Shown here: positions 1 through 64,000 of the stretch, piece after piece
Position numbering within the stretch: position 1 is the first letter of the stretch
Layout of the letters: every line of letters begins with the position of its first letter
Assembly (NCBI GenBank): GCA_005656395.1
Contig: SRSI01000065.1
Span: forward strand, 62,001-126,000
Reading direction: 5' to 3'
DNA from: Strongyloides papillosus
Taxonomy: Eukaryota > Nematoda > Chromadorea > Rhabditida > Strongyloididae
DNA: 64,000 bases
Position numbers and translations under genes: made by a program
Notes under the pieces: model-generated
Databases searched by the model: none
What the model was told of the DNA's origin: nothing
Seen by the model: only the letters and a program-made list of their open reading frames with translations

Positions 1-72
1 TAAACTACTTTATTATTTCGCTTCACCCTCTTCAGTAACTTCTCCCATAATAAGAATACTATTGATAAGACA

Positions 73-516
73 ATGAGACAATTATCAAAAAAAAGAATGC
101 CACAATACATTTTGACTATTTTGATGATCGTTGTTCTCGTACTGCTGATTACTTTCTATTTTTCTTTTAAAATTGCCATGAAGTATGGAATCAAAGTAAC
201 AATGGATGATGGAACTTTACTTCAGTTGAAAGAACGTGGTATTTCTGACATTTTGAAGCATCATAATTATTCAATAGAGCAGCATGTAATAAGTTGCATG
301 AATTGTATTTATGTTTTAAATTCTGATACACATGGTTGTTCTAGAAGGATGAGATGTTATGAAAATTTGGAAGAAATTCTTTTGAAATTATATTATAATT
401 TGTGTGATTGCTCCTTAGAAATGGCTTTTAAAGCATTTAGAAATATACGATCTTTGAATAATCTTAAGAAAGTTGTAAGATTTGAGTTAACCTTCGCAGA
501 ACAGCCAATTGAATAA
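73..516 (+). CDS. Putative small membrane protein, possibly part of a decayed gene
   Basis: I do not recognise a family. The frame encodes 147 residues with a basic N terminus (KKR near residues 6-8), then a strongly hydrophobic stretch at about residues 12-32 that would make one membrane segment, then a roughly 110-residue tail with Cys residues clustered around 75-95 and several Leu-rich helices. The frame stays open upstream to position 4, so the ATG at 73 is only the first Met and an upstream exon is possible (AG acceptors occur in the first 40 bases). A second open stretch in another frame starts 50 bases after the stop and reads like leucine-rich repeats. The pair may be one gene broken by a frameshift. 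I found no splice pair that rejoins them in frame. A chance ORF is unlikely at this length and composition, but function is unknown. Confidence 0.4.
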   Translation: MRQLSKKRMPQYILTILMIVVLVLLITFYFSFKIAMKYGIKVTMDDGTLLQLKERGISDILKHHNYSIEQHVISCMNCIYVLNSDTHGCSRRMRCYENLEEILLKLYYNLCDCSLEMAFKAFRNIRSLNNLKKVVRFELTFAEQPIE

Positions 517-566
517 GTAAAAATGAAATAGACATTTGCCATAAAAATGTTAAACATTTTATTTAA

Positions 567-920
567 TTACTACGAAATTCTGTTAAAATACTATACCTAT
601 ATGGCATTCCAAAGTTAACTAATGACATCAAAAGAACTGTTGAGAGATATATGCCAAATATTGAAGTTTTGTCTCTTGATAAAGTGTCATTTGAAGAAAC
701 TGACTGCCTTAGCGTTTTTAAGAAATTACAAGTTGTCACCATTCGTAGCGATAAACCAGTAAAAATCCCAGATAGTGTAAAGTTACTTGTCATCAATACT
801 ACACTCAAAAATGAAAACTGTCGTTTTGACATGTGCTATATAACCCTCCGATGTAGTGTTAAAAAAACAAAATATTCATTTAATTTATTAATAAATGCTA
901 GTGATCTTAAATTTTCTTAG
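567..920 (+). pseudogene. LRR-like protein fragment
   Basis: An open frame of 117 codons runs from just after a TAA at 564-566 to a TAG at 918-920. Its first in-frame ATG is only at 651, although the open part before it already reads like protein (SVKILYLYGIPKL). Repeats of the type L-x-x-L-x-L, about 20-25 residues apart, resemble the leucine-rich parts of F-box/LRR-type proteins. There is no good start codon and the preceding ORF (73-516) is in another frame. This looks like the 3' part of a broken gene or an exon whose partners I cannot place. The LRR assignment rests on pattern only. The 3' end abuts AT-rich DNA with an AATAAA-like string at about 928. Confidence 0.35.
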
Positions 921-1029
921 TATACTCAATAAAAAAAATTAATATATCAATTAACATAAATGTCAAATCATTTAATAACATAATGAGGTATCATTTTTTA
1001 TAAATTCATATATCTTTATTTATTATTGT

Positions 1030-1300
1030 TTATAAATTTTTTAGAAAATGTATTGTATATTTTAAAAAACAGATATGTATGTTGTTTTGAATATATATAA
1101 TGTTGAAACGACATACATACTTGTTATAATAATTTGCCATATTTTTTTGTAAAAATGTATATACATTTCTTATAAAATGTGCATATCTTGTTAAAACGAC
1201 ATTACCTATACATTTTTTATAGACATGTACATACATTTCTTATAAACTATCATACATTTTTTAAAAAGCGAATAGTTATTTTAGCATAAATGTATGATCA
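1030..1300. repeat. Left inverted subterminal repeat array of a transposon relic
   Basis: This stretch contains repeated blocks built from ATGTATATACATTT, CATACATAC and AAACGACAT. The same blocks appear in reverse complement at 4880-5300. The best-matching segments are 1108-1190 here and the reverse complement of about 5150-5235. With the transposase-like exons between them, the two arrays are read as the inverted ends of one decayed DNA transposon of about 4.4 kb. The exact outer ends could not be fixed. Confidence 0.6.
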
Positions 1301-3125
1301 ATTTTAAAAATTAAACTCACTTTTTTATATTATATTGACTATACTAAACAGTAATTTTATACAAGTTGAAACGACTGGCATAAAAAAAATAGTACCAAAA
1401 AATCAACATTTGAACAAAAAATGACGATTTATTATATTTTATGATAAAATATATAAAAGATCATAATTTAAGAACATTAAAATAATAAATTTTTTACTGT
1501 ATAATTATGTTTTTAGAATTGATACTGTCTTTAAACAATATTTTTCTCTTTCTAATTATTAATGTCTCTTTTTAAATTAATTTATTCTACTTTTTAGCAA
1601 AAATATTTTTTGAATTAACGAAATTCAACATCTTAAATGATTTTAAAAAATTTAAAATAATTAAAATGTAATTTTTAAAACAATAAGTATTTGTTAATTC
1701 CAATAATTATAAATATTACCAAATAACTATTATTTTACATTGCGATTTAATTTTAAAATATTAAAATCATAAGCAAAATATTCGGAAAACTTATCACAAA
1801 ATAAAAATGATAATTAATAATGTTTTTTTTATATCACAATTTTTAACAGCGTAAAATAAAGTTTCAATTGGATCTCATATTATACACATATAAACCCTTT
1901 GATTAAATATTTATTGTTAATTCAATATGATCATAATATGCCATTTGCGTTGATTTTTCTACTTAATAAAAATTGCCTTACTTTTAGTAAATAACAATTT
2001 TTATCATGTTAATTTATCTTATTTACGCAATAAAAAAAATCAAAATTTCTAATATACATGTTGTTTCACAGTAAGGCTTATTGTTTGGAAATAAAAAATG
2101 ATTTTAAATGTTTAATCACGTACTTTTTTATAAAATAAAGTTGAAATTTTGTTATCAAATATATATTTATCTTTATTTCCAATCAAAAGAAGTAATTTTT
2201 GTCGCATAAAAAAATGTTATAAATATCGTGAGATTTTCTTCTTTTTGTATATTTGACTTCCACATTATCAACAAAGAATAATATTTTTGAGCATTAGAAT
2301 TATAAAGTTAGATATATTTAGTAGAAAGTTGGTTACTAATTTAGTTTCTATTTTATGTCTAAATATTATCAATAATATTGTGTATTTTATTATGTAGTTA
2401 ATACAATTATGAAGATAACAAATTTATACAAGTGGTTTTTGCTAAAATTAATGTATTTATCAAAAACTTTAAGTAAGATAAAAAAATACATTGTTAATAA
2501 ATTTTTACTGAGATATCTTAAATTTTTATTTAGAATAATTATTTATTTTTAATAATAATTTTGAAATTAACTGTTTTAAACAATTATTACACTTAATCAA
2601 CATTTTATTTGGTTACTTTTTGTCGTGTATGAAAATTAAAAGATCCTATTAAATAGATAATAACTATAACGATAAATTATATTTATTTAAAGATTATCTA
2701 TAGTACAAGTCTAAATTAATAAGTTAAAATAAGTCATTGTTTCGTTATTTAATTTATCATATTTTTGAAAAAAGTGATTAATAAAAGATCATGAAAACAC
2801 GATAATTTGCTGAAATATAACAACAATAAATTTTTTGTTCTCACACATTAAGGTAAGTAATCATATAATTTCAAATTCCCTTTAATGTTCTTCTAAAAAT
2901 TATAAATTGGTTAGATAAGAAAAAACTACATGAGTATGTAATTATATAAATTCTTATTGTTTTTAAGAAAAAGTTTATAAATCACGCTAAAACATTTTTT
3001 TATGATTAGTTAAGGCAATACAATTTCTGTAAATATAGGAGTATATTTTTTATAAAAAATTAAATTTTATAAGTAAATACATAAAAATATTTAAGAAATT
3101 GTTTATTATAATATGTTTTTTTAAG

Positions 3126-4310
3126 GTCGTGATTGGCATAAATTTATGAAATGCAGCTTAATAAAGGACCAACTTAAAAATGAGCATACTATTTCTGGAA
3201 TACCTATTGATAATAATCTTATATCAGACCCTTTCCATGATCTTAACCATGGTGTTCTAAGTAACGTTCTTTTTGGTACAACACAAATAGTTCAAATCAT
3301 TACAGATCTAACTCCATAGCAAACTTATGAAGGTATTATTAATGAATATATTCTGATGAAAAAACATGGTTGCATAAATAGTGTTATTAATGAAAACTTT
3401 TTTGCACTTCAAAGAACACAAGATACTTTGAGTAAAAAAGGACGTTACCTTCTTAATGGTAGTCAAACATTGACTGTGACAAGAGTATTCTATGAATATT
3501 TAATCAAAATAAATATTAATAATTATGAAAATGGTGTAAAAATAAAATTCAAACAAATAATCAATCTTTTAAAAGTGCTTCTAAATGTTACATATTTATG
3601 CATGGAGTTTGATATGGACATTAATGAATGTTCGAGACTGTGCGAATATAATGTTGACAAAATTTTTGAGTATCTGTATAAAGTATTTTCTTCTGATCTT
3701 AAGCTTACATTAAAAATGCATAATTTAACACATTATCCTTGGAACATACTACGACATAAACTTCTTCCAGTTAATTTTTCTTGTATTAGATTCGAAGGTA
3801 AGTCAATATTACAATTTTATAATGTTATCTTTTTATATTTGCTTTTAATCATTAAAAATTTATATAAAAATTAGATCATAAAATATTTTAAATATTTAAA
3901 AACTAATTTTTGTTAAAAAATATATATTTTTGTATGTAAAATTTTATTAACAACAATTTTAACATCTGCAAACTTTCTTATTTAAATCTATAAAAAGTAA
4001 GATTATAAAAAATTTAATAATTATATAAGTATTTATTATAATAACTTTATATTATAGCTGCTAACATTCGTCTTAAAAATATTTTATCACGAACTAATAG
4101 CCGAATCAATCCATGCTTAACGATAGTTAAAAAAATAACTTGAAATAATTTTATTAATAGACATAGAAAAGTTCACAATGAATCAATGGTGGAAAATAAC
4201 AATTGGATATATGATTCACCTGTAATAGAATGCGATGAAGATGAACAACTTGAAGCTTCTATGGAGGAAGAAATTAAAGAATTAAGTTTTATCATATCGG
4301 AAGAATAATT
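3126..4310 (+). pseudogene. Decayed transposase-like gene (possibly EnSpm/CACTA-type)
   Basis: A coding-like frame runs from a splice acceptor (TTTTTTTAAG at 3116-3125) to a donor GTAAGT at 3798. It is interrupted by a single in-frame TAG at 3317-3319. Visible motifs are DPFHDLNHGVL shortly before the stop and KLTLKMHNLTHYPWNILRH followed by CIRFEG near the end. This order (an aspartate-histidine DPxHDxxxG block, then a K-x-H-x-L-x-H-Y-P block, then RFE) is familiar from uncharacterised transposase-like proteins of invertebrates and resembles TNP2-type EnSpm/CACTA transposases; that comparison is from memory. A second exon starts at 4058 after an AG and continues the pattern (LKNILSRTNSRINPCLTIV) to a TGA at about 4140. 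The same frame then reopens and gives an acidic C-terminal tail to the TAA near 4308. At least two nonsense codons mean it is dead. The inverted repeat arrays at 1.0-1.3 and 4.9-5.3 kb are its likely element ends. Confidence 0.6.
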
Positions 4311-4879
4311 TTGAATAACTTTATTATTTTACATCAGTATAACCTAAAGGAATCTTAATATAAATGATACAAATTTTTAATGACATTGATATATATTTAT
4401 TTTAAAAGTACTATAAATAGGGTTGTTATTTATTTTTAATTTTTCCTTAGTAAATAAGGTTAAAGTAAAATGGTGTTTTTTATTTGTTTTGGCATAATAT
4501 TTATAAAAATGTTTTAACAATAATATTTATGTACTAAATTTCATAATATAGAAATTAACATATTATTGTAATGAATTACAAGAAATACTGAAACTAAATT
4601 ACATCGTTAATAAACTATATTAAACGGTACTTTAGTTAAAGTAATACATTCTTTTAACAATATTAGAATTTTATCCTAATTATTATAAAATAAATAACAA
4701 TTCTAAACGATGTGATCTTTTTTAAAGTTACCAGTTTGGATTACAATTACATATATTTTCATTGCATGTTATATCAAATTAAAAAAATAAAATACAATAT
4801 ATTTTATAGAATTAATTTTTTTGCTCCATCTATAAATCTTTCTGAAATAACTATTAAATTTTCATCAGAATTTTTCTCA

Positions 4880-5425
4880 TCACTGGTATTTTTAAAAAAT
4901 TTCATATACATTTCCATGAAAAATGCATACCAATTCACAAAAAAAAGTATGTATTTTGCATTGGTTATGTATAATTTTATATTAAAAAACAACCATACAA
5001 TTTAAAAATGTATAGTAAATGTCATTTAGAAATGTCTATACATTTTCTATAAAAATGTATAGCAAAAAATAAAAAAGAGTATGTATGTCATTTTGACTGT
5101 ATGTACATTTTCATTAAAAATGCTATAAAGTTTAAAAAATGTATAGTACATTTTTAAAGAAATGTATATACATTTTATATAAAAATGTATGGCAAATAAT
5201 AAAGAAAAGTATGTATGTCGTTTTGACTGTATGTACATTTCTTTAAAAAATCATGCGTTTTACAAAAAAAATGTATGGCATTTCTCAAAAAATTTATATG
5301 TATTTTATGTTTATTATGTGAGCACAATTAAAAATAAATTAATTGGTAGTCGAAATGACGAAAAGTTTCTATAGTACCCGTGATTGCACAATGTCTGTCA
5401 AAACGACAGTTTTAAATTTTGAGTG
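4880..5425. repeat. Right inverted subterminal repeat array of the same relic
   Basis: At least three tandem units of about 100-150 bp share blocks such as AAAATGTATGGCAAATAATA, AGTATGTATGTC and TTTTGACTGTATGTACATTT. They are the reverse complement of blocks at 1030-1300. The array ends in a short inverted motif, TGTCTGTCAAAACGACA (5391-5407). A GAGTGT at about 5420 could be the outer tip (ACACTC on the other strand), which would suit a CACTA-like end. I regard that tip as unproven. Confidence 0.6.
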
Positions 5426-5514
5426 TAGTCATTTGTGGCATAATATACAGCAAGATTTCAAAAATTATTACTAAATATTTTTGCACGGTGGTCTATTAGA
5501 TGGTCCCCGGTTGT

Positions 5515-5596
5515 GCAGCTATGTCCGAGCGGTTAAGGAGAGTGATTAGAAATCACTTGGGCTTTGCCCGCGCAGGTTCGAATCCTGCTGGCTGCG
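5515..5596 (+). tRNA. tRNA-Ser (AGA)
   Basis: The 82-base gene folds fully. The seven-pair acceptor stem is GCAGCTA with TGGCTGC, the anticodon loop is TTAGAAA (anticodon AGA), and there is a class-II long variable arm (GGGCTTTGCCC). The T arm has TTCGAAT and the discriminator is G. A TTTT terminator follows within 10 bases. Confidence 0.97.
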
Positions 5597-6160
5597 GATT
5601 TGTTTTGCCTTTATTCTACATATAAATCAGTAGAAGTTATAAAAACAATTTAATTTATTCTATCTTGTATTCTTAATAATTTTTAATGTTTATAAAAATA
5701 ATATATGTGATAAAATTCAGAGCAACTAAAGAGAAATAAACTAATTCTTAAAGTTAGGTAGCTTTATTTCATAATAATTTAGAAAGTTTCTACGGTTAAT
5801 TTGTAGAAAGGGTTTAATATATATGTATGATGTTACTTAATAATTGGTTATCAACATTTTTAAGATATTTTTTTATTAAATAATTGAAATTTTATATTTA
5901 ATGATTGAGTACCACTAGATTTTTTCCTATAAAAATATTTAAAATAAAGTAATTTCTTTTTATTTTACACTACAATAATTATTTATATTTTCTTTTGTTA
6001 TGTCTATGCATAATTGATAATTATTTTGATAACAGTAGAAATAAAATAATGACAAAAATTACTTTTGTTGAATTTTATTTATTTCTAGAAACTAGCAAAG
6101 ATAATTTACAGAAACAAATACATTATAATTTATAAAAAACGCTAAGAAAGGCAAAAGATA
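5597..6160. other. AT-rich spacer
   Basis: No gene, clear repeat or regulatory site is seen apart from the Pol III T-runs that close the two converging tRNA genes on either side. Confidence 0.6.
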
Positions 6161-6234
6161 TGCCGCCAGCAGGGGTCGAACCTGCGACCTTGGGCTTATT
6201 AGACCCACGCTCTAACCGACTGAGCTATGGCGGC
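6161..6234 (-). tRNA. tRNA-Ile (AAT)
   Basis: On the minus strand the acceptor stem is GCCGCCA with TGGCGGC. The anticodon loop is CTAATAA, giving anticodon AAT, and the T loop is TTCGACC with discriminator A. The length of 74 fits class I, and a TTTT run follows the 3' end. It converges with tRNA-Ser (AGA). Confidence 0.97.
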
Positions 6235-7225
6235 TTGCTGGTAGAGAGTCGAAATTGTTCTACTGAAAAATCACCGAAAAGTCATTGTACGACGATTTTT
6301 TTTCAAATATAATTTAAAAAATAAATCAAAGTTTGGCATAAAGATGTTTAACAATTTTTTAAAAACATTGTATGTTAAATTATTTTTTGATTAAATTCAT
6401 GTATAGAGATTATTATAATTCTTATTATGCTCTTAATTTGTAATAGATAAAGTAGAAATATGAACATACCTTCTAAGACATCTTTCAATCTTTTAAATGT
6501 ATGCAGCTGTAAAATTTATACCATTTAAATCAATTTCAATCAAAGTTATATAAATCTTTACAAACAATAATAGATATATGTTTTTCTTTTTTTCGTACAA
6601 TATTAATAAACTTTTAAAGAAATTTAATTAGAAATTAGAGTAATATGATAAAAATAACTATTTTATTATACTTATAACAAATAGAATCTATAGTGAAAAT
6701 AAATATTAATGTATTCTCTAAAGTTAAGTTTATGAAGATCTTAACAACAACTATATTCAAATTAAAGAAACGTTAAAGTTAACAATTTAGTTTTTGACAA
6801 AGATGCCTCTAATAAATACAAATATTTTTAAAATAAATCACGAATAAAAAGTAAGAAACAAATTACTTGTCACAATATTTATTTGTCTTAAAAAGAGATA
6901 AATAGTTGAAGATAACAACTTCATTTGAATTTTATGAAATAAAAGATTTCGTTATTAAAAAAACAAAACCTTGATGTTAATTTGGTATTTTAGCAAATTT
7001 TATTCTATCAATTAATTATTATATTTTTATTACTCTTTGTATTACCATATTAAATAAATTACTACTTTTAAATATTTATAAATCTTATAACAAAATTGAT
7101 TTTAGTTAGAATTAAAAAAAAGATACATAGATATTGCTTTAAAAGTAAATAAAGAGCCAAAAACATTTATAAAAATAAATTAAATTAAAATAATGTTTTA
7201 TGTAGAAATAAACCATTTTCAAGCA
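6235..7225. other. AT-rich spacer
   Basis: About 1 kb of very AT-rich DNA. No ORF, tRNA or element end was recognised. Confidence 0.6.
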
Positions 7226-7247
7226 GCCTCATTGGCTCAGGGGCAGA
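7226..7247 (+). pseudogene. tRNA-Thr (AGT), 5' fragment
   Basis: These 22 bases are the acceptor 5' strand (GCCTCAT), the D stem 5' strand (GCTC) and the D loop of a tRNA. They stop abruptly at an inserted element. The missing remainder lies 1,288 bp downstream. The last eight bases, GGGGCAGA, are the target duplication and are repeated at the other end of the insertion. The break is in the D arm, inside the Pol III A box. Confidence 0.9.
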
Positions 7248-8535
7248 GGGTAGCACGTCAATCTTACAATGCGTTTTTTGCCAAAAATCACACAGTGATT
7301 TTTTACCATACTTCGTGTCAGGATTATGTTTTATTAAAATAAAACATTAATGTAAATTTCTTTCATTATAAACAAAAATAACATGGTTTTTTAATATTTT
7401 TTTGATGATTTAATGTATTACTTATGTTATTGTTGTTTTATTGGTAAATTAAATTCATATAGTAACATTTGGAATATAAAAGATATTTTATGTTATTTTG
7501 GTAATCTATGTATAAACTAATAATTAAGATATAAGATAAATTTCTATTAATTAATAAGTAAATTGTTTATATAATTTAATTTTTAAACATAAATATTGTA
7601 TATTTTCTAAATTTGAAGTATATATTTCCACTGTGCCATGAAAAACGTTAACCAAATTATTTTAAACTAAAAAATATGGTAATATTTGAAATAGAAATAC
7701 ATTTTTTTACTTTGTAAGGCGATTATTATTCAATTTAAACATTACAACAAAATTAATCTAAATTTCTACTATTCTGAAAATATAGGATTTTTACTGCATC
7801 ATAAATAATGTTAACAAAAGTAATGCCATAAATCTAAAAGATATTTTTTGATATTTTGCAAGATAGTTATTAATAAAATATAAATATCAAGTATATTTAC
7901 TTTAGATTTTACCAATTTAAAGTACGGACTTTTTACTACATCGTAATAATGATAACAAAATTATTATCCTTGTGAAATATATACTTTTTAAGACTGAAAC
8001 ACCAATTTAAAGGTTATAAAATTCTAAGGGCAATTTCTTTGTTAATATGTGTACTGGATATGTTTGTATATTGGAAAAATAGAATACTCATATTAAATAA
8101 AAATATGTAATACTAATACAATTATTATTGTTAAATACAATTTAATTGTGTTTTAAAAATTTTCTTTATACCAAATATGATCAAAATAATGTATATTTTC
8201 ATAGGTTAACAATTTATCACTTTATATTTCATTGGAAAAATGTAAATATTAATCATTATAAGATCACTTTCATTTTATTTAAAGTGACATAAAAATTATA
8301 AGTGAATGAAATGAAATAGGTGTGGGGTGGGTACTTTAACTATGTCGTTGGTTTATAAAACCCAGTTTCGGTTTTAGTTACTGAGGCTGGGGCAATTTGG
8401 TATTTTATATAATGGTAGTATATATATTATATATTAGTATTATATAAAATCCTAGATTGCATTTTTTGCCAAAAATCACACAATCCTCTAGATTGCGTTT
8501 TTTGGCAAAAATTTTTGAAAGATTGACGTGTACCC
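7248..8535. mobile_element. Non-autonomous DNA transposon inserted in tRNA-Thr
   Basis: The 1,288-bp insertion is flanked by the 8-bp direct repeat GGGGCAGA (7240-7247 and 8536-8543). It starts GGGTAGCACGTCAATC and ends, on the other strand, GGGTACACGTCAATC, so the terminal inverted repeat is about 15 bp. A second inverted motif with TTTTTTGCCAAAAAT lies just inside both ends and is doubled on the right (8460-8511). There is no long ORF. An 8-bp duplication fits hAT, P or Merlin-like transposition. The tips do not match any family I know well, so the superfamily is left open. The interior at about 8283-8400 belongs to a dispersed repeat also seen at 33.15 and 38.2 kb. Confidence 0.88.
8283..8400 (+). 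repeat. Dispersed repeat, copy 1 of 3
   Basis: The block starts with GTGACATAAAAATTATAAGT and contains GAATGAAATGAAATA, a GTGGGGTGGG core, GGTTT..AAAACCC and CTGAGGCTG. The same ordered blocks occur at about 33140-33320 and 38200-38360, diverged to something like 70%. Confidence 0.6.
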
Positions 8536-8543
8536 GGGGCAGA

Positions 8544-8593
8544 GCGTCTGTCTAGTAAACAGAAGGTCGCTGGTTCGATTCCAGCATGAGGCA
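8544..8593 (+). pseudogene. tRNA-Thr (AGT), 3' fragment
   Basis: This continues the 5' fragment at 7226-7247. It has the rest of the D stem, the anticodon arm (TCTGT, loop CTAGTAA, ACAGA; anticodon AGT), the T arm (CTGG, loop TTCGATT, CCAG), the acceptor 3' strand ATGAGGC and discriminator A. Joined to the 5' part it would make a regular 72-base tRNA. A TTTT terminator follows. The B box is intact, and stem pairing between the two fragments is still perfect, which suggests a recent insertion. Confidence 0.9.
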
Positions 8594-8804
8594 TCTTTTA
8601 AAGCTCCCTTTTTCATTATTTACAAAGAAAAATCATTTTTGAATATTTAGTAGCTACTAATATCAAGAAAGTTTATATTGTTGATGAATAAGAAGACTTT
8701 TTTTATTCCAAAACAAATTTAAAGAAAAATAATTTATAGTATTAATTATTTAGATAAAATATAAACATTAGTAAAGAGCATTAATATCAAAAAATGGGTT
8801 TGTT

Positions 8805-8878
8805 AGCCTCATCCCGGGCTCGAACCGAGGACCTTATGATTAGAAGTCATACATTCTATCCAACTGAACTAATGAGGC
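8805..8878 (-). tRNA. tRNA-Arg (TCT)
   Basis: The acceptor stem is GCCTCAT with ATGAGGC. The anticodon arm is TATGA, loop CTTCTAA, TCATA, giving TCT. The T arm has TTCGAGC. A T6 run follows the 3' end on the minus strand. It lies 211 bp from, and converges with, the broken tRNA-Thr. Confidence 0.96.
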
Positions 8879-10829
8879 GATTCAGGGTATCTACCTACTT
8901 CTCTACCATCCTAATTATACTAGTAGAGAAGTATGTTAATACGTATCTTTATCCACCAGAGTTTTTTTCATAAAAAAAAGGTAAATATTATCACTATACT
9001 ATTTTAGATGAGTTTAAGAAAAACTAGCTTTACGGATTACTGTATTTCTATATGAAATGCGTATTCAACAAAGCTAGTGTACTTCTTTGAATACGAAAAC
9101 AATATAGAGATTTAGAATAAATAGATGACTACAAGATGACGTTTTTGAATTATATACATTAACTTTTGTGGTTCTTTTTAGCTATCAAATAAGATAAAAA
9201 ATAGAAATTGATATAATTTTTGTAGTAAAAAATATAAAAAAATTAATTTTATCTTCTTTATAACTCTCAATAAATTCAACAAGATTTTTATGAGTAAATA
9301 GCTAAAAGATTGTTTTTTAGCCAGAGGAACTGGAAAGTTTAAAAATTTTTAGATAGAATTTGACCATGTTATTTTTAAAAAAAACACTTTTTTCTTGAAT
9401 TTTAGTATAGTTTTGTTAAGAAGATAATCTTCATCAAAGTTGACAAAATTGTTTGGTTAGTATGCCATTAAAAAAGTAAAATTCTAGAATAGTCTGAAAA
9501 CATAATGATATTGGAATTAATTTATAATTGGCAAGATTATGATCCAAAAAATGATAACTATTTTAAAAAAATTGACCGTTAAATAGGTATAACTTTTGTA
9601 ATAACTTGATTAAAAAAATAAAATAAAATAAAATTTTTCTACATAGATGTAAGTCTAATTTAAAAGATAAGTCTATAATGAATTTTATTAGTTGACAACA
9701 TAGCAAGTTATTGTTATTTAAATAACAAATTTTTCACTTTTTTCATTTTTTATGGAAATCAATTTTGTGATTAACATAACTTTATTTAAACTACACTATC
9801 TTTATGATTAAATAGTTATTAAGTTTTTTTTGTTAACTTGGTAAATAAAAAGAACCTTAAAAGTTTTAGTTTATAATAGACCATGTTATTCTAAAAACAC
9901 TACTTTTTCGTGTAGGTTTGTCTTTCAAATAATTTTTGGTAAAAGTAAATGGTATTTTTGTTTTATAATTCATTTAAAAAGTGCAAGCAATCAATAAGAG
10001 AAAAAATTAATATAAAAAAATTGATCAAAAACTAGCATGTTAAATACCAAAAAGTAATGTTAATGTTTTTAATAAAAAAATAGTTAATTTTTTTAATAAC
10101 AATATTTTGATTTATGATTTAATATATGAAACTCTTCTATAAAATATGCTCTGCAAGCTAACTGAATCTGCCGAATGCAGATCTACTGTTGGTAATATAG
10201 ATAAAAATAATTTGTACAAAATAAATTAATTCATCTTTTTCTGTAAGAACGCTAGTTATACTGTAATATTTCTGCAAAAAAATGATATACAGTAGGAAAA
10301 CAACTATTAGAAAATAAGAAAAATTTTTACATCAACGTTACAATAAAATTAAACTTAAATATCTTTATATAGGGTGATTGTACATTTTGTCACGAGAGCA
10401 ATTGTTTTTTGCACAATAGATGAGATTTTAGTAAAAATAATTGTCAACTTTTCAGATATCTCATATTATCAATTTTATTTGATTTAAAATATTATAATTT
10501 TGGTAGATATATTTTATTCATTCTGAACATTAATTTATAATATTAATTTATTTAGTATGACAATAACGTGTAGTTAGTTAACAAATAATCATAACTTCTA
10601 CTGTTTCAACTGAATTTTGACTTATAATAAATGTAGGGTGAATTTACTTTTTTATTATTGTTAGCTTTTATAAAGAAATGATTACAATAGTATATTTCTG
10701 TAAAAAATTCTAAAACAAAATAACAATTTACATCTGAAAAAAAATAATATTTACTATATTAGCTTTTAAAAAAGTATTAACAATTTACTAGTTTATTTCA
10801 GCAACAAAACAGAAAAAGCGAGTGCCCGT
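8879..10829. other. AT-rich spacer with an old internal duplication
   Basis: No gene is seen. The stretch around 9170-9420 and that around 9710-9960 share ordered blocks (for example ACCATGTTATT followed by AAAAACACT, then CTTG or CGTG and a TTTTGT run). This suggests two diverged copies of one repeat. Related strings occur at about 44.7-45.0 kb. Confidence 0.4.
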
Positions 10830-10901
10830 GGGGATATAGCTCAGGGGTAGAGCGCTCCCTTAGCATGGGAGAGGGCTGGGGTTCGATTCCCTATATCTCC
10901 A
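10830..10901 (+). tRNA. tRNA-Ala (AGC)
   Basis: Acceptor GGGGATA pairs with TATCTCC (one G-U). The anticodon arm is CTCCC, loop TTAGCAT, GGGAG, giving AGC. The T loop is TTCGATT and the discriminator A. It is 72 bases long, followed by T5 runs. Confidence 0.97.
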
Positions 10902-11669
10902 AGTACCTTTTTACTTTTTAAAGTGCTTTTTACCACGTTTCTGTTTTTTTATATTACGTTATGAGTTTTTTTATATTAAAATAGCAAATTAGAGCTTTGT
11001 ATGTTTGTTTACGAATTTCTTTATATAACAATATAATTTTACTTTGGTAATTGTGATTTAACGTGTCTTGACATGACTATAATTTGCAGCGGGTATATTT
11101 ACGAATATATAAGTTTTAGGAAAATATTAACTTAAATAATACCATATTCAAAGAACAAATATAAATTAATATAATAAATAAAAAGACTATTTCATACAAT
11201 ACATAGTACTCTATTGTGGGAATGTATATACTCTTTTTTAATGATTCAAATTATTTTATTTTTATTACAAATGCTAATGCATCTGAGATATTATGCAAAA
11301 TATTAAATAAAACAGAATAAAAGATAATTTAGCTCTTCTTCTAAATTATACAATAACTTTAATCCCATTGATTGTAAAATTTCTTATTATCTTAAATAGA
11401 ATATTTTAATTAATTATCTATTAGTATTTTCCTATCAAATATTACTGCACCAGAACGTGAATTCATAGTCTTATAACACATTTACAAATTAAAAGAAAAA
11501 AGTTTAACATAAAGTAAATTTCATTTATTTGTCTCCAATTATCTATAAATAAAATATTAAAATAACCTATAAATAAAACTGGCAAAAAACAAATAGAAAT
11601 ATGATGATAAAAATACTTAATTTACTATTGAATTTATTAAAAACTTTTTATAGATTTTGTTTTTACTAC
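10902..11669. other. AT-rich spacer
   Basis: No ORF, RNA gene or repeat boundary was recognised in this stretch. Confidence 0.6.
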
Positions 11670-13622
11670 ACTGAAAAAAATTGTTAGTTTTTAAATTTTG
11701 CATTTAATTTTAAAAAATATGTGGAAAGCAAATTGTAAAATGCATAATTTTAATCATAAAATTTATTGTAATTATTTTTCAAAATTTTACATACAGTTTT
11801 TTAAAAAGAAAATTTAATTTTTGTGGTAAATGTAATGTAATTGGTATTAAAACCAATCAAACATTTTTATATAAAAAATACATTATTTGACATCATGATT
11901 TGTAGTATTGTTTTAAACAAAAAATTAATCATTTTTTTAATTATAGAGTATTTCTATTTGCATAAACGTAGCATTTTATAATTAACTAATATGCTTTGTC
12001 TTCTGAACACTACATTACAATGTGTTTTTAATTTAAATATTTTTTTTCTTTATCAATGTTAAACAATATTTGTTAAAATTGTTTAAAATTTTATTTATTA
12101 TTTGCAGACATATAATTTTAGATATGAGTTCATTTTTATTAAATGAAAATTATGGTAGGCATAATGATAGTTTTACATTAACTCTAGAAGAAATATCCAA
12201 AACAGTTACTGAAAAACTGTTAAAATTGTATGTAAAGTGTAATACTACATCAGATACAATTTTAGCAGTTCAATCTTTAGTTAAAGATGTTATAATTATA
12301 TCAAGAAATGTATCAATGGTTGAAGCTGGAACGTTAATAAACATTAATAATAAAATAAAATTACATTTAAATATTGTTAAAGAAGTTCAGTGTTATTCTA
12401 AAAAGGATCATTTAAAGATAAAGCATAGAAAAGATGGGTCGTAATTTATATAAAAATTTTATGTATAAAATTGTATTAACTTAAGTACAAAATGTTTTTT
12501 TAAATAGATTAGATAAAATTTAAGAATATATTTAAACTTTCAAAAATAAGAAATAACAATGGGTTTCCCATGGTAAAACAAATGTGCTAATTTTTTTTAA
12601 GAAAAAAGTATAGCTTATCATTTTAAAACAATGAAGAAAAAAAAATAATAATCAAGTAGACAATTAAAAAATATATTAAAGTCCCTAACTTTTAGTGTAT
12701 CATATATTAACAAAATTTCTATATTTTAGTAAAATTTCTTTAATATTTTTTATCAATTATCTTAAAAGTTATCAAATACATATATCAACTTCCTTCTTAA
12801 AATTGCAAAACAGTTTATCAAATACCATATTGAATATTATTGGGTATTATTTTCTATTATTTCTATTCTTTGTAATAGATAATGATGAGAAATTTTGTTT
12901 AAAAAGTAAAAAAATTTTTTTTGTTTTGATTATTTTGCTTCATTTTGTTTTATGTCTTTCTATATAATGTTTCTTTTAACTATAATGTCTTAATCTGTTT
13001 AAATAATAGTTAAAATAATAAAAACAAATTTATATGAAATGTATTATATTTTACCATTTGAACTTTGAAGCAAAAATAGTCATACAAAATAATTATCAAA
13101 TAATGATGTTCCATACTTATCTACATACAAAACTATGTAAAAAGTTTTATAACAGAGTTTTTATTTGTTATATATATTATCATAAATATCATAGAGTATG
13201 CTAACACATGAATATTAGAAATTATAAAATTTTTTATAATAAATGATTTGTAAAATACGTAAAATTTTGTATCAAAAAAATAAAAACATACTCATTTTTT
13301 TCAATAAGCCATTTATACATTAATTATACAAATTGTTTTTAATTTAAAAAATAAAAATGTACTTATTTTCTTTAGAAACCATGTATGCATTATATATACT
13401 AAATGTCTATCGTTTTAAAAATTAAAATTCATACATTTTTTACTGTGCATTTTAATCAGTCGCTACAAATATCTATGAACATGTTAAGAACAAATTTTTA
13501 AATTTTTTACATAAACAGAATGTATTTTAAAATTTAAAATACATTCTTTATAAAAGACTGTAAATTCAAAATGTATATAAAATGTATTTTTTTAGTTAAT
13601 AGACGAATAATTTTTTTCAGTG
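11670..13622. mobile_element. Possible CACTA/EnSpm-like transposon relic
   Basis: A 15-base inverted terminal repeat, ACACTGAAAAAAATT, opens this stretch, and its complement AATTTTTTTCAGTGT closes it at 13608-13622. CACTG tips and AT-rich inverted subterminal blocks (TACATTTT and AAAATGTA motifs at 13.3-13.6 kb) fit the EnSpm/CACTA group. A TA stands directly outside both CACTG tips and could be a short target duplication. The length is about 1.95 kb, and it encloses a 106-codon frame that may be a remnant exon of the transposase gene. Confidence 0.5.
12124..12444 (+). pseudogene. Probable exon of a transposase-like gene
   Basis: The frame gives 106 residues from ATG 12124 to TAA 12444. It is preceded by a good splice acceptor, TTATTTGCAG, ending at 12107, so translation may enter from an upstream exon. 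The sequence has no zinc finger or catalytic motif. It contains an amphipathic stretch of the form ISKTVTEKLLKLYVKCNTTS, then VQSLVKDVI. Similar F/L-x-x-K-L-Y...V-x-x-[IV]-[IV] segments occur N-terminal to the DPFHD block in the transposase-like family seen at 3.1-4.3 kb; this is my recollection. The enclosing CACTG-ended inverted repeats support transposon origin. No downstream exons were recognised, hence the pseudogene call. Confidence 0.4.
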
Positions 13623-13799
13623 TATTGTAGAATTTAAGCATTACTTTTATATTAAGTTGATTAACAAAAATAAATTTTTCTTAATATTACAAAAGTTAAT
13701 TTCACTTAGAAATTAATTTTAAAAGATATTAAAAAAACTAATTTTTATGTAAATTATAAATAATTTTATTTAGTGAAAAATATAATTTGCGGTCCTTGC

Positions 13800-13886
13800 C
13801 CAACCATAGCTCAGTTGGTAGAGCGGAGGACTGTAGATTTAGTTGCTGATATCCTTAGGTCACTGGTTCGAATCCGGTTGGTTGGA
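13800..13886 (+). tRNA. tRNA-Tyr (GTA) with 14-nt intron
   Basis: Acceptor CCAACCA pairs with TGGTTGG and the discriminator is A. The anticodon loop starts CTGTAG. After position 37 an intron of 14 bases (13837-13850, ATTTAGTTGCTGAT) separates it from A38 and the 3' stem strand TCCTT. Removing it leaves a standard 73-base tRNA. A position 37/38 intron in tRNA-Tyr is nearly universal in eukaryotic nuclei. A TTTT terminator follows. Confidence 0.96.
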
Positions 13887-15768
13887 AAATCTTTTGCAAT
13901 TTAATTGTTTTAATAACTAAAACAAATAGGTTACTAGTAAATATTTAAGACAAAAAATTACTTTTAGTTTAAATTATTTTATAGAAACAAATAAGACACT
14001 TATTTTGATAATAAGCAAAAGTTAAATATTTATCGAAACATGGATGTATAAAAAATCAAAAAACATGAATAATTATTTAAATTTTTCTTAACGTTTACGC
14101 CAATTTTTTTTATTAACTTTCACGATATTTTGCTTATATTGCTCTACTTAAAAATTAGTTAGTACAAGATACATCTACAAAATGCTATCAAATTTTTTTG
14201 GAAAATAAAAGTTTGCACAAAATTTTAAATCTATAAATCCATTTAAAAAAGAAAACTACTTTTTATGGACTCTTAATTATCTGTATTTTACTAATCGTTA
14301 GTATAAAAAAAGAAAATTCTTCGTTGACAATAATAACACCAAACCTTAGCATATATTATTCACTATTTACTCTTCTTCATGATAATATTTAAATTTTGTT
14401 AGTATTAATTTTAAATATTATGGTAAATGACATATTTCTTTTTAAAATTATTTCATTTGAAACTTTATTACGCAAAGAAATCTGCACAAATTTTGGCAAT
14501 TCTTCGTAAAATGCGATAAAATGTCTAACCTGTTAAAAAAATTAAATTTTACCTAAATTTTTAAATTATCAAACAAAAACTTTAAAAATGATACAAAATA
14601 TTATGCTGACATATGAATTTTACCATTTTTTTAAAAAATAAATTTGATATTTTCAGGTAATGTAACTTTTTTTTAATCATGCTATTTTTTATGATATTAT
14701 GCTCATGTTAGAGTTTTTTTTTATTTTTATAAAATACGTTATTGGATGTCGATTTCATGTAAAGTTGTTACTGTTTTAACTAAAATCATTATTTTAAAGG
14801 ATCTACTAGTGATAATAATTTCAAAAATCTCCTTAAAACAATAACAAGGAGCAAAGAACTATTTTTTAACTACACAAAGTATTAAGAATTAAAAACATTA
14901 TTGTAGTATTTACTCTTATTTTGAATTAAAATATTTAAAAATTTTTTTTTACTTTCAACAAAAATACATATAATTTTATAACTTTTTTAGAATACTAATT
15001 TACAAAGATGGTTTTTAAAGATAATATAAAAACAACAATTGTGCTTTCAGATGAGTACAATTTTACCAAAAAAATATAATTTGCAATAATTAAAAATATT
15101 GAAACTTTTAAAAAATACTATGCTATGTTAGTATATTTTCTTTATAAAACCATTTACAATTTTATTTAAAATTAGCATCTTATTTTGTATTTGTAAATGT
15201 ATTATATAACACAACTTAAATTTTATGATGAGAATAATATCACAGAAAAAAAGTAACTTATTTTACCAACTCTTAAATTGTTACTTTTAATTTTAATGTG
15301 CGGGATAATTGCGATAAAATTAGTCTCAAGTCAGAAAAATTTGATTTTTCTAAATTTTGTGTGTATTATTAATAACATAAATAATTAAAGAGTATTAAAA
15401 GTGACTTTTTTTAATAGAACCAATTGAAAGCTTAATATGTCACATAAAAAAATACTTTGCAGAATTTAAATAATAATTTAAATTATTTAAAAGTCTAAAG
15501 ACCACATTATAACAATTTTATTGCTATAGCATACATTATTTATTATTATTAGTATGAAATTAGTTGTAAAAGTTATAAAACAAAAAAAATAATAAAATAT
15601 TTTATTTGCGCATAAAGTTTAGTAATATAAAAATGATAAAACAATATTTTAAATTATTTTTAAAATATATTATATTACTATGACCGTTTTTATATAAGTT
15701 TTCTCTATAATTAAATGTAATGATATTTTAATATTAAGTGAAAGTTGGTATTTTTCGATTCCTTGGTA
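13887..15768. repeat. Spacer holding a diverged long dispersed repeat
   Basis: No gene. From about 14450 to 15400 the sequence shares ordered blocks with about 36750-38010. Examples are GTAATGTAACTTTTTTT with GGAATGTAACTTTTTTT, TCATGTAAAGTTGTTACTGT with TCGTGTAAAGTTGTTAGTGT, and ATTAGTCTCAAGTCAGAAAA with ATTATTCACAAGTCAAAAAA. A weaker third copy may lie near 33.8-34.4 kb. It looks like an old non-coding element or segmental duplication. The copy at 36.7-38 kb is itself interrupted by a MITE. Confidence 0.5.
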
Positions 15769-15840
15769 TCCCATGTGGTCTAGTGGTTAGGATTCGTGGT
15801 TTTCACCCACGCGGCCCGGGTCCGATTCCCGGCATGGGAA
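15769..15840 (+). tRNA. tRNA-Glu (TTC)
   Basis: Acceptor TCCCATG pairs with CATGGGA. The anticodon arm is CGTGG, loop TTTTCAC, CCACG, giving TTC. The T loop is TCCGATT instead of the usual TTCGATT, as is common for tRNA-Glu. Discriminator A. A T6 run follows directly. Confidence 0.96.
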
Positions 15841-16993
15841 GTTTTTTCCATTTAATATCACCAAAATATTATTTGCAAAATTTTTGGTTGAAATATAAAG
15901 TTGTCCATAAGTAGTTCTCCGGATATTAATATCTAAAATTTCTTCTGTATTTAATCTAAAATTTATATATCATAGTCATTTTGCAGTTAAAATTCATACA
16001 AATATAATTTTTAAATTTCACAACGATATTGTAATTTTGAGCGGAGTTATAGATCATCAAAATTCAGCTACGTTCATCAACTTGAATTGAATATAACCTT
16101 TTAAATTGTGGTTATTTAAATGTAAATTTTTATACCAAATAATAATAGCAAACAAAGTTCAATAAGTTTTGAAAGTGTTTAAATCGTATTTTTTTAAATA
16201 CCCTATGGTTATTAAGAAAAATTATTCAAACTATTAAACCGATGATTTTTGCTTTTCTATTGATAATAAATAATAAAATAAATTTATATTCTAATTTTTA
16301 CTATTAACATGTTCATAACTAATTTTAACTGACTTTCTATTTAAAAGAATAATATTCCACTAATTTAATTAAAACTTAAATAACAAACATTTAAATTAAC
16401 AATATAATGGCTTTGTTAACAAAGCATTGTTCAAGTTTTGAGTTGCTCTAACTTTTAATAAAATTGACATAATTATAAGATTTTAATCTAAATTTTTAAA
16501 TTGCATTATTTTCTATGTATAAAATTTCATTAAAAGTAGTAAATTAAAATTAAATAAATAAACATTTTTTAATTATGATTAGTATTACGCTATCATCAAA
16601 TGTAGTATATCAATTCTTAATTATTGAATGAAAATTTAAATATTTTAAATTCAAATGTTAAATATATATTCAAATATATTATTATTTCAAGATGATAAAT
16701 AAGCATGTTTTCTCTTAATAAAAAAAATTGTGCTTCACATTTATTTGTGTTTTATTAGTTGAATTTTCTAAACAATTATTTAAGAAAATATGGACGGTTA
16801 TTTTTCTACAATGAGTGCGAAATAAGAGTAAAAATTTATTTAAATATTAACTTGACTATTATAGTAAGCTACCAGTTGTTTTATTTCAATTTGTTATTTA
16901 CATTTATTAAACTAAAAAATTAGCAGTTTTAAAAAACTATTTACTTCAAATAATTATTATTTCCACAAATAATATAAAAAGATCCCGAAGACA
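15841..16993. other. AT-rich spacer
   Basis: Apart from the tRNA terminator nothing recognisable is present. Homopolymer-rich sequence with stops in all frames. Confidence 0.6.
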
Positions 16994-17075
16994 GCCTTGA
17001 TGCCAGAGTGGTTAATGGGACAGACTTGAAATCTGTTGGGCTCTGCCCGCGTAGGTTCGAATCCTGCTCAAGGCG
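16994..17075 (+). tRNA. tRNA-Ser (TGA)
   Basis: Acceptor GCCTTGA pairs with TCAAGGC. The anticodon arm is ACAGA, loop CTTGAAA, TCTGT, giving TGA. The variable arm GGGCTCTGCCC is long. The T loop is TTCGAAT and the discriminator G. It is 82 bases long with TTTTT after the end. Confidence 0.97.
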
Positions 17076-17410
17076 TTTATTTTTCTATTTTGTTAAAGTA
17101 TTTTACCATAAGTATTAAATATATAAAGAATTTTTGTTATTATGTTTCTTAGTCGTAAAACAATTATTTAACTTTTACTATAATAGTATTATTTTTAAGA
17201 ATAACAAAACAGTACACAGAAATTTTCTATCTAAAAACTTTTATTATATTATATTAATTATAATTGAGAGTATTTTAATCACACTATATATTTATTGAGA
17301 AAGTTATTATAGTATATAGAGAAATATCAAAAGTAGTAGACAATAAATGAAAAATTTTATATTCTAAAAAATGTAATTGACTCTTCCAATTATAATAATT
17401 TGAAAAAGAA

Positions 17411-17483
17411 AGCCCTCCAGGGGGCTCGAACCCCTGACCGTTAGATTAAAAGTCTAACGCTCTACCAACTGAGCTAGGAAGGC
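17411..17483 (-). tRNA. tRNA-Lys (TTT)
   Basis: Acceptor GCCTTCC pairs with GGAGGGC (one T-G). The anticodon arm is TTAGA, loop CTTTTAA, TCTAA, giving TTT. The T arm is AGGGG, loop TTCGAGC, CCCCT. The base after the acceptor stem is T, unusual as a discriminator for Lys. T5 follows. Confidence 0.95.
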
Positions 17484-17499
17484 TACGGTGAGGGCAACT

Positions 17500-18760
17500 T
17501 TCTTCTCCATAAAACATTTTACCAAACTGACTAAACTTCATCAACCTCTATTAATATTCACTAATGTTATTTTAGTTGTTTAATAAATTTTATGGCTATA
17601 TAGATGTATTTTTAATAAAATAATGAATATTAATTTTAATTAGATGAAATATTTTTACATCTATTTAGTTTAATTTCCATTTAACTTATTATCTACATTT
17701 ATACCTTATTTTAAAAACGTACTGGTATTTTAAAATTACAAAATAGTTTATTACGATATTTGTTGTGAATGACAACTTCGATGACAATTCTAATGACTTT
17801 GCGGCTATAAAAAAGTAATTTTTACCGATGTTAGTTAGTTTTTAAAATAAAAGTTTCTATATTGTCATTTTTTTTATTTTATAAAAATGGATGAACTTAA
17901 CAATATTACAAACAATAACAAAATATAGAAAAAAAACTTTATAAGATCTATCAAATAATTAAATCAGGGTAGTATTTCGCAAAGAGTTATAAAATATTAT
18001 TTCCCGTGACTTTAAAAAATTGAACACACATAAGAAAAAGATTAGCAAATGAATGAAAAAAAAATAACCATAGATATTCTCTTATTTAATTTAAATTTTT
18101 CATAGTAGATTTTTTAAATTTTTAGAAGAAAATTGATTTTGTTTTAAAACATTAGTGGGAATTCTAAAAATTATATTTTAAAAAAAATTATTCCTTTAAG
18201 TAAAAATTGAAATTGAGTTTGTTATTTATACATTAGTAACAATAATATTGTAGAAAAAGTTCTTTATCATATACTGTTTTTGTCACTTCGTAATCGAATT
18301 AATAAAGTGTATTTATTAATCTTTTTATTTTTATAAAGCTTCTTCAAACCAATTTAAAAGAATTTTTTCGTATTTTTTTATTTGAATAGTAAAAAAAAGT
18401 AATTAGCATATGAATTGTTATATTACAAAAGTAAAAAATATGTTTTTTTAAGATTCATATAATTGAAACTGCTTTAAATATTATTATTCTCCAAAATATT
18501 TATATTTAAAAAATGATAGTTAATTAAAAAATTTATTTATATAAAAAATTAACTTATTTTACATTAAGAGTATGAAAAGAGTTATTTATATTATCATGTT
18601 GATAAAAGTTTCATAAAAAAAAGTTCTATCATGATAATTTTTTCATTAAATTATCAAAAATACTTTTATTCAATATTGCTTTACAACATTTAGGACCAAT
18701 CTTTAGAGTATGGGTCCCCTTCATGTATATCGTAAAATATGTCATTTTTTTGGCAGTAAA
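17500..18760. repeat. Spacer homologous to 21.2-22.07 kb
   Basis: No gene. This stretch and 21200-22070 share ordered blocks, for example ACAAAATATAGA..TATCAAATAATTAAATCA, ATTATTCTCCAAAATATTTATATTT and TTTATTCAATATTGCTTTACAACATT. Both follow a minus-strand tRNA gene (Lys and Val-AAC) on its 5' side. It appears to be an old segmental duplication that included tRNA neighbourhoods. Confidence 0.5.
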
Positions 18761-18863
18761 AAGTATTTATGTAATAGAAATGAATAAAAAACTATATCTA
18801 GTAGCATTTAGTAGTATTTGCAGCAAATTTTTTTCGCATTATTTGTGTTTCTGAGTATCATTA

Positions 18864-19744
18864 GGTTGTCGCAAAAGTTCTGTCGTATTTTTACGATCAT
18901 TTTTAGTCATCAAAAAAATATAATTATAATTGATATAAAATTGAGCTATTATAATAATTAGATAGTACCACTTCTTAACTTTATAAATCGTATGATCACA
19001 AGTTGTTACACAGTCTATGCTACATTTTCTTTTGCTAAACATGGATGTGGTCAGAAGTCATTTTTGACACTGCATTTTCTAAGAGCTTCAACTAAGACAT
19101 ATGACAACTGATGCTTTCAAAAATTTTTGTGTAGCATTGGGGAAAGATGTAGTAGATGCGGTAACTATGTAAAGATCGTTTTCAAAATTCCAAGACAAAG
19201 AAACGAATCTTGAAAATGAAGCATGCATTTGTATGGTTTCAGCTTCGAATGAAGAGTTTTTGAGATTCTATGATTTCTAAACTACTTTTAATAACGTCTA
19301 TTGTAAAATTCTATTAAAATTAAACAAAAAAATCCTAGAAAAAATTATGAAATTCGAAAAATGACAAAAATGTTGTTCTTCAAAATAACGACATGTGACA
19401 TTGAAGACTCGAAAAATTCTGGATAGGAGAAGTTATGAATTACTCTCGCACACAACATATTCTCCAGATGTTTTTCTTTCTAATCACTATCTGCCCTTAT
19501 CACTACATAACTTCTAGGACGGTAGATACTTCACTAAAGTTGGTGAGGCAAATGTTGGTTTTTTCGAAACTTTCTTCAAAAAGGATGGAAAATTCTTCAC
19601 ATCTGGGATCGATAAAGTGTCTAATAAATGGAGACTAGTTGTAGATTATATTTATTAAAATATTGTAAATTAGACATATTTCTTATTAAAATTACAATCA
19701 TTTAAAAATTTCGTAAAAAATACGACAGAACTTTTGCGACAACC
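18864..19744 (+). mobile_element. Decayed mariner element
   Basis: The element is flanked by the TA target dinucleotide (18862-18863 and 19745-19746). It has inverted ends of about 30 bp starting GGTTGTCGCAAAAGTTCTGT, identical on both sides except for one T in a run. At 881 bp it is shorter than an intact mariner (about 1.3 kb). The transposase frame is broken, but its C-terminal part is recognisable at about 19440-19658, where a frame spanning shifts reads SPD..LSNHYLPLSLHNF, then DG and FFKKDGKFFTSGI. This matches the mariner block SPDLAPSDYHLF...L.DG...FF...F. It is inactive, but the ends are still fit for trans-mobilisation. Confidence 0.88.
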
Positions 19745-19746
19745 TA

Positions 19747-20933
19747 ATATTTTGGCTACAATAATAAGTTGGTGTTTTTTTAAATCTTTATTTGTTTGTA
19801 CAACCAATTTTTTTGGCCAGTTTGTTTTTTTAGCAGTAAGCTATTGTACTATTGTGTTTTTAAAGCTGTTTCGCAAATTTGTTGTTAAGTTAGTTTTTTT
19901 TAAATTTTTTACCAAAATATTTTATTATTTTAATAAAAATAATAAGATTTATTTGTAATTATTTAAATTTCTTTTGTCATAATTTTATGAATTTTTTGAA
20001 GATAGTACATTATTTTCGTTAATATTTTGTTAAAGCTTAAGCGTTGCATTCACTAATAGGCATTGCTGTCGTTAATCACCTCATATAGGGAATAGAGTTA
20101 AATAGTAAACGGAACTAACTCATTAATACAATTTTATGTTAATGAATTGCTTGAAAGTTATCTAGTAAATCTTTGTTTATTATAGATGCAGTGAGACTAC
20201 ACCTTTTTATTATTGTGAACCAAAAAGATCAACTAGTAAACTTTATTTTTATTGGTATGTGTACATAAAAAAAACGTACAATAAACAATAGCATATAATA
20301 ATATAATAATTATATATTTCTTTTTTAAGTTAAGTTGACAGTTTACTTAGACTTTTCATCATTTCTAAATTTTACGTACATTTGTATATTGTTTACTGAC
20401 TTTTAACTTCTTTTAATTTAAAAAAAATGCACTTTAAAATTTTTTGAAAATTTAAATTCTTAAAAATAGCTTATCATTAGTTCTAATATGTTTTTATTAT
20501 ATAAAAGATATTTTTAAAACATCTAAGGTTTAAACATTTAAATAAGAAGGTTTAACAAATGTAAAAGATCTTTTTACTGCCAAATTCCTTTTTTTCTATC
20601 AAACCCTTTATTTTTTTTATAAAATACCTCGTTTTACATAATTTTTATTTATTTAAAATAAATAAAAATTCTAGAAATTTTCCTTTATTAAAGTTTTAAA
20701 AACATTTTTAAATTTACAAAAATGACAGAAAAAACAATATTATTTATTCATAATTAATCTTAACAATAATAAAATATTGTTTTATCACATTTACTATTTA
20801 AAAAGTTAGGAAGAACGTATTCTTAAGATACTTTATATTTACTTATGGATAGAAAAAGTCGTTTATATGTACTTTTTTGACGATTTTTCAACAAAATAAT
20901 TTTATTTGTAAGAAGAAAATTTCTCCACGCCCA
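19747..20933. other. AT-rich spacer with a satellite-like motif
   Basis: No gene. Around 20041-20100 the string GCATTGCTGTCG..TCACCTCATATAGGGAA resembles the closing block of the satellite monomers at 46-52 kb. The last 100 bp before the tRNA (20.83-20.93 kb) resemble the sequence before the tRNA-Leu at 22.0 kb. Confidence 0.45.
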
Positions 20934-21007
20934 GGTCGTATGGTGTAGTCGGTTATCACGTCTGCTTTACACGCAGAAGGTCGCCGGTTCGAACCCGGCT
21001 ATGGCCA
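20934..21007 (+). tRNA. tRNA-Val (TAC)
   Basis: Acceptor GGTCGTA pairs with TATGGCC through G-U pairs. The anticodon arm is TCTGC, loop TTTACAC, GCAGA, giving TAC. The T arm is CCGG, loop TTCGAAC, CCGG. Discriminator A and T5 terminator. It converges with the Val-AAC gene 113 bp away. Confidence 0.97.
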
Positions 21008-21119
21008 GTCTTTTTGAAGTATTTTACACAAAAATCAAACAATTTTTACCTTAAAAGAATGAATTTCAAAAAGTGATTTGATTTACAACAAAATAAATTT
21101 AACAATTTATCAAAAAGAA

Positions 21120-21193
21120 TGATTTCGGGCGGATTCGAACCGCCGACCTTCTGTGTGTTAGACAGATGTGATAACCGACTACACCACGAAATC
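21120..21193 (-). tRNA. tRNA-Val (AAC)
   Basis: Acceptor GATTTCG pairs with CGAAATC. The anticodon arm is TCTGT, loop CTAACAC, ACAGA, giving AAC. The T arm GGCGG/CCGCC is intact, with discriminator A and T5 terminator. Its D arm (GGTGTAGTCGGTTATCAC) is identical to that of the neighbouring Val-TAC gene. This suggests an inverted duplication followed by an anticodon change. Confidence 0.97.
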
Positions 21194-22088
21194 TATGCCC
21201 TGAATGATCTATTTGTCTATAGGTTTTTATTTTAATATTATTAATTTTCACTAATTTTTATTTATTTTTTTTGAATGTTTTTGATTGTTATTTGCTGTAA
21301 ATTTTTTAATAAGTCATGTAGTTGTATTTTAAATATTTTAATAGATAGCAATTTAATGAAATATATCATATAAAATCGTTTAATTGCTTTTAAAATTTTT
21401 ATTTATTCTTTTTGAAAAGTGTATTATTAATAAATTTATTACGATAATACAAAAAATAGCAAAACATAATAAAACAATTAATATAATAAAGTTTACCAAA
21501 TAATTAAATCAAAATTACATTTAGCACAAAATCTTAAAATATAATTTTATGTAACAACAAAATTATTTAAAATAGAATATTCTTAAAAAGTAAACTAACA
21601 AATATGAAAACAAAAAAGCCACAATTATTAATATTTTTCATATTCATCTAAATTCTTCTTGGGTGTACAATTTTATTTTTAAAATATACTTAATTTGGTT
21701 AAAAATATGTTTTTTTTGTAAATAGTAAAAAAAATACTCAAATTGTAAATTATTATATTAAAAGAGTAAGAAATATATTCCGTCAGAATTCATGTGTTTT
21801 TTATTTTCTGAATATTATTTTTTTCAAAAATATTTATATTTGAAAAACAGCGGTTATTTAAAAATTTAGTTTATTTTAAATTAAACTATTTATATTATTA
21901 AATTAATATAAATTAAATAAAAAATGCTTTACTATTTTATTTTCTATTTAAACTGTCAAAAATAATTGTATTCAACATTGCTATACAATATTAAACTTAG
22001 TTGTATAAAAGTCGTCATATATGCACTTATTTGATGATTTCTCTAAAACATAATTTTAATTGTGTAGAAGTAAATATCCTTTCCAACA
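21194..22088. repeat. Spacer, partner of the 17.5-18.76 kb duplication
   Basis: No gene is present. See the entry at 17500: the two stretches align in blocks over roughly 0.9-1.2 kb. Confidence 0.5.
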
Positions 22089-22209
22089 GGCGGAATGGCC
22101 GAGTGGTCTAAGGCGTCAGACTCAAGTACATAACTTATGTAGGTTCTGCATCATCACTGAATATTGTAATCTCGTTATCAAGGCGTGGGTTCAAATCACA
22201 ATTTCGTCA
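22089..22209 (+). tRNA. tRNA-Leu (CAA), intron-containing, possibly degenerate
   Basis: The 5' part is a textbook tRNA-Leu: GGCGGAATGGCCGAGTGGTC, D loop, then TCAGA with loop CTCAAG (anticodon CAA). An intron follows. The acceptor 3' strand TTTCGTC pairs with the 5' strand using two G-U pairs, and the discriminator is A. Total length of 121 bases is long. After the anticodon a perfect dyad, TACATAA C TTATGTA (22127-22141), is followed by a TCTGC that could be the 3' anticodon strand. The region before the T arm is then about 20 bases longer than normal. The T stem (GTGGG with CACAA) has two mismatches. Either the intron is unusually placed or this copy is losing function. Confidence 0.7.
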
Positions 22210-22367
22210 ATACGTTTTGATAGTTTTTATATTTTCTAATAAAATAATTTTAAAACGTTTTTATTAAGTAAGAATTTTTATAATTTTATGTTACAATAAT
22301 ATTTTAACGTTATTTTTTCTCTACTGTTTTTCAATAAAAAAATTAAGATTGTATAACTTTAAATTTA

Positions 22368-23740
22368 CACACAAATTAAAAATTCTACAATTTAAGGTTG
22401 CAATTTAATGCTAATTGTCACACAATTCACCTAAAATTGTATAACAATTTAATGAATTTTGTATTACATTTTACTAATTTTTGTATAGGTACAATTCTAT
22501 TTAAATTGTATTACGATTTATGTAGAATTGCTATGCATTCTAGGTAGAATAGTTTTGCATTTTAGGAAAAATTGTTATGCATTTTAGGTAGAATAGTTTT
22601 GCATTTTAGGTAGAATTGTATGACAATTGAGGATAAATTGTATGACATTTGAGGGTGAATTGTATGACAATTTAGGTAGAATTGTTATGCAAATTTTAGA
22701 AAAAAATTGTCAAATATATTTAATTAATTATATTCTTTTTGGAAAGCAAAAAAATAATATATAAAAAGATTAAGAATTAAATAAAATTTACTATAAACTT
22801 ATTGATGTACCAAATTAATCTAACAAACTTAATAAAAGTTTGAAATATTAAATATAAAATTACAAAAATAATGTTAGTACTTAAAAACATTGTTATTTAA
22901 ATATGGAAGAACTTTCATTTTCTAAACATTTATAATATACATGTACTTCAATATAAATTTAATAAAGATTTTATTTTAATAGTTAATTAGTAATTAATAT
23001 ATGTAGTATGAACTATGTAACAAAATTTTTATAAATAATTTTCAAAAATTTTACTTATCTTATTTTCCGTAAATCACTTTTTTTGAATCATATAATGTTG
23101 ATCTATTTGTAAAATTCTTGATCATTTTTATTTTTGTTTTGTGTTTTCACTAATAAAATTTTTTAAATTTATATTGAGATACAAATATATTATTAATGTT
23201 TAGAAAATGAAAGTCCTTCTATATTTAAATAACAATGTTTTAAAGTACTAACACTATTTTTGTTATTTTACATTTAAGATTTCAAACTTTTATTAAGTTT
23301 ATTAGATTAATTTAGTACATCACTTAGTTTATAGTATATTTATTCAATTCTCAATCTTTTTATATATTATTTTTCTGTTTTTCAAGAAGAATATAATTAA
23401 TTAAATATAATTGATAATTTTTTTTTATAAAATTTGCATAACAATTTTACCTAAATTGTTATACAATTCTTCCTCAAATGTCATACAATTCACCCTCAAA
23501 TGTCATACAATTTATCCTCAATTGTCATACAATTCTACCTAGAATGCAAAACAACTCTACCTAAAATGCAAAACTATTCTACCTAGAATGCATAACGATT
23601 CTATCTAAAATGTAAAACAATTCTACCTAAAATGCATAACAATTTTATTCATTTTGTAAAATTTCCTTTTTTTTAAATGTAATACAATTTTACATAAATT
23701 GTCACGTACATCTTAAATTGCGGAATTTTTAATTTGTGTG
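22368..23740. mobile_element. Giant palindrome (foldback-type element)
   Basis: The 1,373-bp unit begins CACACAAATTAAAAATTC and ends with its complement, flanked by TA on both sides. The two halves are inverted copies almost to the centre: arms of about 600 bp around a spacer of about 150-200 bp near 22970-23150. Each arm has an outer array of about ten degenerate 20-25-bp units of the type TTTTAGGTAGAATTGTTATGC, then a unique inner part (for example CATTTTCTAAACAT at 22.92 kb, mirrored at 23.2 kb). No ORF. A shorter relative with the same tips lies at 53630-53923. The structure fits a foldback or TA-targeting MITE family. Confidence 0.85.
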
Positions 23741-23962
23741 TATATATTAATAGAATAAAACAATATTTAACTAATAATATATTTTTACTTTTAAAAAAAT
23801 TTTAAAATTATTTCAAAAGTTGGATTTTTCTATTTACATTTATTAAGAATAACAAAACAGCTGGTTAATTTAATATTTATAAATCGTTTTTAGTGATTAT
23901 ATAACTTAATAAAACATATGTAGTAAACCCTTAGTGGAAAAAATAAACGGTGGCCGGAACGT

Positions 23963-24044
23963 GTTTGGGTGCCCGAGTGGTTAAGAGGCCGGCCTGCTAA
24001 GCCGTTGGGCTTTGCCCGCGCGAGTTCGAATCTCGTCCCAAACG
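23963..24044 (+). tRNA. tRNA-Ser (GCT)
   Basis: Acceptor GTTTGGG pairs with CCCAAAC. The anticodon loop is CTGCTAA between CGGC and GCCG, giving GCT. The variable arm GGGCTTTGCCC is long, the T loop is TTCGAAT and the discriminator G. TTTT follows within 15 bases. Confidence 0.97.
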
Positions 24045-25051
24045 AATTACACTTTTGTAAAAAAAAAGTATTTCTAGATAAATTCACAAATTTGTAAATT
24101 ATTTAGATTTAGTCTAAAGAGTAGATGCATTTTCTTAAAATACACAGTTTAACAAAAATTTAGAAGAATATTATGTTTTAAGTAATGTTGGAACCGTGTT
24201 TAAACGCTACTTCGTATAAGTATGAAGTCACAAAAAAGCATAGTAATTATAAAAAAAGAATATTGTTAAAATGCTACTATGTTTTAATGAAAAAATAGTA
24301 ATTTATTTTTCTAACATACAGAACATTTTCGTGCAAAAGAAATGCGTCTACTATTACACACATACTATATTATTTTATTAATTTAACTAGTTTATGACTT
24401 TACTACCAAGAAGAGTCATAATATTCAAATTAAGTTTGTTCAAAGTTTTGTAATGCATGTTTTATGTTGTATTGATAAAGTAAAAAGATGTTTAGAAATA
24501 CAACATATTAAGCTGTATTTAAGAAACGATTTTTTGAGATAAATATGTTTTATCTCTGTTTAATAAAAATACCGTTAAATTTCTGCTATTTTTAAATAAA
24601 GAGTGTTTTACTATTTTTTATTATTATGAAGTCATTTTTAATCTGTTTCTTTTAATTTTTAGAACTCATGTAAATAAGTAGTAAATTTATTGTGTCGATT
24701 GCTTCACACTAATAGTATATAGTTTTTTACATTTTAAAAACAACTCTTTGTATAATAAAATAAACTTTAAACGGCAAATATGGTTTTTTCTTTAGTTTAA
24801 AAATAAATTAAATTTATTTGTTGTTCGCAATATAATTACTAAATTATTTTTTGTAAGTATAACTATAATTAAGATAATTTACTTTCTTTTTATCTATAAT
24901 TTTCTACATAAACATTTAGATATCTAATAAAATAAGTGTCTAGATAGTAATCATTCTGATTTTTTTATATGAAGTTAATATAAATGGATAGAATTAAAAA
25001 GGAAAACTGTATCATACAATATAATTTCTACCATATATTTTACAAAAGGAA
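24045..25051. repeat. Spacer; 24.17-24.40 kb duplicated at 31.79-32.0 kb
   Basis: No gene. A block starting ATTATGTTTTAAGTAAT, with GCTACTTCGTATAAGTATGAAGT and AAAATGCTACTATG further on, has an obvious diverged counterpart beside tRNA-Asn (31796-31990). The rest shows nothing recognisable. Confidence 0.55.
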
Positions 25052-25123
25052 TGCCTATTGCAGGAATCGAACCTACGTCGCCACGGCCACAACGTGGAGT
25101 ACTAACCACTATACTAAATAGGC
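25052..25123 (-). tRNA. tRNA-His (GTG)
   Basis: Acceptor GCCTATT pairs with AATAGGC. The anticodon arm is CCACG, loop TTGTGGC, CGTGG, giving GTG. The T loop is TTCGATT. As is usual, the G-1 is presumably added after transcription, although a G is present at that position here. TTTT terminator. Confidence 0.96.
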
Positions 25124-25667
25124 CGAAGGCGGTACCATACTTTATTGGCCACCAAACTTTCTCAAGTTTAAGAGTACTTATAATAACGTAAAAAAAGTCA
25201 TATAACTACAAAAAAAATTAATTAAAAAGTTAATATTTGATCAAGATAATTTATAAAAAACGTTGTTTTCTTTTTTATAAAACAATTTAAAGAAGTATGA
25301 AATTATTATTTTATCAATTGAATGAAAAATAAACAATACAATGGACTGACTAAATTAACTTTAATCTCAGTTATTTAATTAAAATTATTATTTTTAAAAG
25401 ATCTTGATAAATTATTTTATATTTTCAATTCTACATATCCAAAACAAAGTTATATGATTAATAATCTGATATATTTTGTTGTTTATCGTTTTAAATGAAA
25501 AAATAAAATATATAAGATAATCGTTTTAACATTTGTATATTTAGGAAATTTTATCCTCATATATTAAAATGTATGTAATTCCCGAATTAAAAGAGTTCTT
25601 TTATTTTATCTACATAATAAAGCTTTAAATTATATCCCATCAATTTTACTAATTTTTTTAAGTTACG
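25124..25667. other. AT-rich spacer
   Basis: Nothing recognisable is present. Stops occur in every frame. Confidence 0.6.
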
Positions 25668-26051
25668 GACCATTATATCCCATTTCCAGAATGTCGCTTT
25701 TTTAGAAAAATGTTTTTTTATTTTGTGAAGTATATTCGGAGATAGTTCGGAATAACGGCGACGAACTTACTAAAAATAAATAAATAATTTGTAGAATGTT
25801 TTTATTCATCCCCTATACGAGGGCTAGATTATGGCAGTGCTAAACAAAGGGAGGACATGGCACAACTTTATTGATAAATTAATAAAAGTATTGTGCATTT
25901 TTTTCGAAAAAAAATCTTAAAAATCCACTTAAACAAATGCTGCACAAAAATAATGGCTCTAAATAACAATTTGACGATGATTTTCGTTATTATGAATTTT
26001 AAAAAAACATTTTTCCAAAAAGGGGACATTCTGAGAATGGGATATAATGGG
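25668..26051. mobile_element. MITE-like element with about 50-bp inverted ends
   Basis: The left end CCATTATATCCCATTTCCAG continues through AGAATGTC, a CTTTTTT run and AGAAAAATGTTTTTTT. The same string appears in reverse complement at 26001-26051 with four or five differences. The body of about 380 bp has no convincing gene. The overlapping ORFs on both strands near 25.87-26.25 kb are explained by the inverted ends and low complexity. No clear target duplication was found. Confidence 0.65.
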
Positions 26052-26455
26052 AAGACACCGTTATATAATAAAATTATCTCACTTAATGTATCATTAATAA
26101 CATTCTTTTTTATATGCAATAAATATAAAACTATACAAAAATGGTTAATAAAGAAGAAAAATTTAATATTGTGTAGAAATATTATCATGAATGTACAAAA
26201 TACATTAAAAATTTCAAAAAATAACTTTAAAAGCGCAAAATATGACAAAAAATAAAGTAAAAAGAATTGTTAAACTAACAAAATTTTTTTGTAATATATA
26301 AAAATTACTAATAGTTGTTTATGTTAACAAATGTTTTGTAAAATCTTACATATATTAAAACAACATGTAATGATTAATTGTGATATTCTATAGATTTTAC
26401 AATTAGTAACGCATATTGTTGCTCGGTAGCCAACTAAATACGGTCCTAGGCGTCC

Positions 26456-26528
26456 GATCTTGTAGCGTAATGGCTAACGCGTCTGCCTTCGGAGCAGAAG
26501 ATTGCAGGTTCGAGTCCTGTCAAGATCG
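26456..26528 (+). tRNA. tRNA-Arg (TCG)
   Basis: Acceptor GATCTTG pairs with CAAGATC. The anticodon arm is TCTGC, loop CTTCGGA, GCAGA, giving TCG. The T arm is CAGG, loop TTCGAGT, CCTG, and the discriminator G. A TTTT run follows within 12 bases. Confidence 0.97.
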
Positions 26529-27156
26529 TAGAATGTTTTAAAATCTTCTATAATACAGACTATTAGCAGTGCTAGTTAATGCTACGTTACGAAATTGACG
26601 TTTTGCTTATACTTTATGAATGCATTAGACAATTTGCATTTTTTTTAATGTTGTTTCCGTACGTATAAAGAATAACCGCAAATCTTCTTGAAAGTATAGG
26701 ATATTCAATATAGAAAAATGATTTAGAGATAATTTTAATCAAAGAAAATGATCACAGATTAACAAATATGTTATATAGAAATTAATGAAGAAGGCGGATG
26801 ATAAAATATAAGTTTATTTGATAAGAGAAAAGAAAGGAAGTATACACATAAAGTAACAACATATTGAACACAAATGCTAGACTGCATGGTTGTCCGGAAG
26901 ATAATCTTTTTATATTGGTTTCTTGAGGTAAGTGTATTAAAATCTCTTGTTCTTATTGAACCGAATTTATAATAATATTCATAATGTGTCATAATGATAT
27001 TCTTCATGTGTTTGTTTTGATTTCTTAGGACACGCGAAACATAATTTGTTGTCACTTTACAAATTTATATCTATCAAAATTCCTTTATTTTTTTACACAA
27101 ATATACAAATATACTGATAAACAAAAAATTTAAGACTAGAAAAATGAAAAACAGAA
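26529..27156. other. Spacer with an unassigned minus-strand ORF
   Basis: A minus-strand frame of 94 codons (26771-27055) is somewhat less AT-rich than its surroundings but has no motif I can name and no clear promoter or splice signal. It may be a protein fossil or chance. Nothing else is seen. Confidence 0.35.
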
Positions 27157-27227
27157 TGCGTTGACCGGGAATCGAACCCGGGACTCCCGCGTGGCAGGCG
27201 AGAATTATACCACTTAACCATCAACGC
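27157..27227 (-). tRNA. tRNA-Gly (GCC)
   Basis: Acceptor GCGTTGA pairs with TCAACGC. The anticodon arm is CTCGC, loop CTGCCAC, GCGGG, giving GCC. The T arm CCGGG, loop TTCGATT, CCCGG is perfect. It is 71 bases long with discriminator A. T5 runs follow. Confidence 0.97.
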
Positions 27228-28199
27228 TGAAGTCGGTCACGAAACGTCGATTTCTCTACAAAATTTTATTTTAATTTTAATAATTTTGATCACTTTTTAC
27301 TAAATTCTGTTAAACATTTCTGATTGTTTTTTATAGTTTTTACTGCTTAAGGTTTTTTAAGGCTATATATAAACAGAAAAATTTCTTCTTTCACTTCAAC
27401 TAAGGGTTTGAAGCATAAACAATACTATATTTATTGGAAATTAAGCAGAAATAAAGTAATTAAATAACAAAAATTTCATTTTATACTTTAGTAAATTAAT
27501 AATAAATGGATGCATAATAAATATTTGTTTAAAGTAATATTTTTTATTATATAAAGTAATTTTTAAAAATTTCTAAATGGTATTAGAAAAAAGCTATTTT
27601 TTTTAGCACTTAATTTTTATGTATAATTATTTTCAAAAATATTTTGTAATTCATATTGAATTTTTGTGGTACTTGTTAACGTAATTTAAATAAATAATTT
27701 TTACGTAAGTAATTATATTTCCAAAATAACAATTTTTTATTTAAAGCTGACAAAAATTTAAAATTCTTTTCAAGTTAGTAGGAAATTATATATATTTTAT
27801 ATAAAAAAGGTTATTCATTTGACTCAGTATTTTTTTAATTTAAAAATGAAGTTAATTGAGACTATTTTTATTTTCAATAAATTATAATTTATGAAAAATA
27901 AAGTTGATAATGTGGTAAATAAGTTTTAATTAATTAAGTAAATATTTTATTATATTAAATTGAGTTATTCTTATAAATAATTTAAGTAATTTAATTTTTT
28001 ATTATTCATATGATATTTATTTAAAATAAATCAAGTTTAACAATAAATATCTTGTTTTGTAATCAAGGTACATATCACCATAATTTTGTAAATTTCATAA
28101 AGAATTCTAGATTCTAAGCATATTTTAGGTTTACAATTTTGTTGTACATGGTGTGAAAGAATTAACATTATAAAACTTTGTTTTGTAATTGTAAAAAAT
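27228..28199. other. AT-rich spacer
   Basis: One kilobase of poly-A/T-rich sequence with no recognisable feature. Confidence 0.6.
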
Positions 28200-29900
28200 A
28201 AAGTTTGTTTTTAAAAATAATAAAAGTATGGATAATAATCATTTAACTTATTGTTTAACAAAGTTCGATTAAATTTATTACCATTAGTAAGACCTTCTTA
28301 TTTTTAGGAATTTTGTATATTGTGTTCATTTTTTTAAAATCGAAAATTGTCTAAATTAAAATAAATTGCAGAAATTTTTTAATAATCACTTTTCGTATGT
28401 TTATTAATTCGGTAATAAACAATTTATTAATAATAATTTATTTTTACATTGTAGCAATTTGATGAGATAACTAGTTATTTTGTATTTATAAAAATAACAC
28501 AAAAAACTATTTTGACAGAGATGGGATAGAGGTAAATTGAATATTCTCTAAAAATTATTTTAAAGTTATTTTCACACAAAAAACTCATAAAAGTATAGAA
28601 AAATTAATACTTTATAAAATAGTATTATACATTGAAAAGTTTCATAAAACGATTTGATAATAGTAAAAGCAACGAAATAGATATGATTAAATGAACAAAA
28701 TAAGTAATTTTATCTCTAAAAGAATATGTAAATGCGTTTATCGGGAATCGAACCCGAATCGGCCGCTTGGAAGGCGGCCATGCTGACCATTACACCATAA
28801 ACGCGTGTTATGATGGGAAAACCAAATTTTTCCGTTCTTACACATTGTCTAATTTTTTTAATCCAATAATACAGTTAATATATTAATAATGTTGTAATTT
28901 AAAGAGGAATAAAACATTTTGTTTATCATTTGTTTGTAAGGTAATTTATTTTTAAATTAACTAACATTAATGAATGTTTTTCATAATGAATAAAAGAAAG
29001 CTATATTGACTGATCTTCCACTTAGTTTGAAAAAATGTAAATATCTTACTAATAGTTATATAATAATATGATACATATAAAGAAAGCAAAAATCACTGTA
29101 AAATATAGTGATTTTGTTACATTTATTAAAAAGTCTAATTTTTTTGACTTACCACTAATTTTATCGCAATTATTTAGTATTTAGAAATTAAATCAGCAAT
29201 TTAAAAAGTATAAGATTAATTTTCTTATGACATCGTATTTATCTTATAATTTAAGCTGTTTTTCTACAATACATTTCAAAATACAAGATTATATTTAATT
29301 TTATAAAAATTGTAAATACTGTTATAAAAAGCACTTACTAACACATAACAGTATCTTTTTTTTAGTAATTTTAATTATTATAAAAATATATTTTTCTATA
29401 AAGTTATACCTATTTGACGACCAAATTTTTTTATGATGATATTCGTGATCACTCATAAAATCAGATTTAAAAAAATTTATAATACATTATGCATTCGTGT
29501 TCAAAGTAAAAAACTTTTTAATATTTTAACTTTTAAAAAGGGATTATACCAAAATAATATCTGATAATATATTTAATAAAGCAACTCTAAGATGAGCAGA
29601 ATATGATAGAAAATATTAAAAATAAAAAAGTTACATCACTTCAAAGTGTCAAACGTATATAATTTTGTAAAGAACAAGAAAATTTATTTGACGACATAAT
29701 ATTTTATGTCGTTTACAGCATTTTTTGTTTATCGTTTGATATTATTAAACTTTTGATAAAATTTAATTTCTTTACAAATAATTTTACTACATCTTATAAT
29801 CAATTGTCATAACTTGTTCTTGTTATTTCGTCTGTACTGTAAATAATTTTTCCAGTAAAACGTTAAGATTATTAAAAACATAATAAAATATTGCACAATT
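28200..29900. repeat. Segmental duplication carrying tRNA-Gly (TCC), copy 1
   Basis: This stretch aligns in order with about 40500-42100. Upstream blocks include AATAAACAATTTATT, TGTAGCAATTTGAT and TTTCATAAAACGATTTGATAATAGTAAAA. Downstream blocks include AATTATTT around 29.17 kb and GTCGTTTACAGCATT..TTTGTT at 29.71 kb. The flanks have diverged to perhaps 70%, while the tRNA inside is unchanged. Confidence 0.75.
28733..28804 (-). tRNA. tRNA-Gly (TCC), copy 1
   Basis: Acceptor GCGTTTA pairs with TAAACGC. The anticodon arm is GCCGC, loop CTTCCAA, GCGGC, giving TCC. The T arm is TCGGG, loop TTCGATT, CCCGA, and the discriminator A. It is identical over all 72 bases to the gene at 40981-41052. TTTT terminator. 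Confidence 0.97.
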
Positions 29901-31131
29901 TCCTGATTACTAAAAACAATGTAAGAAATAATCGGTATTTGATTAGTCAAAATTTTCTCAAAATTTAATTGTAATTAATAGTACTGTAGTTGAGAAAAGA
30001 GACATTTGCCTAAGGACTATATAGCGAATCGCGCCGCTACTTAATTTTGCCCGTTAATTTTCTATAATAAAGAAGTTGCGAAGGTATTAGACTTAACAGT
30101 TCGGCTGAAAATTGATATTTAGAGCGATTTTTTTCTAGAATAAAAGGTATCCTAAGCATAAATAATAATAAATAAACATATTTTGAAGAATTCTCAGTAT
30201 TTGTTCTTTTGAGTGAATTTTTATGATTTTTTTTCCAAAAAAAGCACATAATTCCTATCCACTTATTGATAAGGCTTACCTACGGACTCTCTTTGACTAG
30301 CACTACCGTTACCTAGCCTCCGTATAAAGATAGATAAAAACATTTTTACGAATTACTTATTATTAATAAATATTTATATAATTATTTAATTGTATAGATA
30401 TTTATATCTGATTATCATTAAAAAAATTTAATTTTTTACTTTATAAAATTCTCGTGTTATTGACGCCTACGACATAAATTTTTGCGATGGGCTAATGTCC
30501 ACTATCTTCTTTAGTCATTCGATAGATTTTCATTTTTTCTATCAGAAAAAATAAAAGTGTGTTTACAAAAATACTTTGATAAGTTTAATTCTATTAAAAG
30601 TTCAAATTTTGACAGAATCAATACTTTTTTTTATAAAGATAACCATAGTTGTTGGACTGTTATATGAATGGTATTAAAAAAAAATATTGTAATATTTTAT
30701 GAACAAGTTTTGTTCTTTTGTACTTTTGAAATAAGATATTATAAACTACTATAAAGAATATTTCTATACTTTTTAATTTCATATTATTGATTTTTTGTCT
30801 ATTTATTATACTAAACATCTTGATTAAGCTTTTTAATTTTAATTATTTATGTTATTGTAAATCTTTGCTATCTGCGTTTATGTTTTATTACTGTACATAT
30901 AAATAACGTTATTTTAAAATACGTAAGATACGATGATCTATAAATTATTTTAAAGATTCAATTTTATCTATACTGGTTTTCTGATTAAATCTATTTAAAC
31001 TTAGTCCAACGTTTTAAAAAAAAATGTCTAATAAAAGCTTATGATGACTAGTTTAAAATTTTTTGGAAAACATGAGAGATATTAGCATACATTTTGGGTA
31101 GAATCTCCCGTTGTATTAACAAAATATGAAC
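29901..31131. other. AT-rich spacer
   Basis: No gene is recognised. A 70-codon minus-strand frame at 30037-30249 (FFWKKNHKNSLKR... then LLSLIPSQLLYYRK) has no motif and is treated as chance. A slightly GC-richer stretch at 30,010-30,050 (ATAGCGAATCGCGCCGCTAC) and one at 30,260-30,320 are not explained. Confidence 0.45.
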
Positions 31132-31204
31132 TGCCACATGCTGGGATTGAACCAGCGACCTTCGGTTTACAAGACCGACGCTACTACCACTGAGCCAATG
31201 TGGC
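31132..31204 (-). tRNA. tRNA-Thr (TGT)
   Basis: Acceptor GCCACAT pairs with ATGTGGC. The anticodon arm is TCGGT, loop CTTGTAA, ACCGA, giving TGT. The T arm is GCTGG, loop TTCAATC, CCAGC, and the discriminator A. The D arm reads GCTCAGTGGTAGTAGC, with one base more than the usual GAGC closing strand, a small irregularity. TTTT terminator. Confidence 0.94.
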
Positions 31205-31494
31205 TGTGAATCCGGGCACGCCCTGATTGGTAACTACGTTTAATTCTTTATACAGTCAATTTTAGAAGTCAAGATTTGCAATATTGGCTAAATGAATAAT
31301 AAATTATTTAAAACTGCTTTTCTCACTATTCTAAGTTTTTTATGCCAATTTGTTAAATTATCAAATCTCTGAATATTTAGATTATTAATCATTTACAAAA
31401 CTGCTTATTTTTTTAGATTAAATAAATATCATTAAACTTTAATGTATACAATTTTTAATTCGTAATGATCAATTAGTTGTTGTCCTCTTTTCAA

Positions 31495-31588
31495 GCCCCA
31501 TTGGCGCAGTTGGTTAGCGCGTGGTACTTATAAGTTAAAGCTGCTCTAAGCAATGCCAAGGTCACCAGTTCGAGCCTGGTATGGGGCA
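31495..31588 (+). tRNA. tRNA-Ile (TAT) with 20-nt intron
   Basis: Acceptor GCCCCAT pairs with ATGGGGC. The anticodon stem is TGGTA with TGCCA, and the loop is CTTATA-A (anticodon TAT). It is split after position 37 by a 20-base intron at 31533-31552 (AGTTAAAGCTGCTCTAAGCA). Without it the tRNA is 74 bases. Introns in tRNA-Ile-TAT are widespread in animals. Discriminator A; TTTT follows. Confidence 0.96.
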
Positions 31589-32049
31589 AAGATTACATTT
31601 TATATCTATGATACTACAAAAACAAATGTCTTATATTCGTATTCTACTATTATTACAATTTCATATAAGCAAACAATTAGGAGAAAACTAGGAAAAGATT
31701 AGTTAGTAGACATTACGAATTACTTTTGAATTTTTTCTAAAATAGTGAACACACTTGCTTTCAAAAAAAACATTTTATCAAATTTTAAAAGATACATTAT
31801 GTTTTAAGTAATTCAGAAAACGAAAGTTGAAGCTACGGTTTAAAACTACTTCGTATGGAAGTAGATTCAAAGGAAAGCTTAGTTATTGCTAAAATGTTGC
31901 TAAATCTTTGAGAATATGTAATAAAGCATTTTATTACCACATAAAACACTACTGTACCAAGACAAATTCGTTTACTATTCCAAAACCTTGCTTTACTTTG
32001 GATTTAAAAGTGGTTTTGTGTAGAGACTGTTATCAAAAAGAGAGATAAA
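31589..32049. repeat. Spacer; 31.79-32.0 kb matches 24.17-24.40 kb
   Basis: No gene. The block ACATTATGTTTTAAGTAATT and following text (CTACTTCGTATGGAAGTAGATTC) pair with the segment downstream of tRNA-Ser (GCT). A short inverted motif, CTACTTCGTATGGAAGTAG, forms a hairpin here. Confidence 0.55.
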
Positions 32050-32052
32050 CGC

Positions 32053-32121
<69 letters not shown>

Positions 32122-32123
32122 GC
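32050..32123 (-). tRNA. tRNA-Asn (GTT)
   Basis: Acceptor GCCTCCG pairs with CGGGGGC (one T-G). The anticodon arm is TTCGG, loop CTGTTAA, CCGAA, giving GTT. The T arm is GGTGG, loop TTCAAGC, CCACC. Discriminator G and T5 terminator. Confidence 0.97.
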
Positions 32124-33139
32124 TACGCGCGGCGAGCCTTTTTCTTCAAGATTTTACGACAAAAAGGCAAAATATTATTCTACTCAAAAAAATTGCGCAA
32201 ACAATTTCAAATGACTCATTTCTTTCTTTTAGTAAATACTTTTTAATACGTTAATAAATCTTTATCCTTGGAAAAAAAGCTATGATATTAAATATAATTT
32301 AATTAATACGGTTATTGAAATTTGATATTAACAAAAACTACTAACACAGGTGCTTTTTTACTAACTAAATTAACAAAAGATTATAAAAAATTTTCCATGA
32401 TATGAAATGAATGGCTTATATCAAAATATAGTTACTTATTAAATAAAATGGCTATCATTTGTCAATAAAAACAAAAAAATATGGTAATTATTGAATTAAA
32501 CTGTATTATTATTTAATACTTTTTTAATTTAAGCTATAAAAGTTTTTGTAATTTCTATTTTTCTAAATACCCAATTTTGAATATACAATGAGTTCTTGAA
32601 ACACTCGAAGCAAAATATCTTGATAATTTTCACTTTGTTATAAATGAGAATGGCGATAAAATTATACATAATGTATTATATAATATCAAATAAATACCAA
32701 AATAATAAAGTTTTGCCTTTTTATTAAAGAAACATTTATAAATGGAAATAAAAAAAGGCTTTTGCCAATAAAATTTGCTAGTAGGTTTTTCATCCAAGTT
32801 CTAGAATAACTTGACGTTGATTCGCTTCGGAAATCGGACAGAATCAAGTACTTTAAGCAAGATTTAATTAACGTCAGATTGTCAACTATAGTTAACATTT
32901 TTGATTTTGAGTATATAAAAACATGGCACTACAATTGTTTTCTACAGAATTATAAATAATAATATTAAATTAACGAAGAATTATTTCATTATAATAAGTG
33001 CACTTTTTAAATGAATTTTGTTAATTTTAATATCTAAAAACTTTAAAAATATTGTTATTACTTATAAAATAGTTTTTTTTCGGCATTTTTATTTAAATAT
33101 TGACCTCTTATATCCATACACATACATTTGCTGCGTATT
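32124..33139. other. AT-rich spacer
   Basis: Nothing firm. A 70-codon minus-strand frame at 32686-32898 sits in a patch with CTTGACGTTGATTCGCTTCGG, which recurs in part at 33600-33640 (TCGACTGATTCGCTTTAGAGG). This points to a small dispersed repeat rather than a gene. Confidence 0.4.
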
Positions 33140-33320
33140 AATTGACATAAAAATTGTAGGCGAATGAAATATAAAAAATGCGGGTTGATGATTATTATAA
33201 AATTGTCGGTTTAAATAACCCAATTTTAGAGGTAAAATTGAATTCTGAGGCTGATTTTTCAACTTTCAAAATTTTGGAATGAAGCTAGAAATAGTTTCTA
33301 ATATTTTTAACATTTGTCTG
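33140..33320 (+). repeat. Dispersed repeat, copy 2 of 3
   Basis: It shows the same block order as at 8283-8400: GACATAAAAATTGTA, GAATGAAATA, TGCGGGTT, GGTTTAAATAACCC, CTGAGGCTG, then GAAGCTAGAAATAGTTTCTA. Confidence 0.6.
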
Positions 33321-35271
33321 AAAGTAATATATTAACTAATACTTATTATAAGTACATATTTAGTTGTATAACTACATCTAGAATTCAAAATTATGCATAA
33401 TAAAAATAAAATAAAATTAAAATGATAACTAAATTTTTATTGACTTTGTTATTTTTTTGGTAATTATTTAAATTTATAAACATATATTTAAAATTATTTG
33501 TATAAAAATGTTGTTATTGTAATTATTTTATATAAACAAGATTAAAAAAAAGACTTACACCACTAATAGTTTCCAAGAAGTTTCTTATCCAAGTATTAAA
33601 ATATCTTTCGACTGATTCGCTTTAGAGGTCGGACGGGATTCAGTGTATTTCAGCCGAATATGAGCATAAAACGTTATAATTATTTTCCACATAATTATTA
33701 AAAATGTTATTTTACTATGAACACTAGTAATACAAAACTACATTAAAAATTTTATTAAAACATATTTAATGATATTAAATTAGTGTAGAATTTTTTTAAT
33801 ATGATATATACAAAAGAAAAATGAGACAAATTTTAACAATTCTTAGTAAATGTAATAAAAAGCTCTACCTATAAAAAAATATCAAACGACAAAAAAATGT
33901 TTAAAACGAAGAACAACATTAGGTTTTACCATAAAGTGTTTCTTTTATTTTACAATAATATATATGTTCGATATTTCGAAACAATGTAAATTGTTGTTGA
34001 ATTTTAATATTTTGTATAATATCATGCTAATTTTAAAGTCTAACTTGTATTAGAATATATTATAAAATACGTTACTAGTAATCTATTTTTTCTTTTTCAG
34101 TTTTGAAAACATATTTTATAATAGGTCATTAAAAGTAGTTTTCAAGTAACATAATTTAAAATATCTTTATTAGAAGCGAAAATTCTACAAATGAATGTTT
34201 TATTATTCAAGGTTCATTTATGCATCTTAATATTTTGAGAACAATTACTAAACTCTTTTAACATTAATACATCTTTTCAAATGTTCGACATAAAATTTTT
34301 AAGCTTCAGTTTATTATATCTTAGTTAAAACTCTTGGAAGACACAGTATCTAAAATAATGGATAATTACATTCACTCTTTAACAAAAAAATTAAGTATTG
34401 ATAATATGATAATTTGTAATTATACAAATATAATGTTAAGAAGGGGTTTTATCTAATTACAATAATAACTTATTCTTATACACTAATAATCATATTTTTC
34501 AATTGATAAATATGTGCGGTGATAACCATTAACTTGAATATTACTATATTACAGCTTATATCTATTTTTATTGTATTTAAAAAATGAGATTTTTAATAAA
34601 ATCGTCTCCTTTTAAATCATCATTAAAAAATGTGATTAAAAAACGACAAAACTACTGAGACAATCTATATATTAACACGTAAATGCAAATTTTAAAAGTT
34701 AAATAAAAGTTTGATTATAAATGTTTAGAATTTTTAAATAACTTTTATTAACAAATATTTAAATGTTTTATAAAATTGTAATTCTATAAATGTATGATTA
34801 CACACAAAAAAGAATACAGATTTGTTTTTAACGTAGTGAAGTGGTTTAAATGTTTTTATTTGTGGCACTTCTTTCTTATTTTTACTTTAAATGTTAGATA
34901 TTTTATAATTATTAACAATATTGATATAATTTTTAACAATTTAATCTTTTTAAATCGTTTTTTAAAATCTTATAAAAATCAACATATAAAATATTTTGAT
35001 AAAAAAAACATATATAAATTTTTTATAAAAGTTTATTTTAAAATGGACATAAATCTATATAAAATTAAAAAATATATTATAGATGTAATTAACAATAGTG
35101 TTCCAATAAACTAAAAGGTTTACACTTTTCAAAACAAAATGTTTTTAATGACAAAAACATATTATTAATTATCTGCAGATTTTTTGCCAGTTTAAGAACA
35201 AAAAATATTTTATATTTTGTAGAAAAATAAAAAAATATTTGAAAAGAATTTTTAGTTTGAATATTTTATTC
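33321..35271. other. AT-rich spacer
   Basis: No supported gene. A plus-strand 106-codon frame (34794-35114) is made almost only of F, I, N, K and Y codons and has no signal or motif; I regard it as chance. Part of 33.8-34.4 kb resembles the long repeat at 14.4 and 36.7 kb. Confidence 0.45.
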
Positions 35272-35604
35272 TCAACGTCTTCCATTAGGTCTTGCTGTTG
35301 TTGTTAAACTGTCTAATCTTGTAGCTATAGAGGCTATTTGTGACTGTAATTGTGTTAATGCTTGTCTAATTTGTTGTATTCTTGTTTGTTTGTTTTTTCT
35401 TTTTCTTCTTCTACTTTTTTTTGATTTACTTTGTCTTTTTTCAATTGACTTCATATCTTCTTCATCATTTAAAATAGCCGGTTGTTGTAGATTATCAATG
35501 CTTTTAATGTTATTAGAAACTAAATCATTTTTGCTTTCAAAAGATTCAGTTAATAATATATTAATGAGTAATATAAATACAATAACTAATTTAATACTTT
35601 TCAT
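35272..35604 (-). CDS. Small secreted basic protein
   Basis: The 110-residue product starts with a clear signal peptide (MKSIKLVIVFILLINILL, cleavage probably near residue 20). An acidic Asn/Ser-rich propeptide-like part follows, and EKR at about 55-57 is a possible furin-type site. After it come a strongly basic stretch (KSKKSRRRKRKNK), then a Gln/Leu-rich segment from about 73 to 100 with heptad spacing, and a Thr/Pro/Arg tail. No family is recognised. The gene is compact: a TATAAAAA lies about 40 bases before the ATG and an AATAAA almost directly after the TGA. Composition and organisation argue for a real gene. It may be a processed secreted peptide, an antimicrobial-type cation-rich product, or a cuticle or saliva component. 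The choice among these is speculation. Confidence 0.75.
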   Translation of the reverse strand: MKSIKLVIVFILLINILLTESFESKNDLVSNNIKSIDNLQQPAILNDEEDMKSIEKRQSKSKKSRRRKRKNKQTRIQQIRQALTQLQSQIASIATRLDSLTTTARPNGRR

Positions 35605-35640
35605 TATTAAAATAGCATGTTATAATGAAAAATTACTACT

Positions 35641-35648
35641 TTTTTATA
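35641..35648 (-). promoter_or_regulatory. TATA box of the secreted-protein gene
   Basis: On the minus strand the sequence GGTATAAAAAAG stands 37-44 bases before the ATG at 35604. This implies a 5' leader of only about ten bases. Confidence 0.5.
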
Positions 35649-37165
35649 CCTTTAAAATATTTATTTTTATCAAAAATTAAAATAATTCATCGTTTACATT
35701 GATATAGATTTTTTTAATAAATAAATAAATTTGTTAGATCGTTTTAATAAAATTTATTAACTTTCTACTATAAAAAAATGTGTGGTTTTGGAGTAACATA
35801 AAATAAATATGTAGTGACATGACATCTTATGGTACTAATATTTTAAGTGAAAAATTTATAATAATAATCAATAAGTGTAGAAAGTGTAACAAGAATAATT
35901 ACAATTTAAAAAAAAATTTTGGCTAGATTAATTTAAAAGAATTGTTTTAATCTTATAAATTTTTCATTCCCACCCTAAATTTTCTAAATAAAAAGACATT
36001 TTAAAATATTTTTTTCAATCATATAAAATTTACTTTCTACTTTTTCTGTGATTCTTTATCTCTAATGGGACAAGAGATTTGGTTTTCATTTTGGCAAAAG
36101 TTTTTATAAGTATTATCAGTTATTTAATAGAAATCTTAAGATATAGATTTTAATGATTTTAGACCACAAAAACTAATTTACATTTAAAAAAGTTTTTTAT
36201 GAAATTATTTTAATTAATTTTTACTTTTAATGTATTCTATCATGGAATTAGTAGAAACGAAAAATTAATATCACAATTTTTTTTAAAACACATCTTTTTA
36301 GAGAATAATTTTAATTCCAATAAATTTTTTATTTCAGATATGATATGAATGAATCTTTAAACATTTTCTAGGAAGTTGTTAAAATTTGGTTCTTTCTATA
36401 AATTTGCAAATATAGAAAAATGAAGGGTTTAATAACTATTTTAAAGTATTATTTTAAGAGAAAGATAATTGTAATGAGAGTGAATCGAAAGTGTAGAATC
36501 AATCAATTAGAAATATGGCAATCGATTGGTGCATTAAGTTAACAATTTTTTTTTTTATTAATAAGGCTTTATACAAAGATAGATTTTAAAAGTTTAAATT
36601 TAGATTTGAACTAAAATAGTCATGTAAGACATGTGAATGGATTCAATCTCTACTACGGAAATTTATATTGTATATTTACTATATGTTTTAAAAAATTTAT
36701 CAGTTCTTGGAAAAAAAAAATCATGCTTTTATTATTGTATTAATTTGAATAAACACAAAAAAATAGAACAGTTTTACATTAAATATAATGCTCCACCTGC
36801 ATAAAAAATTAAATTTTATTCAAATCATAAAAATATCAAAGAGCGACAATAAAAATATATGTTTGACAATTTAAAGGAATGTAACTTTTTTTAATTTTAA
36901 TATTTTATTATTAAATTATCTTCATATAAGAACTAATTTGTTTTCTATAATGTATTATGAAATATATTATTAAAAGTTAATTTCGTGTAAAGTTGTTAGT
37001 GTTTTTAACAAAAATCATTCTTTAAACTTTTTACCAACAACAATAGATTCAGAAATTTAAAAATTTTATAACAGTATTGATGAAAAGCAGTGATTATTTA
37101 ACTATATAAATTTAAATACTTTAAAGTTATATACTAATCATGAAAAAAAACGCAAACTGTAATTC
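35649..37165. other. AT-rich spacer
   Basis: No gene. From about 36750 on, the sequence belongs to the long diverged repeat shared with 14.4-15.4 kb. Confidence 0.5.
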
Positions 37166-37596
37166 TGCCTGAACGTTCAGGCAAAACGTACATATATAAA
37201 AGCTTTTTCAGAATGATTTCTGAAATAATGGAAGCACTTTACTCGACACAAAAATGTTAACGATTATTAGGAAAATGCATTTTATATAATTTTCAAGGAA
37301 ATTACAATAGTCTTGTTTATTTTCTGGTAAAGATAGTGCAATGCACCACTTGTTGAGCACTGCCGTCATTATTCACCTCATATAGAAAATGAAGAAGGGG
37401 ACACAAAATTTAAAAAAAAAATTTTTTAGTGAATTTTACCATAGTTTTTATATTTAATATGTTTTAAAGAATATATATTTGATTGCTTATTAAAAAAACA
37501 ATTAATTCTCATTTTAAAATATTTTTTTTAAAAAAAAGCGACACTATTTGAGCAATAGTTCTTTTTTATATGTATGTTTTGCCTGAACATTCAGCA
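37166..37596. mobile_element. MITE with palindromic tips
   Basis: The left tip is the perfect palindrome TGCCTGAACGTTCAGGCA followed by AAACGTACATATA. The right end carries the inverted counterpart (TATGTATGTTTTGCCTGAAC, ATTCAGCA). The element is about 430 bp, has no ORF, and interrupts the long repeat described at 36.7-38.0 kb. Inside it, about 37355-37395 reads GAGCACTGCCGTCATTATTC then ACCTCATATAGAAAATGAAG. This resembles the closing block of the satellite monomers at 46-52 kb. Confidence 0.6.
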
Positions 37597-39408
37597 AAAG
37601 TGGTGGGTCCCAAAAAAATATAATGTTATTATAACTTTTATAAGTTTAATTTTTAAAGATAGTACAAAAAAAGTTTAACTATTTGATGATTATAATTTCA
37701 CAAAAAATTGTATCTATTAATAACTTCAACTATTGAAATCTTTTTAACAAAGATAACATGATATGTTAATAAATGCTTTTTATGAAACCACTAATAAATT
37801 TACAAACAAATAAGATTCAATCCTGTAATTTAGAATGTCTTGTGGAAAACAGTTTATGTTTTAAGATAAAAATAAAATCATTCAAAAATAACAACTTATT
37901 TTAATAAAATTGTAGTTATTGTTTTAGTCTTCATAAGCAAAATGTTAACGGTAAAATTATTCACAAGTCAAAAAAAATTTAATTTTTATTAGGCGAGAAA
38001 TTATTAATATATTTTTCATCAATTTTTACTCTTTTTTATTTTTGTATGTAAATTCACTTTTTAAAGATGTAGAAATAAATTTCGTAGGTTGTAATATTTA
38101 AGAACTTCAAAATGTTGTTTTTATTTATAATATAGTTGTTTATCGGCATTTTCACTAAAACGTCAATTTTATAACGATATAAATGTATTCACTGTGTATT
38201 AACTGACATAAAAATTGTATGTGAATGTAATGAAAAAGATGTGGGTTAGTATTAGTATGAAGTTATTGGTTTTTAAAACCCGATTAGAGATAATTAATAA
38301 TTTCTGAGTTTGATTATTAAGTTTCAAAAAATTTTTAAATGAAATCAGAAATGGTTTCTAATAATAACATACAGAGATCGTATTTTAAATGTAATTTTAA
38401 ATAATATTTCACACATTTGGATGTCTCTTTGGAACAAATTTTAGTCTGTAAAATTAATGATTTCACTATAAAATATTAAATTATTTGAAATCATCAATTA
38501 AATAAATTCTTTCTTGTTGTGTAAAAGCTTTGAATTTACACTGATGATTTTTGTTATACAAAATTCATAATTTTAATTTCCATATTAAATAAAACAATGA
38601 TACTTTGATTATAGCATTAATTTCATTAGGAAATTTTTTATAGACTCTTAAGAAATTACGTATTCTTTATAATATTACAGTTGCTTTGTGACTTAAAAAA
38701 TTAAAAAAATATCATTAGAAATTATATTAATATAAATAGTTTTAAACACAAAATAATGCTTTTTTTTATACTTTTAAGATAAATACAATCACTAAAATAC
38801 ATTTCTATAGTGGATTAATTTCAATTTGTTTTAATGACATTTGTTTACAAAATTTTAATAGTTTATCATTACAATTATGATTTTTTTTTTTTTAAGTATT
38901 TGCAAAGAAATATTTATAGATTAAAAAGTGAATAATTTATTAAATAAGACAAGAAATAGAAAAAGAATTTTGAAAGATTATAATAAAGAGTACAGTTATA
39001 TGAAGATATTTATGATTGAAAATCTAAACAGGTGATTATCAATATTTAATATATGGTACATTTTATGGTTGAAAATAATTTTTAACATGTTTAAAATGTC
39101 TTTTTAAAAGGAAATCACTATACATAACGATAAAAGAATAATACAAACGTTAATTTTTATATGAAAAGCTAAAAATTATACTATGAAGGTACATAACATT
39201 TTATGGTATTTTTTGGGTCTTATACTATATATTTTTCTATTTTTTTTAATATAAAATAAGAAAAATATCATTAATAAACAGAAAAAAACAATACTTAAAA
39301 TATAAAAAAGTGCCTTTTTGACTATATTTTGTACAAAGTAAAATAATTAAGAAATTAATATTTAAAATGTTTCAAACTGTATTTTATGGGTACCAAAGTA
39401 AAAAGAGA
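37597..39408. repeat. Spacer with long repeat tail and dispersed repeat copy 3
   Basis: No gene. 37597-38010 continues the repeat shared with 15.0-15.4 kb. 38200-38360 is the third copy of the block GACATAAAAATTGTA, TGTGGGTTAG, GGTTTTTAAAACCCG, AGAAATGGTTTCTA. The remainder is AT-rich with nothing recognised. Confidence 0.5.
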
Positions 39409-39480
39409 CTCTCTGGCGGGGAATCGAACCCCGGTCTCGCACGTGACAGGCGCGGATACTCACCACTATACTACCAGAGA
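39409..39480 (-). tRNA. tRNA-Asp (GTC)
   Basis: Acceptor TCTCTGG pairs with CCAGAGA. The anticodon arm is CGCGC, loop CTGTCAC, GTGCG, giving GTC. The T arm is CGGGG, loop TTCGATT, CCCCG, and the discriminator G. T5 follows. Confidence 0.97.
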
Positions 39481-40499
39481 TACTAGACACCATCTGGGAT
39501 ATTTCCAAGCTCGGATTTTTTAAATTTTTTTTTCGCACTTTTTCGAAGTATTTTAATACATAAGCATCTAATAAGTGTAAATAATAATTATTTTTTCCAA
39601 ACATTTGTTAATATATAAAAAATTTGATACACAAACGACTTAAGAATCATTAAAAAACAGTAAGTTCAAATTTGTGAACAAACTATATAATTGCTTTATT
39701 AATAAAATTTGTAGATATTTTTATCGAAAATAAAACTGTATTTAGCTGCATTTTATACCTACAATTATTTCAAAATTTGATTGCTAATCAAAATTCATGG
39801 AGTTTTCAGATTTTTATGTAGCTAAAAATTGTCAACTACAATGACATTTTGATTTTTTCTTTACTACTCTATATTAGAGATAGCAAATAAAGTTAATTAA
39901 AGCTTTTTAATCTTCTTATTTTGATAATGGTAAATAATTTTTCCACGTTAAAATCTGGATTTCTACATCATTGAATCTCCGATAATAATTGACATACTAT
40001 ACATTCTTTTAATTGACACTATTTGTAATCCAGATGGATCCTGGGGAACTCCTAAAGGGATTCCAAATATAATAAATTACACTTGAAGTTTTATTCAAAC
40101 TTTTATTTAAGATAATTGTGTAATATAAAATAATATGTGTTGTCTGTTACAACATACACAAAAAGTAAAGATAATGATATAGTTAAAAAGTATGTTCTTT
40201 ATATATTGTGCCTCCTAGTTATGTCCTCCTCTTTCTCTGGTATTCCTTTGACTCATACTTCTCTGGGGTTTACATATTTATTTTATTTTACTGCTGGTAA
40301 AAAGGTATCAAATTAACTACAAATTCTTACTATAAAAGATTGTATGGAGTTAGAAAATAACTTAAATAAATTTTTATCTACTATTGAAAGATCAAATAAG
40401 ATATTGTCAAACTTTATTCCTGATAGAAAGTTTTCAGTTAGAAAAACAATTGTTTTTTAGAAACGAAATATTTTAAAATGACCAAATTACATTATGTTA
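39481..40499. other. AT-rich spacer
   Basis: No gene. A somewhat GC-richer patch at 40,030-40,070 (CAGATGGATCCTGGGGAACT) and CT-rich text at 40,210-40,275 are unexplained and could be a degraded element. Confidence 0.5.
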
Positions 40500-42100
40500 A
40501 TTTAGATAAGTTTTTCTTCACTAGTGAAATTTTTTTATTATCAAAAACTTTATATATTGTATTCATTTTTTTAGTCTTAAAAATTTCCTAGATAAATTTT
40601 GTTGCAGAAAATGGTATTTTATGAATGATCACTTAATCACAGATTTATAAATATGATAATAAACAATTTATTGGTAATAATTCATAAACAAATTGTAGCA
40701 ATTTGATTATATAGTTAGTTATTTTGCTGTTAATAAACATTATACAAAAGACCATACTGACAAAGATGCAAAGGGAATGGAATTAAAGTTCTCTAATAAT
40801 TTCATTTTGAATGTATTTTTCACATAAGAGTAAAGTAGATATGAAAAAAATTATTTATTTATAAAATAACATATTATTTTACAGAAAAGTCACATAAAAT
40901 GGTTTGATAATAGTAAAAAAATATAGTAAATATAAATTAGTAAACAAAATACACAATTTTATTCGAAAAAAGTTTGTAGATGCGTTTATCGGGAATCGAA
41001 CCCGAATCGGCCGCTTGGAAGGCGGCCATGCTGACCATTACACCATAAACGCGGAATTCCACGTTAAACAATTTTTTTCCGCTCATACATGTAGTTTATT
41101 TTTTATCTAATAACTTATTTTATTTATAACAATTATGTTTCAATTTGAAAACAATGAAGTATTTGTTAATTGATTATTTTTTATCTAATTTATTGTTAAA
41201 AAGATAAAAAAATAATTAATAATTTTGATAATGGGTAAAAGACAGCTATTTTGACTGTTCCTCTCAATTATTTTAAAAAATTGTAAATATCTCACTAACA
41301 GTTATATAACAATAAATTACACATAAAAAAACACAAATCTTTATAAAATATAGTAATTTTGTTTCATCTATCGAAAATCTAATTTTTTTGACTTGAAAAT
41401 AATTTTATTTCAATTATTTTGCGTCTAAAAATTAAAGCCGTAATTAAAAATTTACTTAAATAAATTGACATTTTCTATAATGTTACTCTTGTTTTAAAAT
41501 TTATGTTGTTTTCTACAATACATTACAAGACAATATTTAATATTATGTAAAATTATAAATGCCGTCATAAAGAGCATTTATTAAACATACCATAAGTATT
41601 TTTTTCAATATGTTTCGATAGTTTGAATTATTATAAATTATATTTTTTTACTAAATTATATTTATCTAACAACCTAAAGTTTTTTTTAATGTTTTTCAAG
41701 GTAATTTACAAATCGAACTTATAAAAAGTTATAGAAAATATTATACACTTTTGTTTTTAATAAAATAACTTTAAAGTATTTTCATTTAAAAAAGTGCTAA
41801 TACTAAAATAATATCGGACAATATAATCCACAATGTGTTATAAAGGAACAAGTGAGGCTCTTAAATGAATATAATATCATAAAAAAATATCAATAACGGA
41901 AAAGTTACATTACTTTAAAATACCATACATACATATTTAAAAAAAATTTATGCACTAACTCAATATTTTGCGTAGTTTACAACATTATTTGTTGTCGCGT
42001 GATGTTTTTAAAATGTGAATAAGCTTTAATTTTCTTGACAGGTAGAACATTTTATTGAATTTCTTAAAGAACTATAGAAATTTTCTTTATTTTGTGTGTT
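40500..42100. repeat. Segmental duplication carrying tRNA-Gly (TCC), copy 2
   Basis: Direct-orientation partner of about 28200-29900. The two align on both sides of the tRNA over roughly 0.5 kb upstream and 1 kb downstream, with many substitutions and small indels. Confidence 0.75.
40981..41052 (-). tRNA. tRNA-Gly (TCC), copy 2
   Basis: All 72 bases are identical to the gene at 28733-28804, although the flanks are diverged. This shows selection (or gene conversion) on the tRNA itself. A T6 terminator follows on the minus strand. Confidence 0.97.
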
Positions 42101-42881
42101 GCTTATATGGAAAGAATATTTTAAATTAAGATTTAACATTCCTTTTTGTCGCAGACATTCAATGATAGAATTTAAAATGTTAGATGAATTAGTTAAATCG
42201 TGATTATTATTCTAATCATTACAAATTTTTTGTGCCTTTCGATTCATTGATAAAAAACTGCCTACAAAACACTTGTTTTATGCAGCCTTTTCGTATATTT
42301 TGTTTCTTAATTGATAAGAACTATTTTTTCATACTTATATCAGAAACATTTATAACTACACAAATACTTTTATGGCTATAAAAAGAAGTATATCAAAAAT
42401 TTGATAATATTAGTAATAAGTATATCAAAAAGTATGAAGAAATTTTTAAATGTTTTCATTTTAAACATATGATTACAAATGATAATATCATTAACAATAA
42501 AATTGTAATACATAACCTACTATGTTTTATATTTATTGACAAAAGCTATAAAAAATGAAAGAAGAAATTGATTACATTTAAAAAACATTACTCTTTTTGA
42601 TCCGAATGCAAGTCTTTTTGGTAAGTAATGTTTTTTTAAATACTTTTATATATGTAATAATATTGATATATATCAATCAGATTTTCAACAGAAAGAATGC
42701 TTGAAACTTTTTTCTATAAGTTTTTAAATTCATGCAAAAATGGTTGACTATTTTATTTTCACAATCTTTTTTACTTTATTCCATATTGTTTTTAAACTTG
42801 CCATAGTAGAAATATTTAAATTTATAGAAACAACTATATCAAGATGAATTGTTTTTTTTAAATATTTTTTAATAAAAATGT
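42101..42881. other. AT-rich spacer
   Basis: Nothing recognisable apart from low-complexity A/T runs. Confidence 0.55.
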
Positions 42882-43547
42882 TTAATCCAAATTAGAATCG
42901 GATAAAATTTCAATGCATTCAATTGCATCACTCTTATTATGCTTTTTAGCTAGAGTACCTGCATTCTCATTACGACAATTTTCTTGTTTTCTTGAGAAAG
43001 AAGGAGTAGAGCTGAGATGTAAAGTGAGGATGATACGAGTGAAATTTAAAACTTTAATAGAAACTAAGATCTGTATTTCATAACGTCATAGTATTTCATT
43101 GCCATTGATTTGACAATATTAGGTAGTATGACATGTTTGGCGTACCATAGGTAATTTTTGCTTTCTAATGAAAGGCTGCTGTTTATCGTGGTCTTTTTTT
43201 AATTCAAAAATTTGCTTGAATAAGCATTCAACCACTTCTTGTTTTTATCTCTTGAATTATAAACGATTTAGTAAAAGAAAGCATTGTCATCCTAGAAAAA
43301 ATCCTTCAGTAAATTTAATGATATTGTGAACTTTGATTTTAACAAAATACTGATAAATTTGGTAAATGTCTCCGGATTTGCATTCACCTTCAATATTACA
43401 TTTTTTATTTCCAACATCTACTAATCTTTTAACATAACCCAATATCCTGCAATGCCTACTAATATTTTTGATCATGAGCATTGAATTCATTAACATGCAT
43501 AGGGAAAACGTTTCATTCATCCATATTTTAATTTTATGATTATGCAT
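42882..43547 (-). pseudogene. Unidentified protein fossil
   Basis: Three protein-like segments occur on the minus strand. The first is an 86-codon frame from ATG 43547 with a Cys/Gly part (VGNKKCNIEGECKSGD) followed by a stop. Next is a stretch KQEVVECLFKQIFELKKDHD and FIRKQKLPMVRQTCH at about 43100-43230, bounded by stops. Last is a tail RKQENCRNENAGTLAKKHN, ending DSNLD and TAA at 42882-42884. Composition is less AT-biased than around it. It reads like the remains of one coding sequence, perhaps a transposon protein. No catalytic motif identifies it. Confidence 0.4.
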
Positions 43548-46190
43548 AGCTTAAGTCTGATACAGAAAAACAGAAGATGATTATTGATAATGAAACAAAA
43601 CAACAAAAAATAGATCGATAAGATAACTGACAATAAAAAACTAAGTTAACCAATGAAAAATATACAATTAACTATAAAATTATATCGATTAACATTTTTT
43701 CAACAGTGTGTGTTTCGTAATTTAAAGATTTTTGGACAATTGTTAAACAATATTTAAATAAATTTTTAATTAGCAGTTAATATTTTTTCTACGTTTTTTA
43801 ATTTTATTTATACATTTTGTTTGAGTAGTGCATTTATTTTTTTGCGCTGCCATAACCTAAACCTCCACTTTAATTTCGGTCACTGAGATGTCACCGAAAA
43901 TAAAGGAAGACTGAGACTAAATAAAAATAAACATCAATGAACACTTTAATAATAGAATAATTATTTTTAATAAAAAAAATTAATTTAGAGACAGAGTGAA
44001 AAATATCGACAAATCTATAAAAATTATATATAGTTAAATAATAAAAGATGTTTTTTTCTTATAAAACCTGTTTTGTAAGTCAATTAGACATTTTATATAC
44101 AAAAAAAATTTTACTATCTTCTCAAATTTTTATCTTATTAATAAAAAGAACAACCACAAAAGTATATGTTAAAAATTTATTAGGCTTGAATCTTTAAGAG
44201 TGTGAGCATAAGGTAAATTTCATAATAAAAAATATATCACTAATAAGAAAATTTTGTTTCTATCATAATCTTTTTCAAATTCTATTGATTTTTATAAGTA
44301 TTTTGTTAAAAGACGTGATTTTTCTAACTTAGAAGACTAGATTAGTTCCAGTTTTTTGTTTCCAAAATTAGACGAATTATTTGCAAAGAATTTTTTCAAA
44401 TATTTTTACTCAGTTTTGCTACTGCGTTTACTCTTTTTAAATTTTACGGAATAAAATGCTTTATATATCATTAGAAAGATATAATTACAGTGTAGCATGA
44501 AAACTAAATGATATTGAAATTGAATTATAATTAGTCACGTAATTTATCAAAAAGTTGTAATTATTTAGATAAATTAATTTAAAAGTAAAAAATCTATAAT
44601 TTTTTGATAATTTCACTAAAACAAACAAGATAGTATTCTTTACATTGATCTCTGTCTATCTTAAAAAATGAGAGTACAACAAAGTTTATAGATCAACAAC
44701 AAAAATGAATTATGCTAATTTAAGTGTTAACTTTTTTTACTAAGTTATTTATTTTCTCAGCAAAATCAATTTTTATACATACACAATTCAATAGAAACTT
44801 GACCATTTCTTTTCATCTAACAGTTAATGGATGTTTTCTTTTTTTTAATTTAGAAGGAAATTTAAATTTATGAAGCTTTAGATTCATAAGTGGTCAAATA
44901 ATTATTAAAACCATTACTTCTTTGTATAATTTTGTTTTTTAGAAATTTTTTGTAAAAGTAAATTCAAACACAATTAATTTTTATGGTTAAATAGTCAATA
45001 TATGTATTTTTTTCAAATTGAGGGAAAACGGGTTGAGATTAACGAAGTAAAAATGTTTGGAGTCATCGAAAATTAATGATAAAGAAGAAGTTGAGTGAAA
45101 GTAAATTTTTATAGAAGAATTGAGTAAAATTTTTACTTAATAAATATAAATTATTTGATAATTCACACAATTATTTTTTATATTTTGAATTAAAAAAAGT
45201 TTTTGCATTTCTTCCTAACAAAAATTGCTTTACTTGGCATCTAGTAAATCATGTAACATTATTCAACATTGTGAATTTCAAAGAAATTTGCAATGATTGA
45301 ATGATGATAAATACAATATTAAGTGAAAATATTGAATTTTAAATAATATTTACTTCTCTTTACACGTGAAGTATTATATTTTGATAGATTTAACACTCAG
45401 ATCTATTACAGGCATGACAGAATTTGATACCTTCGATCCGACATTACTAATGAATAAAATGAAAAATAAAATCAGATAAGGTGTTTGACAATACAAAAAG
45501 CAATTAATTATTGATAAGCACAATGAGTAACTGATAATTTAGACCGTATTGGAGAATTTTATTAAATTTTAGATAAGATGAAACGTGATACAGCTAAGCT
45601 TTTATAACTTGAAACAAATGTTGAAAAAATAACCTGTGTTGCCGATCAATTTTAACATAACTTTTAGCTTTGTGTTTTGATCTTCCTGACAATTTTACAC
45701 TCATTTCTTATGTTTGATACAGAATAACAGAGACTGATAGTTGAAGATGGATAAAAAAGCAGTTAATCAATGAGAAAATTACTGATTAACTAATAATTTT
45801 GACTATATTGGAGAATTTTGACCGAATTTTTCTAACCGATTTTGATTTATCAAGTATCATACAGTATGATAAAAAACTTTTATTGAAAGTTAGGACTTTT
45901 AGTTAATAATAGAAGTGTGTTTTGACCGATAAACAGACTTTTTAGATATATGTATTGAATTTTTTGAGTAGTTTTAGAAAATTTCTCATACAGTTTTTTA
46001 TTTAATTTTTATATATTTTTTTAACTTTAAAATTAAATTTTTTTTAGTTTTTATACATTTTTCACTTTCTACTTAAGAGTTACATTTACTAGGAATGTAT
46101 TGTTTCAATTAGACCACGAACATACTTGAAATTAAGAAGAATTATTTTTGAGAATTTTTTTTAATATAACAATTTTAATAGGAAGCTTGC
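43548..46190. other. AT-rich region with scattered satellite-like scraps
   Basis: No gene. Scraps of the satellite consensus are visible: AAGTCTGATACAGAAAAACA at 43552, GGAGTCATCGAAAATTAATG at 45059 and TTTGATACAGAATAACAGAG at 45713. The stretch 44.7-45.0 kb shares strings with the repeat at 9.2-9.9 kb. Confidence 0.45.
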
Positions 46191-47390
46191 AATAGATGTC
46201 TTTTGATTACTATAAATGATCGAAACATTATGTCTATGACATTTTTTTAGACTTTGAAAAAAATACTTTATAGTCGGAATTAGATACACTGCAATTAAGA
46301 TGTTATTAGTGATATTTGACATTTTTCAAAGTGATAGAGATGTTACATAATGCATTTTTCTCTAGAAGATTTACTTTTTTTTTTACAAATTTTAAGATAG
46401 AAACAAATTTTTATTATAACTAGTTATTTAATCACAGTTAATTTTTAATAATTTTAATGTATTTTTCTTACCATCTTTAATGCCTTACTGTACTGGTTAT
46501 TCACCTCGATAAGAATATGGAAATAGCCAGAGCACTTAAAGAGTTTTACCCATCGAGAATAAAGAATTAAAAAGTTTTTGTGAAATTGAATCTCAAAGAA
46601 AATGACATTTGAGAGAAAGAAAAACGAATACCGATGAAACCTTAAAGAATGTTCTCAGAAATCTGACACATTGTAATAAAAAAAAGCTTCGCCTTCTGAA
46701 AAGAATACACTGCAAGAATACCACACTGTTGAAAACTGGTATAAAGTCATCGAGAATTAGATTTAAAAAGTGTGAGATAAAGAATTTTAATTAATATACA
46801 CATTTTTATTGAATAAAGATTTTGATATATGAGATGAATGAACTGCCAAATTTTCCATAGATGAGATGAATCAAATTTAAAAAGAGATGTTATTCAATCA
46901 TGTAAGTGATTGAAAAATCATCAGACAGGTAGAAACAAGAAGAAACAACAATGAATCGCTCAAGTTTGATACATAATAACAGAAGTTACCACAAGTCTGA
47001 TACAACGTCTCACAAAATAATAACTCCCTCATTCTTGTGATAACCCTTTTCTTAAAATAGTGGTGCATTGAAAAAAAAACCACATACAGGAACTATAATT
47101 AGTCATCGAGAATGACAATACAAGGAATATAATACACAATTAACATTATTAATATATGTATTTAAAAGATGTTTTTCGATCACAATAATGATTGAAAAAT
47201 CATCTAAAGGTAGAAAGAAGAAGAAACAACAATGCATAGCTCGAGTTCGATACAGAATTACAGAAGATTTTATCAATAATTTTGAAGGTACATCAAATCA
47301 TCAAATGTATTTTACAACAAATAAATGTATCAATTATTCTATAATTAACTTTATATGACACAAGTATTTTGACTCACTATTTCAATACAT
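46191..47390. repeat. Diverged satellite monomers, left flank
   Basis: There are at least three degenerate units, each with a hairpin of the form AGATG-stem-loop-stem-CATCT (46194, 46883 and 47168). Downstream blocks follow: GTCTGATACA, ACTCC..GTGATAACC, GGTGCATTGAAAA, CATACAGGAACTA and GTCATCGAGAATGA. Spacing between hairpins is 285 bp for the last pair. The units resemble, but are not copies of, the homogeneous array that follows. Confidence 0.7.
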
Positions 47391-47710
47391 TTATAAGAAA
47401 AAAATTATTATCAATATGACGATTTTAATATATAACAAAAATAATAATCAACAACTTTAACACACACAATAAACATTTTTAATACTAACAATTTTTAAAC
47501 AAAAAAATCAATTATTTAGGTGAAATAAATGAATTAACAAGAATCAGTTAATACTACAGTTATTGTTAAAAATTTAATTATCCAATTATAAAAAATATTA
47601 ATTAACCATTATAAAAATTCCTCATTAATTATAAAAAATCCTCATTAATAATTATAAAAATTCTTCATTAACTATTTTAATTATAGAAAATTATCATTAT
47701 GATAAAACCT
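47391..47710. repeat. TTAATTATAAAAA-rich degenerate repeats
   Basis: Short direct repeats of the type TAATTATAAAAATCCTCAT occur between satellite blocks. A similar stretch is found at 49.43-49.95 and 50.34-50.52 kb. They look like linker sequence repeated with the satellite. No gene. Confidence 0.5.
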
Positions 47711-49385
47711 TTCAGATGTTTTTTAATCTCTTTCGGAGATTAAAACTTCATCTAAAAGTTATTTTTTATATACTTAAAGAGATTTTTACAAGTCTGACAC
47801 ATCTTTTCTTTTACTTATGCTACGCATCTGAATTTATGCACTGCCGTAGTTTGACACCCCATACAGGAACTAGCTGTAGTCATCGAGAATTTTAAATGTA
47901 ATATAATCTGTTCAGATGTTTTTTAATCTCTTTCGGAGATTAAAACTTCATCTAAAAGTTATTTTTTATATACTTAAAGAGATTTTTACAAGTCTGACAC
48001 ATCTTTTCTTTTACTTATGCTACGCATCTGAATTTATGCACTGCCGTAGTTTGACACCCCATACAGGAACTAGCTGTAGTCATCGAGAATTTTAAATGTA
48101 ATATAATCTGTTCAGATGTTTTTTAATCTCTTTCGGAGATTAAAACTTCATCTAAAAGTTATTTTTTATATACTTAAAGAGATTTTTACAAGTCTGACAC
48201 ATCTTTTCTTTTACTTATGCTACGCATCTGAATTTATGCACTGCCGTAGTTTGACACCCCATACAGGAACTAGCTGTAGTCATCGAGAATTTTAAATGTA
48301 ATATAATCTGTTCAGATGTTTTTTAATCTCTTTCGGAGATTAAAACTTCATCTAAAAGTTATTTTTTATATACTTAAAGAGATTTTTACAAGTCTGACAC
48401 ATCTTTTCTTTTACTTATGCTACGCATCTGAATTTATGCACTGCCGTAGTTTGACACCCCATACAGGAACTAGCTGTAGTCATCGAGAATTTTAAATGTA
48501 ATATAATCTGTTCAGATGTTTTTTAATCTCTTTCGGAGATTAAAACTTCATCTAAAAGTTATTTTTTATATACTTAAAGAGATTTTTACAAGTCTGACAC
48601 ATCTTTTCTTTTACTTATGCTACGCATCTGAATTTATGCACTGCCGTAGTTTGACACCCCATACAGGAACTAGCTGTAGTCATCGAGAATTTTAAATGTA
48701 ATATAATCTGTTCAGATGTTTTTTAATCTCTTTCGGAGATTAAAACTTCATCTAAAAGTTATTTTTTATATACTTAAAGAGATTTTTACAAGTCTGACAC
48801 ATCTTTTCTTTTACTTATGCTACGCATCTGAATTTATGCACTGCCGTAGTTTGACACCCCATACAGGAACTAGCTGTAGTCATCGAGAATTTTAAATGTA
48901 ATATAATCTGTTCAGATGTTTTTTAATCTCTTTCGGAGATTAAAACTTCATCTAAAAGTTATTTTTTATATACTTAAAGAGATTTTTACAAGTCTGACAC
49001 ATCTTTTCTTTTACTTATGCTACGCATCTGAATTTATGCACTGCCGTAGTTTGACACCCCATACAGGAACTAGCTGTAGTCATCGAGAATTTTAAATGTA
49101 ATATAATCTATTCAGATGTGTTTTAATCTCTTTTGGAGATTGAAACATCATCTAAAAGTTATTTTTTATATACTTGGAGATATTTTTTACAGATCTGATA
49201 CATTGTTTCTTTTAGTTATGCTACGCATCTGATTTTATGCACTGCCATAATTTTGATACCCCATACATGAACTAGCTGTGGTCATCGAGAATTTTAAATG
49301 TAATATAATCTATTCAGATGTGTTTTAATCTCTTTTGGAGATTGAAACATCATCTAAAAGTTATTTTTTATATACTTGAAAAAAT
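47711..49385. repeat. 200-bp tandem satellite array
   Basis: Seven units of exactly 200 bp (starts 47711, 47911, 48111, 48311, 48511, 48711, 48911) appear identical base for base. They are followed by a diverged 202-bp unit (49111) and a partial one (49313). Each unit contains a hairpin (AGATGTTTTTTAATCTC, loop TTTC, GGAGATTAAAAC, TTCATCT), then GTCTGACACATC, TTATGCACTGCCGTAGTTTG, ACACCCCATACAGGAACTAG and GTCATCGAGAATT. Seven identical units mean very recent amplification or homogenisation. The period is close to a nucleosome repeat, as is common for satellites. There is no ORF across units. Assembly collapse or expansion cannot be excluded. Confidence 0.95.
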
Positions 49386-52300
49386 TTTGCACAGCCAAAC
49401 TCTGTTACAAAAAATAATAAAAAATAAAAATGATAATAAATAAAATACACTTTTAAAACAAATTTTAATTAACTAATCACAAAAAATTGTAATTAAAAAA
49501 TTTTAAAAAATACCAATTAACAATTTTAAAAAATACTAATAAACAATTTTAAAAATTACTAATTAATTAACAATAAAATAATAAAAAAATCTTCATTAAC
49601 AACAATAAAAACTAATTAACTAATTATAAAAATTCTTCATTAACTAATTATCAAAAATACTAATTAATTACCCAAAATCAATTAACCAAAGAAATTGAAA
49701 CTCTTTGACACATTCTTAAAATTTCCCTTCACAAGTCTGACAAAAAATAACAAAAGATGATCGATCATTTGAATAACAATTTTACAACAACAAATTGATA
49801 AAAATTTTACTAACCAATTATAAATAATCTTTGTTAATCAATTATAAAAAATTCTAATTAACAACAACTAAAAATTCCAATTTATATTTCAAATAACAAT
49901 TTTAAAAAGAATAAGAAATTTAATTAACATTTTTAAAAAGAATCCTAGAAGAATTTTGATACAATAATTCCCTAGATGTCTTTTGATCAGTTTGCTGGTC
50001 AAAAGATCATCTACAAATTTCCATTAAACATTCTTTCAAAAAATGAACAGAAGATTTCGCACACCTAAAATCTGACACACTGTCAAAAAGACCAATCAAT
50101 GAAAAGAAACAAAAACAACAATCAATAAAAAATTTACTAAAATGTTTGTAAAAATACTATTTAAAAAATATAAAAAAGATTTATTGAACAAATAAATAAG
50201 ATATACTACTAATATAAGAATTTTAATATATAACAATTAAAATAAACAATGTTTAATATAAATATACATTTATTTAATAAGAACAAGTACTTGTTATGTA
50301 AAATAAAATATTTTTAAATTAAAAAAATTAATTATTTAAGCAAAATAAATGAATCAGTAACAAATCTACAAAATTAATTACTACTATATTTATTGTTAAA
50401 AATTCAATTAATTAATTATTAAAAATCCTCATTAATTAATAAAAATTACACTTTCTAATTTTAAAAAAGAATCTTTTAAGAGAAAAGAATATTAATTAAA
50501 CCATTTTAAAAAATACTAATCAAAGATATGATAGATGTTTTTCTATCGCAACAGTGATTGAAAAATCATCTTTAGATAAAAAAAAGAAGAAGAAACATTT
50601 GATAGCCCCAGTCCAATACATAATATCACAAGTCCGATACATAATATTACAAGTCTGATACATAATACCACAAGTTTTATATGTAATGACCAACTCCATT
50701 ACCGAATCACAGTGACCAACTCCATTGGCCAATCAAAAAAACCAAATCCATTAGCGAATCACAATGAAACTTCATATAGTAACTGGAATGTTGTCATGGA
50801 GAATTAAAATAAGAAAGTGTGATATAAAGAATTTTAATTAATATACATATTTTTATTTAATAAACATTTCAACATGTAAGATAATTTAAAGTAGATGTTT
50901 TTCGATCATAACAATGATTGAAAAATTATCTTAAGGTAGAAGAAAGAAGAATGAACAATGCACAGCCCGAGTTCAATACAGAATAACAGAAGTCTGATAC
51001 AACACCTCACCAAATATTAATTCCCTCACTCCTGTGACAACCTTTTCCTTCAAATAGTGGCGCATTGAAAAGACACGCCATACAAGAACTAGAATTAGTC
51101 ATCGAGAATGACAATACAAGGAATATAATACACTATTAACATTATTAATATATATATTTAAAAGATGTTTTCCGATCACAACAGTGATTGAAAAATCATC
51201 TATAAGTAGAAAGAAGAAGAAACAACAATGCATTACTCAAGTTTGATACAGAATATCACAAGTCCGATACAACTTCTCACTCAATATTGACTCTTTCACT
51301 CCTGTGATAACCTTTCCCTTCAAATAGTGGCGCATCAAAAAAACCCACATACAGAAACTAGAAATAGAGTCATCGAGAATGAAAAAGAGAAAGAGTGATA
51401 GAGAGAATGATAAAAAGAGAGAGAATTACTAGAGAAAGAGAAAGAAAAAAGAATGAGAAAGAAATGTCTGATACAGTGTAACAGAAGAAGAGCGAAGCGT
51501 AAAGAAAAAATGCACTGCCAAAGAAGTACACTCCACATAAGAACTAGAATAAAGTCATTGAAAATGAAAAAAATGATGATTATTGACAATTCTTTTAAAC
51601 CTTTTATGTTTAATAAAATTTTTTTCCATTTTTTAAATTTGTTTTTTGTATTTTTTTTTAATTTTTACTTATGCAATGCATTTGATTTTATGTACTACTA
51701 GAATTGCACATCTCACATAGAATATAGTAGCATGTCATCGAAAATGAAATAGAGATAGATGATTTACTATTATTTAAATAACTGAAAAATTATTTATAAG
51801 TAACATTCTACACTTCAAGTCTGATACAGAACTCCCACGATTTCTATAATTGTACACCTCATATAGGAACTAGAAGTCAAGTCATTGAGAATGAAGTAAC
51901 ATTCACAAGTAACAACACTTTTGCACAGCTGAAGTCTGTTACAGAATTCGTTTCTTCTTGAGCTTTGCATTCACTTCAAAATGCACTGTCTCAATACCCT
52001 ACTCCATATAGAAGTAGTAATCAAGTCATCGACAATAAAATACATGTTTTTCTATCATGTAAATAATGGAAAAATCATTAGAAATAACATCCTACACTTC
52101 AAGTCTTATACAGAACTCACATGATCTTCAAAATTGAGGTCTTATATAGAAACTAGTAGTCAAATCATCGAGAATGAAGAAATAGTAGAAGTTTTATAAA
52201 AAGTGGTTTTTTTTTGTAAAATCAACATTTTTTATTAGTTGATTTTTTAACTTTGAGGCATAAGAAGGTGAGGAAGTAGGCACGCTTTCTAGAAAATTTC

Positions 52301-52490
52301 ACAAAACATGTTTGATAAATAAAAAAAATATTAGAACATCCAGAATAAACCAAAAGAAAAGAATTTGTATGCAGTAAATAAATAATATTTACTTTTAACA
52401 TAACAATTTTAATACACAACAATAATAATATATAACAATATACAATAGATATCTTTTGATCAGTTAAAGTGATCAAAAGATCATCTGAGA
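49386..52490. repeat. Diverged satellite monomers, right flank
   Basis: At least seven further hairpin units occur, starting near 49973, 50532, 50893, 51163, 51757 (weak), 52043 and 52447. The same ordered downstream blocks follow (AAGTCTGATACAGAA, TGCACTG, CATATAGGAACTAG, GTCATCGAGAATGA). 50893 and 51163 are neighbouring 270-bp units of one subtype. Around 51400-51450 a GA-rich stretch is inserted. No protein gene is supported here; the short frames on both strands are by-products of the repeat. Confidence 0.75.
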
Positions 52491-53629
52491 TTATTTTTTT
52501 ATAAAAGACAAAGAAAAATACTTTTATAGCTGAAATCTTATACAATACATTTACAATTCTTTCATTGATTAATTACATTTTATATGGTAAAGATGATTTT
52601 TCGAGTGTTTGTTTTGATTTTTTTATAGAATTCTCTACACATGTTTTATTTTTTTTGTCTTCTAATTTTATTTTCTACTTGAACATTGCATTATTTTAGC
52701 TGCTTCTCTACAATCGAAAGCTTATACAAGAAACAGGGTGATGGTCATTAAATACTGAAACAAGTCACGATCTCGCTTCGTCCGTCGCGATTTTCTCGCA
52801 GGACCGGCTTTTCCTTTTTTCAATGTACTATATTCTTTATTATTTTCATAAAGCTTGCTTTAACTTCGTTTTCGGCAAGTCAGGGCTGATCCGCAGAGCA
52901 TACTTTTTTTATAAAATTATTTTTATATTAACTTATTATTTAAAATATTTGTATAAAAATTTGTTCCATCGAATTACATATTTCTAGAGAAAGAAAATAA
53001 CCGAAAATATACTGTTATTATATATTAATATATGAAATATTTCTCAGTTTGAGAATTATTTTATAACGTCCAATTTATTGAAGCAGTTTTTTATGTCCAA
53101 AAGATGAGTAAAAACTAATATTTGAACAATATCAAGCAACTAAGTAATTGACTTTCTCTTATATTTCTGAAATTGGTATAAACGACTTAATATTATTCAT
53201 CTATTAACTGCATATTTACGTCAACTTTGCAAATATATAAATAAGAAAAACCAAACAAAATCATTACCTAAAAAAGTTTCTTTCGTTTCTATGCTATAAA
53301 CTTCGTTATGGCTTTTTATTTTAAATCAGACTTTGATCTATGTACTACAATTAGTTTTGTTTACTTAAACAACTTTTGCATAAAGTTGTAACACTAAGAA
53401 ATTTTAATTTTTGCTAAAAAATGGTCGTAACATTTTGGTTCACAACTTAGATAATTTTTTATAAATCTTTTTAAAATTAAATTTCTCCCTTATTGTGTAC
53501 TTCCACCTTTAAAATGAGTCATAAATCAAACAATTTTATTAATTTTGAAAAGAGTATTTCTGTAACAAACCTATGCAAAAATTTGTTCTAAAAAGTGATG
53601 TTTTTTAAATGTGCTTGACCACCTATGAA
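52491..53629. other. Spacer with a GC-rich patch
   Basis: Mostly AT-rich. At 52765-52910 the sequence is suddenly GC-richer (for example TCGCTTCGTCCGTCGCGATT and GCAAGTCAGGGCTGATCCGC). I cannot assign it. It is not a tRNA or an obvious rRNA piece, and might be an LTR or transposon remnant. Confidence 0.4.
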
Positions 53630-53923
53630 CACAAACTAAAAATTCATTTATTTAAAATGTACACAACAGATTATGTAAAATTGTCTTACATTTACAAAAA
53701 ATAAATTTTTACAAAAGTATATTTAATTGTTATACAATTTTACCAGAAAATGTACGAAAATTCTACCTAAAATGTATAACAATTCTATCTAAAATTGTAC
53801 CTATACAAAAATTAGTAAAATTGTATTACAAACTTCTCTGAATTGTCGTTATATCTTTTAGTGAATTGTATGACAATTTGCATTAGATTGCAATCATAAA
53901 TTGCAGAATTTCTAATTTGTGTG
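53630..53923. mobile_element. Short relative of the foldback element
   Basis: Starts CACAAACTAAAAATTC and ends GAATTTCTAATTTGTGTG, the same tips as the giant palindrome at 22368-23740. It contains the same sub-repeats (AATTCTACCTAAAATGTATA, CAATTTTACCAGAAAATG). About 294 bp, no ORF. Confidence 0.75.
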
Positions 53924-54293
53924 AACTAAAAGTTTTATGACACATTTTCCGCACTGAGAGCAAAATACATTTAACTACTATCTTATCATAAAAATGGATT
54001 AGGTTGGAAAAAAATAAAGCTGAAGCTGTTAACAAAAATATGAAGGAATAGATTTATTTAATAAGAAAGAACAGGAATGACAATTTATGCTAAATAATTA
54101 TTACTTAAATACACACATCCGTGGGTGTGTACATCCTCCCGAATTTTTTGCATTGTCTCGGGACGAGAGGAATTGGAATTGCTATTTTTGCATGTTTTAA
54201 TTAATTGTTGATATAGTCATTATTCTTCAAGTGTATTATTTAAGGTAAGTTTAACATTGATCTGGTATTTGTATTAATTGTTGTATTTTCAGG
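53924..54293 (+). promoter_or_regulatory. Upstream region and 5'-UTR intron of the PPPY membrane-protein gene
   Basis: The stretch is less AT-rich than most spacer. A GTAAGT at 54245 and TATTTTCAG ending at 54292 define a likely 48-nt intron just before the ATG at 54294. Two small dyads lie upstream: ACACAC/GTGTGT (54111-54130) and TCCCGA/TCGGGA (54137-54163). The region is also where the distal LTR of the minus-strand retroelement might lie, but no matching repeat is visible in this window. Confidence 0.45.
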
Positions 54294-54740
54294 ATGAATT
54301 CAATTGCAGTATCAAGTGAGAATCAAAATTGGTGTTCTCAGCATTGTCGTTGTCCAGAGGCTTCAAAAATTGATCTCGGGACTATTTTGATTATATTAGC
54401 CTTGGTTGGTTACATAATGAAGATCCGTAAGTTATATTGTTTAATATAGTAATTTATCATTTTTATAGTAATTTGTCTTGGATTAACTTACTATGGGAGA
54501 CATTTCAGACCAAGAATCATCAAGGAGGAGGAAGAAGATTTAATTACTGCTGAAGAGAATGTTCCAGCTACTACTACTACTACTCCTGCTCCACCAGTTC
54601 CAGTTGCTGCTCCCAATGTACCAATGTACCTGGATCAACCTTATTATATGGTCCATGCACCATCCACTGTTTCATCAATTTATCCACCAACAATGGATTC
54701 ATCAAGACCACCACCATACAAGGAGTACTGTCAATCATAA
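54294..54740 (+). CDS. Single-pass membrane protein with PPPY tail (two exons)
   Basis: Exon 1 is 54294-54426 and exon 2 is 54469-54740, split by a 42-nt intron (GTAAGT...TTTTTATAG). The product is 134 residues. Residues 1-27 contain three clustered Cys (WCSQHCRC). Residues 28-54 form one long hydrophobic segment that exists only in the spliced frame, which supports the intron. An acidic cluster (EEEED, 64-68) and a Pro/Thr-rich tail follow, ending with PPPY at 125-128. PPxY motifs bind WW domains, notably Nedd4-type ubiquitin ligases, and also serve as late-domain motifs in retroelements. Cys-rich N end, one TM and a PPxY tail also describe Shisa-like/WBP1-like adaptor proteins, so a host origin is equally possible. 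AATAAA lies at 54789. It is convergent with the retroelement polyprotein. Confidence 0.75.
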
Positions 54741-55412
54741 TAATTCATCATTGTTTTGTTAAGTTTTTTTGTTATCCTTTTTTTTGTTAATAAACCTTAA
54801 TTGTTATTATTTGTTTTCTTAAATTTGTTAATAATGTTCTTTTTGGTATGTAATTAAGATAGTACTTTGAATATTTTGTCATTTTTTGGTTTTTCTTTAT
54901 AATATCAGTTTATTTTATAGTAAATTTCAACTAATTGATATATTTTGATTTATCGATATCAGTTATCTGTAACTTAATGGTATAATGTAAAGACTATCAT
55001 AACGTCTAGACAGGTTCAAGAACTGTTAAATGTCCTTGAAGTTATTTAACGTTATCATTAAAGAATTTGTGGATAGTTTTTAAATTTTCTTTTATTCGAC
55101 CTTATTATGTCAATTAAATTTTATTAATTAATTAAGTTGGTTTTAACTTTTTTTTTTAAATTAAGCAAATGTACTTTATATTCTAACCTTGAGTTTTAAT
55201 TTATATAACTATATGTATTTTCACCCCCAATTAAAAGATAGGGTATTATAAAAGTTAATTTGCTACTATTACGTAGTTTAGTTTTTTAACAATTTATTTG
55301 TCTATTGTATTTATTGCTAATTAATACGTTATACTATATTTTCCATATGTTTATATATATTTAATATACTTTTTGTCATTTTAGATTTTTGAAATCCATT
55401 GTATCACCAAGC
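54741..55412. other. Intergenic region, AT-rich
   Basis: It holds the poly(A) signal of the upstream gene (54789-54794) and an AG acceptor at 55383-55384 just before the next gene's start. The latter leaves open an unrecognised 5' exon. Nothing else is recognised. Confidence 0.55.
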
Positions 55413-56570
55413 ATGTCTCTTCATGACCACGCAGATAACGCATTGTTAAATGATGATGAGCAAGACCAAGGTTCTCAAGTTAATGAACGAAAGCGTCGTC
55501 AACGAATAAATGCGCCGGCCATCAACGATCCTCCAGTTCCACCAACCCAACCTGATGATAAGGATGAAGATTTGGCTTTTTTGAACCTGATGGATCTTGA
55601 AGGAGAAGCTGATGTTGACGTCATCATGGGACGTTATTTCAAAACCATGAGAGGATTGAATGCCACCCTGGAGTCGGTGTATATCCTAATGGAGTTGGGA
55701 GAAGAAGTAGTTACTATGGAGCGGAAATTGCTATGGGGTAGCGAATCGCACATTAATGTGCTTCGAAAGTTCGATGATTTGTCGAGCATCCATGATGCTC
55801 GGCTTGCTTTTGTTCGCCGTAAGGCGGCATTATTGGCTGCTTTTCAGGGCGAACCAAATGCTCAACAGTCGGATGCCATTGGCACTCGTGCAAAAGCCAG
55901 CATTCCGAGGAGATTGGATTATCTTGTTGTGCGTACCACTGAGGAAGTAATGGCGATGTATCAATCCATCGCGAAGATAGATGCAGCACGTGTATTAGTA
56001 TGCACAAATGGTTCAGGAATTATCAATTTTCCAGCTACTATTAATTTGCCAAGTCTTACTGAATTGAAGATTAAGCATACTTCTGGCCATCTATCTGGAA
56101 AATTGCCCGGAAACTTAAATCTCTTATGGATAGACGGAATTGTTGTACCATCAAGAAAATCAACATTAAGTTTGTCAGGAATGTCTGTTTTACAGACTTT
56201 AATCGTCAATAGTTGTGACACCTTGAAGCTATTATTGTCTCAGCTGGATAAAAGTGTTCCTATCAAAGTGATTATTTCACTTTGTAAACCACATAAGTGC
56301 TTATGTGAGAAGCATATCCGAGCTGCAGCCTCGTTGGACTTGCCATACCGTGTAGCTATCGTTCCTGATAAGAAATACAATGCTCAGGTAATCACAGAAA
56401 ACGTAGCTGTCCAAAAGAACAGTTTCTTCAATAGAATAGGAACTGTCTACTACAAGAATTCCCATCAAATAAAGAAGTTTGCCAAATGTGAATTACCGGA
56501 TGACATTGCTGAGCTCGAGGTTGAGCGAAAGAAAGTTAGGTCTTCTGCTGCTGAAGGCTCTTTCTTTTAA
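55413..56570 (+). CDS. 385-residue protein with LRR-like middle part, function unknown
   Basis: The chosen start is the first ATG (55413). The frame is open upstream to about 55389 and follows a TTTTAG acceptor. The N-terminal 60 residues are acidic and disordered, with a basic KRRQR cluster (possible nuclear signal) and PPVPPTQP. Residues about 60-190 look helical. From about 195 to 290 short repeats of the type LPSLTELKIKHTSG, LPGNLNLLWIDG and MSVLQTLIVNSC resemble degenerate LRRs. The C-terminal part (KPHKCLCEKH, then YRVAIVPDKKYN) is unassigned. No transmembrane segment. AATAAA lies at 56623. It is much richer in GC than its surroundings, like the facing polyprotein. It could be an antisense accessory gene of the retroelement or a host gene next to which the element landed. 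I do not recognise a family. Confidence 0.75.
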   Translation: MSLHDHADNALLNDDEQDQGSQVNERKRRQRINAPAINDPPVPPTQPDDKDEDLAFLNLMDLEGEADVDVIMGRYFKTMRGLNATLESVYILMELGEEVVTMERKLLWGSESHINVLRKFDDLSSIHDARLAFVRRKAALLAAFQGEPNAQQSDAIGTRAKASIPRRLDYLVVRTTEEVMAMYQSIAKIDAARVLVCTNGSGIINFPATINLPSLTELKIKHTSGHLSGKLPGNLNLLWIDGIVVPSRKSTLSLSGMSVLQTLIVNSCDTLKLLLSQLDKSVPIKVIISLCKPHKCLCEKHIRAAASLDLPYRVAIVPDKKYNAQVITENVAVQKNSFFNRIGTVYYKNSHQIKKFAKCELPDDIAELEVERKKVRSSAAEGSFF

Positions 56571-56731
56571 TTTTTTTTCCCATTATGTTTTATTTTATAA
56601 AACGATAATGTTTTGTTGTTGAAATAAAAATTTTATTTATTCAATTGTGTAAATTATCATTTAGTATTATTAAAGTCTTGTCTTGGACTTTTATTTGTTA
56701 AGTATTAAGTTGTTTTATATTTTATATTAAG
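56571..56731. terminator. Convergent 3' ends with poly(A) signals on both strands
   Basis: The plus-strand AATAAA at 56623-56628 serves the 385-residue gene. A minus-strand AATAAA (56690-56695) lies 37 bases after the polyprotein stop. The two transcripts therefore end within about 160 bp of each other or overlap. Confidence 0.6.
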
Positions 56732-59700
56732 TCATGTCTTTTGACTTTGATTATTGTGCAATTTTAGCATATCTCCATGAATTTTTTCAATATTTTGTCT
56801 AGTTTTACGAGATTTCCCAAGTTTCTCGATTTCATATGTGTCTCCATATAATCGTTGGATGACTTTATAAGGACCATCCCAAGTAGGTTGGTTTTTATTT
56901 GATGTAGAAGTGTCTTTTCTACTAATTACTTTCTTCATAACAAGATCGTTAGGTTGTATTTGGATACCTTTTCTTCTGGTATCGTCATCTTTCAACTCTG
57001 TTTTAGTGTTTTTATATAGTTGCAAAATGCCACTATATCCATTATGAATTGAAATATTATTTGTTAAGTTATCTGGTGTATTTAATAACAAAGTTGCTGG
57101 TGCAATACCAGTTGTAAGATGTTTTGATCTGTTATAAGCATAAGTAAAGTGATAAACAATATCACTAAGCTTCATAGGATTTCTCTTTTCCTGTTTAGCT
57201 ATTAATCGTTCCACACGAATGGCTTCTCTTATCGTTCTGTTGAATCGTTCAACACAAGCATTGCTTTTATGGTTATATGGTGAACCAAATTGTTGTTCAA
57301 CACCTATTGATGTTGTGTATTCTTGTACAGCTTTTGAAATAAAAGCAGGTCCATTATCGCTTCTTAGGATTAATGGAAATCCTAATGTCGTAAAGCATCT
57401 AGATAATTGTAATCTTGTTGTAGGACCGTTTTGGTTCTTTGTTACCACAGCATAAGCAAATTTGCTGTATTCGTCAACTATAACTAAGATGTTTTCATCA
57501 TCTACTTGCATATAATCTGCGTTTAATATGGCCCAATTTCCTGGTGCCGTTGGAAGGTGTCTTTTAGTTGTCTCAACTAATCTTCCTACATGATCTTTAC
57601 TAGCATTACAAATGTCACATGCAGTCCATATTTTATTCATGTCTGAATTCATTGATTCCCAATAGAATATTTCTTTAAATTTTGGTCCAATTTTGGCCAA
57701 ACTCAAATGATTACCTAGTGTAACTGAATTATGAAACCTTTTTAATAGTTTCTCTCTAAGAAGAGATGGTACATATACTCGTATTCCACCTTTCTTCAAA
57801 GTGAAAATGCCATCTTTGGCCTTTTTAGCCTCTTCATCGTTAAGATGGTGTTTCATATTCTCTATGATATAAGGTTTATCATATGGTGTTACAATATCAG
57901 GGAAAACATCTTTAAATGCTTCTTCCTTAATTGTTATCGATAGAAAATCGTTACGACTAAGATAGTCTGCTACTGCATTATCTTTACCTTTTACATATTG
58001 TATCGTTAGATCATATTCCATGATAGCCATTTGATATCTTTGCAGAATACTTTCAAGTTCTTTATTCTTTAATAAAGATAGTAATGGTTTGTGATCTGTA
58101 ATCACTAACGTGTGTTTGCCATAAATGTATGGACGAAATTGCTTGAGAGCATATACTAGACCTAATGCCTCAAGTTTTATTATTGGATAATTTTTCTCTG
58201 CTGGTTTCAGAGATCGAGATGCAAAGGCTATTGGTCGCCCTTGTTGTGTTAAAGCTGCTCCTAAACCTTGGAAGCTAGCGTCAGTGAAAATTGTATAATT
58301 TTTGGTATTATCAGGTGGTGATAATACTGCGGCATCAATTAGTGCCTTTTTCATGGCCTCAAAAGCATCCGTGTGCTTTTGTTCCCATTTAAAGTCTTTT
58401 TCAAGACCATATAGAGGTGCCGCTATTGCAGCGAAATTTTTAATATGTTTCCTGAAGTAGGAAACAGCGCCAAGGAAGCTTTTAACTTCTTTTACTGTTC
58501 TTGGTACTGGTTTATCCTGTAGTGCTTTGACCTTTTCAGGATTAACATGAATTCCTTCAGAGTCTAATCTGAAGCCTAAATATTTAACGCTGTTTTGGCC
58601 AAATTGACATTTGGCGAGAGAAATTTTCATACCATATGTAATGATACGTTGTAATATTTTTTCAATAGCTTTTAGATGATTAGATTCATCGTTGCTGCAC
58701 GTAAGAATGTCGTCAAGGTAGACGTAACATTCTGGAATGCCATCAAGGACTTCGTCCATGATTTCTTGAAATTTGTCTGGGCTACCTGTGAGACCCATAG
58801 GCATTACCTTATATTGGAAAATTCCTTCGTGTGTAACGAAGGCAGCAATTTGTTTGCTGTTGTCATCTAATGGTATTTGATGGAAGCCTGCCTTTAAATC
58901 AAAGGAGGTATAGAAGCGCTTACCAGCTGCTTCAGTCGTAATTCGATCAATGCGCGGAATCACATGGGATTGTTGTTTAATCAAACTATTTGTATATCGG
59001 AAATCTACAACAAATCTCCATTGTTGGTCCTTTTTACGGACTAATACTACTCGTGAGAGATAGGGAGAACGACTAGGTTCTATCATGCCATTTGCAAGCA
59101 TATCAGCGATTTGTTTGCTGATTTCATTTTCCTTTTCTCTACTCATTCGAGCAGGTTTTATCTTTTTAGGGATATCATCCGTGTTTTTAAGATCGATCTT
59201 TAAACGTTGTGAGCCATTGTATAGTCCACTTTTACCATCATATTCATGGAAAGCTACGCGATTACGCCATAGTAATTTTATCAATTCTTTATGTCCTTTT
59301 TCGGACAAGTTTGATGATGTTATCAGAGTTTCGAATGCCTCTTGTGATAGAGGTTCTGAAGACATTGGATAGGGAGGTAATGAATCTTCCCAATCCGCGT
59401 CTTCCGGAATTATTTCCTCACTGTGGACACGTAAAGTGTCTTTATCAATTTCCTCAATTGCGAAAACATCACCAATATAAGAATGTTTTGGTATTTTAAC
59501 TGGATTTTTTCCAGCGTTTATTACCACTATGGGTATTTTATTATCGTGTACTTTACATAGTTGCTCCATTGTAAGCAACATATTAGATTCTTTCCAATAT
59601 TTATCTATTTGTACTGATACATCAGTATTATTCATGTGTTTGTTTTTCAAAGTGACATGAAATATTGTGCAACTGTTGGGTTTAATTTTTATTTCTTCTT

Positions 59701-62700
59701 CAGTGAAGATAGAATTTTTATTATGATTTAATTTTTCATCTAGGAATAATTTTCCTATGCCAATATGTCTTATTGTTTTATAACCCAATACTATGTCATA
59801 CCTTAATGGTATAGAGCATATTTCAAAACGAACGTTGTATTTTTCACCTCTATAGGTGATGTCGACATTGGTATAACCATTTATGTTAATATTATGGCCA
59901 GATGCAGATACTGCTGCTATATCGGAATTATGTATTTCCAGGTTTAATGCGTCAGCTACCGTTTTGCTGATCATATTAATTGCTGCACCTGTGTCTACCA
60001 GTGCTTTAAATTCGACATCACTAATTTGGACATCTACCGTGGGTAATAATGTCTTACTATCGGAATCTGTAATATTAAATACAGGATATTTCCGAACACC
60101 TGATCGTGTTACTGTTATTCCATTTTGGATCGGACGTGAGTATTCCGAAACTCGGTGTACCAGAGGTATACCACTTCCTCCTGGTCCGAAAGGATCATTC
60201 GATACGTTATTTGGTGTTCTTAACCGTGCTACTGTTCGAGAGATTGTGCCCCCAATCTTCTCTTTAGCCATTCTGCCTGCTATGGCAGAAAATACCCCAA
60301 TGAGGAATGATAGAAAGGACTCATAATCTAGTCCTTTACCCTCAAAGTTTAGATTTTTAATTGAATTATTCAATTGGTCTGTGAAACTAGATTTGTCTTC
60401 TTTTTTATTTTGTTGTATTTGTTTACGAAGATCGGTTACATTTAAGTACTCTAATTCCTGTGTGGTATCAATTATGCCTTCTACGTTATTAAGTCTATTT
60501 ATAAGAGCTTCTTTATGGATACAGGCTGTACCTTTTGGTATCCCTTGAATAGTTAGTATTTCGTGTGTTATCGTTTTTATATTATGGTAAGTATTGGTAC
60601 GTAATGAATCGTATTTATTTAACTCATGCTGTGTAGATGTTAATTTATTATTTAACTCAGATTTGTCATCATCACATTTTTTACGAAGATCGTTTATTTC
60701 TTTAAGATGTGTTTCAGTCATCTTATTCTTTTCATCGAGACATTTATTTAACTCATCTGTTTGAACGCTAGGAGGTTCATTACTCCTATCTGTCGATATT
60801 TGGTCTAAAAGGATTTTCCTATTTTCAGCAATTTCTTCAATTGCTTTTTTATCATCAAGACATTGTTTTGCCTTATCTGTTTCCCTTTGTAGATCTAATT
60901 CAAACTGATTTCTTTCAGTTAAACAATCATTTAGTTGTTTTTGTGTATCTCTATGAGTATTTATTTCGTCACGAATGCGATCATCTTTATCCTTTAATAG
61001 TTTTTGATGCTGATCTTTAGTATTACGAAGATCTGTCTGAGTATTACTTAACTCTGTATTTTTAGATTCTAATTGTGTTTTAAGAGATTTTTCTGATTTC
61101 TCTAACTCTATTACCTTTTGTTGAGCATCTCTGAGTAATATGTCATTACTTAACCATTTATCTTTTTTGTTAATGGTATCTGCTATCATCTCTTCGAGAC
61201 CTTTAGCATACCGTTGTAATCCGTTGAATTGTATTTTGGCTTCAGCCTCATATTCTTGGCCGGAGCTACGGAGATTATCTACCATATTATTTTTCCCGTA
61301 TTCAGGAAGTTTGAAGCTATCAGCACTTAATGGTTGTGCTGTCCTTTGTGATCCGTCGGATGTTTCGCTTGTTATGCTCATTTCGTCATCCGACTTTTTG
61401 GATTTATCACTAGGTAATGATACACTATCAATTGAATTAATTGATATGACGTTTTCAGGTGCCTTGGCCTTGGCTCCTGTCGTCTTTTTGGGCTTACATT
61501 TAGCATTGTATGCTTTTGCCATGTCGATGTATCGTTTTGCCTCATTGGCCACACTAGGTCCTTGTTCTGGTGATTTCTCATACCAGGTACCATCTTTACT
61601 AACGTATAAATTTTTGTAATTGCATTCATTTACGCGTTTCTTCTGAAAGGCTATCTCAGAAATCTTATTTCCGGGTTTTTCCCGTATAAGTATTTGATGC
61701 ATTAACGTGCCAGTGATTTCATATCTTCCCACTGGAAAACAGGCGGGGGGTATTACTCTAAATTGAGCTGCTGTCGCTGTTTTGACGTCCCATTTAGCGA
61801 GAGCATAGAATGCAGGAGCCATGGGTTGATCGCACGGTTCAACCTCATAGCTGGGTGGTAATGTTGCACTTGTCATTGGCAACAGGATGAGCATAATGCA
61901 GGCCATCATTAACGTCATATTGTACTTCGCATTGGCTAAACTAGTAAGTACCAATTTATTGACGTAATCTGCCATTGATGCTTCCTCAACGCTATTCACC
62001 TGGGCTGTACCAGAGTGTTGTTTGCCATTTTTGGATCCTTTACCTTTGATATAGGTTTTACTATTATTTTTATAGTTATTATTAGAGTTATTATTATTAC
62101 TCTTAGCGTTGTTCCTCTCACGGTTACCACCGTTTCCGTGATTATTTTTATTACCGTTATGTTTAGTATAGTTATTTTTACCTTTTTGTCTATTCTTATC
62201 ATAATTATTGTTATGGTTTTTATGGTTATTACCTTTATTGTAATTATTTTTATGCCTATTATTGTTATGGCTTTTATTATTATCATGTTTATATTTATCG
62301 CTTGTCTTGTCGATATCTATTGCCTCATCCCCTTTGTTTATTTTATAATTTGGGTTATGATAGGCTAAAGAAGACTCAGCTTCAGTAAAGTGATTGGTGA
62401 ACTCATTCCATCTCCAGTCTCTTCCTAACTCGATTCTCGCTTCTTTGCGAATTATGTGAGGTACTGCATCACAGAAGTTCATGACTTCCGATCTCATGAG
62501 AGCAGGGTTGTCATTAAGATATGCATCTATCGATGTTACATCGAATCGTTGTTGAAGATACTTTTCGTATTTCTTTATGAATTTTACCATGTTATCGGTG
62601 CGTCTATCCCAATATGGTCTCTTTGCCAACATTTGGGTTCTGCTTTTTGTAGCAGAGCTTCTCATTTGAAGATATACAGCTTCTAACAATGCAGGTAATT

Positions 62701-63274
62701 GGGTACCTACTTTTAGTTTCCCTGTTTCATCAGAAAACATTGGGCGTACTTGCGTTAGGAATCTGTAAGCATCGCTAGATTCGGGTATGAAAATGTCAAT
62801 GAATTTGACACAGACTTCACATGCTAATCCAAATGAATAATCAGTTGCAGTTATGCCTGATAACATGTTAAGAAGTTTATCTTTCCACTTATTGAAATCG
62901 GTATCCGATCCTTTTGTAAAAGGTTGTAGTACAACACCTTTTTGAATATATCCTAATATTGTTCTAGACAACTCGTCTTGAAGCGGATCAGCTTTTCTCG
63001 TGTCCCATATTACGGGTAATACGGCTGATCTTCCCTCTGGAATCTCACATAATGCCATGAGTTCAGTTAACTCATCCATTTGAGCTTTAATTAATCGCTC
63101 TTTTTCCTCCTTTGTAGGAATTCGTCCTACTGATAGGAGTCTTTGCTCATCTTTCCATTGTTTTGACCGAATGGTAAAGATGGCATCGAAATTTGCCATC
63201 CTAGAGGATCTAGGAGTTTCTTGGGCATTAGGAGCCGTTGGAAATGGATTACTACTAGTATTCATTACGTTCAA
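56732..63274 (-). CDS. Ty3/Gypsy-type retroelement polyprotein (Gag-insertion-PR-RT-RH-IN)
   Basis: One uninterrupted 2,180-residue frame. Residues 1-320 are Gag-like, followed at 325-420 by an Asn/Lys/His-rich basic tract. There is no CCHC zinc knuckle. Residues 450-1060 are an unusual insertion described separately. Protease active site DTG is at 1094-1096. In reverse transcriptase, FDLKAGFHQIPL is at 1458-1469 and YLDD at 1519-1522. In RNase H, TDAS is at 1664-1667, E1702 and D1727. Integrase zinc ligands are H1848, H1856, C1886 and C1889, and the catalytic D1920, D1973 and E2009 have exactly 35 residues between the last two. A GPY/F module (WDGPY, 2132-2136) lies near the C terminus, typical of Gypsy integrases. 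All catalytic residues are present, so it may be active or recently so. PR-RT-RH-IN order excludes Ty1/Copia. Single-frame Gag-Pol without a frameshift is seen in some Gypsy elements. Confidence 0.95.
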   Translation of the reverse strand: MNVMNTSSNPFPTAPNAQETPRSSRMANFDAIFTIRSKQWKDEQRLLSVGRIPTKEEKERLIKAQMDELTELMALCEIPEGRSAVLPVIWDTRKADPLQDELSRTILGYIQKGVVLQPFTKGSDTDFNKWKDKLLNMLSGITATDYSFGLACEVCVKFIDIFIPESSDAYRFLTQVRPMFSDETGKLKVGTQLPALLEAVYLQMRSSATKSRTQMLAKRPYWDRRTDNMVKFIKKYEKYLQQRFDVTSIDAYLNDNPALMRSEVMNFCDAVPHIIRKEARIELGRDWRWNEFTNHFTEAESSLAYHNPNYKINKGDEAIDIDKTSDKYKHDNNKSHNNNRHKNNYNKGNNHKNHNNNYDKNRQKGKNNYTKHNGNKNNHGNGGNRERNNAKSNNNNSNNNYKNNSKTYIKGKGSKNGKQHSGTAQVNSVEEASMADYVNKLVLTSLANAKYNMTLMMACIMLILLPMTSATLPPSYEVEPCDQPMAPAFYALAKWDVKTATAAQFRVIPPACFPVGRYEITGTLMHQILIREKPGNKISEIAFQKKRVNECNYKNLYVSKDGTWYEKSPEQGPSVANEAKRYIDMAKAYNAKCKPKKTTGAKAKAPENVISINSIDSVSLPSDKSKKSDDEMSITSETSDGSQRTAQPLSADSFKLPEYGKNNMVDNLRSSGQEYEAEAKIQFNGLQRYAKGLEEMIADTINKKDKWLSNDILLRDAQQKVIELEKSEKSLKTQLESKNTELSNTQTDLRNTKDQHQKLLKDKDDRIRDEINTHRDTQKQLNDCLTERNQFELDLQRETDKAKQCLDDKKAIEEIAENRKILLDQISTDRSNEPPSVQTDELNKCLDEKNKMTETHLKEINDLRKKCDDDKSELNNKLTSTQHELNKYDSLRTNTYHNIKTITHEILTIQGIPKGTACIHKEALINRLNNVEGIIDTTQELEYLNVTDLRKQIQQNKKEDKSSFTDQLNNSIKNLNFEGKGLDYESFLSFLIGVFSAIAGRMAKEKIGGTISRTVARLRTPNNVSNDPFGPGGSGIPLVHRVSEYSRPIQNGITVTRSGVRKYPVFNITDSDSKTLLPTVDVQISDVEFKALVDTGAAINMISKTVADALNLEIHNSDIAAVSASGHNININGYTNVDITYRGEKYNVRFEICSIPLRYDIVLGYKTIRHIGIGKLFLDEKLNHNKNSIFTEEEIKIKPNSCTIFHVTLKNKHMNNTDVSVQIDKYWKESNMLLTMEQLCKVHDNKIPIVVINAGKNPVKIPKHSYIGDVFAIEEIDKDTLRVHSEEIIPEDADWEDSLPPYPMSSEPLSQEAFETLITSSNLSEKGHKELIKLLWRNRVAFHEYDGKSGLYNGSQRLKIDLKNTDDIPKKIKPARMSREKENEISKQIADMLANGMIEPSRSPYLSRVVLVRKKDQQWRFVVDFRYTNSLIKQQSHVIPRIDRITTEAAGKRFYTSFDLKAGFHQIPLDDNSKQIAAFVTHEGIFQYKVMPMGLTGSPDKFQEIMDEVLDGIPECYVYLDDILTCSNDESNHLKAIEKILQRIITYGMKISLAKCQFGQNSVKYLGFRLDSEGIHVNPEKVKALQDKPVPRTVKEVKSFLGAVSYFRKHIKNFAAIAAPLYGLEKDFKWEQKHTDAFEAMKKALIDAAVLSPPDNTKNYTIFTDASFQGLGAALTQQGRPIAFASRSLKPAEKNYPIIKLEALGLVYALKQFRPYIYGKHTLVITDHKPLLSLLKNKELESILQRYQMAIMEYDLTIQYVKGKDNAVADYLSRNDFLSITIKEEAFKDVFPDIVTPYDKPYIIENMKHHLNDEEAKKAKDGIFTLKKGGIRVYVPSLLREKLLKRFHNSVTLGNHLSLAKIGPKFKEIFYWESMNSDMNKIWTACDICNASKDHVGRLVETTKRHLPTAPGNWAILNADYMQVDDENILVIVDEYSKFAYAVVTKNQNGPTTRLQLSRCFTTLGFPLILRSDNGPAFISKAVQEYTTSIGVEQQFGSPYNHKSNACVERFNRTIREAIRVERLIAKQEKRNPMKLSDIVYHFTYAYNRSKHLTTGIAPATLLLNTPDNLTNNISIHNGYSGILQLYKNTKTELKDDDTRRKGIQIQPNDLVMKKVISRKDTSTSNKNQPTWDGPYKVIQRLYGDTYEIEKLGKSRKTRQNIEKIHGDMLKLHNNQSQKT
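60095..61927 (-). other. Insertion between Gag and protease: hydrophobic / Cys / coiled-coil / hydrophobic
   Basis: Within the polyprotein, residues 452-470 are hydrophobic and signal- or TM-like (LMMACIMLILLPM). About 120 residues with four Cys (481, 512, 551, 593) follow. A Ser-rich linker then leads to a long Lys/Glu/Gln coiled coil at about 675-960, a second hydrophobic segment (FLSFLIGVFSAIAG, 987-1000) and a basic stretch. Signal, ectodomain with coiled coil, TM and basic tail is the outline of a membrane-anchored protein. Only about two N-x-S/T sites are seen (945, 969), which weakens an envelope reading. A structural or capsid-associated role is the main alternative. Confidence 0.6.
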
Positions 63275-63459
63275 AGTTCAAATACCTTTACTTTTTTTTA
63301 GCTGTTTATCAGTCTATTTTGTATTTCCTTATTGGAAATAGTTATTTATATTTTATATTTGGTATGTATAACTTTATATTGTTATTTGTGTGTATACTGT
63401 ATAGTATAGTCTGTTGTAGAATAAACTTGTAGCTTATTCAGTGGTTATAAGTATTTATG
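63275..63459 (-). other. Proximal 5' leader of the polyprotein
   Basis: AT-rich leader between the hairpin array and the Gag ATG at 63274. No primer-binding site (a TGG-starting match to a tRNA 3' end) was recognised. Confidence 0.5.
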
Positions 63460-63737
63460 TTCCACAAGACGAATCGTATGGAATTGATGATAATTATGTA
63501 GTTTATAAAACGAATCTTATAAACGGTTTTTAACTTGTTTATTTATCTTATTGAAGACGAATCTTCAATAATGTGAGTATAAGATATTTGATATCGAAAA
63601 CGAATCGTCGATATGATTTAATTGATAATTTGGTATTGACAACTAATCGTCAATACGATTTTAAAGGTTTAATATTGACAACGAATCGTCAATATGGTTT
63701 TAAAGGTTTTTAAGTATTGAAAACGAATCGTCAATAC
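63460..63737 (-). promoter_or_regulatory. Array of seven hairpins with an invariant loop in the 5' leader
   Basis: Seven inverted repeats are centred near 63472, 63512, 63560, 63602, 63645, 63684 and 63725, a spacing of 39-48 bases. Each has the loop AACGAATC (plus strand; GATTCGTT in the sense RNA) or a one-base variant. The stems are seven or eight perfect pairs except in the first, which has a mismatch. The stem sequences differ between hairpins but pairing is kept, for example GTTTATAA/TTATAAAC, TATTGAA/TTCAATA, ATATCGA/TCGATAT and GTATTGAC/GTCAATAC. They lie 100-400 bases after the TATA box and before Gag, so they should be in the genomic RNA. A packaging or Gag-binding signal is the natural guess. 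DNA-binding sites for a dimeric protein are the alternative. Confidence 0.9.
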
Positions 63738-63861
63738 GGTTTTAACGGTAATAATTTCAATTTACTTTTTGAAGTAAATTCGGCAGCAGCAGCAATAGTT
63801 GTGTTTTAAACAACTTAAACGGTAAAAAGAAAAGAATGTATCAGTCTTGAAATTTTCTTTC
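63738..63861 (-). other. Distal 5' leader with a ninefold-paired hairpin
   Basis: AATTTACTT, loop TTTG, AAGTAAATT (about 63760-63781) is a perfect nine-pair hairpin with a different loop from the array. Predicted transcription starts at about 63830-63840. Confidence 0.5.
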
Positions 63862-63869
63862 TTTTTATA
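63862..63869 (-). promoter_or_regulatory. TATA box of the retroelement transcript
   Basis: Minus-strand GGCGTATAAAAAG, about 590 bases before the Gag ATG and preceded by GC-richer sequence. It would sit in the U3 part of the 5' LTR if the LTR extends past the window edge. Confidence 0.6.
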
Positions 63870-64000
63870 CGCCGCATCAACCCCACCTTTTTCTCCGTAT
63901 TTGGGGCGCGCCTGCATAAACTAGATTATCATTTGGCAAACTTACTTGATGGGCTTATCTGGTTTCACGGGAGGCGGTGGTTGACGGAATTCGTTCTCTT
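63870..64000 (-). other. GC-richer upstream region, probably part of the 5' LTR
   Basis: Contains GGGGCGCGCC and GGGAGGCGGTGG (plus strand), much richer in GC than the rest of the window. It is the expected position of promoter/U3 sequence. It cannot be tested because the window ends and no second copy is visible. Confidence 0.4.

Follow-up and report, generated by a model that had tools for sequence, protein, structure and literature searches.

Here we report that seven regularly spaced dyads upstream of the gag-pol gene of a Ty3/Gypsy retrotransposon of the nematode Strongyloides papillosus are probably RNA hairpins that belong to the 5' untranslated leader of the element, within an RNA that is kept folded by selection. 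Short hairpins are in excess throughout gag-pol, more so on the sense strand, and nowhere denser than in the array, which we interpret as the non-coding extreme of a hairpin-folded RNA. This wider pattern was absent from the initial annotation and puts the array in a different light. The analysis covers one genome, in which related elements are not independent of each other, and the promoter discussed below is predicted from motifs.

Architecture of the element

The window, i.e., the whole stretch of 64,000 nucleotides that was analysed (C58:62001-126000), has a GC content of 24% and belongs to a 58.2-Mb assembly of 79 contigs that was used for all genome searches. The array sits 5' of a minus-strand ORF of 2180 aa (56732-63274), in which Pfam identified protease (residues 1080-1166), RVT_1 (1412-1570), RNase H (1630-1754), and integrase (1835-2001) domains, all in a single gag-pol frame and in the order of Ty3/Gypsy elements. 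The two 107-bp LTRs are identical and have TGT..ACA ends. The primer site that follows the 5' LTR is presumably of the tRNA-Gln type, complementing the 3' end of that tRNA. In window coordinates, the main parts of the element are as follows:

64162-64268, minus strand: 5' LTR, 107 bp, beyond the window, followed by the primer site TGGAGGTTCCACCGAG
56732-63265, minus strand: gag-pol ORF with protease, RT, RNase H, and integrase, hairpin-rich, start ATG at 63263-63265
54027-54133, minus strand: 3' LTR, 107 bp, identical to the 5' LTR

Only two proteins matching the first 520 residues of the ORF were found, from Strongyloides venezuelensis (77%) and S. papillosus (45%), in line with a Strongyloides-type host. 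Pfam detected no zinc knuckle (CCHC) in Gag; in its place there is a long basic tail rich in Asn, Lys, and His (approximately 62040-62310, minus strand), followed by a hydrophobic segment (approximately 61860-61925, minus strand) within the same gag-pol ORF.

Between pol and the 3' LTR, a 393-aa ORF lies antisense to gag-pol (55389-56570, plus strand). It has no Pfam match and a TATA-like box at 55247. The genome contains 33 matches to it, the lowest with 23% identity, and at least a dozen stand beside and opposite reverse transcriptases of the same Gypsy clade; it is thus a conserved antisense gene of these elements. The poly(A)-like signals after pol (56695 and 56641) face those of the antisense ORF (56623 and 56669).

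A conserved small ORF, MSRKDQ...KPIK, is located upstream of the array (63937-64019, minus strand, partly past the window end). It was read in eight of the ten copies described below, L012 and L013 lacking a literal start motif, and is possibly the first exon of a spliced product. It ends at a splice-donor-like site, CAA/GTAAGT, replaced by GTGAGT in copy C14:502. Since this site lies upstream of the array, splicing from it may conceivably remove the array from some RNAs.

63937-63948, minus strand: splice-donor-like CAA/GTAAGTTTG at the end of the conserved small ORF, upstream of the array

Seven hairpin units in the leader

The seven dyads of the initial annotation are all present, with starts 39-47 nt apart. 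Listed in the RNA sense as 5' arm, octamer, and 3' arm, they are:

63714-63737, minus strand: unit 1, first in the RNA sense, GUAUUGAC GAUUCGUU UUCAAUAC
63672-63695, minus strand: unit 2, AUAUUGAC GAUUCGUU GUCAAUAU
63633-63656, minus strand: unit 3, UUAG variant, GUAUUGAC GAUUAGUU GUCAAUAC
63591-63614, minus strand: unit 4, AUAUCGAC GAUUCGUU UUCGAUAU
63548-63571, minus strand: unit 5, UUAUUGAA GAUUCGUC UUCAAUAA, 10 bp plus UUCG
63501-63524, minus strand: unit 6, GUUUAUAA GAUUCGUU UUAUAAAC
63460-63483, minus strand: unit 7, nearest gag, UUCCAUAC GAUUCGUC UUGUGGAA, one G.U

An octamer kept throughout with a single variant had been described. The variant AACTAATC is indeed found in 63633-63656, but the units at 63460 and 63548 read GACGAATC, their last loop base in the RNA sense being C rather than U; the RNA-sense octamer is GAUUCGUU in four units, GAUUAGUU in one, and GAUUCGUC in two. 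The perfect pairing claimed for six of the seven units likewise needs a correction: with flush arms, six units are fully paired over 7-8 bp (four over 8 bp and two over 7 bp), but the latter two carry a C.U mismatch next to the octamer. The remaining unit has 7 bp with one G.U plus a C.U next to the loop. According to RNA folding, each unit of the element RNA forms a hairpin of 9-10 pairs, in which the supposed 8-nt loop mostly consists of two further pairs (G.U or G-C, and A-U) closing a UUCG or UUAG tetraloop. Four units have 10-bp stems, and three have 7 + 2 pairs around a 1x1 mismatch. The hairpin energies range from -4.7 to -10.5 kcal/mol. Not every unit is exceptional when taken alone: the single-unit folding z-scores are -0.5 for unit 4, -1.9 for unit 7, and between -2.5 and -5.2 for the other five (-5.2 for unit 3).

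Perfect-hairpin stems occupy 164 nt of the 572-nt leader, whereas 200 dinucleotide shuffles average 37 nt and never exceed 82, and the two array-holding segments rank first and second in stem content among 354 overlapping 360-nt segments across the 64 kb. On the basis of these shuffles, this ranking, and the genome-wide unit search given below, a chance origin of the array was rejected. A known RNA family was also rejected, as no Rfam match up to an E-value of 1 was obtained in 3321 bases of L009 around the leader, and so was a genome-wide word effect, the word AACGAATC not being enriched in the genome (447 + 484 occurrences versus 462 + 440 for controls).

Array copies, tandem duplication, and covariation

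A search of the genome for the array yielded 11 matches in ten elements. Seven units are present in C58 (the window's element) and C14:725, six in C14:209 and C14:477, five in C35:417, C14:1064, C14:364, and C3:1787, and three in C59:102; the most diverged copy, C14:502, has five motif matches, one of which fits the flush-arm frame badly. The commonest unit type, TTGACGATTNGTTGTCAA, occurs 25 times in the genome with at most one mismatch, each time in one of the ten leaders (25/25), and its reversed control gives 0. The looser pattern TTATAAGATTNGTTTTATAA, allowing up to two mismatches, gave 44 + 46 matches versus 78 + 57 for the controls and therefore represents background at that looseness, while its eight exact matches fall into eight of the ten elements. 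An isolated look-alike among these looser matches, at C13:775657, was discarded as a probable chance match.

The initial annotation held that units with such different stems could not come from simple tandem duplication. In C14:209, however, an 81-bp dimer present in three tandem repeats of 96% identity makes up the array, so tandem duplication does build arrays. The part of the claim that stands is that compensating change diversifies the units. Duplication accounts for the spread of the units, compensating change for their diversity.

Covariation between the arms, proposed earlier as a check on other copies, persists over the 21 distinct units from the ten copies (the copies are related, and the shuffles keep this relatedness in). 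In a model with a 10-pair stem and a 4-nt loop, 92.9% of the 210 cells are paired, compared with 71.9% after shuffling and 36-60% with slid partners. Two-sided change occurs in eight of the ten stem pairs, with 41 cells versus 11.9 in shuffles, and none of the 500 shuffles reaches any of the five covariation measures. The weak pair is the one adjoining the octamer, which is unpaired in 9 of 21 units; the loop-closing pair is G.U in 15 units, G-C in six, and A.C in none. Six bases are invariant among the 21 units, all of them in the stem-loop cap, and the flanking arms vary; the third tetraloop base can be C, A, or U. Compensation at the same position is seen in unit 7, where CC/GG of C58 becomes UC/GA in four copies, and in unit 6, whose outer G-C is A-U in C59 and C14:502. 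With covariation far above the shuffled and slid controls, the earlier proposal of selection on structure in a Gypsy leader, most likely at the RNA level, is borne out. The conserved UUCG-type cap suggests a cap-reading partner.

The array is absent from the six relatives with 75-83% identity whose leaders were read, and a covariance model found no match up to an E-value of 5 in 19 loci of relatives (L062-L080); three of these loci (L066, L069, L070) do not represent leaders, and two more (L075, L076) represent a leader only in part. The array was accordingly rejected as a feature of the wider clade.

The leader as a probable 5' untranslated region

The leader contains the following further features:

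63266-63869, minus strand: leader between the internal TATA box and gag, AUG-free where about 7 would be expected
63861-63869, minus strand: internal TATA box (TATAAAAAG)
63829-63839, minus strand: initiator-like ACATTCTTTTC, about 31 nt past the TATA box, predicted transcription start
63797-63815, minus strand: hairpin AGUUGU/ACAACU
63759-63780, minus strand: hairpin AAUUUACUU CAAA AAGUAAAUU
63419-63439, minus strand: hairpin GAAUAA/UUAUUC
63393-63408, minus strand: hairpin UAUACU AUAC AGUAUA
63322-63340, minus strand: hairpin UAUUUCC AAUAA GGAAAUA

The folding z-score of the leader is -8.0 on the sense strand and -3.7 on the antisense strand, and leader stem nucleotides exceed all 100 shuffles in each of the ten copies. 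In C14:502, the stem AGUUGU/ACAACU of C58 is replaced by UUGUUUUA/UAAAACAA with pairing kept.

All ten copies have an AUG-free run of 582-625 nt before gag, compared with 6.0-8.8 ATG in shuffles of the same sequence; since such a run is bounded by the last ATG, it is its length that counts as evidence. The motif-defined leader (approximately 570 nt) has no ATG in any of the five copies processed. In five focal copies, CAT occurs 7-11 times versus 9.5-10.6 expected, so the lack of ATG is strand-specific. The AUG-free run starts at the internal TATA box, with the initiator-like CATTC about 31 nt further on. This TATA-initiator pattern has five matches on one strand of the whole window and none on the other. 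It was found at the internal position in nine of the ten copies, the miss being the diverged C14:502, and in the upstream LTR region in four of the ten, including one match that belongs to another type. In a set of 14 relatives, both places carry it in L063 and L065, only the upstream one in L064 and L077, and neither in ten; the combination of LTR and internal positions is thus missing in 12 of 14. A leader that lacks AUG and begins at a TATA box and initiator looks like a scanned 5' untranslated region of gag-pol, and we infer from these motifs that the gag-pol mRNA starts internally near 63837 and that the array is scanned.

In L015, the C14:209 copy, the upstream TATA/initiator stretch is identical to that of the L065 family, not to that of the C58 family, and is perhaps a recombinant or a neighbouring insertion. 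L063, L064, L065, L067, and L068 share a hairpin type, GATCCAACC GTTA GGTTGGATC, directly after the primer binding site. The 657-nt leader of L064 (79% relative) contains no ATG from primer site to gag and has eight hairpins with no common loop.

Hairpins and folding energy in the coding sequence

The gag-pol ORF of the window has 646 nt in perfect short hairpins, whereas 60 shuffles preserving both protein and codon usage gave 197 +- 47 (maximum 298). The same was seen in 30 ORF pieces around the RT of such elements (ten of them close copies, the window's own included): all 30 exceed the mean of their synonymous shuffles, 27 exceed all 25 shuffles, and the summed hairpin content is 8656 nt versus 3318. 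Five host ORFs, namely three myosin and two TCP-1/Cpn60 family matches, gave ratios of x0.66-1.05. In 13 pieces, the excess grows with stem length, being x1.5 for 5-bp and x4.3 for 9-bp stems, with one stem of 10 bp or more versus 0.9 in the controls; it peaks where the loop has 3-10 nt and has faded once the loop reaches about 17 nt. No excess of direct repeats (154 vs 150) or mirror repeats (144 vs 159) was detected in these 13 pieces.

The folding-energy difference (MFED) was calculated with ViennaRNA on 350-nt fragments with 25 dinucleotide shuffles. For the window's gag-pol it is 24.2% on the sense and 13.4% on the antisense strand, with all 18 fragments positive. Seven clade relatives have values of 11.7-31.4%, and the five host ORFs range from -5.1 to 8.7%, two of them reaching 7-9%. 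The sense value is the larger one in 8/8 clade sequences, but not in L087. Among more distant Gypsy elements, we obtained 2.4% for L087 (43% RT identity), 14.1% for L088 (41%), and -4.3, 2.3, and -3.4% for L089-L091 (28-34%). With synonymous shuffles, the window's gag-pol reaches 28.2% (sense) and 17.6% (antisense). Six relatives have sense values of 14.7-33.7% by this method, and four host ORFs lie between -0.6 and 10.4%; three more clade relatives have 22.5-30.8%, the fifth host ORF -3.6%, L087 12.5%, L088 13.1%, and L089-L091 -5.5 to 1.6%. By this distribution, the trait is neither a feature of the tested host genes nor general among Gypsy elements; ordered structure is strong in one Gypsy clade and partial in nearer kin.

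Of the features of genome-scale ordered structure, a coding folding energy well above sequence-order controls was found for gag-pol, but a spread along the whole genomic RNA was not: MFED falls from 24.8% in gag-pol to 6.7% in the part after pol, and the three segments beside the 3' LTR have values between -14 and -1%. The low value downstream of pol would be odd if the whole genomic RNA were selected. Visual inspection of the 15 commonest loop 4-mers of the coding hairpins revealed no conspicuous motif, and TTCG occurs in none of 79 coding hairpin loops (1.3 expected).

Base changes in stems

Wobble evidence was mixed. Summed over eight ORFs below 82% identity, stems with six Watson-Crick pairs plus one G.U number 30 vs 15.1 (x2.0), and those with A.C 19 vs 19.9 (x0.95); G.U outnumbers A.C in five of the eight. 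With at least seven pairs, the eight ORFs give x2.5 for G.U, x1.45 for A.C, and x1.8 for other mismatches. Under a stricter setting with 30 loci, G.U is at x1.53 and A.C at x1.78, with no sense-strand preference.

Double changes in coding stems remain Watson-Crick in 612 of 1541 cases (40%), compared with 21-28% with shifted partners, and 1308 hairpin columns coincide between families versus 731 +- 72 after rotation, to which ancestry at 70-75% identity contributes. Among eight close copies, none of 18 arm differences is two-armed, which argues against frequent perfection of hairpins by template switching; single arm changes comprise 3 G.U and 9 A.C and thus lend no support to wobble tolerance. 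When the badly aligning L038 (10% different) and L041 (20%) are included, 24 of 78 differences are two-armed, and the ten listed all involve those two.

Proposed mechanism and alternative explanations

On balance, RNA-level selection is favoured. We propose that the gag-pol mRNA would start near 63837 at the internal TATA box and initiator, that ribosomes would scan through the AUG-free leader as far as gag at 63265, and that selection would keep the gag-pol RNA folded as a string of short hairpins, i.e., as ordered RNA structure. The repeated UUCG-type caps would most likely form a multivalent protein site, with Gag as the first candidate, and the folding at large may protect the transcript against small-RNA or dsRNA machinery. 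Gag, a host factor, and shielding from RNAi are each presumed as the reader or role of the hairpins. Several observations weigh against this model: the mixed wobble evidence, the low structure after pol, MFED values of 7-9% in two of the five host controls, the lack of the array in the relatives of 75-83% identity, and the missing TATA-initiator pattern in C14:502 and most relatives.

A narrower version would make every UUCG-capped hairpin a specific binding site of Gag, with cooperative genome selection or a shut-off of translation as the effect of the row and with the coding hairpins as secondary; this is possible, though we would not bet on it. The capped hairpins stand in a row near the gag start, and their cap is conserved while the stems change; multivalency would help a Gag without a CCHC knuckle by Pfam, and assembly via multiple dispersed stem-loops has been described for RNA viruses (PMC6281560). 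However, the leaders of close relatives do not have the motif, and its absence from all 79 coding hairpin loops leaves a genome-wide packaging code unsupported. If the internal promoter is real, a non-genomic mRNA carries the array too, so the array alone would not mark genomic RNA. Another role in the leader, ribosome shunting or IRES-like organisation of the translation start in place of partner binding, would fit a highly structured region just before gag, yet the lack of AUG in 10/10 leaders suggests scanning rather than bypass and the hairpins are weak (at most -10.5 kcal/mol), making this very improbable.

Two further explanations dispense with RNA-level selection. Reverse transcriptase could perfect quasi-palindromes by template switching, so that hairpins accumulate unselected. 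This agrees with the perfection of the hairpins in excess, their 3-10-nt loops, their spread through the element with the highest density in the leader, their prevalence mainly in one RT clade, and the non-uniform G.U preference. Against it stand the lack of two-armed differences among the eight close copies, a cap conserved more than the stem, the larger sense-strand folding excess in all eight clade sequences, the coinciding hairpin columns between families, and the absence of folding excess beside the 3' LTR; we regard it as an unlikely sole cause, but a mutational share in the hairpin excess may exist. Alternatively, the array could act in DNA as regulator or insulator sites. With an LTR of just 107 bp, the element may have its regulatory DNA internally, and the Drosophila gypsy insulator has 12 Su(Hw) sites in the 5' UTR (PMC2374998). 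In the present array, no DNA binding-site consensus is kept per repeat of the kind found in that insulator: the kept sequence is non-palindromic and the palindromic arms vary, although a dimer would need kept half-sites. The dimeric DNA-binding protein suggested in the initial annotation thus finds no support, because the arms that it would read are the variable part. The loop-closing pair, G.U or G-C but never A.C, and the sense bias of the folding excess also speak for RNA, and we hold a DNA-level role to be highly unlikely.

Comparison with known systems

Like the array, the Su(Hw) insulator of Drosophila gypsy is a row of repeated sites in a Gypsy 5' UTR, but it keeps a 12-bp DNA consensus between AT-rich spacers, whereas here the arms vary, compensate, and pair (PMC2374998). 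The genomic RNAs of Ty3 and Ty1 likewise have a structured 5' end, and that of Ty3 has a well-folded core that is located largely within or close to the part coding for RT, with packaging sites not precisely defined; the accessible portions of these reports describe neither a tandem kept-cap hairpin array nor a synonymous-shuffle test (PMC11381356, PMC4974528). The dispersed packaging-signal stem-loops of viruses similarly combine many stem-loops with a common motif (PMC6281560), but here the motif is limited to the leader and Gag binding is hypothetical.

Both TATA boxes of the BARE retrotransposon are reportedly located in its LTR, while the second TATA box predicted here lies between the primer site and gag. 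BARE has distinct RNA pools, its transcripts from two TATA boxes serving translation and packaging (PMC3735527).

The closest parallel to the coding hairpins is GORS of positive-strand RNA viruses, a coding-wide folding excess with many short consecutive stem-loops (PMC7642675, PMC3950689). Published MFED values are about 15% for SARS-CoV-2, 7.5-10.7% for HCV, and 23.4% for the highest vertebrate RNA virus (PMC7642675); the 11.7-31.4% of our eight clade sequences can be compared only roughly, as the methods are similar but not identical. Unlike GORS, the present structure belongs to an LTR retrotransposon, its excess lies in perfect stems up to 9 bp, its leader has a repeated cap motif, there is little of it downstream of pol, and hairpin positions may be partly common to families. 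Individual pairings and positions in GORS are described as poorly conserved between relatives (PMC7642675). Among the matches listed from the open-licence literature, judged by titles and abstract openings, there is no report of ordered RNA structure in LTR retrotransposons, nor of a kept-cap hairpin leader array.

In some RNA viruses, ordered structure has been linked to interaction with host sensing (PMC3950689), and in Strongyloides ratti the predicted targets of small RNAs that are believed to derive from RdRP include transposons, LTR gypsy elements among them (PMC9203780); folding against silencing is therefore a testable idea here. In its boldest form, the clade would have evolved virus-like ordered RNA structure on its own gag-pol unit, with an internal promoter, an AUG-free UUCG-capped leader, and its own poly(A) signals facing an antisense gene, and would thereby evade RdRP/small-RNA silencing. 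We consider this doubtful, though worth stating. If true, this would be, to our knowledge, the first demonstrated case of an LTR retrotransposon that counters RNAi by folding its RNA on a large scale.

Folding of a strength similar to or greater than that in RNA viruses occurs in one LTR clade, beside Gypsy elements of the same genome without it, and this contrast between clades provides a natural comparison for the purpose of such folding. The leader array is a compact case in which RNA hairpins have been multiplied by tandem duplication and diversified by compensating change.
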